Under the pieces are notes generated by a model. The model searched no databases. It was given only the letters and a program-made list of their open reading frames with translations, and was not told where the DNA came from. 45,385 nt of DNA from a virus: IMG/VR virus record IMGVR_UViG_3300017971_000403, positions 1-45,385 of that record; one strand, 5' to 3'. Position numbers and translations under genes: made by a program. Below are positions 1 through 45,385 of this stretch, piece after piece. Numbering within the stretch: position 1 is the first letter of the stretch; each line of letters begins with the position of its first letter.

Positions 1-1425
1 CTCACCCTGCGGACGAACGCGGTGGGCACCGAGTCGGGACGCGACTGGCAGGTCTCCGGCGACTACCTGGGCGCCTCCCCGGTCAACCCGAACATCCACC
101 AGCGCCCGATCCTCGAGTGGGACATCGTCGCCCGCACGGTCACCGCGCCCGCAGGCGGGTGGCTCATCGTCGCCGACGTGAAGTACGACACGGGCACGGC
201 TGCCAACGTGTTCGTCATCGACCGACGGCACGCCAACCTGTTCCGCACCCGGATCAGGTCGCGGGTCGCCCATCGCGGCTACATCCCGCAGGTGAGCCTC
301 GGCCCCGACACGAGCACGCCCTTCACGGCGGTCTACCAGAGGAAGTGGACGCTCCGGACGGCATCGGCGGCGGACAGCGGGCGCGCATCGCTCTGCCAGA
401 GCCGCAACAACGCCATCCTCGCGGTCGTCGAGGAGGCCGGCGACCTGTACGCCCGGGAGTTCAACACCGACGAGTCCTACGGCACGCTCCTCTGGGGCGA
501 CCCCGGTGGAGCTGGTGCGGTCACCATCGACGCAACCGGCACGAGCTCGGACCCCGACATCGAGCAGATCCCGAAGGTCACCGGAAACACGCATGTATGC
601 GTGTACGTCAACGGCTCGACGATCCGCCAGAGGTACACGACCGACTGGGGCGTGACGTGGGCGGTGGCTTCGACCATCTGGGACCCCACGGCCGTCGACG
701 CCCTGGACGACATCCAAGGCCCCAGGCTTCTCCACTCGAGGTCCGGCAGGCTGTTCCTCGTGGCGGCCTACTACGACAACAGCACGACGCGGTGGGAGAT
801 CCGATACGTCTACTCGGACGACTACGGCGCGACCTGGAGCACGAACAGCAACAACGGCTACACGGCCAAGGCCGTGACGTCGCCGGGCTCGGTGGATCTG
901 AAGTCGCCAGCCATCGCCCAGGGCGAGGACGGGGTCATCTACCTGTCGTACACGCATGACCCGGGCGTCGGCACGTCGACCATCAGGCTCATGAAGTGCA
1001 AGGGCGAGCACCTCCTCGAGGAGGACCCCGCCATTACGGTGGTGGCCGATGGCCTGGTGTCGGCTGCGCTGGTTGCCAACTACGCGATCGACGATTCGGC
1101 GCTGTGGGTAGCTCCGGACGGCTCGATCTGCGTCTTCTACGGCATCACGAGGACGGGAGTCAGCCAGGACGTCTACGTCTCCGTGGTCGGCACCTCACGC
1201 TCTGCCACGGCGCCGTCGCTGAACGTGTTTTCGCCCATGCACCACGGGCTCGTCACGAGGATCGAGGCGCAGGCGGGCGTCTTCTATCTGGGGCTCGACG
1301 TCTGTCAGTCGCGGTCTGGTGTACTGCACCTGACCTGCTTGGAGCCCGCGGCTGGCAATGACGACGTCCTCGAGTTCCCGCTCATCGCCAACCCGCTCCC
1401 GGTCACTCGGTACTACCGGGAGTAG
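1..1425 (+). CDS. BNR/Asp-box beta-propeller (sialidase-like) virion protein, 5' partial
   Basis: The frame is open from base 1, so the gene very likely starts before the window; the first internal start is GTG at 22. At least 475 residues are visible. Two Asp-box motifs (S/T-x-D-x-G-x-x-W) can be read: TTDWGVTW at about 600-665 and SDDYGATW at about 815-840. These mark sialidase-type beta-propellers. In phages, such propellers sit in tail fibres, tailspikes or other receptor- and glycan-binding virion parts. No catalytic Arg triad could be confirmed, so enzymatic activity is not claimed. It is the only late-type gene at this end, and it converges with the leftward operon: its last 23 bases overlap the end of the next gene. 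Confidence 0.75.
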   Translation, partial: LTLRTNAVGTESGRDWQVSGDYLGASPVNPNIHQRPILEWDIVARTVTAPAGGWLIVADVKYDTGTAANVFVIDRRHANLFRTRIRSRVAHRGYIPQVSLGPDTSTPFTAVYQRKWTLRTASAADSGRASLCQSRNNAILAVVEEAGDLYAREFNTDESYGTLLWGDPGGAGAVTIDATGTSSDPDIEQIPKVTGNTHVCVYVNGSTIRQRYTTDWGVTWAVASTIWDPTAVDALDDIQGPRLLHSRSGRLFLVAAYYDNSTTRWEIRYVYSDDYGATWSTNSNNGYTAKAVTSPGSVDLKSPAIAQGEDGVIYLSYTHDPGVGTSTIRLMKCKGEHLLEEDPAITVVADGLVSAALVANYAIDDSALWVAPDGSICVFYGITRTGVSQDVYVSVVGTSRSATAPSLNVFSPMHHGLVTRIEAQAGVFYLGLDVCQSRSGVLHLTCLEPAAGNDDVLEFPLIANPLPVTRYYRE

Positions 1426-1672
1426 GATCGTCGCCGTACAACTTGACGATGCCGTAGTGGATGCGGCGCTCGCCGCTGACCCGGAACCTCTGGGGCACGT
1501 CGTCGGGCTTGTCGGTGAGCCGCACCGTGGCGACGAGGGCATCGCCGTCGACCAGGGCGTTGTCGTTCTCCTCGTCGTAGGCTTGGCCTGCGTAGGAGGC
1601 GGCGATCAGGTGGTTGCCCGCCAGCGTGTCGACGCTCCAGTTCTCGATCTCGACGGTGTACCAGTCGCTCAC
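1403..1672 (-). CDS. Hypothetical protein (89 aa)
   Basis: The start is GTG at 1672. It overlaps the TGA of the RuvC-like gene in a GTGA arrangement and has GAGGAAG just upstream. The frame is open further upstream, but that stretch is Arg-rich shadow sequence of the neighbour. The protein begins VSDWYTVEIENW and looks like a small beta-rich domain (alternating hydrophobics, e.g. ALVATVRLTD). I do not recognise a family. It is the last gene of the short leftward operon and ends inside the 3' end of the convergent propeller gene. Confidence 0.7.
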   Translation of the reverse strand: MSDWYTVEIENWSVDTLAGNHLIAASYAGQAYDEENDNALVDGDALVATVRLTDKPDDVPQRFRVSGERRIHYGIVKLYGDDPTPGSTE

Positions 1673-2493
1673 GGCTTCCTCGCATCCAGGAGAAGTCGAC
1701 GTCCGTGGACGCCGATGCAGATCGCCTCGCACACGTCGGACACCCCGAGGTACTCGTGCGGGCGCTTCACGGTCTTCGCTCTCGAGCTCGCGTCGGCGAC
1801 GATCGCCTGGTACTGCTCGGGCCAGAGCCACTCGACGAAGTCGCAGGCCAGCTTCTTCCACGCGGCGCGCACCTCGTCGGCGGTGGCGTCCCGCTGTGGA
1901 GCTGCGCAGGCGGCGCATTGGTGGGGCGCGGCCTGCAGCGCGGCGAAGTCCTGGCAGCGGACGGTATGCTCGCAGCCGGTGTAGGGGAGGATGAACCCCC
2001 CGGCCGGATCGCGCCGTGGCTTGCCGCGTTGGCCCCGTACAGACGTCCTGGGGCGTCGGCCCTTACGCCGGGGCCTCTCAACCAGCCGGCCCCTCCTCGC
2101 GGATTCTAGGAGCACGGAGGCGCGCCACCCGTCGTCGGCGCCATTGCCGGGTCGGACGCGCCCGAGGACGGGCTGGTGTTCGTGGAGCCACCAGCCGACG
2201 GCCATGCCGCCGATGTAGCCCTGGACGTCACCGATCACGGCCTGGAAGCCGTGGCCAGTGTCCTTGCGTGCTGTTGGGGGGGGTCGCTCGACCAGCAGAT
2301 ACCGTGGCCCGGCGTCTGGAGCGCACCAGCGACGAAACACGTTGAGTACCTGCCGGTCGAACGACTCCGAGAGCCCATCAGAACGTAGCGGGCAGAGCGC
2401 CCAGTCCTTCAGAGCGGAGGGGAGGGACAACTCGACATCCAGCATAGCCAAGCCGGTGTGTGAACTGCCAGGGTCCATCGAGACGATCTGCAT
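1669..2493 (-). CDS. RuvC-like Holliday junction resolvase
   Basis: 274 residues. The N-terminus has the RNase H-fold opening of RuvC-type resolvases, SMDPGSSHTGLA, with the first metal-binding Asp at D7. A second acidic residue follows the beta strand YLLVER (E69). A C-terminal acidic pair lies in DVCEAICIG (D253, E256). This is the D/E/D-D layout expected of RuvC family nucleases, which cut four-way junctions during recombination or before packaging. The middle part (about 110-170) is rich in Arg/Lys and could bind DNA. The Cys residues of GCEHTV, CQDF and CAAC (about 170-200) suggest an inserted Zn site. The start overlaps the upstream gene as TGATG. Family assignment rests on motifs only. 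Confidence 0.7.
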   Translation of the reverse strand: MQIVSMDPGSSHTGLAMLDVELSLPSALKDWALCPLRSDGLSESFDRQVLNVFRRWCAPDAGPRYLLVERPPPTARKDTGHGFQAVIGDVQGYIGGMAVGWWLHEHQPVLGRVRPGNGADDGWRASVLLESARRGRLVERPRRKGRRPRTSVRGQRGKPRRDPAGGFILPYTGCEHTVRCQDFAALQAAPHQCAACAAPQRDATADEVRAAWKKLACDFVEWLWPEQYQAIVADASSRAKTVKRPHEYLGVSDVCEAICIGVHGRRLLLDARKP

Positions 2494-3011
2494 CAGTCCT
2501 GGACCTCGTCGGGGGTCTCGGCCGGACAGAGATCGCGCATCCGATCGAGCAGGGATGGCTCGTGGAAGTCCATGCCGAAGGCCTCGAGAATCTCGACGAC
2601 GGCGACGAGGTCGGCCTGGGGTACAACCACCGTCGGCTCATCCTTCAGCGGAACACGGATGGTGGGGCCTTCGGTGTAGGCCGTGCCAGACCCGCCGAAG
2701 GTGTGGGCGTCGGGGTGCTCCGGCTTCTTGATGGCATCCGTCACGACGGGGCAATGCCAGTCGTCGGAACGGCGCCACTCCGGCTTCCCGGCGTCGGCGA
2801 CGGGATCGAAGCCGGGCGGGAAGGTCATGGTCCACTGCCCCTCCGGGGCTCTCGCGAGAGCCACCGCCGCCTGGACGATGTCGTCGACGACGTGGCCGAG
2901 TTCGACGCTGTCGACGTCCGGGAAGAGGAGCCGCAGGGCGTTCTGGGCTCGGCTCATGGAACAGGAGGCGACGTGTTCGGCCTGGTCGGCACTGTCGAAT
3001 GTGGTCTTCAT
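2493..3011 (-). CDS. Hypothetical protein (172 aa)
   Basis: No recognised family. The N-terminal half is helical and acidic; residues 55-115 contain W/P/H-rich segments (GQWTMTFPPGF, DDWHCPVV). The C-terminal part resembles a short helical domain. It lies between the RuvC-like gene (1-base TGATG overlap) and a 67-aa gene (4-base overlap), so it is translated as part of the same operon. Codon use matches its neighbours. Confidence 0.75.
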   Translation of the reverse strand: MKTTFDSADQAEHVASCSMSRAQNALRLLFPDVDSVELGHVVDDIVQAAVALARAPEGQWTMTFPPGFDPVADAGKPEWRRSDDWHCPVVTDAIKKPEHPDAHTFGGSGTAYTEGPTIRVPLKDEPTVVVPQADLVAVVEILEAFGMDFHEPSLLDRMRDLCPAETPDEVQD

Positions 3012-3211
3012 CGCCGCAACTCCTTCGAGTCGAGGATGTCGCTGTTGTAGACGGTCATCTTGGAGCCGTCGGTGAAGACGGCCACACGCGCGGGCTCGCC
3101 CGGCAGTCCCGGATGGGTCTCGAACCGCTCGACGAGGCGGTACGTCGACATCACGCGGATGGTGTCGCCGACGACGAGGGCCTCGCCACGGATGCGCTTG
3201 GGGGCGGTCAT
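3008..3211 (-). CDS. Hypothetical small protein (67 aa)
   Basis: The chosen start is ATG at 3211, which overlaps the TGA of the upstream gene as ATGA. A longer reading to 3319 is only Arg-rich shadow sequence. The protein alternates hydrophobic and polar residues (GEALVVGDTIRVMSTYRLV, then RVAVFTDGSKMTV), like a small SH3-type beta barrel. No function can be assigned. Confidence 0.7.
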   Translation of the reverse strand: MTAPKRIRGEALVVGDTIRVMSTYRLVERFETHPGLPGEPARVAVFTDGSKMTVYNSDILDSKELRR

Positions 3212-3450
3212 GCCGGCACCTCGCGGAGAACTACGACGCCCATCCCATCGCGCCACACCTCGCCGTAGGGGGTGAGGCTGCGGTGCAGGTCGGGCGTGTC
3301 GCCGTAGCTGCACTCGCACATTTCGACGAATTCCCGGAAGCCCCAGATCTCGCCGTTCGGGTCGTAGGTGTCGCTGACGCAGCGGTACCTGGCTTCGAGG
3401 TTGCCGCAGGCGGCGAGGAACATCATTTCGGAGTGGTCGGGCACAGGCAT
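3208..3450 (-). CDS. Hypothetical small protein (80 aa)
   Basis: Begins MPVPDHSEMMFLAACGN and contains four Cys (CGN, CVS, CEC). Not recognised. It directly follows the methyltransferase stop and is linked to the next gene by an ATGA overlap, so it is part of the leftward methyltransferase/resolvase operon. Confidence 0.65.
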   Translation of the reverse strand: MPVPDHSEMMFLAACGNLEARYRCVSDTYDPNGEIWGFREFVEMCECSYGDTPDLHRSLTPYGEVWRDGMGVVVLREVPA

Positions 3451-4422
3451 CTACGCGGCCTCCTGGATGGCGGTGAGGATGTTGGCGGCCTGCGGGGGGC
3501 AGACGGCGTTGCCGAAGCCACGGACGATGTCGCGGCGGGTGGCCCCGGCCGGCAGGCGGTAGCTGGAGGGGAAGCCCATCGCTCGGGCGTTCTCCTCGAT
3601 GGTCAGAGGACGCATGACGTCGCCGTCAACGACGGCCCACTGGTCCTTCGTGGTGATGGTTCGGATCGGCTCGTGGAGCGGCACGCCCGGGTGGTTGGTG
3701 ACGTGCTGGGTGATGAACCGGTCGCCATGGCTGGCGCGCCCCTTGGCGACGCGAGCGCGCACGGCCGGGGTCTTGTTGGCGACGGGCAGCCACTCGCCGG
3801 CGTCCCAGTCGATGCAGGGGCCGAAGGCCGGCTCGTCCTGCTGCTCGAAGTGGAGCCCGAGAGGGTTCGCAGCTCGGACGCCGACGACGAACAGCCTCTT
3901 GCGCCGCTGCGGCACGCCCATGTGGCTCGCGTAGAGTTCGTGCTCCTCCAGGGAGTAGCCGAGGTCCTCCAGAGCTGCGCACCAGGCGCGGTAGAGGCGC
4001 CAGTTGCGGAAGTCTGGCACGTTCTCGACGACGATGAGGCCCGGCTCCTTGGCGTCGGCGGCGCTCACGACGGCCCAGGCCGTGCTGCGCAGCTTGTCGT
4101 GGTGTCGCTTGACCGTGCCGTCGGCCTTGCGGGAGGGCTGGGCGGCCTGACTGTGGCCCTGGCAGGCGGGAGAGGCGAGCAGCAGGTCGATGTCGGGCAC
4201 GTCGTAGAAGTTGGCCTGGTTGAGATCCTGGCAGGAGTGCTTCGTGGTGGGATGGTTCATCGCGTGGGTGTTGACGGCGAGCCGCCAGTGGTTCGCGGCC
4301 CACACGACGCGGACGCCCGCGGCCTCCGCACCCGCTGTGAACCCTCCCCACCCTGCGAACAAGTCGGCGGCCTTCATGCCGCTGTGGGGTCTCATCGCGT
4401 CCAGGTTGAACAGCTCGCTCAT
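3451..4422 (-). CDS. DNA (cytosine-5-)-methyltransferase
   Basis: 323 residues starting at ATG 4422, which overlaps the upstream TGA as ATGA. The C5-methyltransferase motifs appear in order: motif I DLFAGWGGFTAG (20-31, SAM binding), motif IV SPACQGHS with catalytic C87, motif VI ENV (133-135), motif VIII QRRKRL (172-177) and motif X GNAV near the C-terminus. Motif IV is slightly unusual, since an Ala replaces the second Pro of the usual PPCQ. The enzyme would methylate cytosine in phage DNA, most simply to block host restriction. Target sequence is unknown. No cognate restriction gene is adjacent, so it is best read as an orphan phage methyltransferase. Confidence 0.92.
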   Translation of the reverse strand: MSELFNLDAMRPHSGMKAADLFAGWGGFTAGAEAAGVRVVWAANHWRLAVNTHAMNHPTTKHSCQDLNQANFYDVPDIDLLLASPACQGHSQAAQPSRKADGTVKRHHDKLRSTAWAVVSAADAKEPGLIVVENVPDFRNWRLYRAWCAALEDLGYSLEEHELYASHMGVPQRRKRLFVVGVRAANPLGLHFEQQDEPAFGPCIDWDAGEWLPVANKTPAVRARVAKGRASHGDRFITQHVTNHPGVPLHEPIRTITTKDQWAVVDGDVMRPLTIEENARAMGFPSSYRLPAGATRRDIVRGFGNAVCPPQAANILTAIQEAA

Positions 4423-4625
4423 GCTCTTCGTGCCTCCCCGGTCAGCTCGTCGATGATGTAGGTCTGGGTGAAGTAGGTGCCACCGTTCGCGAGGGTGGCG
4501 ATGAGGCATCGGTAGCGAGCGTTCCCGCGGAAGTCGAAGCCGTCGGTCTCGATGCTCTCGAGCTCTTCGTAGCTGGAGAGCGTCTCTCTGATTGCTCGCT
4601 TCGGGGTGGGTCGGCCGTTTGCCAT
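4419..4625 (-). CDS. Hypothetical small protein (68 aa)
   Basis: Start at ATG 4625, preceded by AGAGGAAG at a good spacing. The longer reading to 4700 would run through the divergent promoter region. The sequence has a helical N-terminus and a beta-rich C-terminus (RYRCLIATLANGGTYFTQ). No known family. It is the first gene of the short leftward operon and sits 22 bases from a TATGCT box. Confidence 0.7.
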   Translation of the reverse strand: MANGRPTPKRAIRETLSSYEELESIETDGFDFRGNARYRCLIATLANGGTYFTQTYIIDELTGEARRA

Positions 4626-4644
4626 CGCTTCCTCTGTCTCTTGT

Positions 4645-4678
4645 GTAGCATAGGGGTTCGGGACGTGCAACATGCTAC
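4645..4678. promoter_or_regulatory. Divergent promoter/operator with inverted repeat GTAGCAT...ATGCTAC
   Basis: Between the divergent starts at 4625 (-) and 4699 (+), GTAGCAT (4645-4651) and ATGCTAC (4672-4678) form a 7-bp inverted repeat with a 20-base spacer. Read leftward, the left arm contains TATGCT (4647-4652), a plausible -10 box 22 bases from the leftward start. The right arm with TACCTT could serve the rightward gene. It could equally be an operator; the sequence alone does not decide. Confidence 0.45.
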
Positions 4679-4698
4679 CTTCACCCGCGGAGGTCAGC

Positions 4699-4923
4699 AT
4701 GAACCGAGACGAGGCCGTGAAGACGATCGAGGGGCTTCTGAAGAAGGCCGGGTGGAAGAAGTACGACGTCTACATCAAGGCGCAGCAGGTCGCGCGGATG
4801 GCTCCCCTGGTGATGGCCGTGGAGGGCGTCAACAAGTTCGGCGAGCTCGACGGAGCGTCGGCATCGGGCCAGACCGCCGGCGAGCTGTGCGGCAAGCTGC
4901 GGCGGCACCTGGGCCTTCAGTAG
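4699..4923 (+). CDS. Hypothetical small protein (74 aa), lone rightward gene
   Basis: The start ATG 4699 follows GGAGG at good spacing; ATG 4672 is less likely because it lies in the operator region. The protein is basic and helical at the N-terminus (EAVKTIEGLLKKAGWKK), with no Cys cluster or membrane segment. It is the only rightward gene between 1.4 and 14.9 kb, divergent from the methyltransferase operon and convergent with the lysis-type genes. Being a small solo gene with its own promoter, it could be an early host-takeover or regulatory protein, but this is inference from position only. Confidence 0.65.
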   Translation: MNRDEAVKTIEGLLKKAGWKKYDVYIKAQQVARMAPLVMAVEGVNKFGELDGASASGQTAGELCGKLRRHLGLQ

Positions 4924-4929
4924 GGGCGG

Positions 4930-5292
4930 TCAGGGAGTCGGGATCTGACTCGCCATCTGTGAGCAGGCCATCACCGTTGTCCCCGCCAGAGCAGCCAGCG
5001 CAGTGATCAGGGCGGCCATGGCGCCCCACTGCCCGCGGGTCTGGGCTGCCTTCTCGCCGTCTTTCGCCGTGATCATCTTGCGCGTGTGCATCTGGTCGAC
5101 CTCGAGCACCTTGACGCGAGTGCAGATCCCGTTGTCGCTGTCGTCGCCCTGCAGGAGTTTCTTGACGTCCTTGAGCTCTACCAGGATGTCTCCATGCTGC
5201 TTTTCGTTGTCAGCTCTCAAGCCGCTCACGTCGCGCTCCACGGTGCGAAGTCGGTGTTCGTGGTCGATGACTTGGGCCTTGAGGTCGTCCAT
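4930..5292 (-). CDS. XhlA/holin-like membrane protein with N-terminal coiled coil
   Basis: 120 residues from ATG 5292. Residues 1-75 form a polar coiled coil (HEHRLRTVERDVSGLRADNEK, LVELKDVKKLL), followed by one hydrophobic segment (AALITALAALAGTTVMA, about 93-110) and a short tail. This matches the XhlA-type haemolysin/holin-accessory pattern found in phage lysis cassettes. It is the last gene of the long leftward operon, next to a spanin-like gene, which supports a lysis role. A structural or anchoring role is an alternative. Confidence 0.6.
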   Translation of the reverse strand: MDDLKAQVIDHEHRLRTVERDVSGLRADNEKQHGDILVELKDVKKLLQGDDSDNGICTRVKVLEVDQMHTRKMITAKDGEKAAQTRGQWGAMAALITALAALAGTTVMACSQMASQIPTP

Positions 5293-5305
5293 CGCGGGGC
5301 TCCCG

Positions 5306-5794
5306 TCAGGGGGTGATGATGGTCTGGCCCGAGTCGACGGCGAGGGCACCGAGGAGGATGCCCACGAACAGCGACGAGGGGACTGCGAGGAAGAGAACGG
5401 TCTCGAGGAGGTAGCTCTCGCGCTTCTCCACGCGGAGATCGTCGACGCACACCTCGTACCGGCCGGTGGCGTACACCCGGTCGCGTTGCCGATACTCGTG
5501 CGAGATCACGGCCCGGTCTGCCCAGTAGTCGGAGAGCTCGGCGTCACGCATCAGCGCGGGCACCATCGACGGCGGTAGCAGCGTGGCCCTACACTGCGCC
5601 TGGCCATCGACGTAGTACGCGAGAGGGAGGGGCTTGCCCGGGTTCATCGACACGGCCGCAGGGCAGTCGTCGAGTTCGGGGCCGGGCAACTCCTCGAGGT
5701 CCGGCTCTTCGATGGTAGGGATCGGGTTGGGGAAGAGCACGGGGGGCGCCTGCTTGGGGAAGCAGCCGGCCATGAGGAGCAAGAGGTAGATCAC
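5306..5794 (-). CDS. Candidate unimolecular spanin (lipoprotein with C-terminal membrane segment)
   Basis: 162 residues from GTG 5794 (GGAGG upstream, GTGA overlap with the previous gene). The N-terminus MIYLLLLMAGC has a lipobox (MAGC, lipidation at C11). A Pro-rich stretch follows, then a predicted periplasmic domain, and near the C-terminus a long hydrophobic segment (about 127-152). An outer-membrane lipid anchor plus an inner-membrane segment in one chain is the u-spanin design known from phage T1 gp11, which fuses the two membranes at lysis. Caution: the signal peptide is short and lacks a basic N-region. Another membrane lipoprotein is possible. Confidence 0.55.
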   Translation of the reverse strand: MIYLLLLMAGCFPKQAPPVLFPNPIPTIEEPDLEELPGPELDDCPAAVSMNPGKPLPLAYYVDGQAQCRATLLPPSMVPALMRDAELSDYWADRAVISHEYRQRDRVYATGRYEVCVDDLRVEKRESYLLETVLFLAVPSSLFVGILLGALAVDSGQTIITP

Positions 5795-6066
5795 CGACGC
5801 CTCCGGTTGAGCAGGTCGACGACGTCGTCGTTGCGCTCATCGGCGTCGGGGTTCGATGCGGCCTCGACCAACTCGTCGTCGGCGACCTTCAGGTTGTCGA
5901 GGAGCTCGTCGAGGGTGTCCTCCTCGTCTGCCGGGTCCGGGGGAGCTGGCACCGGCCGAGGAGGCGCGGGAACGTCGCGGCGGCGGGCCATCACGCCCAG
6001 CGCCACCAGGAAGAAGAGCACGACCCCGGCGAGCGCACCCCAGACCCAGTCGCCCAGGCGCCTCAC
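5791..6066 (-). CDS. Small membrane protein with acidic tail (91 aa)
   Basis: Starts at GTG 6066, overlapping the TGA of the upstream gene (GTGA). The longer upstream reading is Arg-rich shadow. An N-terminal membrane segment (WVWGALAGVVLFFLVALGVMA, about residues 6-26) is followed by a basic stop-transfer RRR, a Pro-rich hinge (PAPPRPVPAPP) and an acidic helical tail. It lies between the holin-like and spanin-like genes, so it may belong to the lysis cassette. No family recognised. Confidence 0.65.
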   Translation of the reverse strand: MRRLGDWVWGALAGVVLFFLVALGVMARRRDVPAPPRPVPAPPDPADEEDTLDELLDNLKVADDELVEAASNPDADERNDDVVDLLNRRRR

Positions 6067-6368
6067 TCGGCGCCCCCGGTCCCCTTGACCGGTGGCTCGT
6101 TGGTCAGGATGTCGATGCCGGGAGCGAAGCCTTCGGGAGCCTGGGATGTAGTCCACCCTCCGCTCGCGCCGTCGCGGTAGCCCATCGCTCCGCTGCCGAT
6201 GCCGGCCGCGGCGCCGATGCCGCCAGCGCAGGCGAGCAGGGTCGGGGAGGCGTCTGCCAGGGCGTCGGGTCGGAGGATCGCGACGAGGAGCATCATGAGC
6301 GCGAGAACGAGCTCGGCGAGGATGCCGTACTTCGCGAGGTTGTAGGTCCGTGAGGGCTTGACGTCCAT
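6063..6368 (-). CDS. Holin-like small membrane protein, two membrane segments (101 aa)
   Basis: ATG 6368 has a strong AGGAGG 7 bases upstream; the alternative ATG 6389 lacks this. Two hydrophobic segments are visible: YGILAELVLALMMLLVAIL (about 12-30) and a Gly/Ala-rich one (about 40-60). A short polar C-terminus follows. Size and topology fit a class II holin, and the next genes downstream look like lysis genes, but small phage membrane proteins are diverse and this is a tentative call. Confidence 0.6.
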   Translation of the reverse strand: MDVKPSRTYNLAKYGILAELVLALMMLLVAILRPDALADASPTLLACAGGIGAAAGIGSGAMGYRDGASGGWTTSQAPEGFAPGIDILTNEPPVKGTGGAE

Positions 6369-7048
6369 CAGGTTGTCCTCCTGCCACATTCTACCCGACG
6401 CCCGCAGTCTACCCCGTGCCAGTGTCGCTCGCGAATCCTCTGGACATCCGCGTTTCTGCAGTCGACGTGTTTCCAAGCAAGAGGCTCCTCAATCGTGTAC
6501 CCCTGGTACCCACGCTCGAACACGTACCCTGCGTACTCCGCGCTGTTGGTGTTGGAGCCGAGATCTGGGTCAAATGGCGGACGTTCGGTGAATCCGAGCT
6601 TGAGCCTCGGTGGCGATTCGCGGATGAAGGGTGCGCGCTCCCACGTGTGACTGAATGAAGTCGGCAACACATAGGCCAGCCGTCCGCCTTGCTTGAGGCA
6701 GAACAGGGCGTGGCGGACAAACTCCAGTGCGATCGGGAAGGGTGGGTTGCCGAGTACCAGGTCGTAGGGCTCGGCCGGGAAGTGGTCCTCGAAGCGGCCC
6801 CAGGTGATGCTCGCGCACGGGGCGTCGAGCAGCGCCGGGTGGTCCTTCTCGTGGAGCTCGAGGGCGTGGGCCTTGACGCCGTGGACGTCGTAGAGGGCCT
6901 GGACGAACACCCCGTCGCCAGCTCCGGCCTCGAGTACCCGCGCATCCGGGGCGACCTCGAGGCACATGACGAAGGCGAGCGCGACCTCGTAGGGGGTCGG
7001 GTAGAAGTCAGCTTTGCGGCGCTTCCCCTTCTTGCGGTGGGCGGGCAT
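6368..7048 (-). CDS. DNA N6-adenine methyltransferase-like protein
   Basis: 226 residues from ATG 7048 (TGATG overlap with the upstream gene). A SAM-binding motif I lies at VLEAGAGDG (38-46). The catalytic motif IV NPPF (101-104) follows LVLG and is typical of gamma-class N6-adenine methyltransferases. The N-terminus FYPTP (15-19) is also usual in phage enzymes of this family. No separate target-recognition domain is visible, so specificity is unclear. It probably modifies phage DNA against host restriction. The end of the last gene in this window's polyvalent ORF carries a related domain (FFPTP...NPPF). Confidence 0.85.
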   Translation of the reverse strand: MPAHRKKGKRRKADFYPTPYEVALAFVMCLEVAPDARVLEAGAGDGVFVQALYDVHGVKAHALELHEKDHPALLDAPCASITWGRFEDHFPAEPYDLVLGNPPFPIALEFVRHALFCLKQGGRLAYVLPTSFSHTWERAPFIRESPPRLKLGFTERPPFDPDLGSNTNSAEYAGYVFERGYQGYTIEEPLAWKHVDCRNADVQRIRERHWHGVDCGRRVECGRRTT

Positions 7049-8343
7049 CAGTCGGTGTCCGCGTGCTCTGCGAGAGCCTTCTCGGCGTTCTTCCGGGTCT
7101 CGGGGGTGAGCGTCACGGACTTCCCGCCACCGGAGATCGTGACGCTCTCGACGTGGCCGCCCCCCGCGTCGGCGATGGCGCTCTCGAGCGGCGTGGGCGG
7201 CGGTGGCTCGGCCTCGGGTCCGTGGTCGCTCCAGGTGATCACGGCCTCGGACGGGCGGCCCTCCCACAGCACCGTCTGCGGCTGCTCGTGGAGCAGGTCG
7301 GTGAAGCGCGTGCAGTCGTAGACGCACCACAGCGCCCGCATCATCTGGTGGGCCACCATGAAGTGCTCGCCCATGTCGATCACGGCCTCCTCGACGTCGT
7401 CGTCGGAGGCCTTGTAGTCGACGCACCCGAAGACCTTGACCGCCCGCATGTTGCCGTGGAGGTCGGTCCGGACCGCGTACTGGTACTCGCCGCGGGTGAG
7501 CACGACCTCGAGTTGTGTGATCTTCGCATCCGGATCGAGCTCTTCGACGAAGTCGGCGACACCGCTGTCACCCTCGACACCGTAGACGTTGTTGTGACCG
7601 TCGGTCGCCCGCAGGTACCCGCCGAGGGAGACCTGGAAGATCGAGGCGTAGCCGGGCGCGTCGATGTAGAGCCACTCGTCCTCGCAAGCCTGTTCGGCGA
7701 GCCAGCGGAGGTACCGCTCCTCGATCATGCCGGGCAGCACCACACCATGCCGACTGCGCTGCAGGTAGTCCTGGACGCTGCGACTGGCCCGGTAGACGTT
7801 GCGGCCGGTGACCTCGCGCAGCAGCTTCGACACCGAGCCGCCCTGGCTGTCGACGACGTTCTCCGACGTCGAGAAGAGCACGAGCTCGCCGGTGACGTGG
7901 TTGAAGAGGAGCGGGCAGTCGACGATGGTGGGCGGCGTGCGCCGGTACACCACGTCGCGAGCGTCTTCCTTGAACTGCTCGCGGACGGATCGAGGCACGC
8001 GCTCGGCCGTCCGGTCGGCGAGCCACTCCTTGCACTTGCCGGCGACCATCGCCTTGATCAGCGGCTCGGGCGGGCTCTTCTTCCAGTGGCGGACGTACCA
8101 CATGAACCACTCGCCGGCCATGATGGGGCCGACGCCGTCGGGGTACGCCCAGCCCCACGAGTCCTTCGCCACGCCGTTCATGTGGACGTCGTCGGGCAGC
8201 TTGTCGCGGAAGAGCCGCTGCTCGAGGCCTTCGCGGAGCTGCGCGAGTGACAGGTCGATCGGCAGTCGCCGCGTGTCGAGCTCGTTGCTGCCGTGGTAGA
8301 GGTCGAAGACCGAGACGGCCTCGCGCTTGGAGTATGGGAACAT
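7048..8343 (-). CDS. RdgC-like recombination-associated protein (tentative)
   Basis: 431 residues. The order of features recalls bacterial RdgC: an early GW-P element (DSWGWAYPDG, about 61-70), then a Lys/Glu-rich helix with R-x-P and KE (about 95-130), a hydrophobic strand and a ser/leu-rich segment (about 135-175), and a C-terminal domain. RdgC binds double-stranded DNA and limits RecA function; phage homologues exist. The similarity is by eye and modest. The C-terminus (about 380-431) is a Pro-rich linker and a basic helix. It is coupled to a UvrD-like helicase and an SMC-like ATPase in the same operon, consistent with a recombination role. Confidence 0.45.
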   Translation of the reverse strand: MFPYSKREAVSVFDLYHGSNELDTRRLPIDLSLAQLREGLEQRLFRDKLPDDVHMNGVAKDSWGWAYPDGVGPIMAGEWFMWYVRHWKKSPPEPLIKAMVAGKCKEWLADRTAERVPRSVREQFKEDARDVVYRRTPPTIVDCPLLFNHVTGELVLFSTSENVVDSQGGSVSKLLREVTGRNVYRASRSVQDYLQRSRHGVVLPGMIEERYLRWLAEQACEDEWLYIDAPGYASIFQVSLGGYLRATDGHNNVYGVEGDSGVADFVEELDPDAKITQLEVVLTRGEYQYAVRTDLHGNMRAVKVFGCVDYKASDDDVEEAVIDMGEHFMVAHQMMRALWCVYDCTRFTDLLHEQPQTVLWEGRPSEAVITWSDHGPEAEPPPPTPLESAIADAGGGHVESVTISGGGKSVTLTPETRKNAEKALAEHADTD

Positions 8344-8525
8344 CAGGCCTCCTGGGCGGGTGCGGGCTCGACGAGAGCCGCGTTGCGGACGTAGGTGACT
8401 ACCTTGTCGCCCCGCTCGACGTCGACCTTGACCTTGCGGCCGATGATGTCGGCGACGACGCCGATGACGGTGTTCACGCCGATGCGGATCTCGACGCGGT
8501 CACCCCTCTTGTGCTGTGGGATCAT
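8343..8525 (-). CDS. Small SH3/KOW-like protein (60 aa)
   Basis: Basic, beta-rich 60-residue protein with the rhythm of a KOW/SH3-like barrel (KRGDRVEIRIG, VVADIIGRKVKVDVERGDKV). It starts inside the 3' end of the helicase gene (26-base overlap) and ends in a TGATG overlap with the RdgC-like gene. The function is unknown; a nucleic-acid or helicase accessory role is a guess from position. Confidence 0.65.
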   Translation of the reverse strand: MIPQHKRGDRVEIRIGVNTVIGVVADIIGRKVKVDVERGDKVVTYVRNAALVEPAPAQEA

Positions 8526-10350
8526 GGAGCTCCTCCAGGGTGGGGCAGACGTTGGGAGTGAGGAAGGGAGAGGGTTCGGCCTGGTCGGGGTACTTCCGCC
8601 ACGGGGCGCGGTAGACGGCCGGCACGGAGAAGATGAGCTGGTCTCGAGCTCTCGTGATCAGGACGTAGAAGACGCGGCGGTCCTCCTCGATGTCCTCGGC
8701 CGTGGCCGTCCGCCTGGTGGTGGGGTAGACGCCCAGCCGGCAGTCGAGGGCGATGACGACGGGGTACTCGAGCCCCTTCGAGCCGTGGACGGTGACCAGG
8801 GTGACGCTGTTCTGTGCCTCCTCTTCCCGCAGGCGCTCCTGGACGGTGCGGTCGGTCCACCACTCGCAGAAGTCCTCGAGGCCGTTGAAGTCGGCGAGTT
8901 GCTCGATGCACGTCTTGAGGACTGCCAGGCGCGTCGACAGCTCGAAGCGACGGTACTGCTCCGGGATGCCGAACGCCTCCACGATCTCGGTGGCGAGAGA
9001 CTGGAGATCGTGAGGCCCCATCACCAGGGCGTCGCACACGCGCTTCCACACGTCGTCGATGTCGGCGAGGGTGATGGCCAGGGGCTCTCGCTGACGGATG
9101 GCGGCGGCCCGGTGGTGGCCGAGTCGGGTGAACCGGCTGCCGTGGATGTGGCCCCACTCGGCCAGGAGGGCGGTGAGGTTGTCGTTCTGCAGGTTCATCG
9201 ACAACTGCAGGGCTCGGCCAAGGGCACGACCGTCCTCGTGGCTCCACGGGTCGGTCTCGTTGCCGGCGTAGTAGGACGGGATGCCGTAGGACTTGAGCGC
9301 CCGGTACGTCTCGTGCAGCGGGCTCCAGTGCCGCCCCAGCACGGCGATGTCGCCGAACCGGTAGTCGGAGTCGTTGACGATGTCGCGGACGATGCGAGCG
9401 ACGGCCTCGGGTTCGTTGCCGACGTGGTAGGCCTTGACGACGTCGCTGTCAGAAAGGCGGGTGTGGACAGTGTTGACGCTGCCGTCGACTTCATCGGTCT
9501 CTTGTGTGGTTCTGGCCATGCTTCGGGCCGAATCCATCGGCTTCCAGGCGTCGCCGATCACGCTGTTCGCGGCCTCCACGATGGCGGGCCTCGACCGGTA
9601 GTTCGTCGTGAGCTGGATGAGCTCGAAGTCGTGGTCGGTCGCCAGGTCAACGATCGTCTGGGGCACCGCGCCGCGGAAGCCGTAGATGGACTGGCGGGGG
9701 TCGCCGACGACGAACAGGTTGGCCGGTAGCAGGCCGTTGACCAGCGCGACCTGCACCAGATTCGTGTCCTGGTACTCGTCGATGAGGACGTGCTTGTAGC
9801 GGCCGACCCAGTGCTGTCGAGCCCACTCGTCGGCCTCGAGGAGCTGCAGCGCGCACGCCTGCAGGTCGTCGTAGTCGAAGGCGTTGGACTGCAGCTTGCG
9901 GCTCTCGTAGAGCTCCTGGACCTCCTCGTCGCGCCACAGCGTCGGGATCTTCGACCGGTCCCACTTCTTGTGCCCGAGGTCTCGAGCGCAGGCGCGGATG
10001 ATGTCCTGCCGGTCGACGTCGTCGAAGACGGTGAAGTCCTTGTCGCGGTTGAACGGCTCGGGCCGGTGGCGCAGCACGCGCATCGCCCACGAGTGCAGAG
10101 TGCGGATCGTCGGCATCGAACCACGCACCAGCGTCTCGATGCGCTCCCGCATCTCGGCCGCGGCGTCGCGGGTGAACGTGACACAGAGGATCTGGTTGGG
10201 GTCGACGCCGTCGTCGAGCAGGCGGGCGACGCGGGCGGTGAGCACGCGGGTCTTGCCGCTGCCGGCTCCGGCGATCACCAGCAGGCGCGGGTGATCAGAC
10301 TCGACGGCTTGTCGTTGGGCCTCGTTGAGCCCTTCGGTCAGGTGGGTCAT
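8500..10350 (-). CDS. UvrD/PcrA/Rep-type superfamily 1 DNA helicase
   Basis: 616 residues with the full SF1A motif set: Q motif LNEAQRQAV, Walker A AGAGSGKT (K33), Ia TFTRDAAAEM, Walker B IDEYQDTN (D191-E192), III VGDPRQSIYGFRGA, IV TTNYRS, V VHGSKGLEYP and VI VLITRARDQL. It would be a 3'-5' ATP-driven helicase for repair, recombination or replication. It is somewhat shorter than bacterial UvrD (about 720) and lacks an obvious C-terminal extension. GAGGAGA precedes the start. A 36-base gap separates it from the upstream gene. Confidence 0.95.
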   Translation of the reverse strand: MTHLTEGLNEAQRQAVESDHPRLLVIAGAGSGKTRVLTARVARLLDDGVDPNQILCVTFTRDAAAEMRERIETLVRGSMPTIRTLHSWAMRVLRHRPEPFNRDKDFTVFDDVDRQDIIRACARDLGHKKWDRSKIPTLWRDEEVQELYESRKLQSNAFDYDDLQACALQLLEADEWARQHWVGRYKHVLIDEYQDTNLVQVALVNGLLPANLFVVGDPRQSIYGFRGAVPQTIVDLATDHDFELIQLTTNYRSRPAIVEAANSVIGDAWKPMDSARSMARTTQETDEVDGSVNTVHTRLSDSDVVKAYHVGNEPEAVARIVRDIVNDSDYRFGDIAVLGRHWSPLHETYRALKSYGIPSYYAGNETDPWSHEDGRALGRALQLSMNLQNDNLTALLAEWGHIHGSRFTRLGHHRAAAIRQREPLAITLADIDDVWKRVCDALVMGPHDLQSLATEIVEAFGIPEQYRRFELSTRLAVLKTCIEQLADFNGLEDFCEWWTDRTVQERLREEEAQNSVTLVTVHGSKGLEYPVVIALDCRLGVYPTTRRTATAEDIEEDRRVFYVLITRARDQLIFSVPAVYRAPWRKYPDQAEPSPFLTPNVCPTLEELHDPTAQEG

Positions 10351-10386
10351 GGTTCTCCTCGTCAGGACGCTGTCGGTGGGTGGATG

Positions 10387-10995
10387 CTACCCCGGTTGGT
10401 CCCCGCTGTTCAACGCCGTCATGTCGTTCAGGTCGACGACGAAGTTGGCGAGGAGCGGGGTCCGGAAGGTGACCGGGTTGTGCCCGTGGGCGGCTCTCTT
10501 GTCGACGACAGGCACGGCCGGGTGGGCGATGAGGGTGGCGCGGATCTGCTCGTGGAGCGGGAAAAACACCTTCACCATCGGCTCGTACCACTGCAGGAAT
10601 TCCGGCACCATGCGGACCTGCGCGGTGGTGAAGTTGCCGGGGATCGAGATCTGGATGGACAGGTGCCGCACCTTGCGGCGGGGCAGCCCGTCGTTGAGCG
10701 CGTCCAGGTTGCCCTCGAGCTCGGCCAGGCGCTCCTCGAACGTGCAGTCGAGGTTCCACTCGGGCAGGTCGTCGACGCTGTAGACGACGGTGATCTTCGT
10801 GTCCCAGCCCGGGAGCTTGATCCTCGTCTTGTGCCGATCGTCCATCGGGCGGTCCTGGACGACCTTGCCCTCGCCGTCGACGACCAGGTGCCGGTAGTTC
10901 TCCTCCTGGTGCGCCCAGCTCTTGAGCTTGAGCGACGCGGCGACGAGCTCCTCGGGAGGGGTGAGCTTGCTGTTGACGAGCTGGTCGATTCTCAT
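10387..10995 (-). CDS. Hypothetical protein (202 aa)
   Basis: Start ATG 10995 overlaps the upstream TGA as ATGA; the longer open reading to 11385 is shadow of the ATPase gene. A mixed alpha/beta protein with a leucine-rich acidic helix (TFEERLAELEGNLDALNDGL) and a strand pair RRKVRHLSIQISIPG. No family recognised. It lies between an SMC-like ATPase and the helicase, so a recombination-related role is possible. Confidence 0.75.
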   Translation of the reverse strand: MRIDQLVNSKLTPPEELVAASLKLKSWAHQEENYRHLVVDGEGKVVQDRPMDDRHKTRIKLPGWDTKITVVYSVDDLPEWNLDCTFEERLAELEGNLDALNDGLPRRKVRHLSIQISIPGNFTTAQVRMVPEFLQWYEPMVKVFFPLHEQIRATLIAHPAVPVVDKRAAHGHNPVTFRTPLLANFVVDLNDMTALNSGDQPG

Positions 10996-11114
10996 GGGGC
11001 CACCGCCAGGAAGTAGACCAGCCAGCCGAGGCCGGTGAGGATGGTGAGCGACCCGACCACCGCGAGGACTTGCACCCCGCGGTAGCCGAGCTTGTAGATG
11101 CGATCGTGCTTCAT
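10992..11114 (-). CDS. Single-pass membrane mini-protein (40 aa)
   Basis: Starts at ATG 11114, overlapping the ATPase stop (ATGA), and ends overlapping the next start in the same way. A basic N-terminus (MKHDRIYKLGYR) is followed by one hydrophobic segment of about 25 residues. Overlaps on both sides argue that it is a translated gene. Function unknown. Confidence 0.6.
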   Translation of the reverse strand: MKHDRIYKLGYRGVQVLAVVGSLTILTGLGWLVYFLAVAP

Positions 11115-13066
11115 CTGATCCCCAGGTCGATCGTGTGGATGTCGTGGCCAGGGCGCCACCCGTCGTCGACGCACGCCAGGATGGCGTTGTCGAGGTAGCC
11201 CGACTCCTGGCAGGCGTACAGCGTGTCGACGAGGTTGTCCCGGCGCTGGGTGTCGAGGTGCTCGAGGTCGTCGACGACGACGCAGCGCCACCCTCCGAGC
11301 TGGTGCCGAAGTGCGACGGTGACGGCGACGGCCGCGATGGTCTGCTGGCTCGCGCTGGCCTGCTCCATCGGCACGGCCTCGTCACCGCGGACGATCATGA
11401 CCTTGCAGCCGTCGGTGAGGTCGAAACGGATGTCCGCCCCCATTGCGTGCTGCGTGATGTCGCTGGCGGGCGCCTCGAGGGGGCCGACGAGCTGCGCCAG
11501 CACCGCGCCCTGCCACACGAGGAGCTGCTTCTTGATCTCGTGCGCGTCGGTGCGTCGGTCTTCCTGGTCGCGCTTGTCGGCCCGGCACTTCTCGATCGTG
11601 GCCTCCTGGCTCGCCCAGTCGGTGAGGGCATCGGCCGCGGCCTGCGCCTCGTCGCGCTCTGCCTTGAGCGTGTCCATGTACTCGCGGACCTCGCCGTCGC
11701 TGCCGACGGGGGGGAGGTCGGCGAGCTCGGCGCGGAGTCTCTCGACGTCCTGGAAGTCATTGTCCCGGTCGGCCTCGCGCTCCTGCCGCAGCGTGACCTG
11801 GCGCTCGGCCGCCTTGACCTTGTTGTCGTGGCGGTCCCAGTCCTGACAGGACTTCTCCCAGGCGACTCGGAGCGCGTCCTCCTTGCGCATGTTGGCGCCG
11901 AGGATGACGGCCGAGCCGTCGCGGGAGGCCTTCTCCTGGTCGATGCGCTCGGAGAGGAACGCCGGATCTGGGAGCACCTCGCGCAGCGCCGCGATGTCGT
12001 CCATGATGTCGATGCCGTCTGCGGCGGCGACGCGCTCGATGCGTGCGAGGGCGGCCCACGGGTCCGACTCGATGGCGACCATGTTCTTGTGCTGCTCCGA
12101 CAGCGTGTCGACGAGGTGCTGGGCGGCGTCTCGCGTGGCTTGAGCCTGGGCCACAGCCTCCTTCGCGGTGTCCCACTCGGCCTTCGCTGCTTGCTTCCGG
12201 ACGTCCGACTCGGTGCGGGCCTCCTTCGCGGCATCCACGGCTGCCTGCAACTCGTCGACGGGCTTGTCGTTGGCCAGCCGCTTCCGGACGGCCTCGAGTT
12301 GGCTCTCGAGGGTCTTGCGGGCGGTAGCGGCCCCCTCGATGCGTCCGAGCTCCCCCTGGCTCTCCCCGAGCTTCTCGTTGATCGACGCGACCTTCTCGCG
12401 CCAGCCCGCGACGGTACCGCTCGGGGGCGTGATGTCGCTGCGCTTCTCCTGGTGGTGCTTGATCGTCTTGTCGAACTGCTGCACCTGGCGCTTCGCGTCG
12501 CGGTAGGCCTCGCTCATCGCCTCCACGGCGTTCGCGATGAGTTCGCGGCCGTCTCTGCCCTTGGGTGGCCAGTTCTCCGGTGCGACGAGGGCGAGCTTCT
12601 CCTCGTCCAGGGCGCGCAGGTTCTCCTCTACCGCGGCCCTGTCGGCGCCGGCGCCGAGGATCTCGGCCTGCAGGTACTCCATGCGGGCGTTCGGCGACTT
12701 CGACAGGAACGCCGACAGAGAGAACGAGATCGACTTGCCGAGGTTCGCCAGCAGCCACGACGACGCGGCCTTCACGCCCTTGCGGACACCGTTGATCTCG
12801 GTCTGGTGCTTGCCACGGCGCATGTATCGTTCGACGCGGTGGCCGTCGTACTCGAGGATGGCGCTCCAGTCGTAGTCGGGGCTCGTGCCGAGGGCCGGGT
12901 AGTTGGCGCCAGACGGGCCGGAGACGACGAGGTCGATGGTCTCGAGGGCCGTGGTCTTGCCCGACTCGTTGGGGCCGACGATGACCGTGATGGGGCGGAT
13001 GGGGAAGTTGAAGGACCGCACGCCGTCGTGGTAGCCGTTGCCGCGCATCTGGATGAGAGTCGTCAT
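11111..13066 (-). CDS. SMC/Rad50/RecF-like ATPase with coiled coil
   Basis: 651 residues from ATG 13066 (ATGA overlap with the upstream gene). The N-terminal ATPase half has Walker A GPNESGKT (31-38). A long heptad-rich, Glu/Arg/Ala-rich region (about 190-500) is the coiled coil. The C-terminal half has a signature-like ASASQQT and Walker B VVVDDLEHLD (596-605). This is the split-ATPase plan of SMC, Rad50 and RecN proteins. In phages such ATPases usually pair with an Mre11-like nuclease; none is visible here. It would act in double-strand break processing or DNA bridging, possibly with the 414-aa protein encoded just upstream. No zinc-hook CxxC is visible in the coiled coil. Confidence 0.85.
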   Translation of the reverse strand: MTTLIQMRGNGYHDGVRSFNFPIRPITVIVGPNESGKTTALETIDLVVSGPSGANYPALGTSPDYDWSAILEYDGHRVERYMRRGKHQTEINGVRKGVKAASSWLLANLGKSISFSLSAFLSKSPNARMEYLQAEILGAGADRAAVEENLRALDEEKLALVAPENWPPKGRDGRELIANAVEAMSEAYRDAKRQVQQFDKTIKHHQEKRSDITPPSGTVAGWREKVASINEKLGESQGELGRIEGAATARKTLESQLEAVRKRLANDKPVDELQAAVDAAKEARTESDVRKQAAKAEWDTAKEAVAQAQATRDAAQHLVDTLSEQHKNMVAIESDPWAALARIERVAAADGIDIMDDIAALREVLPDPAFLSERIDQEKASRDGSAVILGANMRKEDALRVAWEKSCQDWDRHDNKVKAAERQVTLRQEREADRDNDFQDVERLRAELADLPPVGSDGEVREYMDTLKAERDEAQAAADALTDWASQEATIEKCRADKRDQEDRRTDAHEIKKQLLVWQGAVLAQLVGPLEAPASDITQHAMGADIRFDLTDGCKVMIVRGDEAVPMEQASASQQTIAAVAVTVALRHQLGGWRCVVVDDLEHLDTQRRDNLVDTLYACQESGYLDNAILACVDDGWRPGHDIHTIDLGIR

Positions 13067-14307
13067 TTCACACCTCCGTCGAGGACCGCGTTGAGTTTGG
13101 CCAGGACCGCCTTGAGCTCTTCGAGCGTTGCGTCGTCGGGGTTGTAGCCCAACTCGGCGATCTGGACCGGGTCGAGCATACCAAGCCCCTCGTCGATCTG
13201 GAGGATGAGGGCGTTGCGCGCCTCGGTCTCGGGATCGACAGCGGCCTCGGCCTCGTCGGCGGCGGCGCGGTCGTCGTGGACCTCGGCTTCGTACTCCTCG
13301 GCCTCGACATCGATGACTTCGGCGTCGTCGAGGTTGAGCTCCTGCCCGCGGGCGAGACGCTCCTGGATGCTCTGGTACCGGCGCATGGCGCTCTCGTCGC
13401 CTGCCCATCCGATGACGGGGATGATGGCGATGCCGTTCTCGTCGGGCACCACCGTCGAGACGAAGGCCGGGTGGTTGCGCATGGCGTTCCGCCTGGCCAC
13501 CGTCTGCGCCTTCTTCACCGCGGTCGCGGCGATGTTGACGAATTCCTTGTAGGCACGCTGGATCTTGGTGTTGCGCAGGTTGTAGAGGTAGCCGACGCCA
13601 CCGTACAGGCCGGTGAACTTCCACCCGCGGGGCACGTTGCCGTTCTGCTTGTCCTCGAGATACTCCTCCTCGTCGATGAGGTAGCAGTCGTCGCGGTGCT
13701 GGTCGGCCGCCTTCGCGAGCTGGTGGAGCAGGTCCTTGGACGGGTCGTAGTCGAGGGTGTAGTTGACGACGACGGGGTTGCCGGTGGTCGGGGACGGCCC
13801 GACGACGGTGATGCCGATGACGATGCGGATGATGTCGCCGAGGCGGCCGTTGCTCATCTTCACGCGCTCGACGTAGGGGTTCGTCATCGCCTTGCCGTCG
13901 ACGACGACGCTGGGGGCCTGCCCGACCGCGCAGCCCGCGACGGCGTTCTGGCGGACCAGGCCGGCGTAGGTAGTGTGCGCGTCGGTGGGCCACTCCTTCA
14001 CCCAGCTCCCGCCCTGCTTCACGTTCCGCGGGATCTTGTAGATGGTCCCGTCGTGCATGGACAGCCGCACGGGCCGGATCACCATCTGCAGGGAGCCCTG
14101 AGCGGTGTGTCGGACGAACGCCTCGTGGGAGCCGAGCACGGCGACGCTCTCGCGCCGGAGCTCGATGGCCAGGGTGGCGAGCGCGACGGGGTCCGCGTCA
14201 AGCGCGTTGACCAGCGCCTTCGCGCTGCCTTGCTTGAGGGCGGCGAAGGCCCCCGGGTTCATGGTCAGGTCAGCGGCTCTCGCCGGCAGGTTCTTCTCTT
14301 CGCTCAT
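13063..14307 (-). CDS. Conserved-looking phage protein of unknown function (414 aa), possible recombination partner
   Basis: Residues 1-290 look like a folded domain. The segment FVNIAATAVKKAQTVARRNA (about 268-287) is faintly reminiscent of the basic C-terminal helix of RecT-type annealing proteins, and the position before an SMC-like ATPase fits a single-strand annealing partner. However, the characteristic RecT core motif was not found, so I do not assign it. The C-terminal 100 residues are highly acidic (EAEEYEAEVHDD) and end in a small helical domain. The gene overlaps the regulator gene by 38 bases and the ATPase gene by 4. Confidence 0.8.
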   Translation of the reverse strand: MSEEKNLPARAADLTMNPGAFAALKQGSAKALVNALDADPVALATLAIELRRESVAVLGSHEAFVRHTAQGSLQMVIRPVRLSMHDGTIYKIPRNVKQGGSWVKEWPTDAHTTYAGLVRQNAVAGCAVGQAPSVVVDGKAMTNPYVERVKMSNGRLGDIIRIVIGITVVGPSPTTGNPVVVNYTLDYDPSKDLLHQLAKAADQHRDDCYLIDEEEYLEDKQNGNVPRGWKFTGLYGGVGYLYNLRNTKIQRAYKEFVNIAATAVKKAQTVARRNAMRNHPAFVSTVVPDENGIAIIPVIGWAGDESAMRRYQSIQERLARGQELNLDDAEVIDVEAEEYEAEVHDDRAAADEAEAAVDPETEARNALILQIDEGLGMLDPVQIAELGYNPDDATLEELKAVLAKLNAVLDGGVK

Positions 14308-14806
14308 CAGCGCACTCCTCGGGTGGTAGCTCGAAAGCCTGGACGATGTCGTGCCCGAGCGCCTTGAACGCCCGGAACAGACGGACGAGGTCGAGCTGGG
14401 CGTACTCGCCGCTCTCGATCCTCACGATAGAGCTCTGGTGCATGTCGGCGAGGCCAGCCAGCGTCGGCGTGCCCATTCCCCCGCGCCATGACCGGAGGTT
14501 GACCCGGGCGACCCAGCCCCAGTCCTCGACGTCGAGCGCGGCCGGTGGCCAGTGGCTCTTCGTCACACGCGGGTCGAGGGCCATGAGCATCCGCGGGTCG
14601 ATGTCGAGCCGCTTGGCGATGGCGTAGACCTGGTGCCAGTACAGGTTCTTCGTGCGGCCGGACTCGGCTCGAGCGATCACGGACCGGTCGAGTTCGGGGG
14701 TTGCCGCCTGGTCGAGTGTGCCCAGACGCACCTCGCGGATCTCGCGGAGGATGCGCCGCACGTTGGCGGACCACTCGAGGCTCTCTCTCTGCAGTTCTTC
14801 GGTCAT
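14270..14806 (-). CDS. Tandem helix-turn-helix transcriptional regulator
   Basis: 178 residues. Two Xre/Cro-type HTH segments can be read: residues about 35-78 (RSVIARAESGRTKNLYW...RLDIDP) and about 112-152 (TLAGLADMHQSSIVRIESGE...LGHDI). Both show the pattern of a recognition helix followed by R-x-E-S-G. A two-HTH single chain could bind a direct repeat as a monomer. It is the first gene of the long leftward operon, directly downstream of two directly repeated AGCATA boxes, so autoregulation and control of the divergent early/replication genes is likely. Its C-terminal tail overlaps the next gene by 38 bases. Confidence 0.85.
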   Translation of the reverse strand: MTEELQRESLEWSANVRRILREIREVRLGTLDQAATPELDRSVIARAESGRTKNLYWHQVYAIAKRLDIDPRMLMALDPRVTKSHWPPAALDVEDWGWVARVNLRSWRGGMGTPTLAGLADMHQSSIVRIESGEYAQLDLVRLFRAFKALGHDIVQAFELPPEECADERREEPAGESR

Positions 14807-14827
14807 GGCTCACCCTATAGCGCAATC

Positions 14828-14857
14828 AGCATACCATGTGCAAGCCCGCACAGCATA
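14828..14857 (-). promoter_or_regulatory. Leftward promoter/operator with two direct TATGCT boxes
   Basis: Read leftward, TATGCT occurs at 14828-14833 (within TGGTATGCTG, an extended -10 form) and again at 14852-14857, 24 bases apart. The first lies 22 bases from the regulator start, exactly as the box at 4647-4652 lies 22 bases from the start at 4625. It may be a -10 element, an operator for the tandem-HTH regulator, or both. Confidence 0.5.
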
Positions 14858-14897
14858 GGCTCGCTCGCGAAGCCCGTCTGCGCGTGGTAATCCTGGT

Positions 14898-15422
14898 GTG
14901 ACGGAGTGTGCAGACGTGCGCGAGGAGGACTGGCAATCGGTGATCGCACCCCGCATCTGCGGACACCTTGGGATTCGGCCCGAGTGTCTCCATGCGGAGG
15001 TCAAGACGCGCGACGGCAGTCGAGCGGACTTCGTAGCGGTCACCCGCCAGCGTCTCGTCGTTCTCGAGCTCAAGATGGCCGATCCCGGCGCCGTGCTTGC
15101 GCGGCTCGGTGAGCGCGGCATCCGCCAACTCCGGCACTACCGCCAGTCGGCCGACGAGGTCTACGTCGTCACGCTGGCCAGTCCGAGGACCTACGAGTGG
15201 GTCGACGGGTGCCTGGTCGTCCAGGAGCCTCGAGAGGCCCAGCTCCTACCCGACGGCGTCGGGTGGATGGTCTTTGATGTCCTGTCACGACAGCTCGAGG
15301 TCATGCGTCCGGCATCGACGGCGGGCACTCGAGAGCAGGACCGCGCCTTCCTCGTCGACCAGATCGTCCACCGACTCTCCCGTGCCAGCCGAGCTGTGCA
15401 GTGCTGCAGGATCGCCTCATGA
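14898..15422 (+). CDS. PD-(D/E)XK nuclease-like protein
   Basis: 174 residues from GTG 14898; no clear Shine-Dalgarno is present. A TGGTAATCCT element immediately upstream would fit a leaderless transcript, which is speculative. The core RADFVAV (D44), then VVLELK (E57, K59), then a helix and strand (QLRHYRQSADEVYVVT) is the classic PD-(D/E)XK order, with E34 as a possible extra ligand. The layout is like MmcB-type or Holliday-junction-like nucleases. It opens the rightward early/replication block, divergent from the regulator. A second protein of the same fold is encoded at 26869. Confidence 0.7.
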   Translation: MTECADVREEDWQSVIAPRICGHLGIRPECLHAEVKTRDGSRADFVAVTRQRLVVLELKMADPGAVLARLGERGIRQLRHYRQSADEVYVVTLASPRTYEWVDGCLVVQEPREAQLLPDGVGWMVFDVLSRQLEVMRPASTAGTREQDRAFLVDQIVHRLSRASRAVQCCRIAS

Positions 15423-15757
15423 GCACCCATCCCCTCCCGACCGACGAGCAGTGGTCGGACCTTCGTGCCTACATCATCGCCGTCTGCGAGCCCGTCCTGG
15501 GCAACGAGACGGCCCTGCGGTCTCTCCAGGTGCTCATGCGCCGGAACAGCCCCGGGCCTGGCCACGTCCTCATCCACGTCACGCTCGACCCCAAGTTCGT
15601 CGGCTATCTGGTCGGCCGCGGTGGTCGCATCGCCGAGGGTCTGCGGGCGCTCGCGAAGGCGCGCCTCCGAGTTCTTGGCTGTCGCGCTCCCCTCGATCTC
15701 CGCGTCTCTGAGCCCGTCGCGAAGCCCGAGCACCCTGCACAGGTCGGTCGAGCTTGA
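15419..15757 (+). CDS. KH-domain RNA-binding protein (KhpA-like)
   Basis: 112 residues from ATG 15419 (ATGA overlap with the nuclease-like gene). The GxxG loop of a KH domain is seen as LVGRGGRIAEGLRALAKA (GRGG at 66-69), preceded by the strand HVLIHVTLDPK. Bacterial KhpA has a very similar loop and helix. KH domains bind single-stranded RNA or DNA. The gene is followed by a strongly structured intergenic element, so an RNA partner close by is conceivable but unproven. Confidence 0.7.
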   Translation: MSTHPLPTDEQWSDLRAYIIAVCEPVLGNETALRSLQVLMRRNSPGPGHVLIHVTLDPKFVGYLVGRGGRIAEGLRALAKARLRVLGCRAPLDLRVSEPVAKPEHPAQVGRA

Positions 15758-15824
15758 CAGCCGGCTGGGGAGCGTGGTAGCCCTTACAGCATAGCCGGAT
15801 GGTCCCCGGCGCTCGTTGCCATAG

Positions 15825-15898
15825 GCAAGGTGCCCCCCTCGTCGCGTGAGGACCACGCGCGGCTGTGAGGGGGGCGCCACATCGGGAGGTCACCTTGC
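15825..15898 (+). ncRNA. Nested multi-stem structured element (possible leader RNA or regulatory DNA)
   Basis: Three nested inverted repeats: outer GCAAGGTG (15825-15832) with CACCTTGC (15891-15898); middle CCCCCCTC (15833-15840) with GAGGGGGG (15867-15874); inner CGCGTG (15843-15848) with CACGCG (15854-15859), loop AGGAC. There is a 16-base bulge on the 3' side between the middle and outer stems. The element lies in the 175-base gap 15758-15932, 34 bases before the initiator start. No U-run follows, so it is not a simple terminator. A small RNA, 5' leader or part of the origin are all possible. Confidence 0.5.
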
Positions 15899-15932
15899 AC
15901 GGTGTTGAAGCAGGCCCAAGAGGGGCACACCG

Positions 15933-16952
15933 ATGAGCGGGTGGGAGCGCATCGAGCAGGAGACGTGGGAGATCGTCGTCGAGCGGTTGCCTCGGCCGCT
16001 GCTCCGTGAGGAGGCGTCGCAGGACCTCCGCTACTTCGCCGGTCGAGATCGGTGTGGAGCAGAGACGAGGCCGTCGCTGCGGGAGCTCGCCGCTCGGTGG
16101 GGTTGGGTCTCCCGCTCGGGCAAGCCTGCGGTCAAGAAGGTGCGGCTGCTGCTCGCGTCTGGGGAGTGGGAGGATCAGTACGAAGGGCACAGCAAGGGCA
16201 CAGCAAGGGCACAGCAAGGGCACAGCAAGGGCACGCCGGAAACGGATGAAAGCCGCGAATACGGCAGCGAAGGGCACAGCAAGGGCACAGTAAGGGCACG
16301 GCAAGGGCACGGCAAGGGCACCACGCGCGACACTAGTCACCGATCCACTACTTCACCTAAGAACGATCCCCCCCCTACCCCCCCAGAGGGGGGCAAGAAG
16401 ACGAAGAAGACGAAGCGGAAGAGCGCCATGCCGGTCGAGGACGAGGTGCCACACGTCAATGCGGTGTGGGGCCACTACCGCGGCCATCACCCCCGCAGCG
16501 ACCCACTGCCGAGCGACACGGCCGCGAAGCGCATCGTCTGGGTCCTTCGCCAGCGGGTGAAGCAGAACCTCGCCCACGACGACAAGCGGCTCCAGGACGA
16601 TCCGATGTACTGGGCGGTGCTCCAGGCGCAGCTCGTGATCGACTGGGCGCACACCGCGCCGACCGCCAGCTACCTGCAGGGGTTCAACGGCAACGGCACC
16701 GTGAAGAAGAAGGGCGGCTGGCTCACCATCGCCAGCATCTTCAAGAAGGAGCGGCTCGACGACAACATGCAGTCCGCTCGTCGGTGGCAGGAGGACGGCA
16801 GGCCTTACAACCCGATGCTGGGGGGCGGTACTGACCGAGGCGGCTACGTCGACGACCGGTCAGAGGAGGAGCTCGCGAAGGAAGAGGCCGAGGGGATCGA
16901 GGCCATGAAGCAACTGCGGAAACTACAGGAGCATGACGATGCCAGCGAGTGA
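15933..16952 (+). CDS. Replication initiator (lambda O-like organisation) with origin iterons inside the gene
   Basis: 339 residues. The N-terminal 80 residues look like a winged-helix DNA-binding domain (RPSLRELAARWGWVSRSGKPAVKKVRLLLASGEW). A low-complexity middle (about 84-130), encoded by the iterons, repeats GHSKGTARAQQ-like peptides; a Pro/Lys-rich linker follows. The C-terminal domain (about 170-300) is helical and could contact the helicase loader encoded next. The gene overlaps the loader gene by 20 bases. Iterons in an initiator gene followed by a loader gene is the lambda O/P plan. Family membership is inferred from context and layout, not from a recognised sequence signature. Confidence 0.7.
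   Translation: MSGWERIEQETWEIVVERLPRPLLREEASQDLRYFAGRDRCGAETRPSLRELAARWGWVSRSGKPAVKKVRLLLASGEWEDQYEGHSKGTARAQQGHSKGTPETDESREYGSEGHSKGTVRARQGHGKGTTRDTSHRSTTSPKNDPPPTPPEGGKKTKKTKRKSAMPVEDEVPHVNAVWGHYRGHHPRSDPLPSDTAAKRIVWVLRQRVKQNLAHDDKRLQDDPMYWAVLQAQLVIDWAHTAPTASYLQGFNGNGTVKKKGGWLTIASIFKKERLDDNMQSARRWQEDGRPYNPMLGGGTDRGGYVDDRSEEELAKEEAEGIEAMKQLRKLQEHDDASE
16183..16234 (+). repeat. Iteron array 1: five AAGGGCAC repeats, 11-bp period
   Basis: AAGGGCAC occurs at 16183, 16194, 16205, 16216 and 16227, i.e. perfect 11-bp spacing (about one helical turn), with AGC between units. Bound proteins would line up on one face of the DNA. Confidence 0.9.
16270..16321 (+). repeat. Iteron array 2: five AAGGGCAC repeats, 11-bp period
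   Basis: AAGGGCAC occurs at 16270, 16281, 16292, 16303 and 16314 with the same 11-bp period; spacer letters vary slightly (AGC, AGT, GGC). The offset from array 1 is 43 bases, one short of four periods. Confidence 0.9.
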
Positions 16953-17913
16953 AGGCGACCCGTTCTTCGGCGATACCGACTACGGCTACAGCGACAATCC
17001 CGTGGGGGTTGGTCCAGAGCCAGCCCCCGTGCATTGCAGTGGATGTGGCGACGAGCGACCCTACACGTTGCTCAACCCGCCCCCCCATCTGCAGGCGCGA
17101 GGCATGGTGGCCAGGTGGGTGGCGCCGCGGATCAACCCGTGCGATCGGTGCAAGGAGATCGCCGATCGGAAGGAGGCCGAGCGCCGTTACTGGGCGCGGG
17201 TGAAGATGGCAGGCGTTCCCCGGAAGCACCGGCACTTCGACTGGGAACGGCGACAGGACTGCCTGGGTGACGCCATCGTCGTCGACTGGATGCGGCGAGT
17301 GAAGCGGAAGGACCTGGTCGGTGTCCACCCTCACAACGCGAAGGCGGCCATGGCTCTCGTCAAGTGGCAGCCGGGCACCGGCTCGCTCTGGATCGAGGGG
17401 AAGCCCGGCCGGGGCAAGACGCTGTTCTCCAGCCTGCTCGCGATGGAGCTGTGCAAGATCCGAGATCTCGAGCTTGTCGAGAAGGGCGACGATGGCAAGT
17501 GGCACGCTGCTGCGGACCAGAGCAAGCCCCCCCCCAGCGGACCTCTGACTTACCGCCGCAGCCCGCTGGTATCGGTGCTCCTGGTCAACGAGGAGGAGCT
17601 CCACGACCGCGTGAGGATGAAGTGGAGCGGTGACCGCGATCCGATGATGAAGATGGCGTCGGTGGACGTGCTGATCATCGACGACCTCGGCACCGAGGAC
17701 CCCGGCAAGGACTGGGTGCAGGCGAACATCGAGAAGATCGTCGACTACCGGTGGAAGCACGGGCTCCCGCTGATCATCACGACGAACAGGCGATGGCGTG
17801 ACGTCACGAAGGACGACAAGCCCCTGTACGGCCACCGCGTCGCCGATCGGCTGATCGAGATGATGGGTGAGCGCCGGTACACGCTCGGCGGTGAGAGTTG
17901 GAGGTCAGTGTGA
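16933..17913 (+). CDS. DnaC/IstB-like AAA+ helicase loader
   Basis: 326 residues. ATG 16933 lies just after CAGGAG; ATG 16939 is an equally possible start. N-terminal Cys pairs C35/C38 and C70/C73 form a probable zinc site. The AAA+ domain has Walker A GKPGRGKT (K162), Walker B VLIIDDLG (D250-D251) and sensor-1 LIITTNR. DnaC-type loaders open and place the DnaB ring on origin DNA. No phage DnaB is visible, so it likely loads the host helicase. The preceding gene contains the iterons. A C-terminal basic segment (RVADRLIEMMGERRYTL) is typical of the family. Confidence 0.9.
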   Translation: MTMPASEGDPFFGDTDYGYSDNPVGVGPEPAPVHCSGCGDERPYTLLNPPPHLQARGMVARWVAPRINPCDRCKEIADRKEAERRYWARVKMAGVPRKHRHFDWERRQDCLGDAIVVDWMRRVKRKDLVGVHPHNAKAAMALVKWQPGTGSLWIEGKPGRGKTLFSSLLAMELCKIRDLELVEKGDDGKWHAAADQSKPPPSGPLTYRRSPLVSVLLVNEEELHDRVRMKWSGDRDPMMKMASVDVLIIDDLGTEDPGKDWVQANIEKIVDYRWKHGLPLIITTNRRWRDVTKDDKPLYGHRVADRLIEMMGERRYTLGGESWRSV

Positions 17914-18062
17914 GGCTGGCTGCCCGGTTATTCCGTAGGATATTCCGGGTAGCACTGTGCTATCTGGACTGGAGAGCTGGCAAGCGCCGGTACTACCACG
18001 AGGCCGCCTGGTCTCGAGACGAGGAGCACGAGGATGACGATCCTGGACCCTGCAACCCCTGA
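17910..18062 (+). CDS. Small hypothetical protein (50 aa)
   Basis: GTG 17910 overlaps the loader's TGA (GTGA), with GGAGG six bases upstream. The ORF ends at TGA 18060-18062, inside the exonuclease gene. The product has a basic N-terminus (VRLAARLFRRIFRVALCYLDW) that could form an amphipathic helix, and an acidic tail (DEEHEDDD). Good translational signals support it, but it is short and has no known relatives that I recognise. Confidence 0.55.
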   Translation: MRLAARLFRRIFRVALCYLDWRAGKRRYYHEAAWSRDEEHEDDDPGPCNP

Positions 18063-18786
18063 CATCCCCCTCCGCGGAGCTCCGGCCGCGTTCCTGGACT
18101 GGGAGACCACCGGCGTCGACCCCCTGGCCTGCTGGCCGGTGTCCGTCGCCGTCGTCCACACCGAGGTCGGAGAGAGTGAGCCTCGGGTGGTCTTCACGAC
18201 GAAGATCAAGCCCCCGGTGCCGATCCCGCCCGGCGCCACGGAGGTCCACCTCATCAGCGACGACGACGTTGCCGACAGTCCGACCTGGGAAGAGGTGCTC
18301 CCCGACGTCGAGGCCCAACTCGAGGGCCGGTACTTCGGCGCCTACAACTTGCCCTACGACTGGCAGATCCTCGCACGCCTCATCGAACTCACCGGCCGCC
18401 AACTGCCGCCGTTCGGCGCGTTCGACCCGTTCGTGCTCGTTCGGGCCATCGACAAGTACGAGAAGAGCAAGAAGCTCTCGGTCGTAGCCGAGCGTCGCGG
18501 CATCACCATCAACGCACACGAGGCCTCGTCGGATGCCCTGGTGACCGCTCGCCTATTTCCGTCGCTGCTGCGCCAGCTCGCTCGAGGTGTGCGACGGCAG
18601 AAGCCGTGGGGGGCGATGGCCCTGGATGGCCCCTGGTGCGAACCCCGGCACGTTCAGACCGTCGCCGGCCTCTGGGAGTGGACCCGCCGCGCCGCGGTGG
18701 ACCAAGAGGCCGACTTCGCCGGCTACCGACGCTCGAAGGGGCAGCCCGCCCCCGATTCCCCCTGGACCGACCTACTCGGCCGATGA
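18034..18786 (+). CDS. DEDDh 3'-5' exonuclease (DnaQ-like)
   Basis: 250 residues. The exonuclease motifs are in order: Exo I LDWETTG (D22, E24), Exo II YNLPYDWQIL (D109) and Exo III HEASSDAL (H162, D167), giving the D-E-D-D plus catalytic His of the DEDDh class. These enzymes remove nucleotides from 3' ends, in proofreading or in DNA recycling and repair. There is no polymerase gene nearby, so it is a stand-alone nuclease here. It follows the replication genes in the same orientation. The first Asp-containing motif reads DWET instead of the commoner DxET. Confidence 0.9.
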   Translation: MTILDPATPDIPLRGAPAAFLDWETTGVDPLACWPVSVAVVHTEVGESEPRVVFTTKIKPPVPIPPGATEVHLISDDDVADSPTWEEVLPDVEAQLEGRYFGAYNLPYDWQILARLIELTGRQLPPFGAFDPFVLVRAIDKYEKSKKLSVVAERRGITINAHEASSDALVTARLFPSLLRQLARGVRRQKPWGAMALDGPWCEPRHVQTVAGLWEWTRRAAVDQEADFAGYRRSKGQPAPDSPWTDLLGR

Positions 18787-18817
18787 TTCACTGACCGGAC
18801 TTGCGTGGCTCGTCAGG

Positions 18818-18823
18818 TATGCT
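18818..18823 (+). promoter_or_regulatory. Candidate -10 box TATGCT
   Basis: TATGCT inside GGTATGCTAC in the 72-base gap before 18859. It ends 36 bases before the start codon, the same distance as the box before 23036. No good -35 is seen at 17 bases. Confidence 0.5.
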
Positions 18824-18858
18824 ACTCTCGACTTGCACTAGGCCTCATCGGAGGGAAC

Positions 18859-18981
18859 ATGGACCGGATCGACCTGTTCAAGCTCGCCCGCACCACCGTC
18901 CTCACCGCCGCCTTGGTCACCGTGACCGGAGCGTCGGCCGTCGTCACCACCAGGGTAGTCCTGTGGTGGGTCGGAGCATGA
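18859..18981 (+). CDS. Single-pass membrane mini-protein (40 aa)
   Basis: ATG 18859 is preceded by the strong ribosome site GGAGGG and by a TATGCT box. The product is MDRIDLFKLARTTVL followed by a hydrophobic, Val/Ala/Thr-rich membrane segment. It ends at TGA 18979-18981, overlapping the next start (ATGA). Function unknown. Confidence 0.6.
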   Translation: MDRIDLFKLARTTVLTAALVTVTGASAVVTTRVVLWWVGA

Positions 18982-19094
18982 TGCCGCAGCACCCACCCAC
19001 CCCGAGTCGCAACGGCCCGGTCGACGTCGTTGGCCTGGCTCTCGTTGTGGCCATCATCCTCACCACGCTCACCCTCTGGGAGTCATGTAGATGA
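18978..19094 (+). CDS. Single-pass membrane mini-protein (38 aa)
   Basis: ATG 18978 overlaps the previous stop; a second ATG follows directly. The product has a Pro-rich N-terminus and a hydrophobic segment (VDVVGLALVVAIILTTLTLW). It ends in an ATGA overlap with the next gene. Two tandem membrane mini-proteins may act together, but the role is not known. Confidence 0.55.
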   Translation: MMPQHPPTPSRNGPVDVVGLALVVAIILTTLTLWESCR

Positions 19095-19543
19095 GCAGCA
19101 CAGAATCAGGGCTCGACATCCTCGCTCGAGAGTTCTCCAAGCTCTACGAGATCAAGATCGAGATCACCGAAACCAACGTGGTCGATGACAACAACAACTT
19201 CCTGGTGAAGGTTGGTGACGACAGCAGGCTCGTCGCCATCAGCCAGTTCCTCATCGCGTCGATGCCCAAGATGGAGGCCGGGCACTACATCGCCTCGGAG
19301 ATCCGCAAGGGAATCGAGCACATGCTGCCCGAAGGGGCTGCGCAGGCCGCGAAGGAGCGCGCGCTTGCCGCGGCGAAAGATCAGCGGGAGGCCCACCTCC
19401 GCGCAGTCGCGACGGCCATCGGCGTCGACGAGGCCAACTGGGCGGCGCTCGCGCAGATCATCGACACGGCCCGCAACATCAACCCCGACGCCGGCCGGAT
19501 GCTCGTCCAACTCGGCTACTTCGTCGGCCGGGAGAAGCTGTGA
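19091..19543 (+). CDS. Hypothetical protein (150 aa)
   Basis: ATGA overlap with the preceding mini-gene. The protein is mostly helical, with an acidic first third (EIKIEITETNVVDDNNN), a central Ala/Lys/Glu-rich helix (about 80-108) and a C-terminal helical bundle. No known family. It is coupled to the next gene by a GTGA overlap. Confidence 0.7.
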   Translation: MSSTESGLDILAREFSKLYEIKIEITETNVVDDNNNFLVKVGDDSRLVAISQFLIASMPKMEAGHYIASEIRKGIEHMLPEGAAQAAKERALAAAKDQREAHLRAVATAIGVDEANWAALAQIIDTARNINPDAGRMLVQLGYFVGREKL

Positions 19544-19812
19544 GGCCGAGCGACACCGCGGTAATGTCGCTGCTGGCCTCGATGGAGGCCCTGACGCCCG
19601 ACACCGTCCGCATCACGCACCGGTTCGACGACGGGCACGGGATGCTCATGCTGTTCGGCAACGATGAGCCGTTCACCATAGTCCCTTGGATCGTGCTTGA
19701 GGAGCACGTCACTCGCGACGACTTCGACGAGCTCGCGATGCGCCTGCTGCTGGAGAGCTACCAGCCCTGGGCGCGCATGATGGGCCTGGCCCTGCAGGGA
19801 GGTGACTCGTGA
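19540..19812 (+). CDS. Hypothetical protein (90 aa)
   Basis: GTG start overlaps the upstream TGA. A small, mixed alpha/beta acidic protein (VRITHRFDDGHGMLMLFGND). Not recognised. It ends in a GTGA overlap with the ASCH-domain gene, so the two are likely translated together. Confidence 0.7.
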   Translation: MRPSDTAVMSLLASMEALTPDTVRITHRFDDGHGMLMLFGNDEPFTIVPWIVLEEHVTRDDFDELAMRLLLESYQPWARMMGLALQGGDS

Positions 19813-20297
19813 TCCGCGCTCTCTCCATCCGCCAGCCCTGGGCCACGGCCATCATGGACGGCGCCAAGGACATCGAGAACCGTACCTGGACCCCGCCCGG
19901 TCTCGGTCTCGGCGTCACCCCGTCGAAGCCCTACTGGCTCGCGGTCCACACGGGCAAGAAGCTGTGGGACTGCAAGGACCACGAGGGGCTTCTCGACGAA
20001 CTGGCCGAGTGTTGGCCCGGCGCGCCGAAGAGCCTCGAGGAGCTCGACGATCTTCCCCGCGGCTGCTTCCTCGGCATCGTCGAGGTGAGGCGCGTGCTCC
20101 ACTGCAGCGATCCAGTGATCGCCGGCAACAACTGGGCCACCGGTCCGCTGTGCTGGGAGCTCGCCAACCCGATCCGCCTGGTCGACCACGGGTTCGACAA
20201 CATCCCGTCTCGAGGTCGCCAGGGCATCTACCGCCCGAGCGAGGCCGAGATCGCCACGTTCCGAGAGCTCCACCGGAGGACACATGCCGCGAAGTAA
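19809..20297 (+). CDS. ASCH/PUA-like domain protein
   Basis: 162 residues from GTG 19809. The opening ALSIRQPWATAIMDGAKDIE (4-23), then NRTW, is the hallmark of the ASCH family, a PUA-like fold that binds RNA or modified nucleotides. The following strand YWLAVHTGKK and GCFLGIVEV fit the same fold. ASCH proteins occur in phages and may bind modified nucleic acid; given several DNA-modification genes in this window, reading modified phage DNA is an attractive but unproven role. The end overlaps the next gene by 14 bases. Confidence 0.8.
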   Translation: MIRALSIRQPWATAIMDGAKDIENRTWTPPGLGLGVTPSKPYWLAVHTGKKLWDCKDHEGLLDELAECWPGAPKSLEELDDLPRGCFLGIVEVRRVLHCSDPVIAGNNWATGPLCWELANPIRLVDHGFDNIPSRGRQGIYRPSEAEIATFRELHRRTHAAK

Positions 20298-21261
20298 GCC
20301 CCACGCCCGCATCGAGAACCTCGTCGTCGCCATCTGGAGCGCGTACATCGAGCGCGTCAACGGCGTCGACGAGTTCCGCGTCGGCGCCGTCACCTACGTC
20401 CGCATGGTGCAGCACCCGCGCACCGGGCACGTCATGGTCGCGCCGTTCATGAAGAACATCCACTTCGACGGGGTGGCGCTGCTGGGCGACCTGCTCCGCA
20501 ACCCGGCGCACCCGAAGTCGGTGGGGGGCGCTCACGCCGTCGTCTGCTGGGGCGACGAGGGCACCGTCGAGGCCCTGGTCAACAGCAGCATCCCGGAGAT
20601 GCCCGCGCTGTTCCTCGAGGACCCTCCCGCGGTCGTCGTCGCGCTCTGGAAGGACATCCTGGATCGCATGAGCGGCAAGCCCGAGCCGATCGTCGCAGCG
20701 CCAGCGCACGGCCAGTTGGTCGAGGAGCCCGGCTACATGGACTGGGTCGACCGCCACCGCGCGTGGCTGGAGAGCAACGGAGGCTGCAACCCCGCCCGGT
20801 ACCCCGGTGTGGGGATCAAGCAGCGGCCGATGCTGAAGGCCGAGCTCCACCGGAAGAGCTGGTACCCGAAGCGGATGCTCGCGGAGATGGTTGGACACCC
20901 GGAGCCGGTGACGCTGTCTGCGCTGGCCGAGGGCCTCGAGTTCACCTGGCCCGACGACGACGACGACTTCGCCGACGCCTGGGAGGCCGGCATGGTCTTC
21001 GATGTGGCCCGCAGCCTCGGGAGGCACAACGAGCTGCTCACCGAGCTCATCCACACCGGGGCCTTCGGCGGCAAGTCGTACATCCGCGTGAACGATCTGC
21101 CGAAGTACCTACGCGGCGAGGACGGCAAGATCATCGGCAAGACGAAGAGCGACCGGTACCGCGCCACCGAGGAGCGCGCGAAGTACCTGTACCGTCTGCC
21201 GGCCGGTGACTGGCTCGAGCGCCTGATCGGGACGGCACAACTCGCGGGCACGCTGCTGTGA
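20284..21261 (+). CDS. Hypothetical protein (325 aa)
   Basis: No recognised family. The N-terminal third is beta-rich (FRVGAVTYVRMVQHPRTG), the centre is Pro/Trp-containing, and an acidic stretch (TWPDDDDDFADAWEAG, about 220-235) precedes a helical C-terminal half. The C-terminal segment SYIRVNDLPKYLRGEDGK with a basic tail could bind nucleic acid. It overlaps both neighbours and shares their codon use. Confidence 0.75.
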   Translation: MPRSKPHARIENLVVAIWSAYIERVNGVDEFRVGAVTYVRMVQHPRTGHVMVAPFMKNIHFDGVALLGDLLRNPAHPKSVGGAHAVVCWGDEGTVEALVNSSIPEMPALFLEDPPAVVVALWKDILDRMSGKPEPIVAAPAHGQLVEEPGYMDWVDRHRAWLESNGGCNPARYPGVGIKQRPMLKAELHRKSWYPKRMLAEMVGHPEPVTLSALAEGLEFTWPDDDDDFADAWEAGMVFDVARSLGRHNELLTELIHTGAFGGKSYIRVNDLPKYLRGEDGKIIGKTKSDRYRATEERAKYLYRLPAGDWLERLIGTAQLAGTLL

Positions 21262-21797
21262 CCGAGGACGACACCAGCGTCACCATCGAGAAGTCGGGGC
21301 TCTACCGGGTCACGATCCCCGCGTCGTCGTCCAGGTCGGACAACGTGACCGAAGCGGAGCCCATCGTCATGTACATCGGCGACGGGGGCACCACCGAGGC
21401 GCTCGGCACGATGCGGGACCGCGGGTGGACGGTCGAGCCTGTCAACGAGGCCGACATCGGCGTCGACGTCTCGAACTGCCCGGCCGGGGCGACGCCGTTC
21501 TTGCCGGAGCCCGACCTCGATGCCATCAGGGGCCTGCGCGAGCTCAAGCCGATCAGGCCTGGCTCCCCGCTCCCACCCATCGCGAGGGTCTACGATGGCC
21601 TGCCCCGGATGAGGTCACCGTGGCCCACCTTGGGATCGGTCAAGAAAGGCACCCGCCCGATGAAGAAGCCCGATCGGTTCCGTCGCCCGTTCGACGAGGA
21701 CCGGTGGAACGACAGCCAGAACTACCGGCGCAAGGTCACCAAGCGTCGAGCCAAGAACAAGGCCGCCAAGAAGGCGCGCCGGAGGAACCGCAAATGA
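21258..21797 (+). CDS. Hypothetical protein with very basic C-terminus (179 aa)
   Basis: GTG start overlapping the upstream TGA. The first 100 residues look like a folded domain. The C-terminal 45 residues are strongly basic (KKPDRFRRPF, then KRRAKNKAAKKARRRNRK), suggesting binding to nucleic acid or acidic cell-wall polymer. It ends in an ATGA overlap with the endolysin gene. No family recognised. Confidence 0.7.
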   Translation: MTEDDTSVTIEKSGLYRVTIPASSSRSDNVTEAEPIVMYIGDGGTTEALGTMRDRGWTVEPVNEADIGVDVSNCPAGATPFLPEPDLDAIRGLRELKPIRPGSPLPPIARVYDGLPRMRSPWPTLGSVKKGTRPMKKPDRFRRPFDEDRWNDSQNYRRKVTKRRAKNKAAKKARRRNRK

Positions 21798-22645
21798 AGA
21801 ACACGATCGACCTGGTACCGCTCGGCGAGGACCTCATCACCTCCTACGGCCCGGGGGGGCGCACGTTCGACACGTCGGGCAAGCCCTGGCCCTACAGCCG
21901 TCTCTTGCCCGTCCGTCGAGCTGGCGGTGGCAACGTGTGGCGGGCGAGCATGGGCACCGCCCACGCCATCGACCGGCTCGTCAGGCTCATGGCTCTCGAG
22001 GGCGCCAAGGTGCTCGCGCTCACCGAGGTATGGCGTGACCAGGTGCGCGTCCAGGCGCCAGCTCGAGACGCCTACATGCGGTGGGTCAACGCCGGCCGAC
22101 CGGCCCCCCGCACGCCCGGGTGGCACCCGTCGATGAAGGCCGCCTATGTGGCGCCGGCCGGGCAGTCGAACCACGGGTGGGGGGGCGCCATCGACATTGG
22201 GCTGCAGTACCTCCGCTTCGACAAGGGCGGCAAGACCCTGGTGGGCAACGAGGCGCTCGCGCTCTTCTGGGAGCTCGCCGAGCAGTGCGGGTTCACGCCC
22301 ATCGTCCGGTACCCAAAGGTCAACCAGAGCGAGGCCTGGCACTTCGACCACTGGGGGCCGCTCTCGGAGCTGGCCCACCGCAACGGCTACGGCTACGCGG
22401 CGGCGGTCGGATGCCTGCTGGCTGGGCAGTCCCCGGGCTCGAGGCCGATGCAGCGGTACCTGCAGGCGCGGCTCGCGTTCTCCGGTGCTGACTGCGGTGC
22501 CCTGGACGGCATCATCGGCTCTCGCACGCTCTCGGCGTACAAGGCCGTGACGGGCACCACCGCGTCGGCCGCCACGCCTCTCAACGATCTCATCGCTGCG
22601 CTGGACGAGTGTGGCGCCGGCGTCGAGGCCATCGTCGAGTTGTAG
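21794..22645 (+). CDS. Endolysin: M15-type peptidase with C-terminal peptidoglycan-binding domain
   Basis: 283 residues from ATG 21794. The M15 (VanY/D-Ala-D-Ala carboxypeptidase-type) zinc site is present: SNHGWGGAIDIG (H127, D134) and EAWHFDH (E180, H183). This domain would cut peptidoglycan peptides. The last 80 residues (MQRYLQARLAFSGADCGALD, then IIGSRTLSAYKAVTG) match a peptidoglycan-binding-1-like repeat. No signal peptide is visible, so release would rely on a holin. The probable holin and spanin genes are about 15 kb away on the other strand (4930-6368), so the lysis functions are split. Confidence 0.88.
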   Translation: MKNTIDLVPLGEDLITSYGPGGRTFDTSGKPWPYSRLLPVRRAGGGNVWRASMGTAHAIDRLVRLMALEGAKVLALTEVWRDQVRVQAPARDAYMRWVNAGRPAPRTPGWHPSMKAAYVAPAGQSNHGWGGAIDIGLQYLRFDKGGKTLVGNEALALFWELAEQCGFTPIVRYPKVNQSEAWHFDHWGPLSELAHRNGYGYAAAVGCLLAGQSPGSRPMQRYLQARLAFSGADCGALDGIIGSRTLSAYKAVTGTTASAATPLNDLIAALDECGAGVEAIVEL

Positions 22646-22656
22646 TGGAGGACCAC

Positions 22657-22983
22657 ATGAGCATCGAGAAGCGACATCACATCGAGCAGGCCTTCGCCAT
22701 CGCTCTCCGCGAGATCCCAACGCTGCGCGCCGACTCCGGCACGCTCGAGGAGTGGATGGAGGTGCTGGGCGTGTGGTCCAGCCGTCACGGCACGGGCGCC
22801 CCGGAGAAGCGTCGCCGCATCGACACGGGCGTCCATCTGCCCGAGGACATCACCCGCGACGTGATCCGGCGTCTGTGTCGCGAGAACTGGCTCGAGCCCG
22901 CCCCCGGCGACCCCGGGAAGTGGCGAGTGCTGCAGCAGCGCGGCCGGAACATCAAGACCGCGCCGAAGGAAGTGCGCCGGTAG
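22657..22983 (+). CDS. Hypothetical protein, helical, possibly DNA-binding (108 aa)
   Basis: ATG 22657 with GTGGAGG upstream. The protein is helical and basic at the end (RGRNIKTAPKEVRR). Residues about 55-95 (EDITRDVIRRLCRENWLEPAPGD...WRVL) look like a winged-helix wing and helix. Not recognised; the role is open. Confidence 0.65.
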   Translation: MSIEKRHHIEQAFAIALREIPTLRADSGTLEEWMEVLGVWSSRHGTGAPEKRRRIDTGVHLPEDITRDVIRRLCRENWLEPAPGDPGKWRVLQQRGRNIKTAPKEVRR

Positions 22984-22994
22984 TCCTCTCGTGG

Positions 22995-23000
22995 TATGCT
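22995..23000 (+). promoter_or_regulatory. Candidate extended -10 box (TGGTATGCT)
   Basis: TATGCT at 22995-23000 within GTGGTATGCTGTGCG in the 52-base gap before 23036; it ends 36 bases before that start codon, as at 18818-18823. Confidence 0.5.
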
Positions 23001-23035
23001 GTGCGCGAACCGAATAGAGCCTCGACGGAGGAACC

Positions 23036-23455
23036 GTGCCCGAATTCAAGATCGAGATCACCCCGGAGATGCGCGTCCAGATCATGCACGCGCAGACTCT
23101 CACCGTCATCCTCGACGATGGCGACGAGCCGCCCCACCTCGAGCTCGAGGCCATCGCCGACGCGCTCGGCAAGCACTACGACTGCGACGACGTCGAGGTC
23201 GCGGTGGCCAACCTGGGGAGGCGGTACGAGGCTGCGCTTGAGGTGATCGAGGCTGCGCGGGCGATCTTCCGTGACGACGGCCAGACCCTCGTCGGCCCGG
23301 TGTCTCCGGTGTACGACAAGATCAAGGCCTTCGACGAGGTCGACGCCGACTGCAAGGTCGAGCGGCCCCTCAAGTGCAAGGACTGCGGGCGCACCTACAA
23401 CTGCGACGAGCAGGTCGACACGGCCCACAACCGCGACTGCTTCGTGGCCTTCTAG
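23036..23455 (+). CDS. Hypothetical protein with C-terminal zinc-finger (139 aa)
   Basis: GTG 23036 after GGAGG. The first 100 residues are acidic and helical. The C-terminus has a zinc-binding pattern CKDCGRTYNCDE...HNRDC, with CxxC and a distal H/C pair. No family recognised. It begins a run of small Cys-rich genes, under a TATGCT box. Confidence 0.7.
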   Translation: MPEFKIEITPEMRVQIMHAQTLTVILDDGDEPPHLELEAIADALGKHYDCDDVEVAVANLGRRYEAALEVIEAARAIFRDDGQTLVGPVSPVYDKIKAFDEVDADCKVERPLKCKDCGRTYNCDEQVDTAHNRDCFVAF

Positions 23456-23464
23456 GAGCTGGCG

Positions 23465-23653
23465 ATGGGATTCCGCTTGCGAGAGCTCATCTGGTGCCGC
23501 GACTGCGCTCTGGTGTGCGAGTACGTCTCGGGGCGGTGGGTGCAGACCAGCGAGTCGCTCACGAGGCGACAGGCGGCGGCCCGCGACATCAACGCCGGCG
23601 TCTGCACGCTCTGCAGGCACAAGCAGCGGCTCGGCCTGGGGGGATCGCGATGA
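23465..23653 (+). CDS. Small zinc-ribbon-like protein (62 aa)
   Basis: ATG 23465 with AGGAG upstream. Two CxxC pairs (WCRDCALVC and CTLCRHK) separated by about 35 residues form a probable zinc ribbon. Likely a protein- or nucleic-acid-binding mini-domain. Overlaps the next gene (ATGA). Confidence 0.65.
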   Translation: MGFRLRELIWCRDCALVCEYVSGRWVQTSESLTRRQAAARDINAGVCTLCRHKQRLGLGGSR

Positions 23654-23901
23654 GTCACCGCTTCACACCGGTCAAGGGTCTCCGCGTCGAGCTCCTCCAG
23701 AGGTACTCGCAGTGCGACCACACCACGGACTTCAAGCGCGTCGAGCACGAGAACGTCGTGCCCGCCGAGGTGTTCTGGGTGAAGCGCAACGGCGAATACC
23801 AGGTAATCACCGACCAAGGCGTCAAGTACATGGTCCGCAAGGACAACATGCTGTGGGCCTACGGGTTAGCCGGCACCATCCGCGTGAGGCTCCCGTCATG
23901 A
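23650..23901 (+). CDS. Hypothetical protein (83 aa)
   Basis: ATG 23650 overlapping the previous stop; the longer open reading upstream is shadow. Small beta-rich basic protein (VEVFWVKRNGEYQVITDQGVKY-like strands). No family recognised. Ends in an ATGA overlap. Confidence 0.65.
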   Translation: MSHRFTPVKGLRVELLQRYSQCDHTTDFKRVEHENVVPAEVFWVKRNGEYQVITDQGVKYMVRKDNMLWAYGLAGTIRVRLPS

Positions 23902-24218
23902 GCTGCCTCTGGTGCAACGGCGACGGCTGCAAGTGGTGCGAGCGGGTGGAGATCCCGGAGTGGTTCATCCCCTCGGGTCAGGCGAAGCGCCAGACCACGC
24001 ACGTCCAGGCGGGTCGGCACCCGATGGGCGGCCGTCTCATGCCCGACCCGGGTGATCGCCGTTGCGGCAACTGCCGGTTCCACTTCTTGAGGACCTGGTC
24101 GCGGAGCTACCACAAGTGCAGCCTCACCGACTACACGGGCGGCCCGGCCACGGACATCCGGATGAAGTGGCCCGCCTGCGTCGAGTGGAAGCCAGAGGAG
24201 GCCTCATGTTCGGACTGA
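23898..24218 (+). CDS. Cys-rich zinc-binding protein (106 aa)
   Basis: ATG 23898 overlapping the previous stop. Cys-rich: CLWCNGDGCKWC at the N-terminus, then CGNC near residue 55, C-S-L, and C-V-E-W towards the end. This looks like two zinc sites, DnaJ/treble-clef-like in the first. The function is unknown. The tail overlaps the next gene by 13 bases. Confidence 0.65.
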   Translation: MSCLWCNGDGCKWCERVEIPEWFIPSGQAKRQTTHVQAGRHPMGGRLMPDPGDRRCGNCRFHFLRTWSRSYHKCSLTDYTGGPATDIRMKWPACVEWKPEEASCSD

Positions 24219-24580
24219 CCGGCATGTGTCTCGTGCTCGCCATCGGCGTGATCTTCCTCGTCGACGTGTGGATGGCCTACCGAGAGGATCAGCCAGCTCG
24301 AGACGCGGTCGATGTGTCTCGCCGGGGCATTCTCGTCGGCATCGCGGCCGGGGCGGTGGCCCTGCGCGAGTTCGTCGCGGACCCGCTCGGCATCGCCGCG
24401 ATGGACTGGACGGAGCTCTTCGGCGTCGTCGGCGAACCCCTGACCGTTGCAGACTGCGAGCACGCCAAGCGGCTGTTGCTCGACGAACCCTGGGGGCAGC
24501 CGGCTCCCATCATCCTGTCACCGCAGGCCCGAGAGGACCTGCTCGCCTGTATGGGCGCGGAGGAAACATGGAAAGCGTGA
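24206..24580 (+). CDS. Membrane-anchored hypothetical protein (124 aa)
   Basis: ATG 24206 follows AGAGGAGG. An N-terminal membrane segment (LTGMCLVLAIGVIFLVDVWMA, about 4-24) is followed by a soluble part with a second moderately hydrophobic helix (GILVGIAAGAVAL). No family recognised. It overlaps the next mini-gene by 13 bases. Confidence 0.65.
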   Translation: MFGLTGMCLVLAIGVIFLVDVWMAYREDQPARDAVDVSRRGILVGIAAGAVALREFVADPLGIAAMDWTELFGVVGEPLTVADCEHAKRLLLDEPWGQPAPIILSPQAREDLLACMGAEETWKA

Positions 24581-24747
24581 AGGTCACTGATCTCGACATC
24601 CCGTTCTGGCGCATGGTCGCGCTGGTGTTCAAGCTGCAGGTCGCGTCGCTCGTCGCGAGCCTCGTCTTCTCCTGTGTCTTCGGCACCCTCGGCTTCCTGC
24701 TGGCCAGCCTGCTGCTCGTCCTGGGCGTGCTCGGGGCCTCGGCATGA
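24568..24747 (+). CDS. Small membrane protein (59 aa)
   Basis: ATG 24568 after GGAGGAA. One long hydrophobic region, possibly two short segments (ASLVASLVFSCVFG and FLLASLLLVLGVLG). It overlaps both neighbours. Function unknown; a holin-like role cannot be excluded since the endolysin gene lies about 2 kb upstream. Confidence 0.6.
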   Translation: MESVKVTDLDIPFWRMVALVFKLQVASLVASLVFSCVFGTLGFLLASLLLVLGVLGASA

Positions 24748-25304
24748 ACGCCCGGCTCATCCTCATGGAGTGGCTCACCGCGAGCAAGTACGACGGGCTC
24801 TGCAATGTTGACTGCGACTGCGGCTGCGCCATCGACGACCTGGTCCCCTGTTGTCAGGACCCCTCGAGTTGCCGCCCTGCGTACATGGTGATGGGTCCAG
24901 CTCCCGACGGCGGGGACCACGACGACTTCCACATGGTCCCCGAGCTCGACCCCGGGCAGTCCCCCGACCCGCACGACCGGTCTCTCTTCGAGATCCGGCG
25001 TCGGTACAACCGCTCGCAGTTCGAGCTCGAGTCGATGCTCCCCGACATCGCCATCGACTTCCGCACCGCGATCGAACTGGCCGAGGCCGCGGAGCTGCGC
25101 GAGAAGTGGCGGACTGGCGAGCCACCGAAGAGCGTCGACAGTGCGCTTGTCGACGACGGCGGCGACGACAACGAGGTCGTGCTCATGCTCCGCGAGGAAC
25201 GCGACGACGAGCCCGACCGCTGGTACGTCGATCAGTGGCCGACGTGCGAGTGGGGCGACGACTGGCGCTGGCTGCCGGTGCCGAAGCCCACGAGGGCGTC
25301 GTGA
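24744..25304 (+). CDS. Cys-containing acidic hypothetical protein (186 aa)
   Basis: ATGA overlap with the previous gene. An N-terminal Cys-rich patch (CNVDCDCGC, then CC and C) may bind zinc. The rest is acidic, with a helical middle and a Trp-rich end (WYVDQWPTCEWGDDWRW). No family recognised. Confidence 0.65.
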   Translation: MNARLILMEWLTASKYDGLCNVDCDCGCAIDDLVPCCQDPSSCRPAYMVMGPAPDGGDHDDFHMVPELDPGQSPDPHDRSLFEIRRRYNRSQFELESMLPDIAIDFRTAIELAEAAELREKWRTGEPPKSVDSALVDDGGDDNEVVLMLREERDDEPDRWYVDQWPTCEWGDDWRWLPVPKPTRAS

Positions 25305-26428
25305 GGTACAAGCCCAACGCGCACATCCCCGGCCTCGTCGAGAAACTCGAGGACTACCGCAACGTGCGCCAGGCGCTCAACGTCGCACAGAACGAGGGGC
25401 GCTCGTCGCGGGATCACAGGATGGCGGTCTACGGCGCGGCCGTGCGGCTCTGCGACGAGCTCGACCTCGCCATGTTCGGGGTGCTGCTCCGCGACACCGA
25501 CGACGACACCGACCCCGAGCCCCAGGCCGAGCCCGTGCCCGTGTGCCTCGGCGACGCTGCCGGCTGCCTGACGACGACGCCGGAACGCGACGACCAGCGG
25601 CAGGTCGGCGAGATCATCGACGAAGACCTGGACCACGGCCAGGCGGCCGACGTCCTGCGCGACGGCGAGGCCGTCCAGGTTGACGGCGAGGCCGAGCCCG
25701 GACTGGTCGCTGGCGTCCGGTCTTGCGGGTCGGTGGCCGTGTGGATGGGTGACGGCCGCCTGCTGATCCGGCCGCTGTCCAAGCTCACCGCCCACGGCTG
25801 GCAGGCCGGCGTCGGCGGTGAGATCACCTACACGCCCGGCGACACCATGCGCGGCGCCCTTCACGACGTGGGGATCGTGCTCCGCGAGACGGTGCCGGCC
25901 GACAGCGCCGATCAGCCGATCAAGGGCGAGGACAATCGCGTATGGCTGGCCCACAGAATCGAAGATCGCGACGATATCCGCGTGATCCACTTCGTCAGCA
26001 CCGAGCAGATCCACGTGGCCAGCGGTGACCCGAAGGTTCGCGCGTCCTGGCGCGTCGACGTGGAGGACGTCACCGACGAGGTGTCCCTGCCGTTGTCCGA
26101 CCGTGTGTCGCTGCAGGACGCCACCGCCGTCGCCCAGACCGTTGACGCATGGCTGGAAGCGGCAGGGGTGCCGTACCGGTGCCTGTTGACTCACCCGGAA
26201 GGCAGCCCGACCGGGTGGCGCCGCGCGTACCTAGTGGCCGACGACACCAGGCCCTCCAAGGGTGACCGCGAGCCCGTCCAGCCGATCCCCGTCGAACCTG
26301 CCGAAAATGCCAAGTCGTCGTCTAGTGAAACACCGGCCGAAGATGGCTGGGAGACTCTCGCGGCTCGCAAGAGCGAGGTCAAGGTCTCCCCGTTCTTCGA
26401 CCTGTTCCTCCCACGGAAGCCGTCATGA
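25301..26428 (+). CDS. Hypothetical acidic protein (375 aa)
   Basis: GTG 25301 overlaps the previous stop; the reading open further upstream is shadow. The N-terminal 75 residues are helical, followed by a strongly acidic linker and a beta-rich middle (VWMGDGRLLIRPLSKL, FVSTEQIHVASG). The C-terminus is a low-complexity Pro/Ser/Glu linker and a short basic end. No family recognised, and the acidic stretches suggest a flexible multi-part protein. Confidence 0.7.
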   Translation: MRYKPNAHIPGLVEKLEDYRNVRQALNVAQNEGRSSRDHRMAVYGAAVRLCDELDLAMFGVLLRDTDDDTDPEPQAEPVPVCLGDAAGCLTTTPERDDQRQVGEIIDEDLDHGQAADVLRDGEAVQVDGEAEPGLVAGVRSCGSVAVWMGDGRLLIRPLSKLTAHGWQAGVGGEITYTPGDTMRGALHDVGIVLRETVPADSADQPIKGEDNRVWLAHRIEDRDDIRVIHFVSTEQIHVASGDPKVRASWRVDVEDVTDEVSLPLSDRVSLQDATAVAQTVDAWLEAAGVPYRCLLTHPEGSPTGWRRAYLVADDTRPSKGDREPVQPIPVEPAENAKSSSSETPAEDGWETLAARKSEVKVSPFFDLFLPRKPS

Positions 26429-26865
26429 ACGCCGAGACCCCCATCACCCTCACCGTGCCCTACCACGCGGTTCCGTCGCTGCTGCGCATGGCCATCATCG
26501 ACATCAACCCCGAGCTCCACGCACTGTGGGTTCGCGCCTTCGACAAGGCCGTCGCCGAGGCGAGGGAGGCGGAAGAGCCCGACCCGTGGCGGTACGAACC
26601 ACCGCCCGCGACGTCATGGCGGACGGCCACGCCATCGGCCAGGGTGCGGCAGCAGCTCGAGGAAGGGCACGACTCCGTCGTGGAGGTGCTCCCGGAGCCC
26701 TACGACGTCTTTGCGGTGTACGCGGACAAGTTCCCCGACCCATCGGAGCTTATCCCCCTCCGGCGTCGTCGGTGGATGCGGACGGCCATCCGTACCGACT
26801 ACTGCGGCGGCCACCTCACCCGGATGGTCACCGACTGGGTCTACCTCGTTAGAGAGGAGGCCTGA
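26425..26865 (+). CDS. Hypothetical protein (146 aa)
   Basis: ATGA overlap with the previous gene. Mixed alpha/beta protein with an Arg-rich segment (LRRRRWMRTAIRTDY, about 115-129) near the end. It lies just before an MmcB-like nuclease gene. Not recognised. Confidence 0.7.
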   Translation: MNAETPITLTVPYHAVPSLLRMAIIDINPELHALWVRAFDKAVAEAREAEEPDPWRYEPPPATSWRTATPSARVRQQLEEGHDSVVEVLPEPYDVFAVYADKFPDPSELIPLRRRRWMRTAIRTDYCGGHLTRMVTDWVYLVREEA

Positions 26866-26868
26866 CCG

Positions 26869-27570
26869 ATGCAGACGACCCACCGCGACCTGTGTCGTCG
26901 AGCCGCTGCATGGCTCCTCAACCTGCAATGGTGTCGAGTCGCCGGCTACGAGATCGGCGGCGGCGGCGGCGTCCTCGACGCGGTTGGGGTCTCGAGCCCG
27001 GTGGACGAGCGAGCGGGCGAGGCCTACCGTGCGGAGCGTGAGCGCGTGTCTCAAGAGTGGCAGGACGCGCTCGAACGGTGGAACACCAACGGCCGGAAGG
27101 GACGACGGCCTGGTCTCAACAACCGATGGGGAGTCGAGCCCGACCGGGTTGGACGGCCGCGCATCGTCGCCGTGGAGGTGAAGCGGGCGCGCTCCGACCT
27201 GCTCGCGGATCTCCGAGTGGGGAAGATGCTGCGGTACGAGAGCGTCGCGAGCGAGTGCTACCTGGCATACGCATCGGAGTGGAGCCCCGAGACGACGCAG
27301 GAAGAGCGGGACATCGTCACCGTCGAGGAGTTGGCAGAGTTCGGGCTGCCGTCCCACTGGGGTCTGCTCCGCATGAGCATCCACCCCAACCAGGTCTACA
27401 CCGGGTTGGTGCGTCGAGCTCGCCGGCATCGTGACGCAGACCTGTCCGAAGTGCGTCTATGGACCTACCGCGTGGGGGCTTCGCTGGCCTACCGATCGGT
27501 TCAGGTCTCGTCGCCCGTGTCCGAAGAGGCCGAACCAGAGAACGAGAGCCCGGACTACACTGAAGCGTGA
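26869..27570 (+). CDS. PD-(D/E)XK nuclease-like protein (MmcB-type)
   Basis: 233 residues from ATG 26869, just after GAGGAGG. The core GVLDAVGV (D37), then RIVAVEVKRARSD (E103, K105), then a helix DLRVGKMLRYESVASECYLAY is the order found in MmcB-like DNA-repair nucleases. A charged insertion of about 55 residues (about 45-100) separates the D and ExK. It ends in a GTGA overlap with the small-terminase-like gene. Being just before the packaging genes, a role in DNA end handling is possible. Confidence 0.75.
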   Translation: MQTTHRDLCRRAAAWLLNLQWCRVAGYEIGGGGGVLDAVGVSSPVDERAGEAYRAERERVSQEWQDALERWNTNGRKGRRPGLNNRWGVEPDRVGRPRIVAVEVKRARSDLLADLRVGKMLRYESVASECYLAYASEWSPETTQEERDIVTVEELAEFGLPSHWGLLRMSIHPNQVYTGLVRRARRHRDADLSEVRLWTYRVGASLAYRSVQVSSPVSEEAEPENESPDYTEA

Positions 27571-28166
27571 GCGGAAACCCCATGCAGTCCAAGAATTCCC
27601 GGAAACCCCATGCAGTCTCTCGTCGCAAGCGATGCGGCGCGATGACTCGCAGCGGCAACCCCTGCAAGGGTTGGGCGGTCGCTGGATCGAACCGCTGCAG
27701 GATGCACGGGGGAGCTCCAGGCACCGGCCGCCCCCCCACGCACGGCCTGCACAGCAAGCGGTTCAAGAAGCTCACGGCCGAGGGCAACGATCGGATCGCG
27801 CAGCTCCGGAAGGAGCCCGACCTGCTGGACGCCAGGCACCCCGTCGCGGTGGCTGCGTTCATGGTCGAGGAGGCCGACTGGAACATGGAGGATCTCGAGT
27901 CGGTCAAGGTGCTCGTGCGCCTGGTCGACCACTGGGGGAAGAAGCAGGAGTCGGCGGTCCGTCAGAGCAAGACGGCCGAGGTGCTGACCGCGGCGGTGCT
28001 ACCGGCCGTGCAGGGGCTCGTGCTCCGCATGGTGGAGCTGGCCCGCAAGCACTTCGGAGCTGACGAGGCCGCGCTGGCCAAGTACCGAGAGGACCTCGTC
28101 GACGCCGTCAAGGCGATGGTGGCCGAGGTCGACCGAGCAGGGGCGCTACCGAGCACGGAGGGGTGA
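27567..28166 (+). CDS. Possible terminase small subunit (HGG-motif phage protein)
   Basis: 199 residues from GTG 27567, chosen for its GTGA overlap, though there is no Shine-Dalgarno; ATG 27582 is an alternative. The segment RCGAMTRSGNPCKGW followed by RCRMHGG and GRPPTHG is a Cys/His motif common in phage proteins encoded before the large terminase. The rest is helical, ending in a basic-acidic coiled region (ALAKYREDLVDAVKAMVAEV). Position supports a DNA-recognition role. Direct repeats lie at the start of this gene. Confidence 0.6.
   Translation: MSGNPMQSKNSRKPHAVSRRKRCGAMTRSGNPCKGWAVAGSNRCRMHGGAPGTGRPPTHGLHSKRFKKLTAEGNDRIAQLRKEPDLLDARHPVAVAAFMVEEADWNMEDLESVKVLVRLVDHWGKKQESAVRQSKTAEVLTAAVLPAVQGLVLRMVELARKHFGADEAALAKYREDLVDAVKAMVAEVDRAGALPSTEG
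27572..27617 (+). repeat. 18-bp direct repeat pair, 28-bp period
   Basis: CGGAAACCCCATGCAGTC occurs at 27572-27589 and again, identically, at 27600-27617. The period of 28 is not a multiple of three, so the two copies are read in different frames. This argues for a DNA-level role rather than a protein repeat. The position in the small-terminase-like gene suits a packaging recognition site or an operator. Confidence 0.85.
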
Positions 28167-28309
28167 TGAGCATGACCGCCTACGAGGTCTGGATGCACAT
28201 GGGAGCTCGACAGTCGTTCTGTCGGTGGCGCCGGCCGCTCTGGTTCTACTGGCCCAACGACTTCACGCCGTCTCAAGTGGATGAACTGCAGCGGGAGTCG
28301 ACCCCGTAG
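28166..28309 (+). CDS. Small hypothetical protein (47 aa)
   Basis: ATG 28166 (TGATG overlap, GGAGGG upstream) to TAG 28307-28309, which shares one base with the terminase GTG. The product is aromatic-rich (SFCRWRRPLWFYWPNDF). Strong ribosome site and perfect coupling on both sides suggest it is real. Function unknown. Confidence 0.6.
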   Translation: MSMTAYEVWMHMGARQSFCRWRRPLWFYWPNDFTPSQVDELQRESTP

Positions 28310-30183
28310 TGGACCCAGAGCAGGCCCAGCAGCAGTTCAAGCTCATCGCCGCGGCGATCACCACCACCCTCGGGTCGGTGGATGCTCCGCTCGACCCCTG
28401 CGACAACGTCTACCGGTTCATCCAGCACTACAACCTGCTCTTCGACGGGCAGGTCATCGACTACGAGGTCGCCTACAAGCACCTCCGCGAGATCGCCGAG
28501 GACATCCACCCGGTCATCACGCTCATGGCCGGCGCGCAGACGGGCAAGTCCGTCCTGCTCATGATCAACCTGCTGCGGGACGCCGTGATCTACTGGGGGC
28601 AGATGCTCGGGTACTACTTCCCCGACCAGCACCTCCCCCGCGCGTTCTCCACCAGGCGCTTCGCTCCCTTCGTGCGTCAGTCGCCCATCATCGGCCCGTG
28701 GCTCGGCAAGGCCACCAGCAAGGGCAAGGGGCAGGACGCGGTCTTCACGAGGACGCTCGGACCCACGACCATGTTCTTCCTCACCGTCGCCGGCCGGAGC
28801 TCGACGGAGGGGCTCCCGATGAAGGGCGTGTACTTCGACGAGGTGCGCCGGATGCAGCCGGGCGACATCGAGCGCGCGATGGAGCGCACCAGTGCCCAGG
28901 TCATGCCCCGGGACATCAAGGTGTCGACCGCGTTCTACCCCGAGAGCGACATCCACAAATACTTCCTCGAGGGCGATCAGCGGTGGTTCCACACCATCGG
29001 CGGCTGCAACTGCAAGGACGGGGTCATCCTCTCGAGGCGGTTCCCCGACTGCATCGAGGACCTCTCGAACGCGACGACGCGCGTGCTGCGCAAGGTCGAG
29101 CGGGCCTACGACAAGGCCGGGCTCCCGTACCTGGGGATGCTCCCGGCCGACATCGAGCGGTACGGCCAGGCGGTGTACCGGTGCCCGGTCTGCGGCGAGC
29201 TCATCGTCGACCCTCGAGACGGCTACTGGGTGCCCGAGGTCGAGAGCAACTACCCGCACAGCTACCAGATGCCGCAGATGCTCTCGCCGACCTACTCGGC
29301 AGCTCGGGTGCTCTACAAGCACGAGCACAGCGAGGACATCCAGGAGTTCTACAACTCCACGATCGGCATCCCCTGGATCGACCCCGAGACCCAGCCGGTG
29401 CGCCCCGAGCACTTGAAGGCCTGCGTGCGGACGGGACTGCGCTGGTGGGCGAACATGAGCGAAGCCTGGCGTCGGAAGCACGCGCACAACTGCGCGATGG
29501 GGGTCGACGTCCAGGCCGGCTACAACATCGTGGTCATCAAGAAGCTCGCGCCCAACGGCAAGTTCAGGACCGTCCACCTCGAAGTCGTCCACGGCGACGA
29601 CCCGTGGAAGCTCACCGCCCGGTTCATGGTCGAGTACGACGTCCGCATCGCAGTGGTCGACGGCGAGCCCCACTGGAACGAGGCCTTCCGATTCGTCAAG
29701 GCCTTCCCTGGTCGCGCCTGGGTGGCGGACGAGACCGACGGCAAGGTCGGCAAGATGGTGAGCTGGAAGGACCTGTCGAAGAACAAGGACCAGCGGGGCG
29801 ACGAGACGCGCTTCAAATACGGGGTGACCATCCACCGCACGAAGGGCCTGCGCTGGTCCCTGGACCGGTGGGTCAAGGGGCTCAACGAGACCCCGCACCC
29901 CACGAAGCTGGTGCAGCGGCTCCCCGTCCAGAAGGGCAAGGTGCGGCTCACCTCGGGTCTCCGTGTCGGCCGGTGGCGACCCACGCCGATCTGCCGCGAC
30001 GTCTACTGGCCCCACATGCAGGCGGTCGCGTTCCGGAAGATCTACACTACGGAGGAAGCGGAGCGGCAGGGCCGGTATCAGTACCGCGCCGAACACGTCG
30101 CGATCGACCCGCACTTCGCACATGCTGATATGTTTGCGGACGTGGCACTGGCTAGAATAGGGAAGCCGCGACTCCAGGGGTAA
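28309..30183 (+). CDS. Terminase large subunit (GpA-like)
   Basis: 624 residues from GTG 28309 (TAGTG). ATPase motor: Walker A AGAQTGKS (K80) and Walker B VYFDEVRR (D177-E178). Mid-protein zinc pair CPVCGE (C292, C295), typical of the lambda GpA-type family. Nuclease domain: GVDVQAG (D400) and a second acidic site in VVDGEPHWNE. It would cut and pump phage DNA into the prohead. The family is often linked with cos-type packaging, but the packaging mode cannot be read here. Followed closely by a small gene and the portal. Confidence 0.93.
   Translation: MDPEQAQQQFKLIAAAITTTLGSVDAPLDPCDNVYRFIQHYNLLFDGQVIDYEVAYKHLREIAEDIHPVITLMAGAQTGKSVLLMINLLRDAVIYWGQMLGYYFPDQHLPRAFSTRRFAPFVRQSPIIGPWLGKATSKGKGQDAVFTRTLGPTTMFFLTVAGRSSTEGLPMKGVYFDEVRRMQPGDIERAMERTSAQVMPRDIKVSTAFYPESDIHKYFLEGDQRWFHTIGGCNCKDGVILSRRFPDCIEDLSNATTRVLRKVERAYDKAGLPYLGMLPADIERYGQAVYRCPVCGELIVDPRDGYWVPEVESNYPHSYQMPQMLSPTYSAARVLYKHEHSEDIQEFYNSTIGIPWIDPETQPVRPEHLKACVRTGLRWWANMSEAWRRKHAHNCAMGVDVQAGYNIVVIKKLAPNGKFRTVHLEVVHGDDPWKLTARFMVEYDVRIAVVDGEPHWNEAFRFVKAFPGRAWVADETDGKVGKMVSWKDLSKNKDQRGDETRFKYGVTIHRTKGLRWSLDRWVKGLNETPHPTKLVQRLPVQKGKVRLTSGLRVGRWRPTPICRDVYWPHMQAVAFRKIYTTEEAERQGRYQYRAEHVAIDPHFAHADMFADVALARIGKPRLQG
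30149..30158 (+). promoter_or_regulatory. Candidate extended -10 (TGGCTAGAAT)
   Basis: TGGCTAGAAT near the 3' end of the terminase gene, 27 bases before the start at 30185. No -35 match, so this is a weak promoter prediction for the portal-side genes. Confidence 0.3.
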
Positions 30184-30184
30184 C

Positions 30185-30556
30185 ATGCCGATCACCGAGT
30201 CCAGCCGTCGTCTCGTTCACCAGCTCGAGCAGCGCCGGCCTGCCGAACGCGAGATCCGGCTACCGGCAGCCCTGGGGCCGACCATCCGCAAGGTGGCCGA
30301 CCCCGTCGCCAGTGTCGAGGACGTGATCGGCCGGCTGGACTACGGCGAGCCAGTGGGTCGAGCTCCGAATGGGTGGCTGCAGAGCCAGGCCGGCAAGACC
30401 GTGATCCGGGGGATGCGCCGCTGCTGCGTCTCCGTCATCCAGCGCGTCGACTCGATGCTGCACCACCTCCCCCCAGTCTCCCGCCATCAGTGCGGGACGT
30501 GCGGCTCGATCTGGGAGGTTGACTACCGTGTGAGAGAGGAGCGACACCATGCCTGA
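30185..30556 (+). CDS. Hypothetical protein between terminase and portal (123 aa)
   Basis: Basic, helical protein with Cys pairs RCC and CGTCGSIWEV near the end, perhaps a zinc site. It overlaps the portal start by 8 bases. Position suggests a packaging or head-joining helper, but no family is recognised. Confidence 0.65.
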   Translation: MPITESSRRLVHQLEQRRPAEREIRLPAALGPTIRKVADPVASVEDVIGRLDYGEPVGRAPNGWLQSQAGKTVIRGMRRCCVSVIQRVDSMLHHLPPVSRHQCGTCGSIWEVDYRVREERHHA

Positions 30557-32444
30557 GAAGCCCCCGCCCCTGTACGGACCCGACGGCAAGCTCATCGAGG
30601 CCGACAGCATGGAGGAGAGCGGCCTCGACTTCCTCGCGAAGCAGGGCGTCACCCGCAACGACCGCGGCGACCTGGTCATCCCGACCGACGTGATCAAGCG
30701 GATGCGCTCGGACCGCCTGCGCGACCTCACGGTGTCGACCGTGCCCTCGGTCCCCAGGCACATGCAGCGGGACGCTGGCGGCGTCGGTGTGAGAAAGGGG
30801 TTCAACAAGTTCGAGACGTTCTCTCTGGAGCTCCTCCGCAAGCTCCGCGAGCGGTCGCCGATGCTGCAGGCGATCCACAGCGCCCGCCACTACCAGGTGC
30901 GGCGGATGTCGAGGCGGTGGGGTGGCCGGAAGATCGACGTGGGATGGCACCCGGTCCACAAGGACCACCAGGACCAGGGCGCCAAGATCCCGGAGGGGTT
31001 CGAGAAGTACATCGCCAAGGCCGAGACGATGCTCGAGAGGCCGAGCCACCGGTACTGCCCGACGATGGGGCAGATGATCACGCAGCTCGAGGAGGACCTC
31101 CTCACGATCAACCGGCCCATCGTCGAGAAGCTGTACTCGATGTACGACAAGAGCCGCGTGGTCGGCTTCCGGCCGGTGGACGGCGCGATCGTCTGGCCGA
31201 CGATGCTGTGGATCGAGAAGTGGATCGCGGACACCCCGCAGTGGCACGGGGGCTTCAACCCCGACGGGCTCTCGAACGAGGAAGTCATCGAGCTGGCCTC
31301 GGAGGCGGCCGGCTGGGACCTGTACGGCGTGCCCTACTGCCTCGTGCGCGAGGGCGTGCTCGAGGGCGTGTACCGGGCAGGGAAGCTCGTGGTGGCCCCG
31401 ATCGTGAACCGGACCGACATCAACGTCGCCGGCTACCCGCCCAGCCACGTCGAGCAGGCCATCGAGATCGTGCTCAGCTACATCAACGCCTGGGACTACA
31501 ACGCCACGTTCTTCACCCGCGGGCTCATGGCCGAGTTCATCCTCGGAGTCTCCGGCGACGTCCACGACGAGGACATCCACGCCTTCGTGGACATGCTCCG
31601 CGAGAGCGCGCAGGGCGTCCGTCGAGCTCACCAGCCCCCGGTCATGCCGCTACCGGTGGACGGCACGCTGCAGAAGATCGACCTCAAACCGAACAACCGC
31701 GACATGATGTTCGAGCTCTGGATGTCGGTCCTCTCGAGCCTGTGCGCCGCCATCTACCGGATGGACATGAGCGTCGTGAACATGAAGCCGTGGGACGGCG
31801 GTAGTGGCTCGAGTCTCTCGGAGCCGAGCCGCGAGATGGAGATCGCGCTTGCCAAGGAGGAGGGGCTCCAGGGCGACCTGCAGCACCTCGCCGACACGGT
31901 GTTCGACCCGCTGCTTCGGACCATCCACCCCGACCTGCGGCTGAAGTGGGAATTCGGGGACTACGACCCGAAGAAGGAGGCCGAGCTCTACGAGGTGCGT
32001 GCGCGCACCAGCATCACCCGCAACGAGGTCCGCGTGGCCGAGGGGCAGATGCCGATGGGGTTCTACCTCTCCGACGACGAGTACCAGGAGGCCTCTGAGG
32101 AGGACAAGCAGAAGTTCCACGACAACCTCTGGAACATGCCCACCGACCCGTCGTTCGCCTCGAGTTACATGCAGGCCAAGATGCAGGAGCAGATGGCCGA
32201 CCAAGAACAGCAGCCGCAGGACGACGGCTTCGGTGCCGCCCCCGACGAGGACGTCGACGGCTTCGGTGCGCCCCAGGGCGGCGAGGACGACGGCTTCGGT
32301 GGCGGCCCGGGGCAGGGCGCTAGCCCCTTCGGACAGCCCCCTGGACAGGAGGGCGGCGGCCCAGCAGGACAACCCCCAGGACCGGGCGGCCCCATGCAGA
32401 AGGGCACCCGTGATCGCATCACCGTCTACGTCGAGGAGAGCTGA
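30549..32444 (+). CDS. Portal protein
   Basis: 631 residues. An early helical part (FSLELLRKLRERSPMLQAIHSARHYQVRRM) and a middle domain with aromatic and Pro residues (GWDLYGVPYCLVREG) are followed by the portal signature region: Asp/Met-rich strand (LCAAIYRMDMSVVNMKPW), EALAKEEGLQGDL-like helix and RARTSITRNEVRVAEGQMPM (about 480-500), as seen near the C-terminus of many portals. A Gln/Gly/Pro-rich low-complexity tail (about 555-620) is unusual in length. It follows the large terminase and precedes a MuF protein, the expected head-gene order. Confidence 0.85.
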   Translation: MPEKPPPLYGPDGKLIEADSMEESGLDFLAKQGVTRNDRGDLVIPTDVIKRMRSDRLRDLTVSTVPSVPRHMQRDAGGVGVRKGFNKFETFSLELLRKLRERSPMLQAIHSARHYQVRRMSRRWGGRKIDVGWHPVHKDHQDQGAKIPEGFEKYIAKAETMLERPSHRYCPTMGQMITQLEEDLLTINRPIVEKLYSMYDKSRVVGFRPVDGAIVWPTMLWIEKWIADTPQWHGGFNPDGLSNEEVIELASEAAGWDLYGVPYCLVREGVLEGVYRAGKLVVAPIVNRTDINVAGYPPSHVEQAIEIVLSYINAWDYNATFFTRGLMAEFILGVSGDVHDEDIHAFVDMLRESAQGVRRAHQPPVMPLPVDGTLQKIDLKPNNRDMMFELWMSVLSSLCAAIYRMDMSVVNMKPWDGGSGSSLSEPSREMEIALAKEEGLQGDLQHLADTVFDPLLRTIHPDLRLKWEFGDYDPKKEAELYEVRARTSITRNEVRVAEGQMPMGFYLSDDEYQEASEEDKQKFHDNLWNMPTDPSFASSYMQAKMQEQMADQEQQPQDDGFGAAPDEDVDGFGAPQGGEDDGFGGGPGQGASPFGQPPGQEGGGPAGQPPGPGGPMQKGTRDRITVYVEES

Positions 32445-32446
32445 AC

Positions 32447-32884
32447 ATGGTGCTCAAGGACTTCAACGACCAGCCTGCCCAGGTGCAGGCCGACCCCGCG
32501 CAGGGCGTCTCTCGCTCCCCCTTCGGCGGCAAGAAGGGCGTCTGGCTCGTTCTCCGGAAGGAGATCAACGCCGACGAGAGCGCGCCCACCACGAAGCTGC
32601 AGTGCATCCAGGCCCCGACCTACGAGCGCATGAAGTTCGCGGTCGAGGTGCCCGCGGGCGTCACGGCCTACACCGTCCACATCGGCCGGTGGATCGAGAC
32701 CGAGGACAAGGGCCAGGCCATCGACGGCTGGTTCGAGGAGCAGGTTCACTCGAAGAACGTCTCGGCGACGTTCGACGTGGAGCTCGCTCGTGACCCGGTC
32801 GGCATCTACGTCGACAACATCGTCGGCACGCCCGCCAGCTCCATCCACATCCTGTACCAGCGCGCCTCTCAGAACCCGACGTGA
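32447..32884 (+). CDS. Putative virion-associated protein (145 aa)
   Basis: Begins 2 bases after the portal stop. Mixed strand-rich protein (WLVLRKEINADES, YTVHIGRWIETED, VSATFDVELARDP) that looks like a jelly-roll or small beta-sandwich, typical of head accessory proteins. No family recognised. Its end overlaps the MuF gene by 4 bases (GTGA). Confidence 0.6.
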   Translation: MVLKDFNDQPAQVQADPAQGVSRSPFGGKKGVWLVLRKEINADESAPTTKLQCIQAPTYERMKFAVEVPAGVTAYTVHIGRWIETEDKGQAIDGWFEEQVHSKNVSATFDVELARDPVGIYVDNIVGTPASSIHILYQRASQNPT

Positions 32885-34038
32885 CGCATCGGTGTGCCGT
32901 ACACGGTGAGCTCGATGACAACGGAGAGGTCCGGCTGGCGACCAACATCCGGACGCTGGACCCCTGCCTCCACGGAGCCGTCATAGGGGCGCTCGCGACG
33001 CACGCCGGATACGACCCGGTGCCGCTCCAGAAGGCTCTAATCCCCCGTGGTGGCAAAGGGTGGGATGCCCGGTGGCCGGACCTCCCCGTTCTCATGCTCA
33101 AGGCCAGGATGGACTGGGACCGGTGGGGTACCAGGCTCGTCGAGGCGATCCACGAGCTCCTCGAGGGGGGCAATCTGCTCCCGATGTCGGCCGAGGTCGA
33201 GGCCGAGCTGGCGACGCTCCTCCGCGAGCACGAGGTCGGGCTCGTGGCCCAGTTCTCCGGCCAGGTGCTCGACCAGCGCATCGTCAAGGCCTTGAAGGCC
33301 AGCGGTGACGTCGACGAGACGAGCACCATCGAGCTCGCCTTCCGTCTCGGGCTCGACGAGGACCCGATGAAGCCGGCGACGCCGAAGAAGACGAAGCCGA
33401 CACTGCGCCAGGTGGTGAAGCGCGCCATGCGCGTCGAGGTCACGCCCCAGCAGCGCCAGTCGATGCGGTACGCCCAGCGCCAGGCCGGGATCTACATGCG
33501 CAAGGCCGCATCCGAGGTCGAGGTCGGTGCCGAGCGCACGCTGAACGAGGCCGAACAGTCGGTGGTCCGCGAGACCATCACCGATGGCGTCGAGAAGCGG
33601 TGGGGTTCGAAGCGACTGGCTCGGGAGCTCCGCGCCGCGTGCAAGGACAAGCCGGTCCTGCAGAACAACATGGAGCGGGTGGCCCGCACCGAGATCGCCT
33701 TCGCTCACTCGCACGGGGCGTACCGGCGTCTGAAGGCGCAGGCGCTCGCGTCTGGAGACAAGGACCCCCAGGTCTACAAGCTGGTCTCCCCGATGGCCTG
33801 CACGGAGTGTCGGCGCATTTGGGGGCCGTCAGGGGCGCCAATCCGATATAGACTGTCGGCAATCGAAGCGCGGGACGCAGCAGGCGGAAACTTCAACCTC
33901 AAGCGAGATGCGTGGGGTCCGGTCATCGGTCCCGTCCATCCGCACTGCACCGAAGGTCCGCTGTTGTACTTCCACGACGTCATCTGGGATGCAATCCAGG
34001 AAGCTCGTGAGCAGTACAAGCGGTACTACGGGGGCTGA
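32881..34038 (+). CDS. MuF-like minor head protein
   Basis: 385 residues from GTG 32881. The C-terminal MuF core is recognisable: ERVARTEIAFAHSHG (about 260-275), then CTECRRIWG, then VHPHC-EGPL. These residues are shared by the phage Mu gpF / SPP1 gp7 family, which are minor capsid proteins ejected with DNA in some phages. The N-terminal 200 residues are helical and phage-specific. Placement after the portal is standard. MuF genes often adjoin polyvalent protein genes, as here. Confidence 0.85.
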   Translation: MTHRCAVHGELDDNGEVRLATNIRTLDPCLHGAVIGALATHAGYDPVPLQKALIPRGGKGWDARWPDLPVLMLKARMDWDRWGTRLVEAIHELLEGGNLLPMSAEVEAELATLLREHEVGLVAQFSGQVLDQRIVKALKASGDVDETSTIELAFRLGLDEDPMKPATPKKTKPTLRQVVKRAMRVEVTPQQRQSMRYAQRQAGIYMRKAASEVEVGAERTLNEAEQSVVRETITDGVEKRWGSKRLARELRAACKDKPVLQNNMERVARTEIAFAHSHGAYRRLKAQALASGDKDPQVYKLVSPMACTECRRIWGPSGAPIRYRLSAIEARDAAGGNFNLKRDAWGPVIGPVHPHCTEGPLLYFHDVIWDAIQEAREQYKRYYGG

Positions 34039-34040
34039 CG

Positions 34041-34427
34041 ATGGCGACAAAGACAGCCGAGGCGAGAGCCCTCCTCACGGTCTCACCGGACACCGACGAT
34101 CCGCCGATCTGCTCCCTGGACACCGGGGAGCTTCCGAGCGCGTTGCCCGACTTGTCCGACTTCCGGATCTCGACGGTGCAGATGGCCTGGTCTCCCGCGA
34201 ACCAGACCGACCTCTCCATCGAACAGTCGAACAACGTGGCCGTGCTCCTCCTTGCCGACCAGCCCTTCTCGCTCCGATACAAGGCCGGCGAGACCCTCCT
34301 CGAGAACCTCCGCGCACACCTCGTCTGGGCGCACGACCTAGACACGGCGGTCATCAGCGAAGAGCCGCTGGTCTCGACCGGCCCCAACGAGACCAACTTC
34401 ATCTTCGTCTTCATCGACAAGCCGTGA
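34041..34427 (+). CDS. Head-associated protein, paralogue A (128 aa)
   Basis: Begins MATKTA and ends DKP. Similar in layout to the next protein, which also begins MATKTA and ends EKP; both share a D/E-Q/E-PF-LR-AGE-LLENLRA-VWAxD core. Predicted beta-rich. Possibly a decoration or head-completion protein; function inferred from position only. Confidence 0.65.
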   Translation: MATKTAEARALLTVSPDTDDPPICSLDTGELPSALPDLSDFRISTVQMAWSPANQTDLSIEQSNNVAVLLLADQPFSLRYKAGETLLENLRAHLVWAHDLDTAVISEEPLVSTGPNETNFIFVFIDKP

Positions 34428-34435
34428 GGTAGAGC

Positions 34436-34825
34436 ATGGCCACCAAGACCGCGACCCTACAGCTCATCCTGGCGCTTCTGGCCGATGTCGGAGAGGCGGC
34501 CCTAACCGAGATCAATTCGGCCGATCTGCCGTTCACGATCCCGGCGCTACAAGGGTTCACGACCCTGCTCCACACCGAGCTGCAACTCGCGTCTGGCGCC
34601 ACCGACCAGGCCGTCTCGTTCACCGACGCGGTCGGCATGTTCATCGTCTCCGACGAGCCCTTCAAGCTGCGCCTTGCGGCCGGTGAGGAGCAACTCGACA
34701 ACCTGCGGGCCTGGATCGTCTGGGCAGACGACACGGCAGACGGCATCCACCAGACCAGCGTCCTGCTGTCCGGGAATGGGTTGACGGCCGCCAACATCAC
34801 CACCTACATCATCGAGAAGCCCTGA
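34436..34825 (+). CDS. Head-associated protein, paralogue B (129 aa)
   Basis: Tandem paralogue of the preceding gene, of near-equal length with a divergent N-terminal half (LQLILALLADVGEAAL). The shared core EPFKLRLAAGEEQLDNLRAWIVWADD suggests gene duplication. 27 bases separate it from the next gene. Confidence 0.65.
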   Translation: MATKTATLQLILALLADVGEAALTEINSADLPFTIPALQGFTTLLHTELQLASGATDQAVSFTDAVGMFIVSDEPFKLRLAAGEEQLDNLRAWIVWADDTADGIHQTSVLLSGNGLTAANITTYIIEKP

Positions 34826-34852
34826 TCCCGACTTCCTCTGGAGGAACCAACC

Positions 34853-36250
34853 ATGCAGACCGCTCTTTCGACCAAGATCAAGAACGTACTCGACGGTGCA
34901 AACGGCCGTCCCTCCCCGATGGCGGCCCTCGCGGCCTCCGTCCTGCTCGGCACGCGCCTGAACGACCTGGCGTCGCTGGCCCTGACCACGAACGGCAACG
35001 GCGCCAGCATGATCGGCGTCGAGGACTCGGCCGCCTACTTCACCGGCACCACCGTCGAGGCGGTCCTCGCCGAGCTCTACGTCGCGGCCACCTCCGCGGG
35101 CGCGGACACCTTCACCGACTCCGCGGCCTGGTACGCCACCGACACGGTCAACGCGGCCTACGCCGAGATCGCCGCGGCCATCGGCGGCACCGACGGCGTC
35201 ACCCGCCCCTACACCAACGACAACGTCGTCGCGGACGACGAGGCCCTGGTCACTTCCATCGACAAGCTCGACACCGCCTTCGGCGACCGTGCCTACACCG
35301 ACGACAACCTTCTCGTGGACGACGAGACCATCACCGCGTCGCTGGACAAGCTCGACCAGGCGTTCGGCAAGATGATGTGGACCATGCCGGTGCTCGGCAC
35401 CTGGGCAGCCGACGGCGACGGCGCGGTCACGAACGGCGGCGGCACGGCCGGCGCTGCGGTGGCCGACCTCACCCTGACCAACCAGGGCGCAGCCTACGCG
35501 AAGGCTTACGACGTCACCGACGCGGCGTTCCTGAACGTGGCTCTCACCAGCGGGTTCTCCGACTGGACCGCGAACTACCAGGTCACCCCCGACGCGGCCA
35601 CCGAGGAGATCGGTGACTACGTGGCCTTCGGTGCCGACCTGCCGTTCGCCGAGATCGGGTTCAACCTCACCACCCCGGCGACCTGGGGCGGCGACGGTGG
35701 CGTCTGGGAATACTGGAACGGCGCCGCCTGGGTCGCGATCCCGGCTGGCACCTTCTACGACAACACGGACACCACGGACCAGACGACGGGACTTCGAGCC
35801 TTCCAGCAGGCCGGCTGCCTGACCTTCTACCCGCCGTCCGACTGGGCCACGACGACCATCGACGGCCAGCTCGCGTACTTCATCCGCTACCGGGTCACGG
35901 CCGCGCAGCTCACGCAGGCGGCTGTCCTGAACAGCGTGCAGCACGACATCATCACCCCGACCGACGGCTGGCCGGTGCCCCACAAGGGCGTCGTCAACTC
36001 CATCCAGCTCGAGGACGGGGCGACCACGCTGCACACCGCGGCCGACGTCAAGTTCTTCCTCATGAACACCACGACCGGCGTGGTGTCGGCCCTCAACACG
36101 TTCCCGCAGGACCAGCGCCGCGACTACTTCAACGCCGGCGCGATGGCGGTCGACGACGGTGACGTGCTCGCGGTGTACATCGTCCAGGAGGACGGCACCA
36201 ACGAGGTCACCAACGCGATGCTGTCTCTCGAGGTCGCCTACAGCGACTAG
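34853..36250 (+). CDS. Putative virion structural protein with repeat segments (465 aa)
   Basis: Start ATG 34853 preceded by TGGAGGAA. Ala/Thr/Gly/Asp-rich, with low Lys content, as common for exported or virion proteins. A duplicated segment is visible: YTNDNVVADDEALVTSIDKL and YTDDNLLVDDETITASLDKL (about 122-168). The C-terminal half has beta-strand-rich sequence (VWEYWNGAAWVAIPAGTFY, FIRYRVT). Candidate head-fibre, decoration or tail-fibre-like protein; it does not look like a typical major capsid protein. A 70-base gap with a strong hairpin follows. Confidence 0.65.
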   Translation: MQTALSTKIKNVLDGANGRPSPMAALAASVLLGTRLNDLASLALTTNGNGASMIGVEDSAAYFTGTTVEAVLAELYVAATSAGADTFTDSAAWYATDTVNAAYAEIAAAIGGTDGVTRPYTNDNVVADDEALVTSIDKLDTAFGDRAYTDDNLLVDDETITASLDKLDQAFGKMMWTMPVLGTWAADGDGAVTNGGGTAGAAVADLTLTNQGAAYAKAYDVTDAAFLNVALTSGFSDWTANYQVTPDAATEEIGDYVAFGADLPFAEIGFNLTTPATWGGDGGVWEYWNGAAWVAIPAGTFYDNTDTTDQTTGLRAFQQAGCLTFYPPSDWATTTIDGQLAYFIRYRVTAAQLTQAAVLNSVQHDIITPTDGWPVPHKGVVNSIQLEDGATTLHTAADVKFFLMNTTTGVVSALNTFPQDQRRDYFNAGAMAVDDGDVLAVYIVQEDGTNEVTNAMLSLEVAYSD

Positions 36251-36262
36251 CGCGACCTCCCC

Positions 36263-36299
36263 GGCCGGAGGCCCTGATAGTGGGTCAGGGTCTCCGGTC
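36263..36299 (+). terminator. Strong hairpin after the structural gene, possible terminator
   Basis: GGAGGCCCTGA (36267-36277) pairs with TCAGGGTCTCC (36285-36295), loop TAGTGGG; flanking bases extend the stem to about 15 bp with G-U pairs. There is no U-run behind it. It lies in the gap before the giant polyvalent gene and may act as a terminator or a partial read-through point. Confidence 0.5.
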
Positions 36300-36319
36300 C
36301 TGACGCCTGGAGTCGCGCT

Positions 36320-39300
36320 ATGCCCTGGAAGAGCATCGAGGACGTGCCCGCCAGCCTGAAGTCGCTGGATCTCGCCACCGCGAACAAGTGGGGCGAGGTC
36401 TTCGACGCGGTCAAGGCCGAGGGCAAGTCGCCCGAGTCAGCAGCGAAGATCGCGTGGTCCACCGTCCGGAAGATGGCGAAGGGTCGCCGTCTTGCCGTGC
36501 GTGTGTCTGGACTGGCGAAGGCCCGACAGGACCGTCTGCCAGGCGGTGCGGCCGACGACGTCGACCACGACGAGCTCGACCAGGACGCGCTCGAGGACGG
36601 CACCGAGCACGAGCTCGAGCACACGGACGACCCCGAGCTCGCCGAGGAGATCGCGGCCGACCACATCGTCGAGGAGGGCGACGACTACTACGACAAGCTC
36701 GAGGACATCGAGAAGGGTGGCCCGGGGCTGGCCCTGCTCCCGTCGAAGTCGAACCCGATGGTCAAGCGGTGGCAGCGTCCGGACGTGCCCAAGCGCGACG
36801 ACGACCACGACGACGGCCGCGGCGAGGAGATGCCGGTCGACTTCCGCCGCGGCAGCAAGTACCGCCACCCGCTGTTCCACGGCAGCGACACCGCGATGCC
36901 CAAGGGGCACAGTCTCCGGCCCGACGTCGGCGGCGAGTATGGCATCTACCTGTCGCCCAAGAAGCGGTACGCGCGCATGTACGGCGACCACACCTACGAG
37001 GTCTCCGTCTCGGTGAAGAACCCCAAGGTGGTCGAGGGCAAGTACGAGATCAGCCCGCGCGACCTCACGAAGAAGGACATCGAGAAGCTGAAGGCCCAGG
37101 GCTACGACTCGCTCGTGGTGACGTCCAGCGACCTCGCCGGCGCCAGCGAGGTCGTGCTCTTCGATCCCGAGCAGGCCTGGGTCAACGAGGGCCGCGGCAT
37201 GTACAAGGGCGACCAGCAGGGGCTCTTCGGCGACGTGAAGAGCCACGTCCGGAAGACGAAGAAGGGCAAGGTCGCAGTCGTCAAGCGCCACACGCGGAAG
37301 AAGAAGGGGCGGAAGCAACAGCGCCTCACCCCGTCTGCTCCCGGCCTCACGATCCTCCGGATGGGGATGGGGCGCGACTCGATGACCATGCTGTGCCTCG
37401 TCGCCGAGGGCAAGCTGCTCGTCGACGGCAAGGCCATCGGCCCCGAGGGGCTTGACGCGGCCGTCTTCACCGACACCGGCAACGAGTGGCCCCACACCTA
37501 CGAGCTCATCCCTCGCGTCCAGGAGTTCTGCGACGAGCACGGCATCCGCCTGATCATCCAGCGCAAGCCGACCCCCGACGCGATGAACACCTGGAAGGCG
37601 AAGGTCCACGAGATCCGCGAGGGGATGTGGGAGGTCAAGGCGCCCGCGAAGCCGATGCGCGAGGAGCGCAAGAAGCTCCTCTCGGAGAGCAAGCGCCTCA
37701 ACAAGCGCATCGAGGCGAAGCGGACCACCGACGAGCAGCGAGAGGAGGCGCGCGCCAGGCTGGGAGTCATCGACACGCGCGTCGCGGAGCTCGACCACGA
37801 GATCAAGGCCATCGAGGACCAGGCCAACCCCTACATCCAGCAGATCAAGAAGGTTCCGAAGTCGTGGCGACGTGACGAGGACACCATCGACGAGCGGGCG
37901 GAACGAGGCGGCTACCACCTCCGGCCTTCGGTGATGGAGGACTACGCGAGCAAGCGCACGATCTGCGCGATGAACGACCCGGGCTGCACGCACAACCACA
38001 AGATCGTGCCGAATCGGCAGCTCATCAACGACCTCTCCCGCGAGAAGTGGGGCGTGGGCAACGCGGCATGGGGCAACGCGGTCCGCCGAGGGGATCGGAA
38101 GCCTCACCGGATGCTGATCGGGTTTGCGGCGGATGAGACCCACCGGATCACGCGAGCCGAGGATCTCGAGAAGAGAGGAGCCGGCCCGGACTTCGAAGCC
38201 GACTTCTACCCCCTCGTCGAGATGGGGATCGACAAGGCCGGCGAGCAGGAGGTGCTCGAGCGGCACGGGTTCGGCGACGTCATGAAGTCGGGCTGCTTCA
38301 TGTGCAAGTGGCAGCCTGCGAGCTGGTACTGGGCACTTCGCGAAGTCAGCCCGGCCAGCTACCAGCGCGTCGTCGACTACGAAGAGCGAGCTCGAGCCCG
38401 CAACCCGAGCCTCACCATCTTCAAGGGCCAGGGCATCGACGACGTCGTTGAACAGTGGCGTCAGAAGCACCCGCGGGCGACCGTCCAGGAGGTGCTGCGC
38501 AAGGAGTACGCCTCCGACGTGGAGGACACCGACCTCATGGAGAAGGGCCGCCCCCTGCACGACCTGGCGCCGGTGTTCCGCCTACTCATCCGTCGGATGC
38601 TGAAGGCCGAGCAACTCGCCATGTTCACGAAGGAGAGCACGGCGCGTCGAGCTCGGGTGCGTCAGCACGCCCGCGTCCGTGGCGGCAAGGCCTCGATCGT
38701 GAAGTCACACGAGCGGGGCACGAAGGGGCGCCAGTACGTCGCCTTCACGCCGCACCCGCAGAACCGTGGCCCCGACCAGGTCGGACCCATGCACGTCACG
38801 ATGTCGATCGACGAGGTCGACGACGCGATCCGCCACATGCCCGAGGAGCACTGCTGCGTCTTCGCGACGGACGGCCGGCAACTGTTCCGGGGCTCGCCGG
38901 TGACGACGAGGGCGTGGAGCCCGGAGTCTGACCCGAAGCACGCCTGCGCCATCGACCCCGCCTTGACGAGGCGGCCCGAGTTGACCGCAGGCGGCTCGTT
39001 CACGCACAACCACCCGGGCGGGTTCCCGTTCCCGAGCCCGCAGGACATCGGCTCGGCGACCCAGATGGTGATCAGGGAACTGCGGATCGCGGTGCCGACC
39101 GGCACGATGATCTTGACGCTCGACTACGAGGTCCGTGGTCGCATGGGGCCTCTGAGCTTCATTGAGACGCTGCGGGCCAACGCCGCGTTTTTCGCCGAGA
39201 ACGACATGAACAGGCACATCCGGGAGTCGGGAGGCAACCCCGACACCGGCGACATCACGGGGTACACCGATGAGAAGTGGAAAGAGTTTCTCCTCGACCG

Positions 39301-41824
39301 ATGGCGGCAAGAGATCGCCCAGGCCGGCACCGTCATCGACGCGCCCGTCGCCTTCGAGTGGCGACCCAATCGTGATCGACGAGAAGGAAGAGATCGAGCT
39401 GGCCCCCAGCTACAGAGGCTTGCCGCGTCCACGCTGGGAACCCTCGGACTTCGAGTCATCCGACTGACCAAGGCCGAGCAGCTCGAGCTCTTCGGCCCGT
39501 CGACGGTCAAGGCGCACACCAGGCGGACGAAGACGAAGGTCGCGATGGTGAAGCAGCACCAGCGCGTCCGCGCCCGCAACCGGCGCGGCGAGTTCAAGAT
39601 CCACGGCCCCGACGACTACGAACAGGACGCCGGAGACGCCAAGAGGCCCCGCGATCGGAAGGCCTGGCTCGAACGGTGGCCCGCCTACGACCACGACCAG
39701 CGAGAGGCCGCGAAGCTCAACGTCGGCGACGAGTTCGAGCTCAACCTGCACGGATCGAGTTGGGCGCCCAGCAAGGACGTGAAGCGGACGGCAACGGTGA
39801 AGGTGGTCGGCGAGTGGTTCAAGCACGGCGGCGACGTCGACTACGCGCTGCCCGTCATGGTGAAGGACCGCCCGAAGCTGCTGATCATGAGGCCCGACTA
39901 CCGGACCTCGATCCTCATGAACCTCGACAAGAATGGCGCCGAGACGTCGGGCAACTGGGCGCACTTCCCGGTGGTCGACTGGCCGAAGACCACGGCCGAC
40001 ATGCACGCCCGCGCCAGCGTCGATTGGTACACCAACACGAAGAACCCGGGCCGGGGCTACTACCTGCACCTGGTTCGGGCAGAGGACGATCCTCCAAGGT
40101 CGTCCAGGAAGGAGCGGCAGGCGCGGGAGTTCACCGAGGAGGTTCGTCGCCGCGAGGACATGACGAAGAAGACCCGGCCGGAGTGGCGTCGACGCATCTT
40201 CGACTACCTCCGGACCCATGACTCCTCGACCTTCAACACGATCCTCGTCGACCTCGCCGACATCACTGCGGACATGGGGCACGGTGTCCCTGGCGACGCG
40301 CTGTGGGATCTCGTCGAGGCGGGCAAGGTCTACCACACCGACCCGTCGAGACATCCGGTCTGGTTCGCGGTGGCGCCCGACGACAAGCTCGAGCCGATGG
40401 ACAAGGCCGTCAAGGCGTCTGGAGCTGGCCCGCAGCTCTCGATGTTCTCGCAGGAGAGCAAGCCTCGCCGAGCTCGCGTCGTGGTCCGCGCCCACATCCG
40501 CCGAGGGAAGCCCGTGGCGGGGCACACGAAGGCCTCGCCGAAGAGGAAGGCGGGGAAGGTCTACGACGGCGCGAAGCACGCCAAGAAGCTGCGCACGGCC
40601 GCGGACAAGCTGCAGCCGAAGATCGACAAGAAGCGCGAGCCTCACGACTGGAACGTCACCAGGCGCCGAGCGTCCATCCAGGCCGGGCTGATCATGGATG
40701 CCGAGCGCATGGAGAAGCAGCAGGCCTACCTGCGCACCCTCGCCGACCACGCCGAGCGTGGCACCCTGGACCCGGCGCTGCGGTTCATGCAGACGTTCGC
40801 CGCGTTCAAGATACTCCAAAGCGCCAGCCCGAAGTACGGCCACCCCGCCAACGACTTCAACCTCAACCACCTCGCCGAGTTGGCGAAGGACGCACGGCAG
40901 GACGCATGGGGACCGTCGTACCACCGGCGCGAGAAGGTCACCGGCGTCGACAAGGACCTCGCGGTGCTCGACCAGGTCATCGCCCGCCAGTCCCCGCCCG
41001 ATGGCGAGGAGCTCTGGCAGGTCAGGGCGAGCTTGTCTATGCCGGAGATCGAGTCCGTCGAGCGCATCGCCAAGGCGGTGAAGGCCAGCGGCCGGTGGCT
41101 CCCGGGCAACATCCCCGACGACATCCGTGACGCCAAGCGGGCGCTCAAGGCCGGCATCGTCGGCGATGAGGCCTGGCACGCAGCCATCGCCGCCTTCAAG
41201 ACCTACGCGGGCGAGGCCAGGGCACGCTACCAGCAGGGCGACAGCTACGAGAGCCCCGAGGACAAGGAGAAGCGCGAGCGCCTCGAGAGCGCCAAGCTGC
41301 TCACCCACAAGGGGTTTTTCCCCACACCCGACGTGCTCTCGCAGCGCGTCGCCGAGGAGGCCGATCTTGAGCCAGGGCAGTTGGTACTGGAGCCCAGCGC
41401 CGGGCTCGGAGACATGGCCCGCGTGGTCGAGGCTCACGAGCCGGGCATCCGGCTCCACGTCGGCGAGTTCCACGAGACCCTCCGAGGCGTGCTCGAGGAC
41501 CAGGATCGCGAGATCGTCTCGCGCGACTTCCTCGCCTACAACCCCGGCCCCATCTACGATCGAATCGTCCAGAACCCGCCCTTCGAGAGCCGCCAGGACA
41601 TCGACCACGTCCTGCACGCCTACGACCTGCTGAAGCCGGGCGGGCGCCTGGTGTCGATCATCAGCGCCGGCCCCATGTACGGCAACTCGAAGAAGGATCG
41701 CGCGTTCCGGACGTGGCTCGACGAGGTAGGGTGGTCCGAGAAGCTGCCCGAGGGCGCCTTCAAGAAGGCCACCCGCTCCACGGGGGTCCAGACGTACCTC
41801 GTCGTCGTCGACAAGCCGGAGTGA
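36320..41824 (+). CDS. Giant multidomain 'polyvalent' protein (1834 aa)
   Basis: Domains by eye: ChaB-like N-terminus (about 1-50); acidic linker; ADP-ribosyltransferase-like domain (about 180-290, LFHGS at 185 and EVVLFDPEQ at 277); PP-loop ATPase/PAPS reductase-like domain (about 343-710: GMGRDS at 349, FTDTGN at 383, CxxC at C659/C662) with a long coiled insertion; JAB/JAMM domain (about 800-1000: H896-x-H898, S906, D909); unknown domain (about 1110-1270); winged-helix-like part (about 1285-1355); a helical domain; and an N6-adenine methyltransferase (FFPTP at 1666, NPPF 1752-1755). Four QLxLF-plus-basic modules sit at residues 299, 765, 1054 and 1372. Fits the known polyvalent proteins of phages and conjugative elements, thought to be injected with DNA to counter host defences. 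Confidence 0.85.
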   Translation: MPWKSIEDVPASLKSLDLATANKWGEVFDAVKAEGKSPESAAKIAWSTVRKMAKGRRLAVRVSGLAKARQDRLPGGAADDVDHDELDQDALEDGTEHELEHTDDPELAEEIAADHIVEEGDDYYDKLEDIEKGGPGLALLPSKSNPMVKRWQRPDVPKRDDDHDDGRGEEMPVDFRRGSKYRHPLFHGSDTAMPKGHSLRPDVGGEYGIYLSPKKRYARMYGDHTYEVSVSVKNPKVVEGKYEISPRDLTKKDIEKLKAQGYDSLVVTSSDLAGASEVVLFDPEQAWVNEGRGMYKGDQQGLFGDVKSHVRKTKKGKVAVVKRHTRKKKGRKQQRLTPSAPGLTILRMGMGRDSMTMLCLVAEGKLLVDGKAIGPEGLDAAVFTDTGNEWPHTYELIPRVQEFCDEHGIRLIIQRKPTPDAMNTWKAKVHEIREGMWEVKAPAKPMREERKKLLSESKRLNKRIEAKRTTDEQREEARARLGVIDTRVAELDHEIKAIEDQANPYIQQIKKVPKSWRRDEDTIDERAERGGYHLRPSVMEDYASKRTICAMNDPGCTHNHKIVPNRQLINDLSREKWGVGNAAWGNAVRRGDRKPHRMLIGFAADETHRITRAEDLEKRGAGPDFEADFYPLVEMGIDKAGEQEVLERHGFGDVMKSGCFMCKWQPASWYWALREVSPASYQRVVDYEERARARNPSLTIFKGQGIDDVVEQWRQKHPRATVQEVLRKEYASDVEDTDLMEKGRPLHDLAPVFRLLIRRMLKAEQLAMFTKESTARRARVRQHARVRGGKASIVKSHERGTKGRQYVAFTPHPQNRGPDQVGPMHVTMSIDEVDDAIRHMPEEHCCVFATDGRQLFRGSPVTTRAWSPESDPKHACAIDPALTRRPELTAGGSFTHNHPGGFPFPSPQDIGSATQMVIRELRIAVPTGTMILTLDYEVRGRMGPLSFIETLRANAAFFAENDMNRHIRESGGNPDTGDITGYTDEKWKEFLLDRWRQEIAQAGTVIDAPVAFEWRPNRDRREGRDRAGPQLQRLAASTLGTLGLRVIRLTKAEQLELFGPSTVKAHTRRTKTKVAMVKQHQRVRARNRRGEFKIHGPDDYEQDAGDAKRPRDRKAWLERWPAYDHDQREAAKLNVGDEFELNLHGSSWAPSKDVKRTATVKVVGEWFKHGGDVDYALPVMVKDRPKLLIMRPDYRTSILMNLDKNGAETSGNWAHFPVVDWPKTTADMHARASVDWYTNTKNPGRGYYLHLVRAEDDPPRSSRKERQAREFTEEVRRREDMTKKTRPEWRRRIFDYLRTHDSSTFNTILVDLADITADMGHGVPGDALWDLVEAGKVYHTDPSRHPVWFAVAPDDKLEPMDKAVKASGAGPQLSMFSQESKPRRARVVVRAHIRRGKPVAGHTKASPKRKAGKVYDGAKHAKKLRTAADKLQPKIDKKREPHDWNVTRRRASIQAGLIMDAERMEKQQAYLRTLADHAERGTLDPALRFMQTFAAFKILQSASPKYGHPANDFNLNHLAELAKDARQDAWGPSYHRREKVTGVDKDLAVLDQVIARQSPPDGEELWQVRASLSMPEIESVERIAKAVKASGRWLPGNIPDDIRDAKRALKAGIVGDEAWHAAIAAFKTYAGEARARYQQGDSYESPEDKEKRERLESAKLLTHKGFFPTPDVLSQRVAEEADLEPGQLVLEPSAGLGDMARVVEAHEPGIRLHVGEFHETLRGVLEDQDREIVSRDFLAYNPGPIYDRIVQNPPFESRQDIDHVLHAYDLLKPGGRLVSIISAGPMYGNSKKDRAFRTWLDEVGWSEKLPEGAFKKATRSTGVQTYLVVVDKPE

Positions 41825-41826
41825 CC

Positions 41827-43008
41827 ATGCGGTTCCTGATCCGTCGAGAGCTACTGAAGGGCGCCCAGGGGGAGCTCTTCTCTGTGCGCCGGCACTACCG
41901 ACGCACCCCGACGGGGAAGGTGGCAGTCGTCCAGGAGCACCAGCGACAGCGGCCGACGTACTTCGCCAGCGGCTCGAACCACCCGGGGGAGCTCCGCGCG
42001 CTCGTGGCCACCGACATCCCGGCCGGGGCCACCGTCGGCGACCTCACCGACGCGGGGCTCGCCACGGTGCTCGAGGAGGTTGCCGAGGGCGACCAGCCGT
42101 TCTTCCTCGACAGCGGTGCGTTCCGCGCAGTGAAGGGCGTGCCCAAGCCCGTCGACTGGGACCGGGTCATGGACACCTACCGGGCCGTCTCCGAGCGCAT
42201 GGGCAGCAAGGCCTACCTCGTCGCTCCCGACAAGATCGGCAACTGGGAGACCACCCGGGCGATGCTGCAGCGGTTCCACGACGAGCTCACCGAGGTCCAG
42301 GCCAACGGCGCCAACCTCATCGTCGGACTGCAGGGGCGGCTGGGTGAGAGCTGGGGAGAGGCCACCGCGCTCATGGGCACGGACATCGTCGCCGGCATCC
42401 CCGCCAACAAGAGCCCGAAGACGCCCGCCGAGGTCTACGAGTTCGTGCGCGACTTCAAGCCCGCCCGTGTCCACCTCCTCGGCCTGGGGTGGCGGTCGCC
42501 CAAGGCCAAGTCCTACATCGAGGCCATCGAGCGGGCGAACCCGGGCACGAAGGTCTCGCTCGACTCCGTCGCGTTCCGAGCTCACGTCGGGCAGGGCCGG
42601 GGCATCGCCGAGGCCCTGGGTCCGGTCCAGGAGGAGCACGCGGAGCTTCGTCGCCGCGGCTACACCGAGGCCGACCGCGGCGAGTTCCCTGGCGAGGGGC
42701 TCCCGGACTACACCGACGCCATCGCCGAGCCGTCCGCCTGGATGACCAGGGCGGCGCAGTCGCGGGTGGCCCGTGCGGTGGGTCTCGAGCGAGCCGACCG
42801 CAAGGCCTGGATGTCGGACCCCGACGAGTTCCTGCAACTCGAGGCGCCCAACGGCGAGCCCTGGTACGCCTGGCCCGACATGGAAGAGGCGCTCGAGGCC
42901 GAGTACGACAACGCGGCGGCTGGCAGGGGCGGGTGGGAGACCGCGGCACGCAAGGAGCGATCCCTGCGGGTCGCACTGCCCAAGATCGAGAGGGGGCGGC
43001 TGGTATGA
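41827..43008 (+). CDS. DpdA/TGT-like (deazaguanine transglycosylase-like) protein
   Basis: 393 residues from ATG 41827. After an N-terminal copy of the QLxLF-type module (QGELFS, residues 14-41), a TIM-barrel-like domain shows LDSGAF (D95), VAPDKIG (D135), a conserved VGLQG segment and VHLLGLG (about 215). This order recalls DpdA and related tRNA-guanine transglycosylase-like enzymes, which exchange guanine for a deazaguanine in DNA. No deazaguanine synthesis genes (FolE/QueD/QueE/QueC) are in the window, so the substrate would have to come from the host, from genes outside the window, or the enzyme does something else. The C-terminus is a helical, Glu/Ala-rich tail. Confidence 0.55.
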   Translation: MRFLIRRELLKGAQGELFSVRRHYRRTPTGKVAVVQEHQRQRPTYFASGSNHPGELRALVATDIPAGATVGDLTDAGLATVLEEVAEGDQPFFLDSGAFRAVKGVPKPVDWDRVMDTYRAVSERMGSKAYLVAPDKIGNWETTRAMLQRFHDELTEVQANGANLIVGLQGRLGESWGEATALMGTDIVAGIPANKSPKTPAEVYEFVRDFKPARVHLLGLGWRSPKAKSYIEAIERANPGTKVSLDSVAFRAHVGQGRGIAEALGPVQEEHAELRRRGYTEADRGEFPGEGLPDYTDAIAEPSAWMTRAAQSRVARAVGLERADRKAWMSDPDEFLQLEAPNGEPWYAWPDMEEALEAEYDNAAAGRGGWETAARKERSLRVALPKIERGRLV

Positions 43009-45385
43009 AGTTCGCGATTCGACAGTTGGTCAAGGCAGGGCGCGGCGGCGACGTGCAGATCAAGGCGCACCCGAGGGCCGCCAAGTCGGGCCGCGTGTCG
43101 ATGGTGAAGCAGCACACCAGGCGGGTGAAGCGAGCCGCCGTCGATCGCTATCGTCGTGCTCGAGGGAGTGGCGACACGGTGCTCTGGCGGGCCGCCGATG
43201 ACCCCGGCATCACTGCCGGCGCGCACCTCACGGCCGAGAGGGGGGACGCCGAGGCCTACCTGGACAACCCGGGCTATGGGGGCGACAAGCTCTGGAGCTA
43301 CCGCGTCGATCCCGAGAGAACGCTCGACGTCGGCGATGACTTCGAGGATCTCGCGCAGACGTACCTCGACCTGCTCGAAGAAGATGATGCCGATGAGCAC
43401 TACAGCGTGGTCATGGACATCATGCGTCGGACCCACGGCTACGACCTCCTGCGAGACGAGGGGCTCTCGAACGAGGAGCTCTACGACGAGTTGAAGGGGG
43501 CTGCGGCTCACGAGCTCGCGCAGGACTGGAGAGTCAGTCACGGATGGGTGCATGACGTCCTGGAGAACGAGAGCGACGTGGAGGACCTGCTCGCGCAGCA
43601 CTACGACTGGATTTCGTTCGCTGACAGCTACCCGGAGGACGCGACCACCTGGAAGTATCTGGGCGACAAGGAGATCACGCCCTACGCCTTGCACAAGGGG
43701 GAGCAGCTCGCTCTCTTCGGTGGGTTCACCAGCGTCAAGGCCCACCCGCGCGTCACGAAGAGCGGCAAGGTCACCCAGGTCCGCCACCACAAGCGGACGG
43801 CCCCCGAGCGGAAGCCGGAACCGTCGCCCGCAAAGTCGGCACCGACTACTGCGCCCATCGAGCAGGAGCCCGTCGAGCTCGACCTACCCACCCGGAAGCT
43901 CGGGCGCATCAAGGCCGTCGTCAAGGAGTACGCCAAGCGAGCGGAGAGGCTGGGGATGGAGCCCCCGCGGCTCGAGCTCATCGGCGAGCCCTTCCCCAAG
44001 ATCATGCGCGTCCCCGACTGGGAGCGCGACGAGCGTGGCGAGATGACACGCGAGATCCGGGTCAACCACCAGCGCATCCGCATCGACGCCCCCGAGTTCA
44101 AATACGGCGACCACCAGCTCGTCGGCAAGCTCACCCCGAGCGGCGACCGCAACCTGGTCAACGCCACGAGCCAGCACGTCGTCCCGCCGATGTTCATGCA
44201 CACCGGCATGAAGTGCGACCACTGCGGCACGACTCGAGGGCGCAAGACCTGCTACGTCCTGAAGGACCGGCGCGATGGCCGACACATCCAGGTCGGCGGC
44301 GAGTGCCTGAAGGACTACATGGGGCGGTCGGCGGCGGCGGTGGCCCGCGCCGCGGCGCTCATGCTCGAGTTCTTCGAGAAGCCGTGGGACGATCTCGCGT
44401 TCCTGCCCGACTGGGAGGACCACGGCGGCGGCAAGCCCCCAAAGGACATGCTCGTGCCGCTGGACGACACGCTGGCCAGGGCGGCTGCGGCCATCGAGAT
44501 CACCGACGATCAGTGGGTGAGCAAGGACGTCGCCGACTTCAAGCACATCCCGGGCACGTTGGAGGTCTTCCGCGATTTGCGGGACACCGACGTCACCGAC
44601 AAGCACCGGAAGATCGGCGCTGCTGCGCTCGAGTGGATGAAGACCCTGCCCGCCACGGAGACGGTCATCGAGGAGGAGGTCAGGCCGACCGCCGAAGCGA
44701 TCGAGCGCCTGGGCGATGACGCCTGGTCGTCTCCATACGACGAGGACTTCGAGAAGGTCGAGAAGAGGGTCGAGAGCGCCGGCACCTACAACGCGAAGCT
44801 CCGCACCATCGCCGACGCCGGCGAGCACGAGCTGCGCCACGAGGGCCTCGCTGCGTCAGCGGTCGGCGGCTACTTCCGGCACAAGGCCCACGAGGCTCGC
44901 GAGGAGGCGAAGCGCCAGGCCGCGAAGGTGGGGTATCGGGGCAAGCCGGGCGATCGTATCCGCAAGGGCAAGGTCACCGCGGCCGACCGTCGGAAGGGCA
45001 TCGAGTACCACGAGCCCGAGCTCGTCGAGGTCATCGCCCGCCCGAGCTTCGACCATCAGTACGGCACCACCTACATCCTCATCATGAAGGGCGAGAGCGG
45101 GCACACCTACAAGTGGAAGACCTCCAACCCGCTCGCGCAGGGGTTGCTCGAGGAGAGGGGTAAGCACCGCTCGGACACCATGACGGGGATGCACGTCGGC
45201 GACCGGTTCTGGATTCGACGCGCAAACATCAAGGACCACGAGGAGTACAACGGCGTGCCCCAGACGGTCCTCACCCACGTCAAGGCCGTCCACGCTCTGC
45301 ACTGGCCCTTCGACGAGGAGGCCTCTCCGGTCACCTACGACATGCTCAAGGCCGACACCGAGTTCGACACCCCGCTCGTCATCCA
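43005..45385 (+). CDS. Polyvalent-type protein, 3' truncated by window end (at least 793 aa)
   Basis: ATG 43005 overlaps the previous stop (ATGA); the frame is open to the last base, checked by hand translation. Two basic modules are present: a degenerate one at residues 7-40 and a full one at 234-266 (QLALFG). Residues about 58-115 (LWRAAD, HLTAERGDAEAYL, LWSYRVDPERTLDVGDD) look like an ADP-ribosyltransferase fold. Residues 404-440 hold a zinc site CDHCG, C416 and VGGECLKDYMG, a Cys pattern common in phage and plasmid proteins. The remainder (about 450-793) is helical and basic. The 3' end is outside the window, so further domains cannot be judged. Confidence 0.75.
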   Translation, partial: MKFAIRQLVKAGRGGDVQIKAHPRAAKSGRVSMVKQHTRRVKRAAVDRYRRARGSGDTVLWRAADDPGITAGAHLTAERGDAEAYLDNPGYGGDKLWSYRVDPERTLDVGDDFEDLAQTYLDLLEEDDADEHYSVVMDIMRRTHGYDLLRDEGLSNEELYDELKGAAAHELAQDWRVSHGWVHDVLENESDVEDLLAQHYDWISFADSYPEDATTWKYLGDKEITPYALHKGEQLALFGGFTSVKAHPRVTKSGKVTQVRHHKRTAPERKPEPSPAKSAPTTAPIEQEPVELDLPTRKLGRIKAVVKEYAKRAERLGMEPPRLELIGEPFPKIMRVPDWERDERGEMTREIRVNHQRIRIDAPEFKYGDHQLVGKLTPSGDRNLVNATSQHVVPPMFMHTGMKCDHCGTTRGRKTCYVLKDRRDGRHIQVGGECLKDYMGRSAAAVARAAALMLEFFEKPWDDLAFLPDWEDHGGGKPPKDMLVPLDDTLARAAAAIEITDDQWVSKDVADFKHIPGTLEVFRDLRDTDVTDKHRKIGAAALEWMKTLPATETVIEEEVRPTAEAIERLGDDAWSSPYDEDFEKVEKRVESAGTYNAKLRTIADAGEHELRHEGLAASAVGGYFRHKAHEAREEAKRQAAKVGYRGKPGDRIRKGKVTAADRRKGIEYHEPELVEVIARPSFDHQYGTTYILIMKGESGHTYKWKTSNPLAQGLLEERGKHRSDTMTGMHVGDRFWIRRANIKDHEEYNGVPQTVLTHVKAVHALHWPFDEEASPVTYDMLKADTEFDTPLVI

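Follow-up and report, generated by a model that had tools for sequence, protein, structure and literature searches.

A repeated domain-border cassette in polyvalent proteins of a phage late head operon, with candidate head-protease and clamp-binding motifs

Introduction

Phage polyvalent proteins are large multidomain polypeptides encoded in the head operon, in which ART, InPase, LPD1, HExxH peptidase, methyltransferase and DNA-modification domains are combined (PMC5512222). Processing of these proteins by a peptidase has been proposed there, with the cut sites left unnamed, and a search of the text of that paper by terms gave no match for linker, interdomain or clamp and revealed no border element in common. 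Within the part of the open-licence literature that was covered, a search for polyvalent proteins, sliding clamp and phage together retrieved only a survey of jumbo phages. The Dar proteins of P1 and the ejection proteins of SPN3US are packaged in the head, injected and processed by the head protease (PMC12810830; PMC10052503); the cuts reported for them mostly remove N-terminal propeptides, and in SPN3US they fall after AxE.

Clamp-binding proteins provide a further point of comparison. The bacterial clamp-binding consensus is QL[S/D]LF, its third residue being variable and in most cases small, and it is represented by QLGLF in Pol II and QLNLF in UmuC (PMC3716654); the transposases of many insertion sequences carry Q-L-x-L-F (PMC4549789) and exemplify mobile elements that dock on the host clamp (PMC3716654, PMC4549789). 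In all of these proteins the motif resides in termini or linkers.

Here we describe a repeated element in the 45,385 b virus record IMGVR_UViG_3300017971_000403, which was analysed at its full length and is referred to as the window. The element forms a cassette at the domain borders of polyvalent proteins from the late head operon, and the genes that carry it, which belong to uncultured phages, encode polyvalent proteins with a previously undescribed border cassette. Several unrelated enzymatic domains are found per polypeptide, and domains typical of the class score above cut-off in the continuation of the window operon (LPD1, 75 bits) and in a second phage, G002, and a MAG (InPase, 98-121 bits); the ART-PolyVal match of the window itself reaches 22 bits and lies below the cut-off of 31. 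Whereas clamp-motif proteins usually possess one motif in a mostly terminal position, here up to five or six occur per polypeptide, before domains and beside a putative protease site. In contrast to the cassette proteins, the P1 Dar-type proteins DarA, DarB, DdrB and Ulx lack the border motif, and no QxxLF-type motif was found in them.

The cassette genes and the extent of the locus

The right half of the window encodes a terminase, a portal and a MuF-like head morphogenesis gene followed by three cassette genes, as assigned with PHROGs (Table 1). Judging by the terminase, portal and MuF-like genes upstream, the cassette genes are part of the late head operon, a position that supports a putative delivery of the cassette proteins with the virion. 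Protein 1 starts with a region of weak DUF5661 and ART-PolyVal matches (PF18905, E=2e-5; PF18760, E=2.5e-4; both below cut-off), continues with a PAPS-reductase-like domain and uncharacterised middle domains and ends in a DNA methyltransferase-like C-terminus; its PHROG matches are phrog_424 (E=4e-15) and phrog_15406 (E=2e-63). Between cassettes 2 and 3 (window positions ~38800-39450) the segment FTHNHPGGFPFPSPQD, which has no PHROG match, looks like a JAB/RadC-type metal site.

Table 1. Features of the window discussed in the text; the arrow marks a candidate cut, and scores are those of leave-one-out profiles.
Feature	Position	Strand	Basis or score
Head genes (terminase large subunit, portal, MuF-like head morphogenesis protein)	28309..34038	+	PHROGs
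Portal C-terminus starting MQK↓G, candidate head-protease site	32394..32444	+	site list; portal = phrog_12/phrog_2662
Protein 1, polyvalent, 1,834 aa, cassettes 1-4	36320..41824	+	Pfam, PHROGs
Cassette 1, MYK↓G-D-QQGLF-GD-VKSHVRKTKKGKVAVVKRHTRKKKGRK, directly before PAPS-reductase-like domain	37199..37312	+	33.5 bits
Cassette 2, FRLLIRRMLK↓AE-QLAMF-(10 aa)-VRQHARVRGGKASIVKSHER	38576..38716	+	13.5 bits
Cassette 3, LGLRVIRLTK↓AE-QLELF-GPST-VKAHTRRTKTKVAMVKQHQR	39443..39565	+	34.5 bits
Cassette 4 (weakest), MDK↓AVK↓ASGAGP-QLSMF-(12 aa)-VRAHIRRGKPVAGHTK	40397..40531	+	6.2 bits (best decoy 5.1)
Protein 2, queuine tRNA-ribosyltransferase-like, 393 aa from ATG 41827, N-terminal cassette	41827..43008	+	phrog_887, E=1.4e-5
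Cassette 5, at gene start, MRFLIRRELLK↓GA-QGELF-S-VRRHYRRTPTGKVAVVQEHQR	41827..41946	+	36.0 bits
Protein 3, cut by window end, two cassettes	43005..45383	+	continues from L003:14686 onward
Cassette 6, at gene start, without QLxLF, MKFAIRQLVK↓AGRGGDVQ-IKAHPRAAKSGRVSMVKQHTRR	43005..43124	+	22.9 bits
Cassette 7, KEITPYALHK↓GE-QLALF-GGFTS-VKAHPRVTKSGKVTQVRHHKR	43668..43796	+	38.5 bits
Example cassette peptide, AEQLELFGPSTVKAHTRR			

The predicted structure of protein 2 is barrel-like, with residues 1-45 below pLDDT 50, and derives from a shallow alignment of three sequences. A fold search with this model recovered only generic barrel enzymes and no transglycosylase fold, so that the transglycosylase-like name of the protein goes back to one PHROG match. 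No relatives of protein 2 were found in the PDB, and the module gave a single match there at chance level; tblastn against isolated phages with protein 2, the module peptide and a W-type cassette returned no matches. The homologues of protein 2 in loci L140 and L144 likewise sit behind a cassette.

The preliminary description had listed seven copies, and although all of these are present in the window, the window truncates the array. Over 17,066 b, contig 3300028840_001627 (L003, record G001) matches the window with 99.99% identity; it runs on rightward and adds at least four further copies, which are located at the gene starts at L003:17069 and L003:21818 and both before and after the C5-methyltransferase domain of the latter gene. 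The pentapeptide of cassette 2 reads QLALF in L003 as opposed to QLAMF in the window, and an inorganic-pyrophosphatase-like gene of the L003 continuation contains KAEQLSLV, after which a different short element comes. The window contig ends exactly where the frame of protein 3 would meet the next gene; in L003 (17066-18087) this frame stays open for ~1 kb further and the following gene uses a different frame from its ATG at 17069 onward, for which an indel, an assembly break and a programmed frameshift are the candidate explanations.

Architecture of the cassette

The cassette opens with a short hydrophobic/basic leader whose last residues are [LM]-x-K-[A/G/S/T]; a QLxLF pentapeptide 0-2 residues further on, a basic hairpin and then the effector domain follow. 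The preliminary description had recognised a constant segment made up of pentapeptide and basic stretch; this segment is real but longer, since [LM]xK[AGST] precedes nearly every QLxLF at a short distance. The pentapeptides stand where it had placed them, at 37214 (QQGLF), 38612 (QLAMF), 39479 (QLELF), 40433 (QLSMF), 41866 (QGELF) and 43704 (QLALF), two of them off-consensus (QQGLF and QGELF). Its ascription of a pentapeptide to every copy holds for these six, but the copy at 43029 keeps the leader (LVKA) and the hairpin and has no QLxLF.

Alignment past the pentapeptide had been set beforehand as a test of the repeat. The seven copies can all be aligned, and when any one is omitted the profile of the other six detects it, with 6.2-38.5 bits compared to at most 5.8 bits for the best among 300 shuffled sets; the copy at 40433 exceeds its decoys by a narrow margin. 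The motifs are similarly unexpected by composition: the three proteins (3,022 aa) contain four exact QLx[LM]F (shuffle mean 0.02, maximum 1 in 5,000) and 12 [VI][KR]xHxR (shuffle mean 0.14, maximum 3), and the two kinds of motif stand together within 20 aa in six copies versus 0 in 5,000 shuffles. QLx[LM]F is also the most frequent among 60 permuted patterns in these proteins, and the other called genes of the window (11,007 aa), head proteins included, contain zero matches to either motif.

Recurrence and mosaicism in other phages

The first alignment of the module was too divergent for a search of loci, and degenerate DNA patterns were used instead. These retrieved the cassette from phage 3300007345_000035 (G002, 64 kb), from its relatives and from contigs of one MAG; most of 70 matches in the genome collection were rejected as chance, this MAG being the only real one. 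Profile matches number 12 in G001 (30 kb), 12 in G002, 6 in G005 and 9 in the MAG contigs. Homologues outside the window thus carry the motif, the lack of which the preliminary description had named as grounds for abandoning the repeat. Seventeen clear copies conform to [LM]-x-K-[A/G/T]-x-Q-L-x-L-F; K and Q never vary in them and L and F hardly ever do. In the module phages phi-x-K-small lies at most 12 residues upstream of 27 of the 34 QxxLF-type sites, as compared to 7% at random positions.

The same domains recur behind the cassette, as a rule, and in varying orders, namely queuine-transglycosylase-like, PAPS-reductase-like, Mom-like, C5-methyltransferase and HExxH/LPD1 domains. The transglycosylase-like domain stands alone in the window, whereas it is located N-terminally in G002 and C-terminally in the MAG. 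Both the window and G002 have a cassette ahead of the PAPS-reductase-like domain, and G001 and the MAG have one ahead of the C5-methyltransferase domain; cassette 1 of the window and its domain align to residues 796-1208 of L140:6542-11596 (41%). In Mom-like and HExxH/LPD1 proteins the cassette is N-terminal to the domain, with other sequence sometimes in between. Given that homologous domains are found in different proteins and orders, mostly right behind a cassette, the shuffled unit is usually the cassette plus its domain.

Such mosaicism raises the question of whether cassettes are relics of gene fusion, that is, leaders of once separate effector genes left behind as neutral linkers. The internal leaders do resemble those at gene starts (MRFLIRRELLKGA and RLLIRRMLKAEQ) and the same domains are encountered both alone and fused, yet neutral relics would decay, and the K, Q, L and F residues are retained as described above in 17 copies across divergent phages; we regard this origin as very improbable.

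Further observations concern the wider distribution of the domains. A transglycosylase-like family with the signature FVDSGAF (L144:3043-4422 and 65 loci) is common among phages, either by itself or as part of long proteins, and its window member is not recognised by Pfam. The cassette operon of G002 ends with a large helicase-bearing protein (L139:9321-14966) that has QSLFG and QAGLFG in its linkers, without the hairpin. With the PAPS-reductase-like domain of the window as the query, only one further phage with a long protein was found outside the module group.

A candidate head-protease site

Counted in the sequences from which it had first been read, the [LM]xK[AGST] motif occurs 67 times in the cassette proteins versus 30.5 expected (z 7.1) and 25 times in virion proteins versus 9.4 expected, and is not enriched in early proteins (7 versus 8.4). 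Permuted and Arg versions of the motif are flat in the late sets. The portal, protease, scaffold and MCP of G002 together contain 17 matches against 2.4 expected, and its tail-region proteins three against 3.5. The head proteins of Goe26, an SPO1-like Bacillus phage and the only separate phage in the comparison, hold 23 [LMVI]xK[AGST] versus 6.9, a number reached in 0/1000 shuffles, with V and I also allowed at the first position. Many matches to [LM]xK[AGST] lie away from QLxLF, and the candidate site MQK↓G in the portal of the window has the equivalent MQK↓A in that of G002.

The gene L139:7861-8811 of G002 is homologous to a Goe26 protein classified by PHROGs as head maturation protease (phrog_1028, E=9e-115), and it directly precedes scaffold-like and major capsid genes. 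The N-terminus of the G002 MCP, LLEK↓AV...IVPEDLE (LEKAVATDTITAIVPEDLE), resembles the tail of the protease, LAK↓AV...IVPEDLE (LAKAVTADNPLGRAIVPEDLE), with a score that 1/300 shuffles reaches, and such likeness is expected if one enzyme trims both. The S78 Pfam model has no match in G002, and the predicted structure of the protease is too poor to be of use. Because the window contig ends before the protease and capsid genes, the protease argument builds on the synteny of G002 and on the SPO1-like relative. The phrog_1028 protease of SPO1-like phages (Herelleviridae) is homologous to that of G002 and the head proteins of Goe26 share [LMVI]xK[AGST]; cleavage of SPO1-like proteins at this site is our own reading of these data, and no report of it was found in the literature searched.

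In G002 the cassette proteins have this signature in common with the capsid, scaffold and protease, and [LM]xK[AGST] is, judged by sequence, probably a head-maturation protease site. The preliminary description had considered the module a processing site for the separate release of domains. QLxLF itself does not qualify, and a role solely in inter-domain cutting was rejected, as the copies at gene starts would separate nothing; the adjacent [LM]xK[AGST] has the signature of a head-protease site and may well serve this function.

Processing could also be ascribed to the HExxH metallopeptidase domain of the polyvalent proteins themselves rather than to the head-maturation protease. The same operons do encode an HEWxHFMDH region with LPD1, and autoproteolysis by such domains is proposed for DdrB of P1 (PMC5512222), but capsid, scaffold, portal and protease proteins share the [LM]xK[AGST] motif; this speaks for the head protease and makes self-processing by HExxH domains improbable.

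A candidate clamp-binding motif

Position 3 of the cassette pentapeptides is occupied by G, A, E, S, T, N or D, and QLxLF is sometimes replaced by the six-residue form QLALDF. The motif recurs beyond the complete cassette. In 23 long phage proteins for which the transglycosylase-like domain was the sole selection criterion, nine Q[LMQ]x[LM]F are present versus 0.71 expected (maximum 4 in 300 shuffles), often just ahead of a domain; in one of these long proteins QMGLFGG stands ahead of a PAPS-reductase-like domain that is a homologue of the window's, and this protein has no hairpin. In other phages KAEQLGLFG is followed by different elements, GWxxIPxGKxGGYRRR...YWYP or GPRGGKWADPxHTIPW. With the selecting motif masked, nine Q[LMQ]x[LM]F remain there versus 0.2 expected, a count biased upward because some of the reading frames were listed for holding such a motif. 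A collection-wide scan for KA[DE]QLx[LM]FG found 44 stretches versus 19 for its permuted version, and hence perhaps half of the 44 are due to chance.

No beta clamp was found in four phage records, and the window phage encodes a DnaC-like helicase loader according to PHROGs; both fit a reliance on the host replisome. The preliminary description had proposed a tether to the host clamp, and this putative role gains from the presence of QLxLF before the same kinds of domain without the hairpin, from the small residues at position 3 and from the QLALDF form. On balance we lean towards clamp binding by QLxLF, while noting that the motif is short and that its enrichment at linkers could reflect another ligand.

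One such ligand would be a phage head protein, with the cassette acting as a capsid-targeting or ejection signal that leads proteins into the prohead or out of the tail. The portal and capsid genes of the head operon have the cassette genes between them, and the cassettes at gene starts look like short leaders. T4 internal proteins have short leaders, too. Against a targeting signal, the called head proteins of the window are devoid of QLxLF and VKxHxR, a polypeptide would need no more than one signal but one protein carries five or six copies, and the pattern of QLxLF, with its QLxLxF form and small position 3, is that of clamp ligands. We therefore consider a targeting signal rather unlikely and continue to favour the clamp as the ligand of QLxLF.

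QLxLF is not a universal feature of polyvalent proteins, as it is absent from the tested proteins of P1, Shewanella Y11, Dolichospermum Dfl-JY45 and KB12-38 and from the second protein of Pseudoalteromonas Y3; judged by these isolates, the cassette marks a subset of polyvalent proteins.

The basic hairpin and other border elements

The hairpin conforms to VKxHxR...GKVxxVKxHxR, and in protein 2 two strands are predicted for it with low confidence (residues 18-26 and 32-40). It is the least specific part of the cassette and occurs alone in unrelated phage proteins. DNA binding or a packaging signal had been the third possibility raised by the preliminary description, and the hairpin would be the candidate for it. 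One might see in the hairpin the functional core, which would bind DNA or RNA and pack the protein together with the genome, QLxLF being secondary to it; its strongly basic character and its solitary occurrence agree with this, but other phages keep QLxLF at domain borders with the hairpin swapped for a different short element or missing altogether, so that a core role of the hairpin seems most unlikely.

Lone hairpins of the form VKxHxRxxKxGKVxxVxxHxR are found in L006:1710-1762, L008 and L013, in L004 and L011, and in L005 and its relatives; the carriers include one protein resembling a tail-completion protein and small proteins with the hairpin at the N-terminus. Three further short elements were observed. 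PPGxGWxxIPxGKxGGYRRR...YxYWYP comes after QLxLF in other phages (L147, L148, L151, L152), GPxxGPRGGKWADPxHTIPW is located at domain borders of phage proteins (L151, L153, L155, L171, L196), and RPGLxLxPSKSNPxxKRWQR is present in protein 1 (residues ~134-152), L140:2199-6533 and L142:18020-19405, in the last of which it comes after KAEQLSLV.

Proposed mechanism and implications

The candidate motifs can be joined into one scheme. The large proteins would be made late and enter the prohead, where the phage head-maturation protease would cut after the lysine of [LM]-x-K↓[A/G/S/T] and free the effectors one by one, with new N-termini such as A-E-Q-L-x-L-F. Following injection, or in the course of late replication, the exposed tag would dock DNA-modifying enzymes on the host beta clamp (DnaN) and thereby on freshly made phage DNA, and the basic hairpin may add a contact to DNA or clamp. 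Among the cassette-bearing effectors are several with DNA as their expected target (C5- and other methyltransferase, Mom-like and transglycosylase-like), and a clamp tether would help such effectors. We assign a probability of about 0.5 to this joint reading, a polyprotein chain cut in the prohead such that each effector starts with a clamp tag, in which cleavage, packaging and binding are deduced from sequence features. A little more tentatively, there may be a class of phages that deliver injected effectors as concatenated polyproteins, in which the head-protease cut at [LM]xK↓[AGST] exposes an N-terminal clamp tag.

If true, the virion protease would both separate the DNA-modifying enzymes and arm each of them to ride the host replisome. 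As the cassette marks the start of a domain, it also provides a handle for finding and delimiting uncharacterised phage effector domains. The cassette offers a testable answer to two questions about polyvalent proteins: how single working enzymes may be split off from the chain, and by what means an enzyme would locate the phage DNA once injected.
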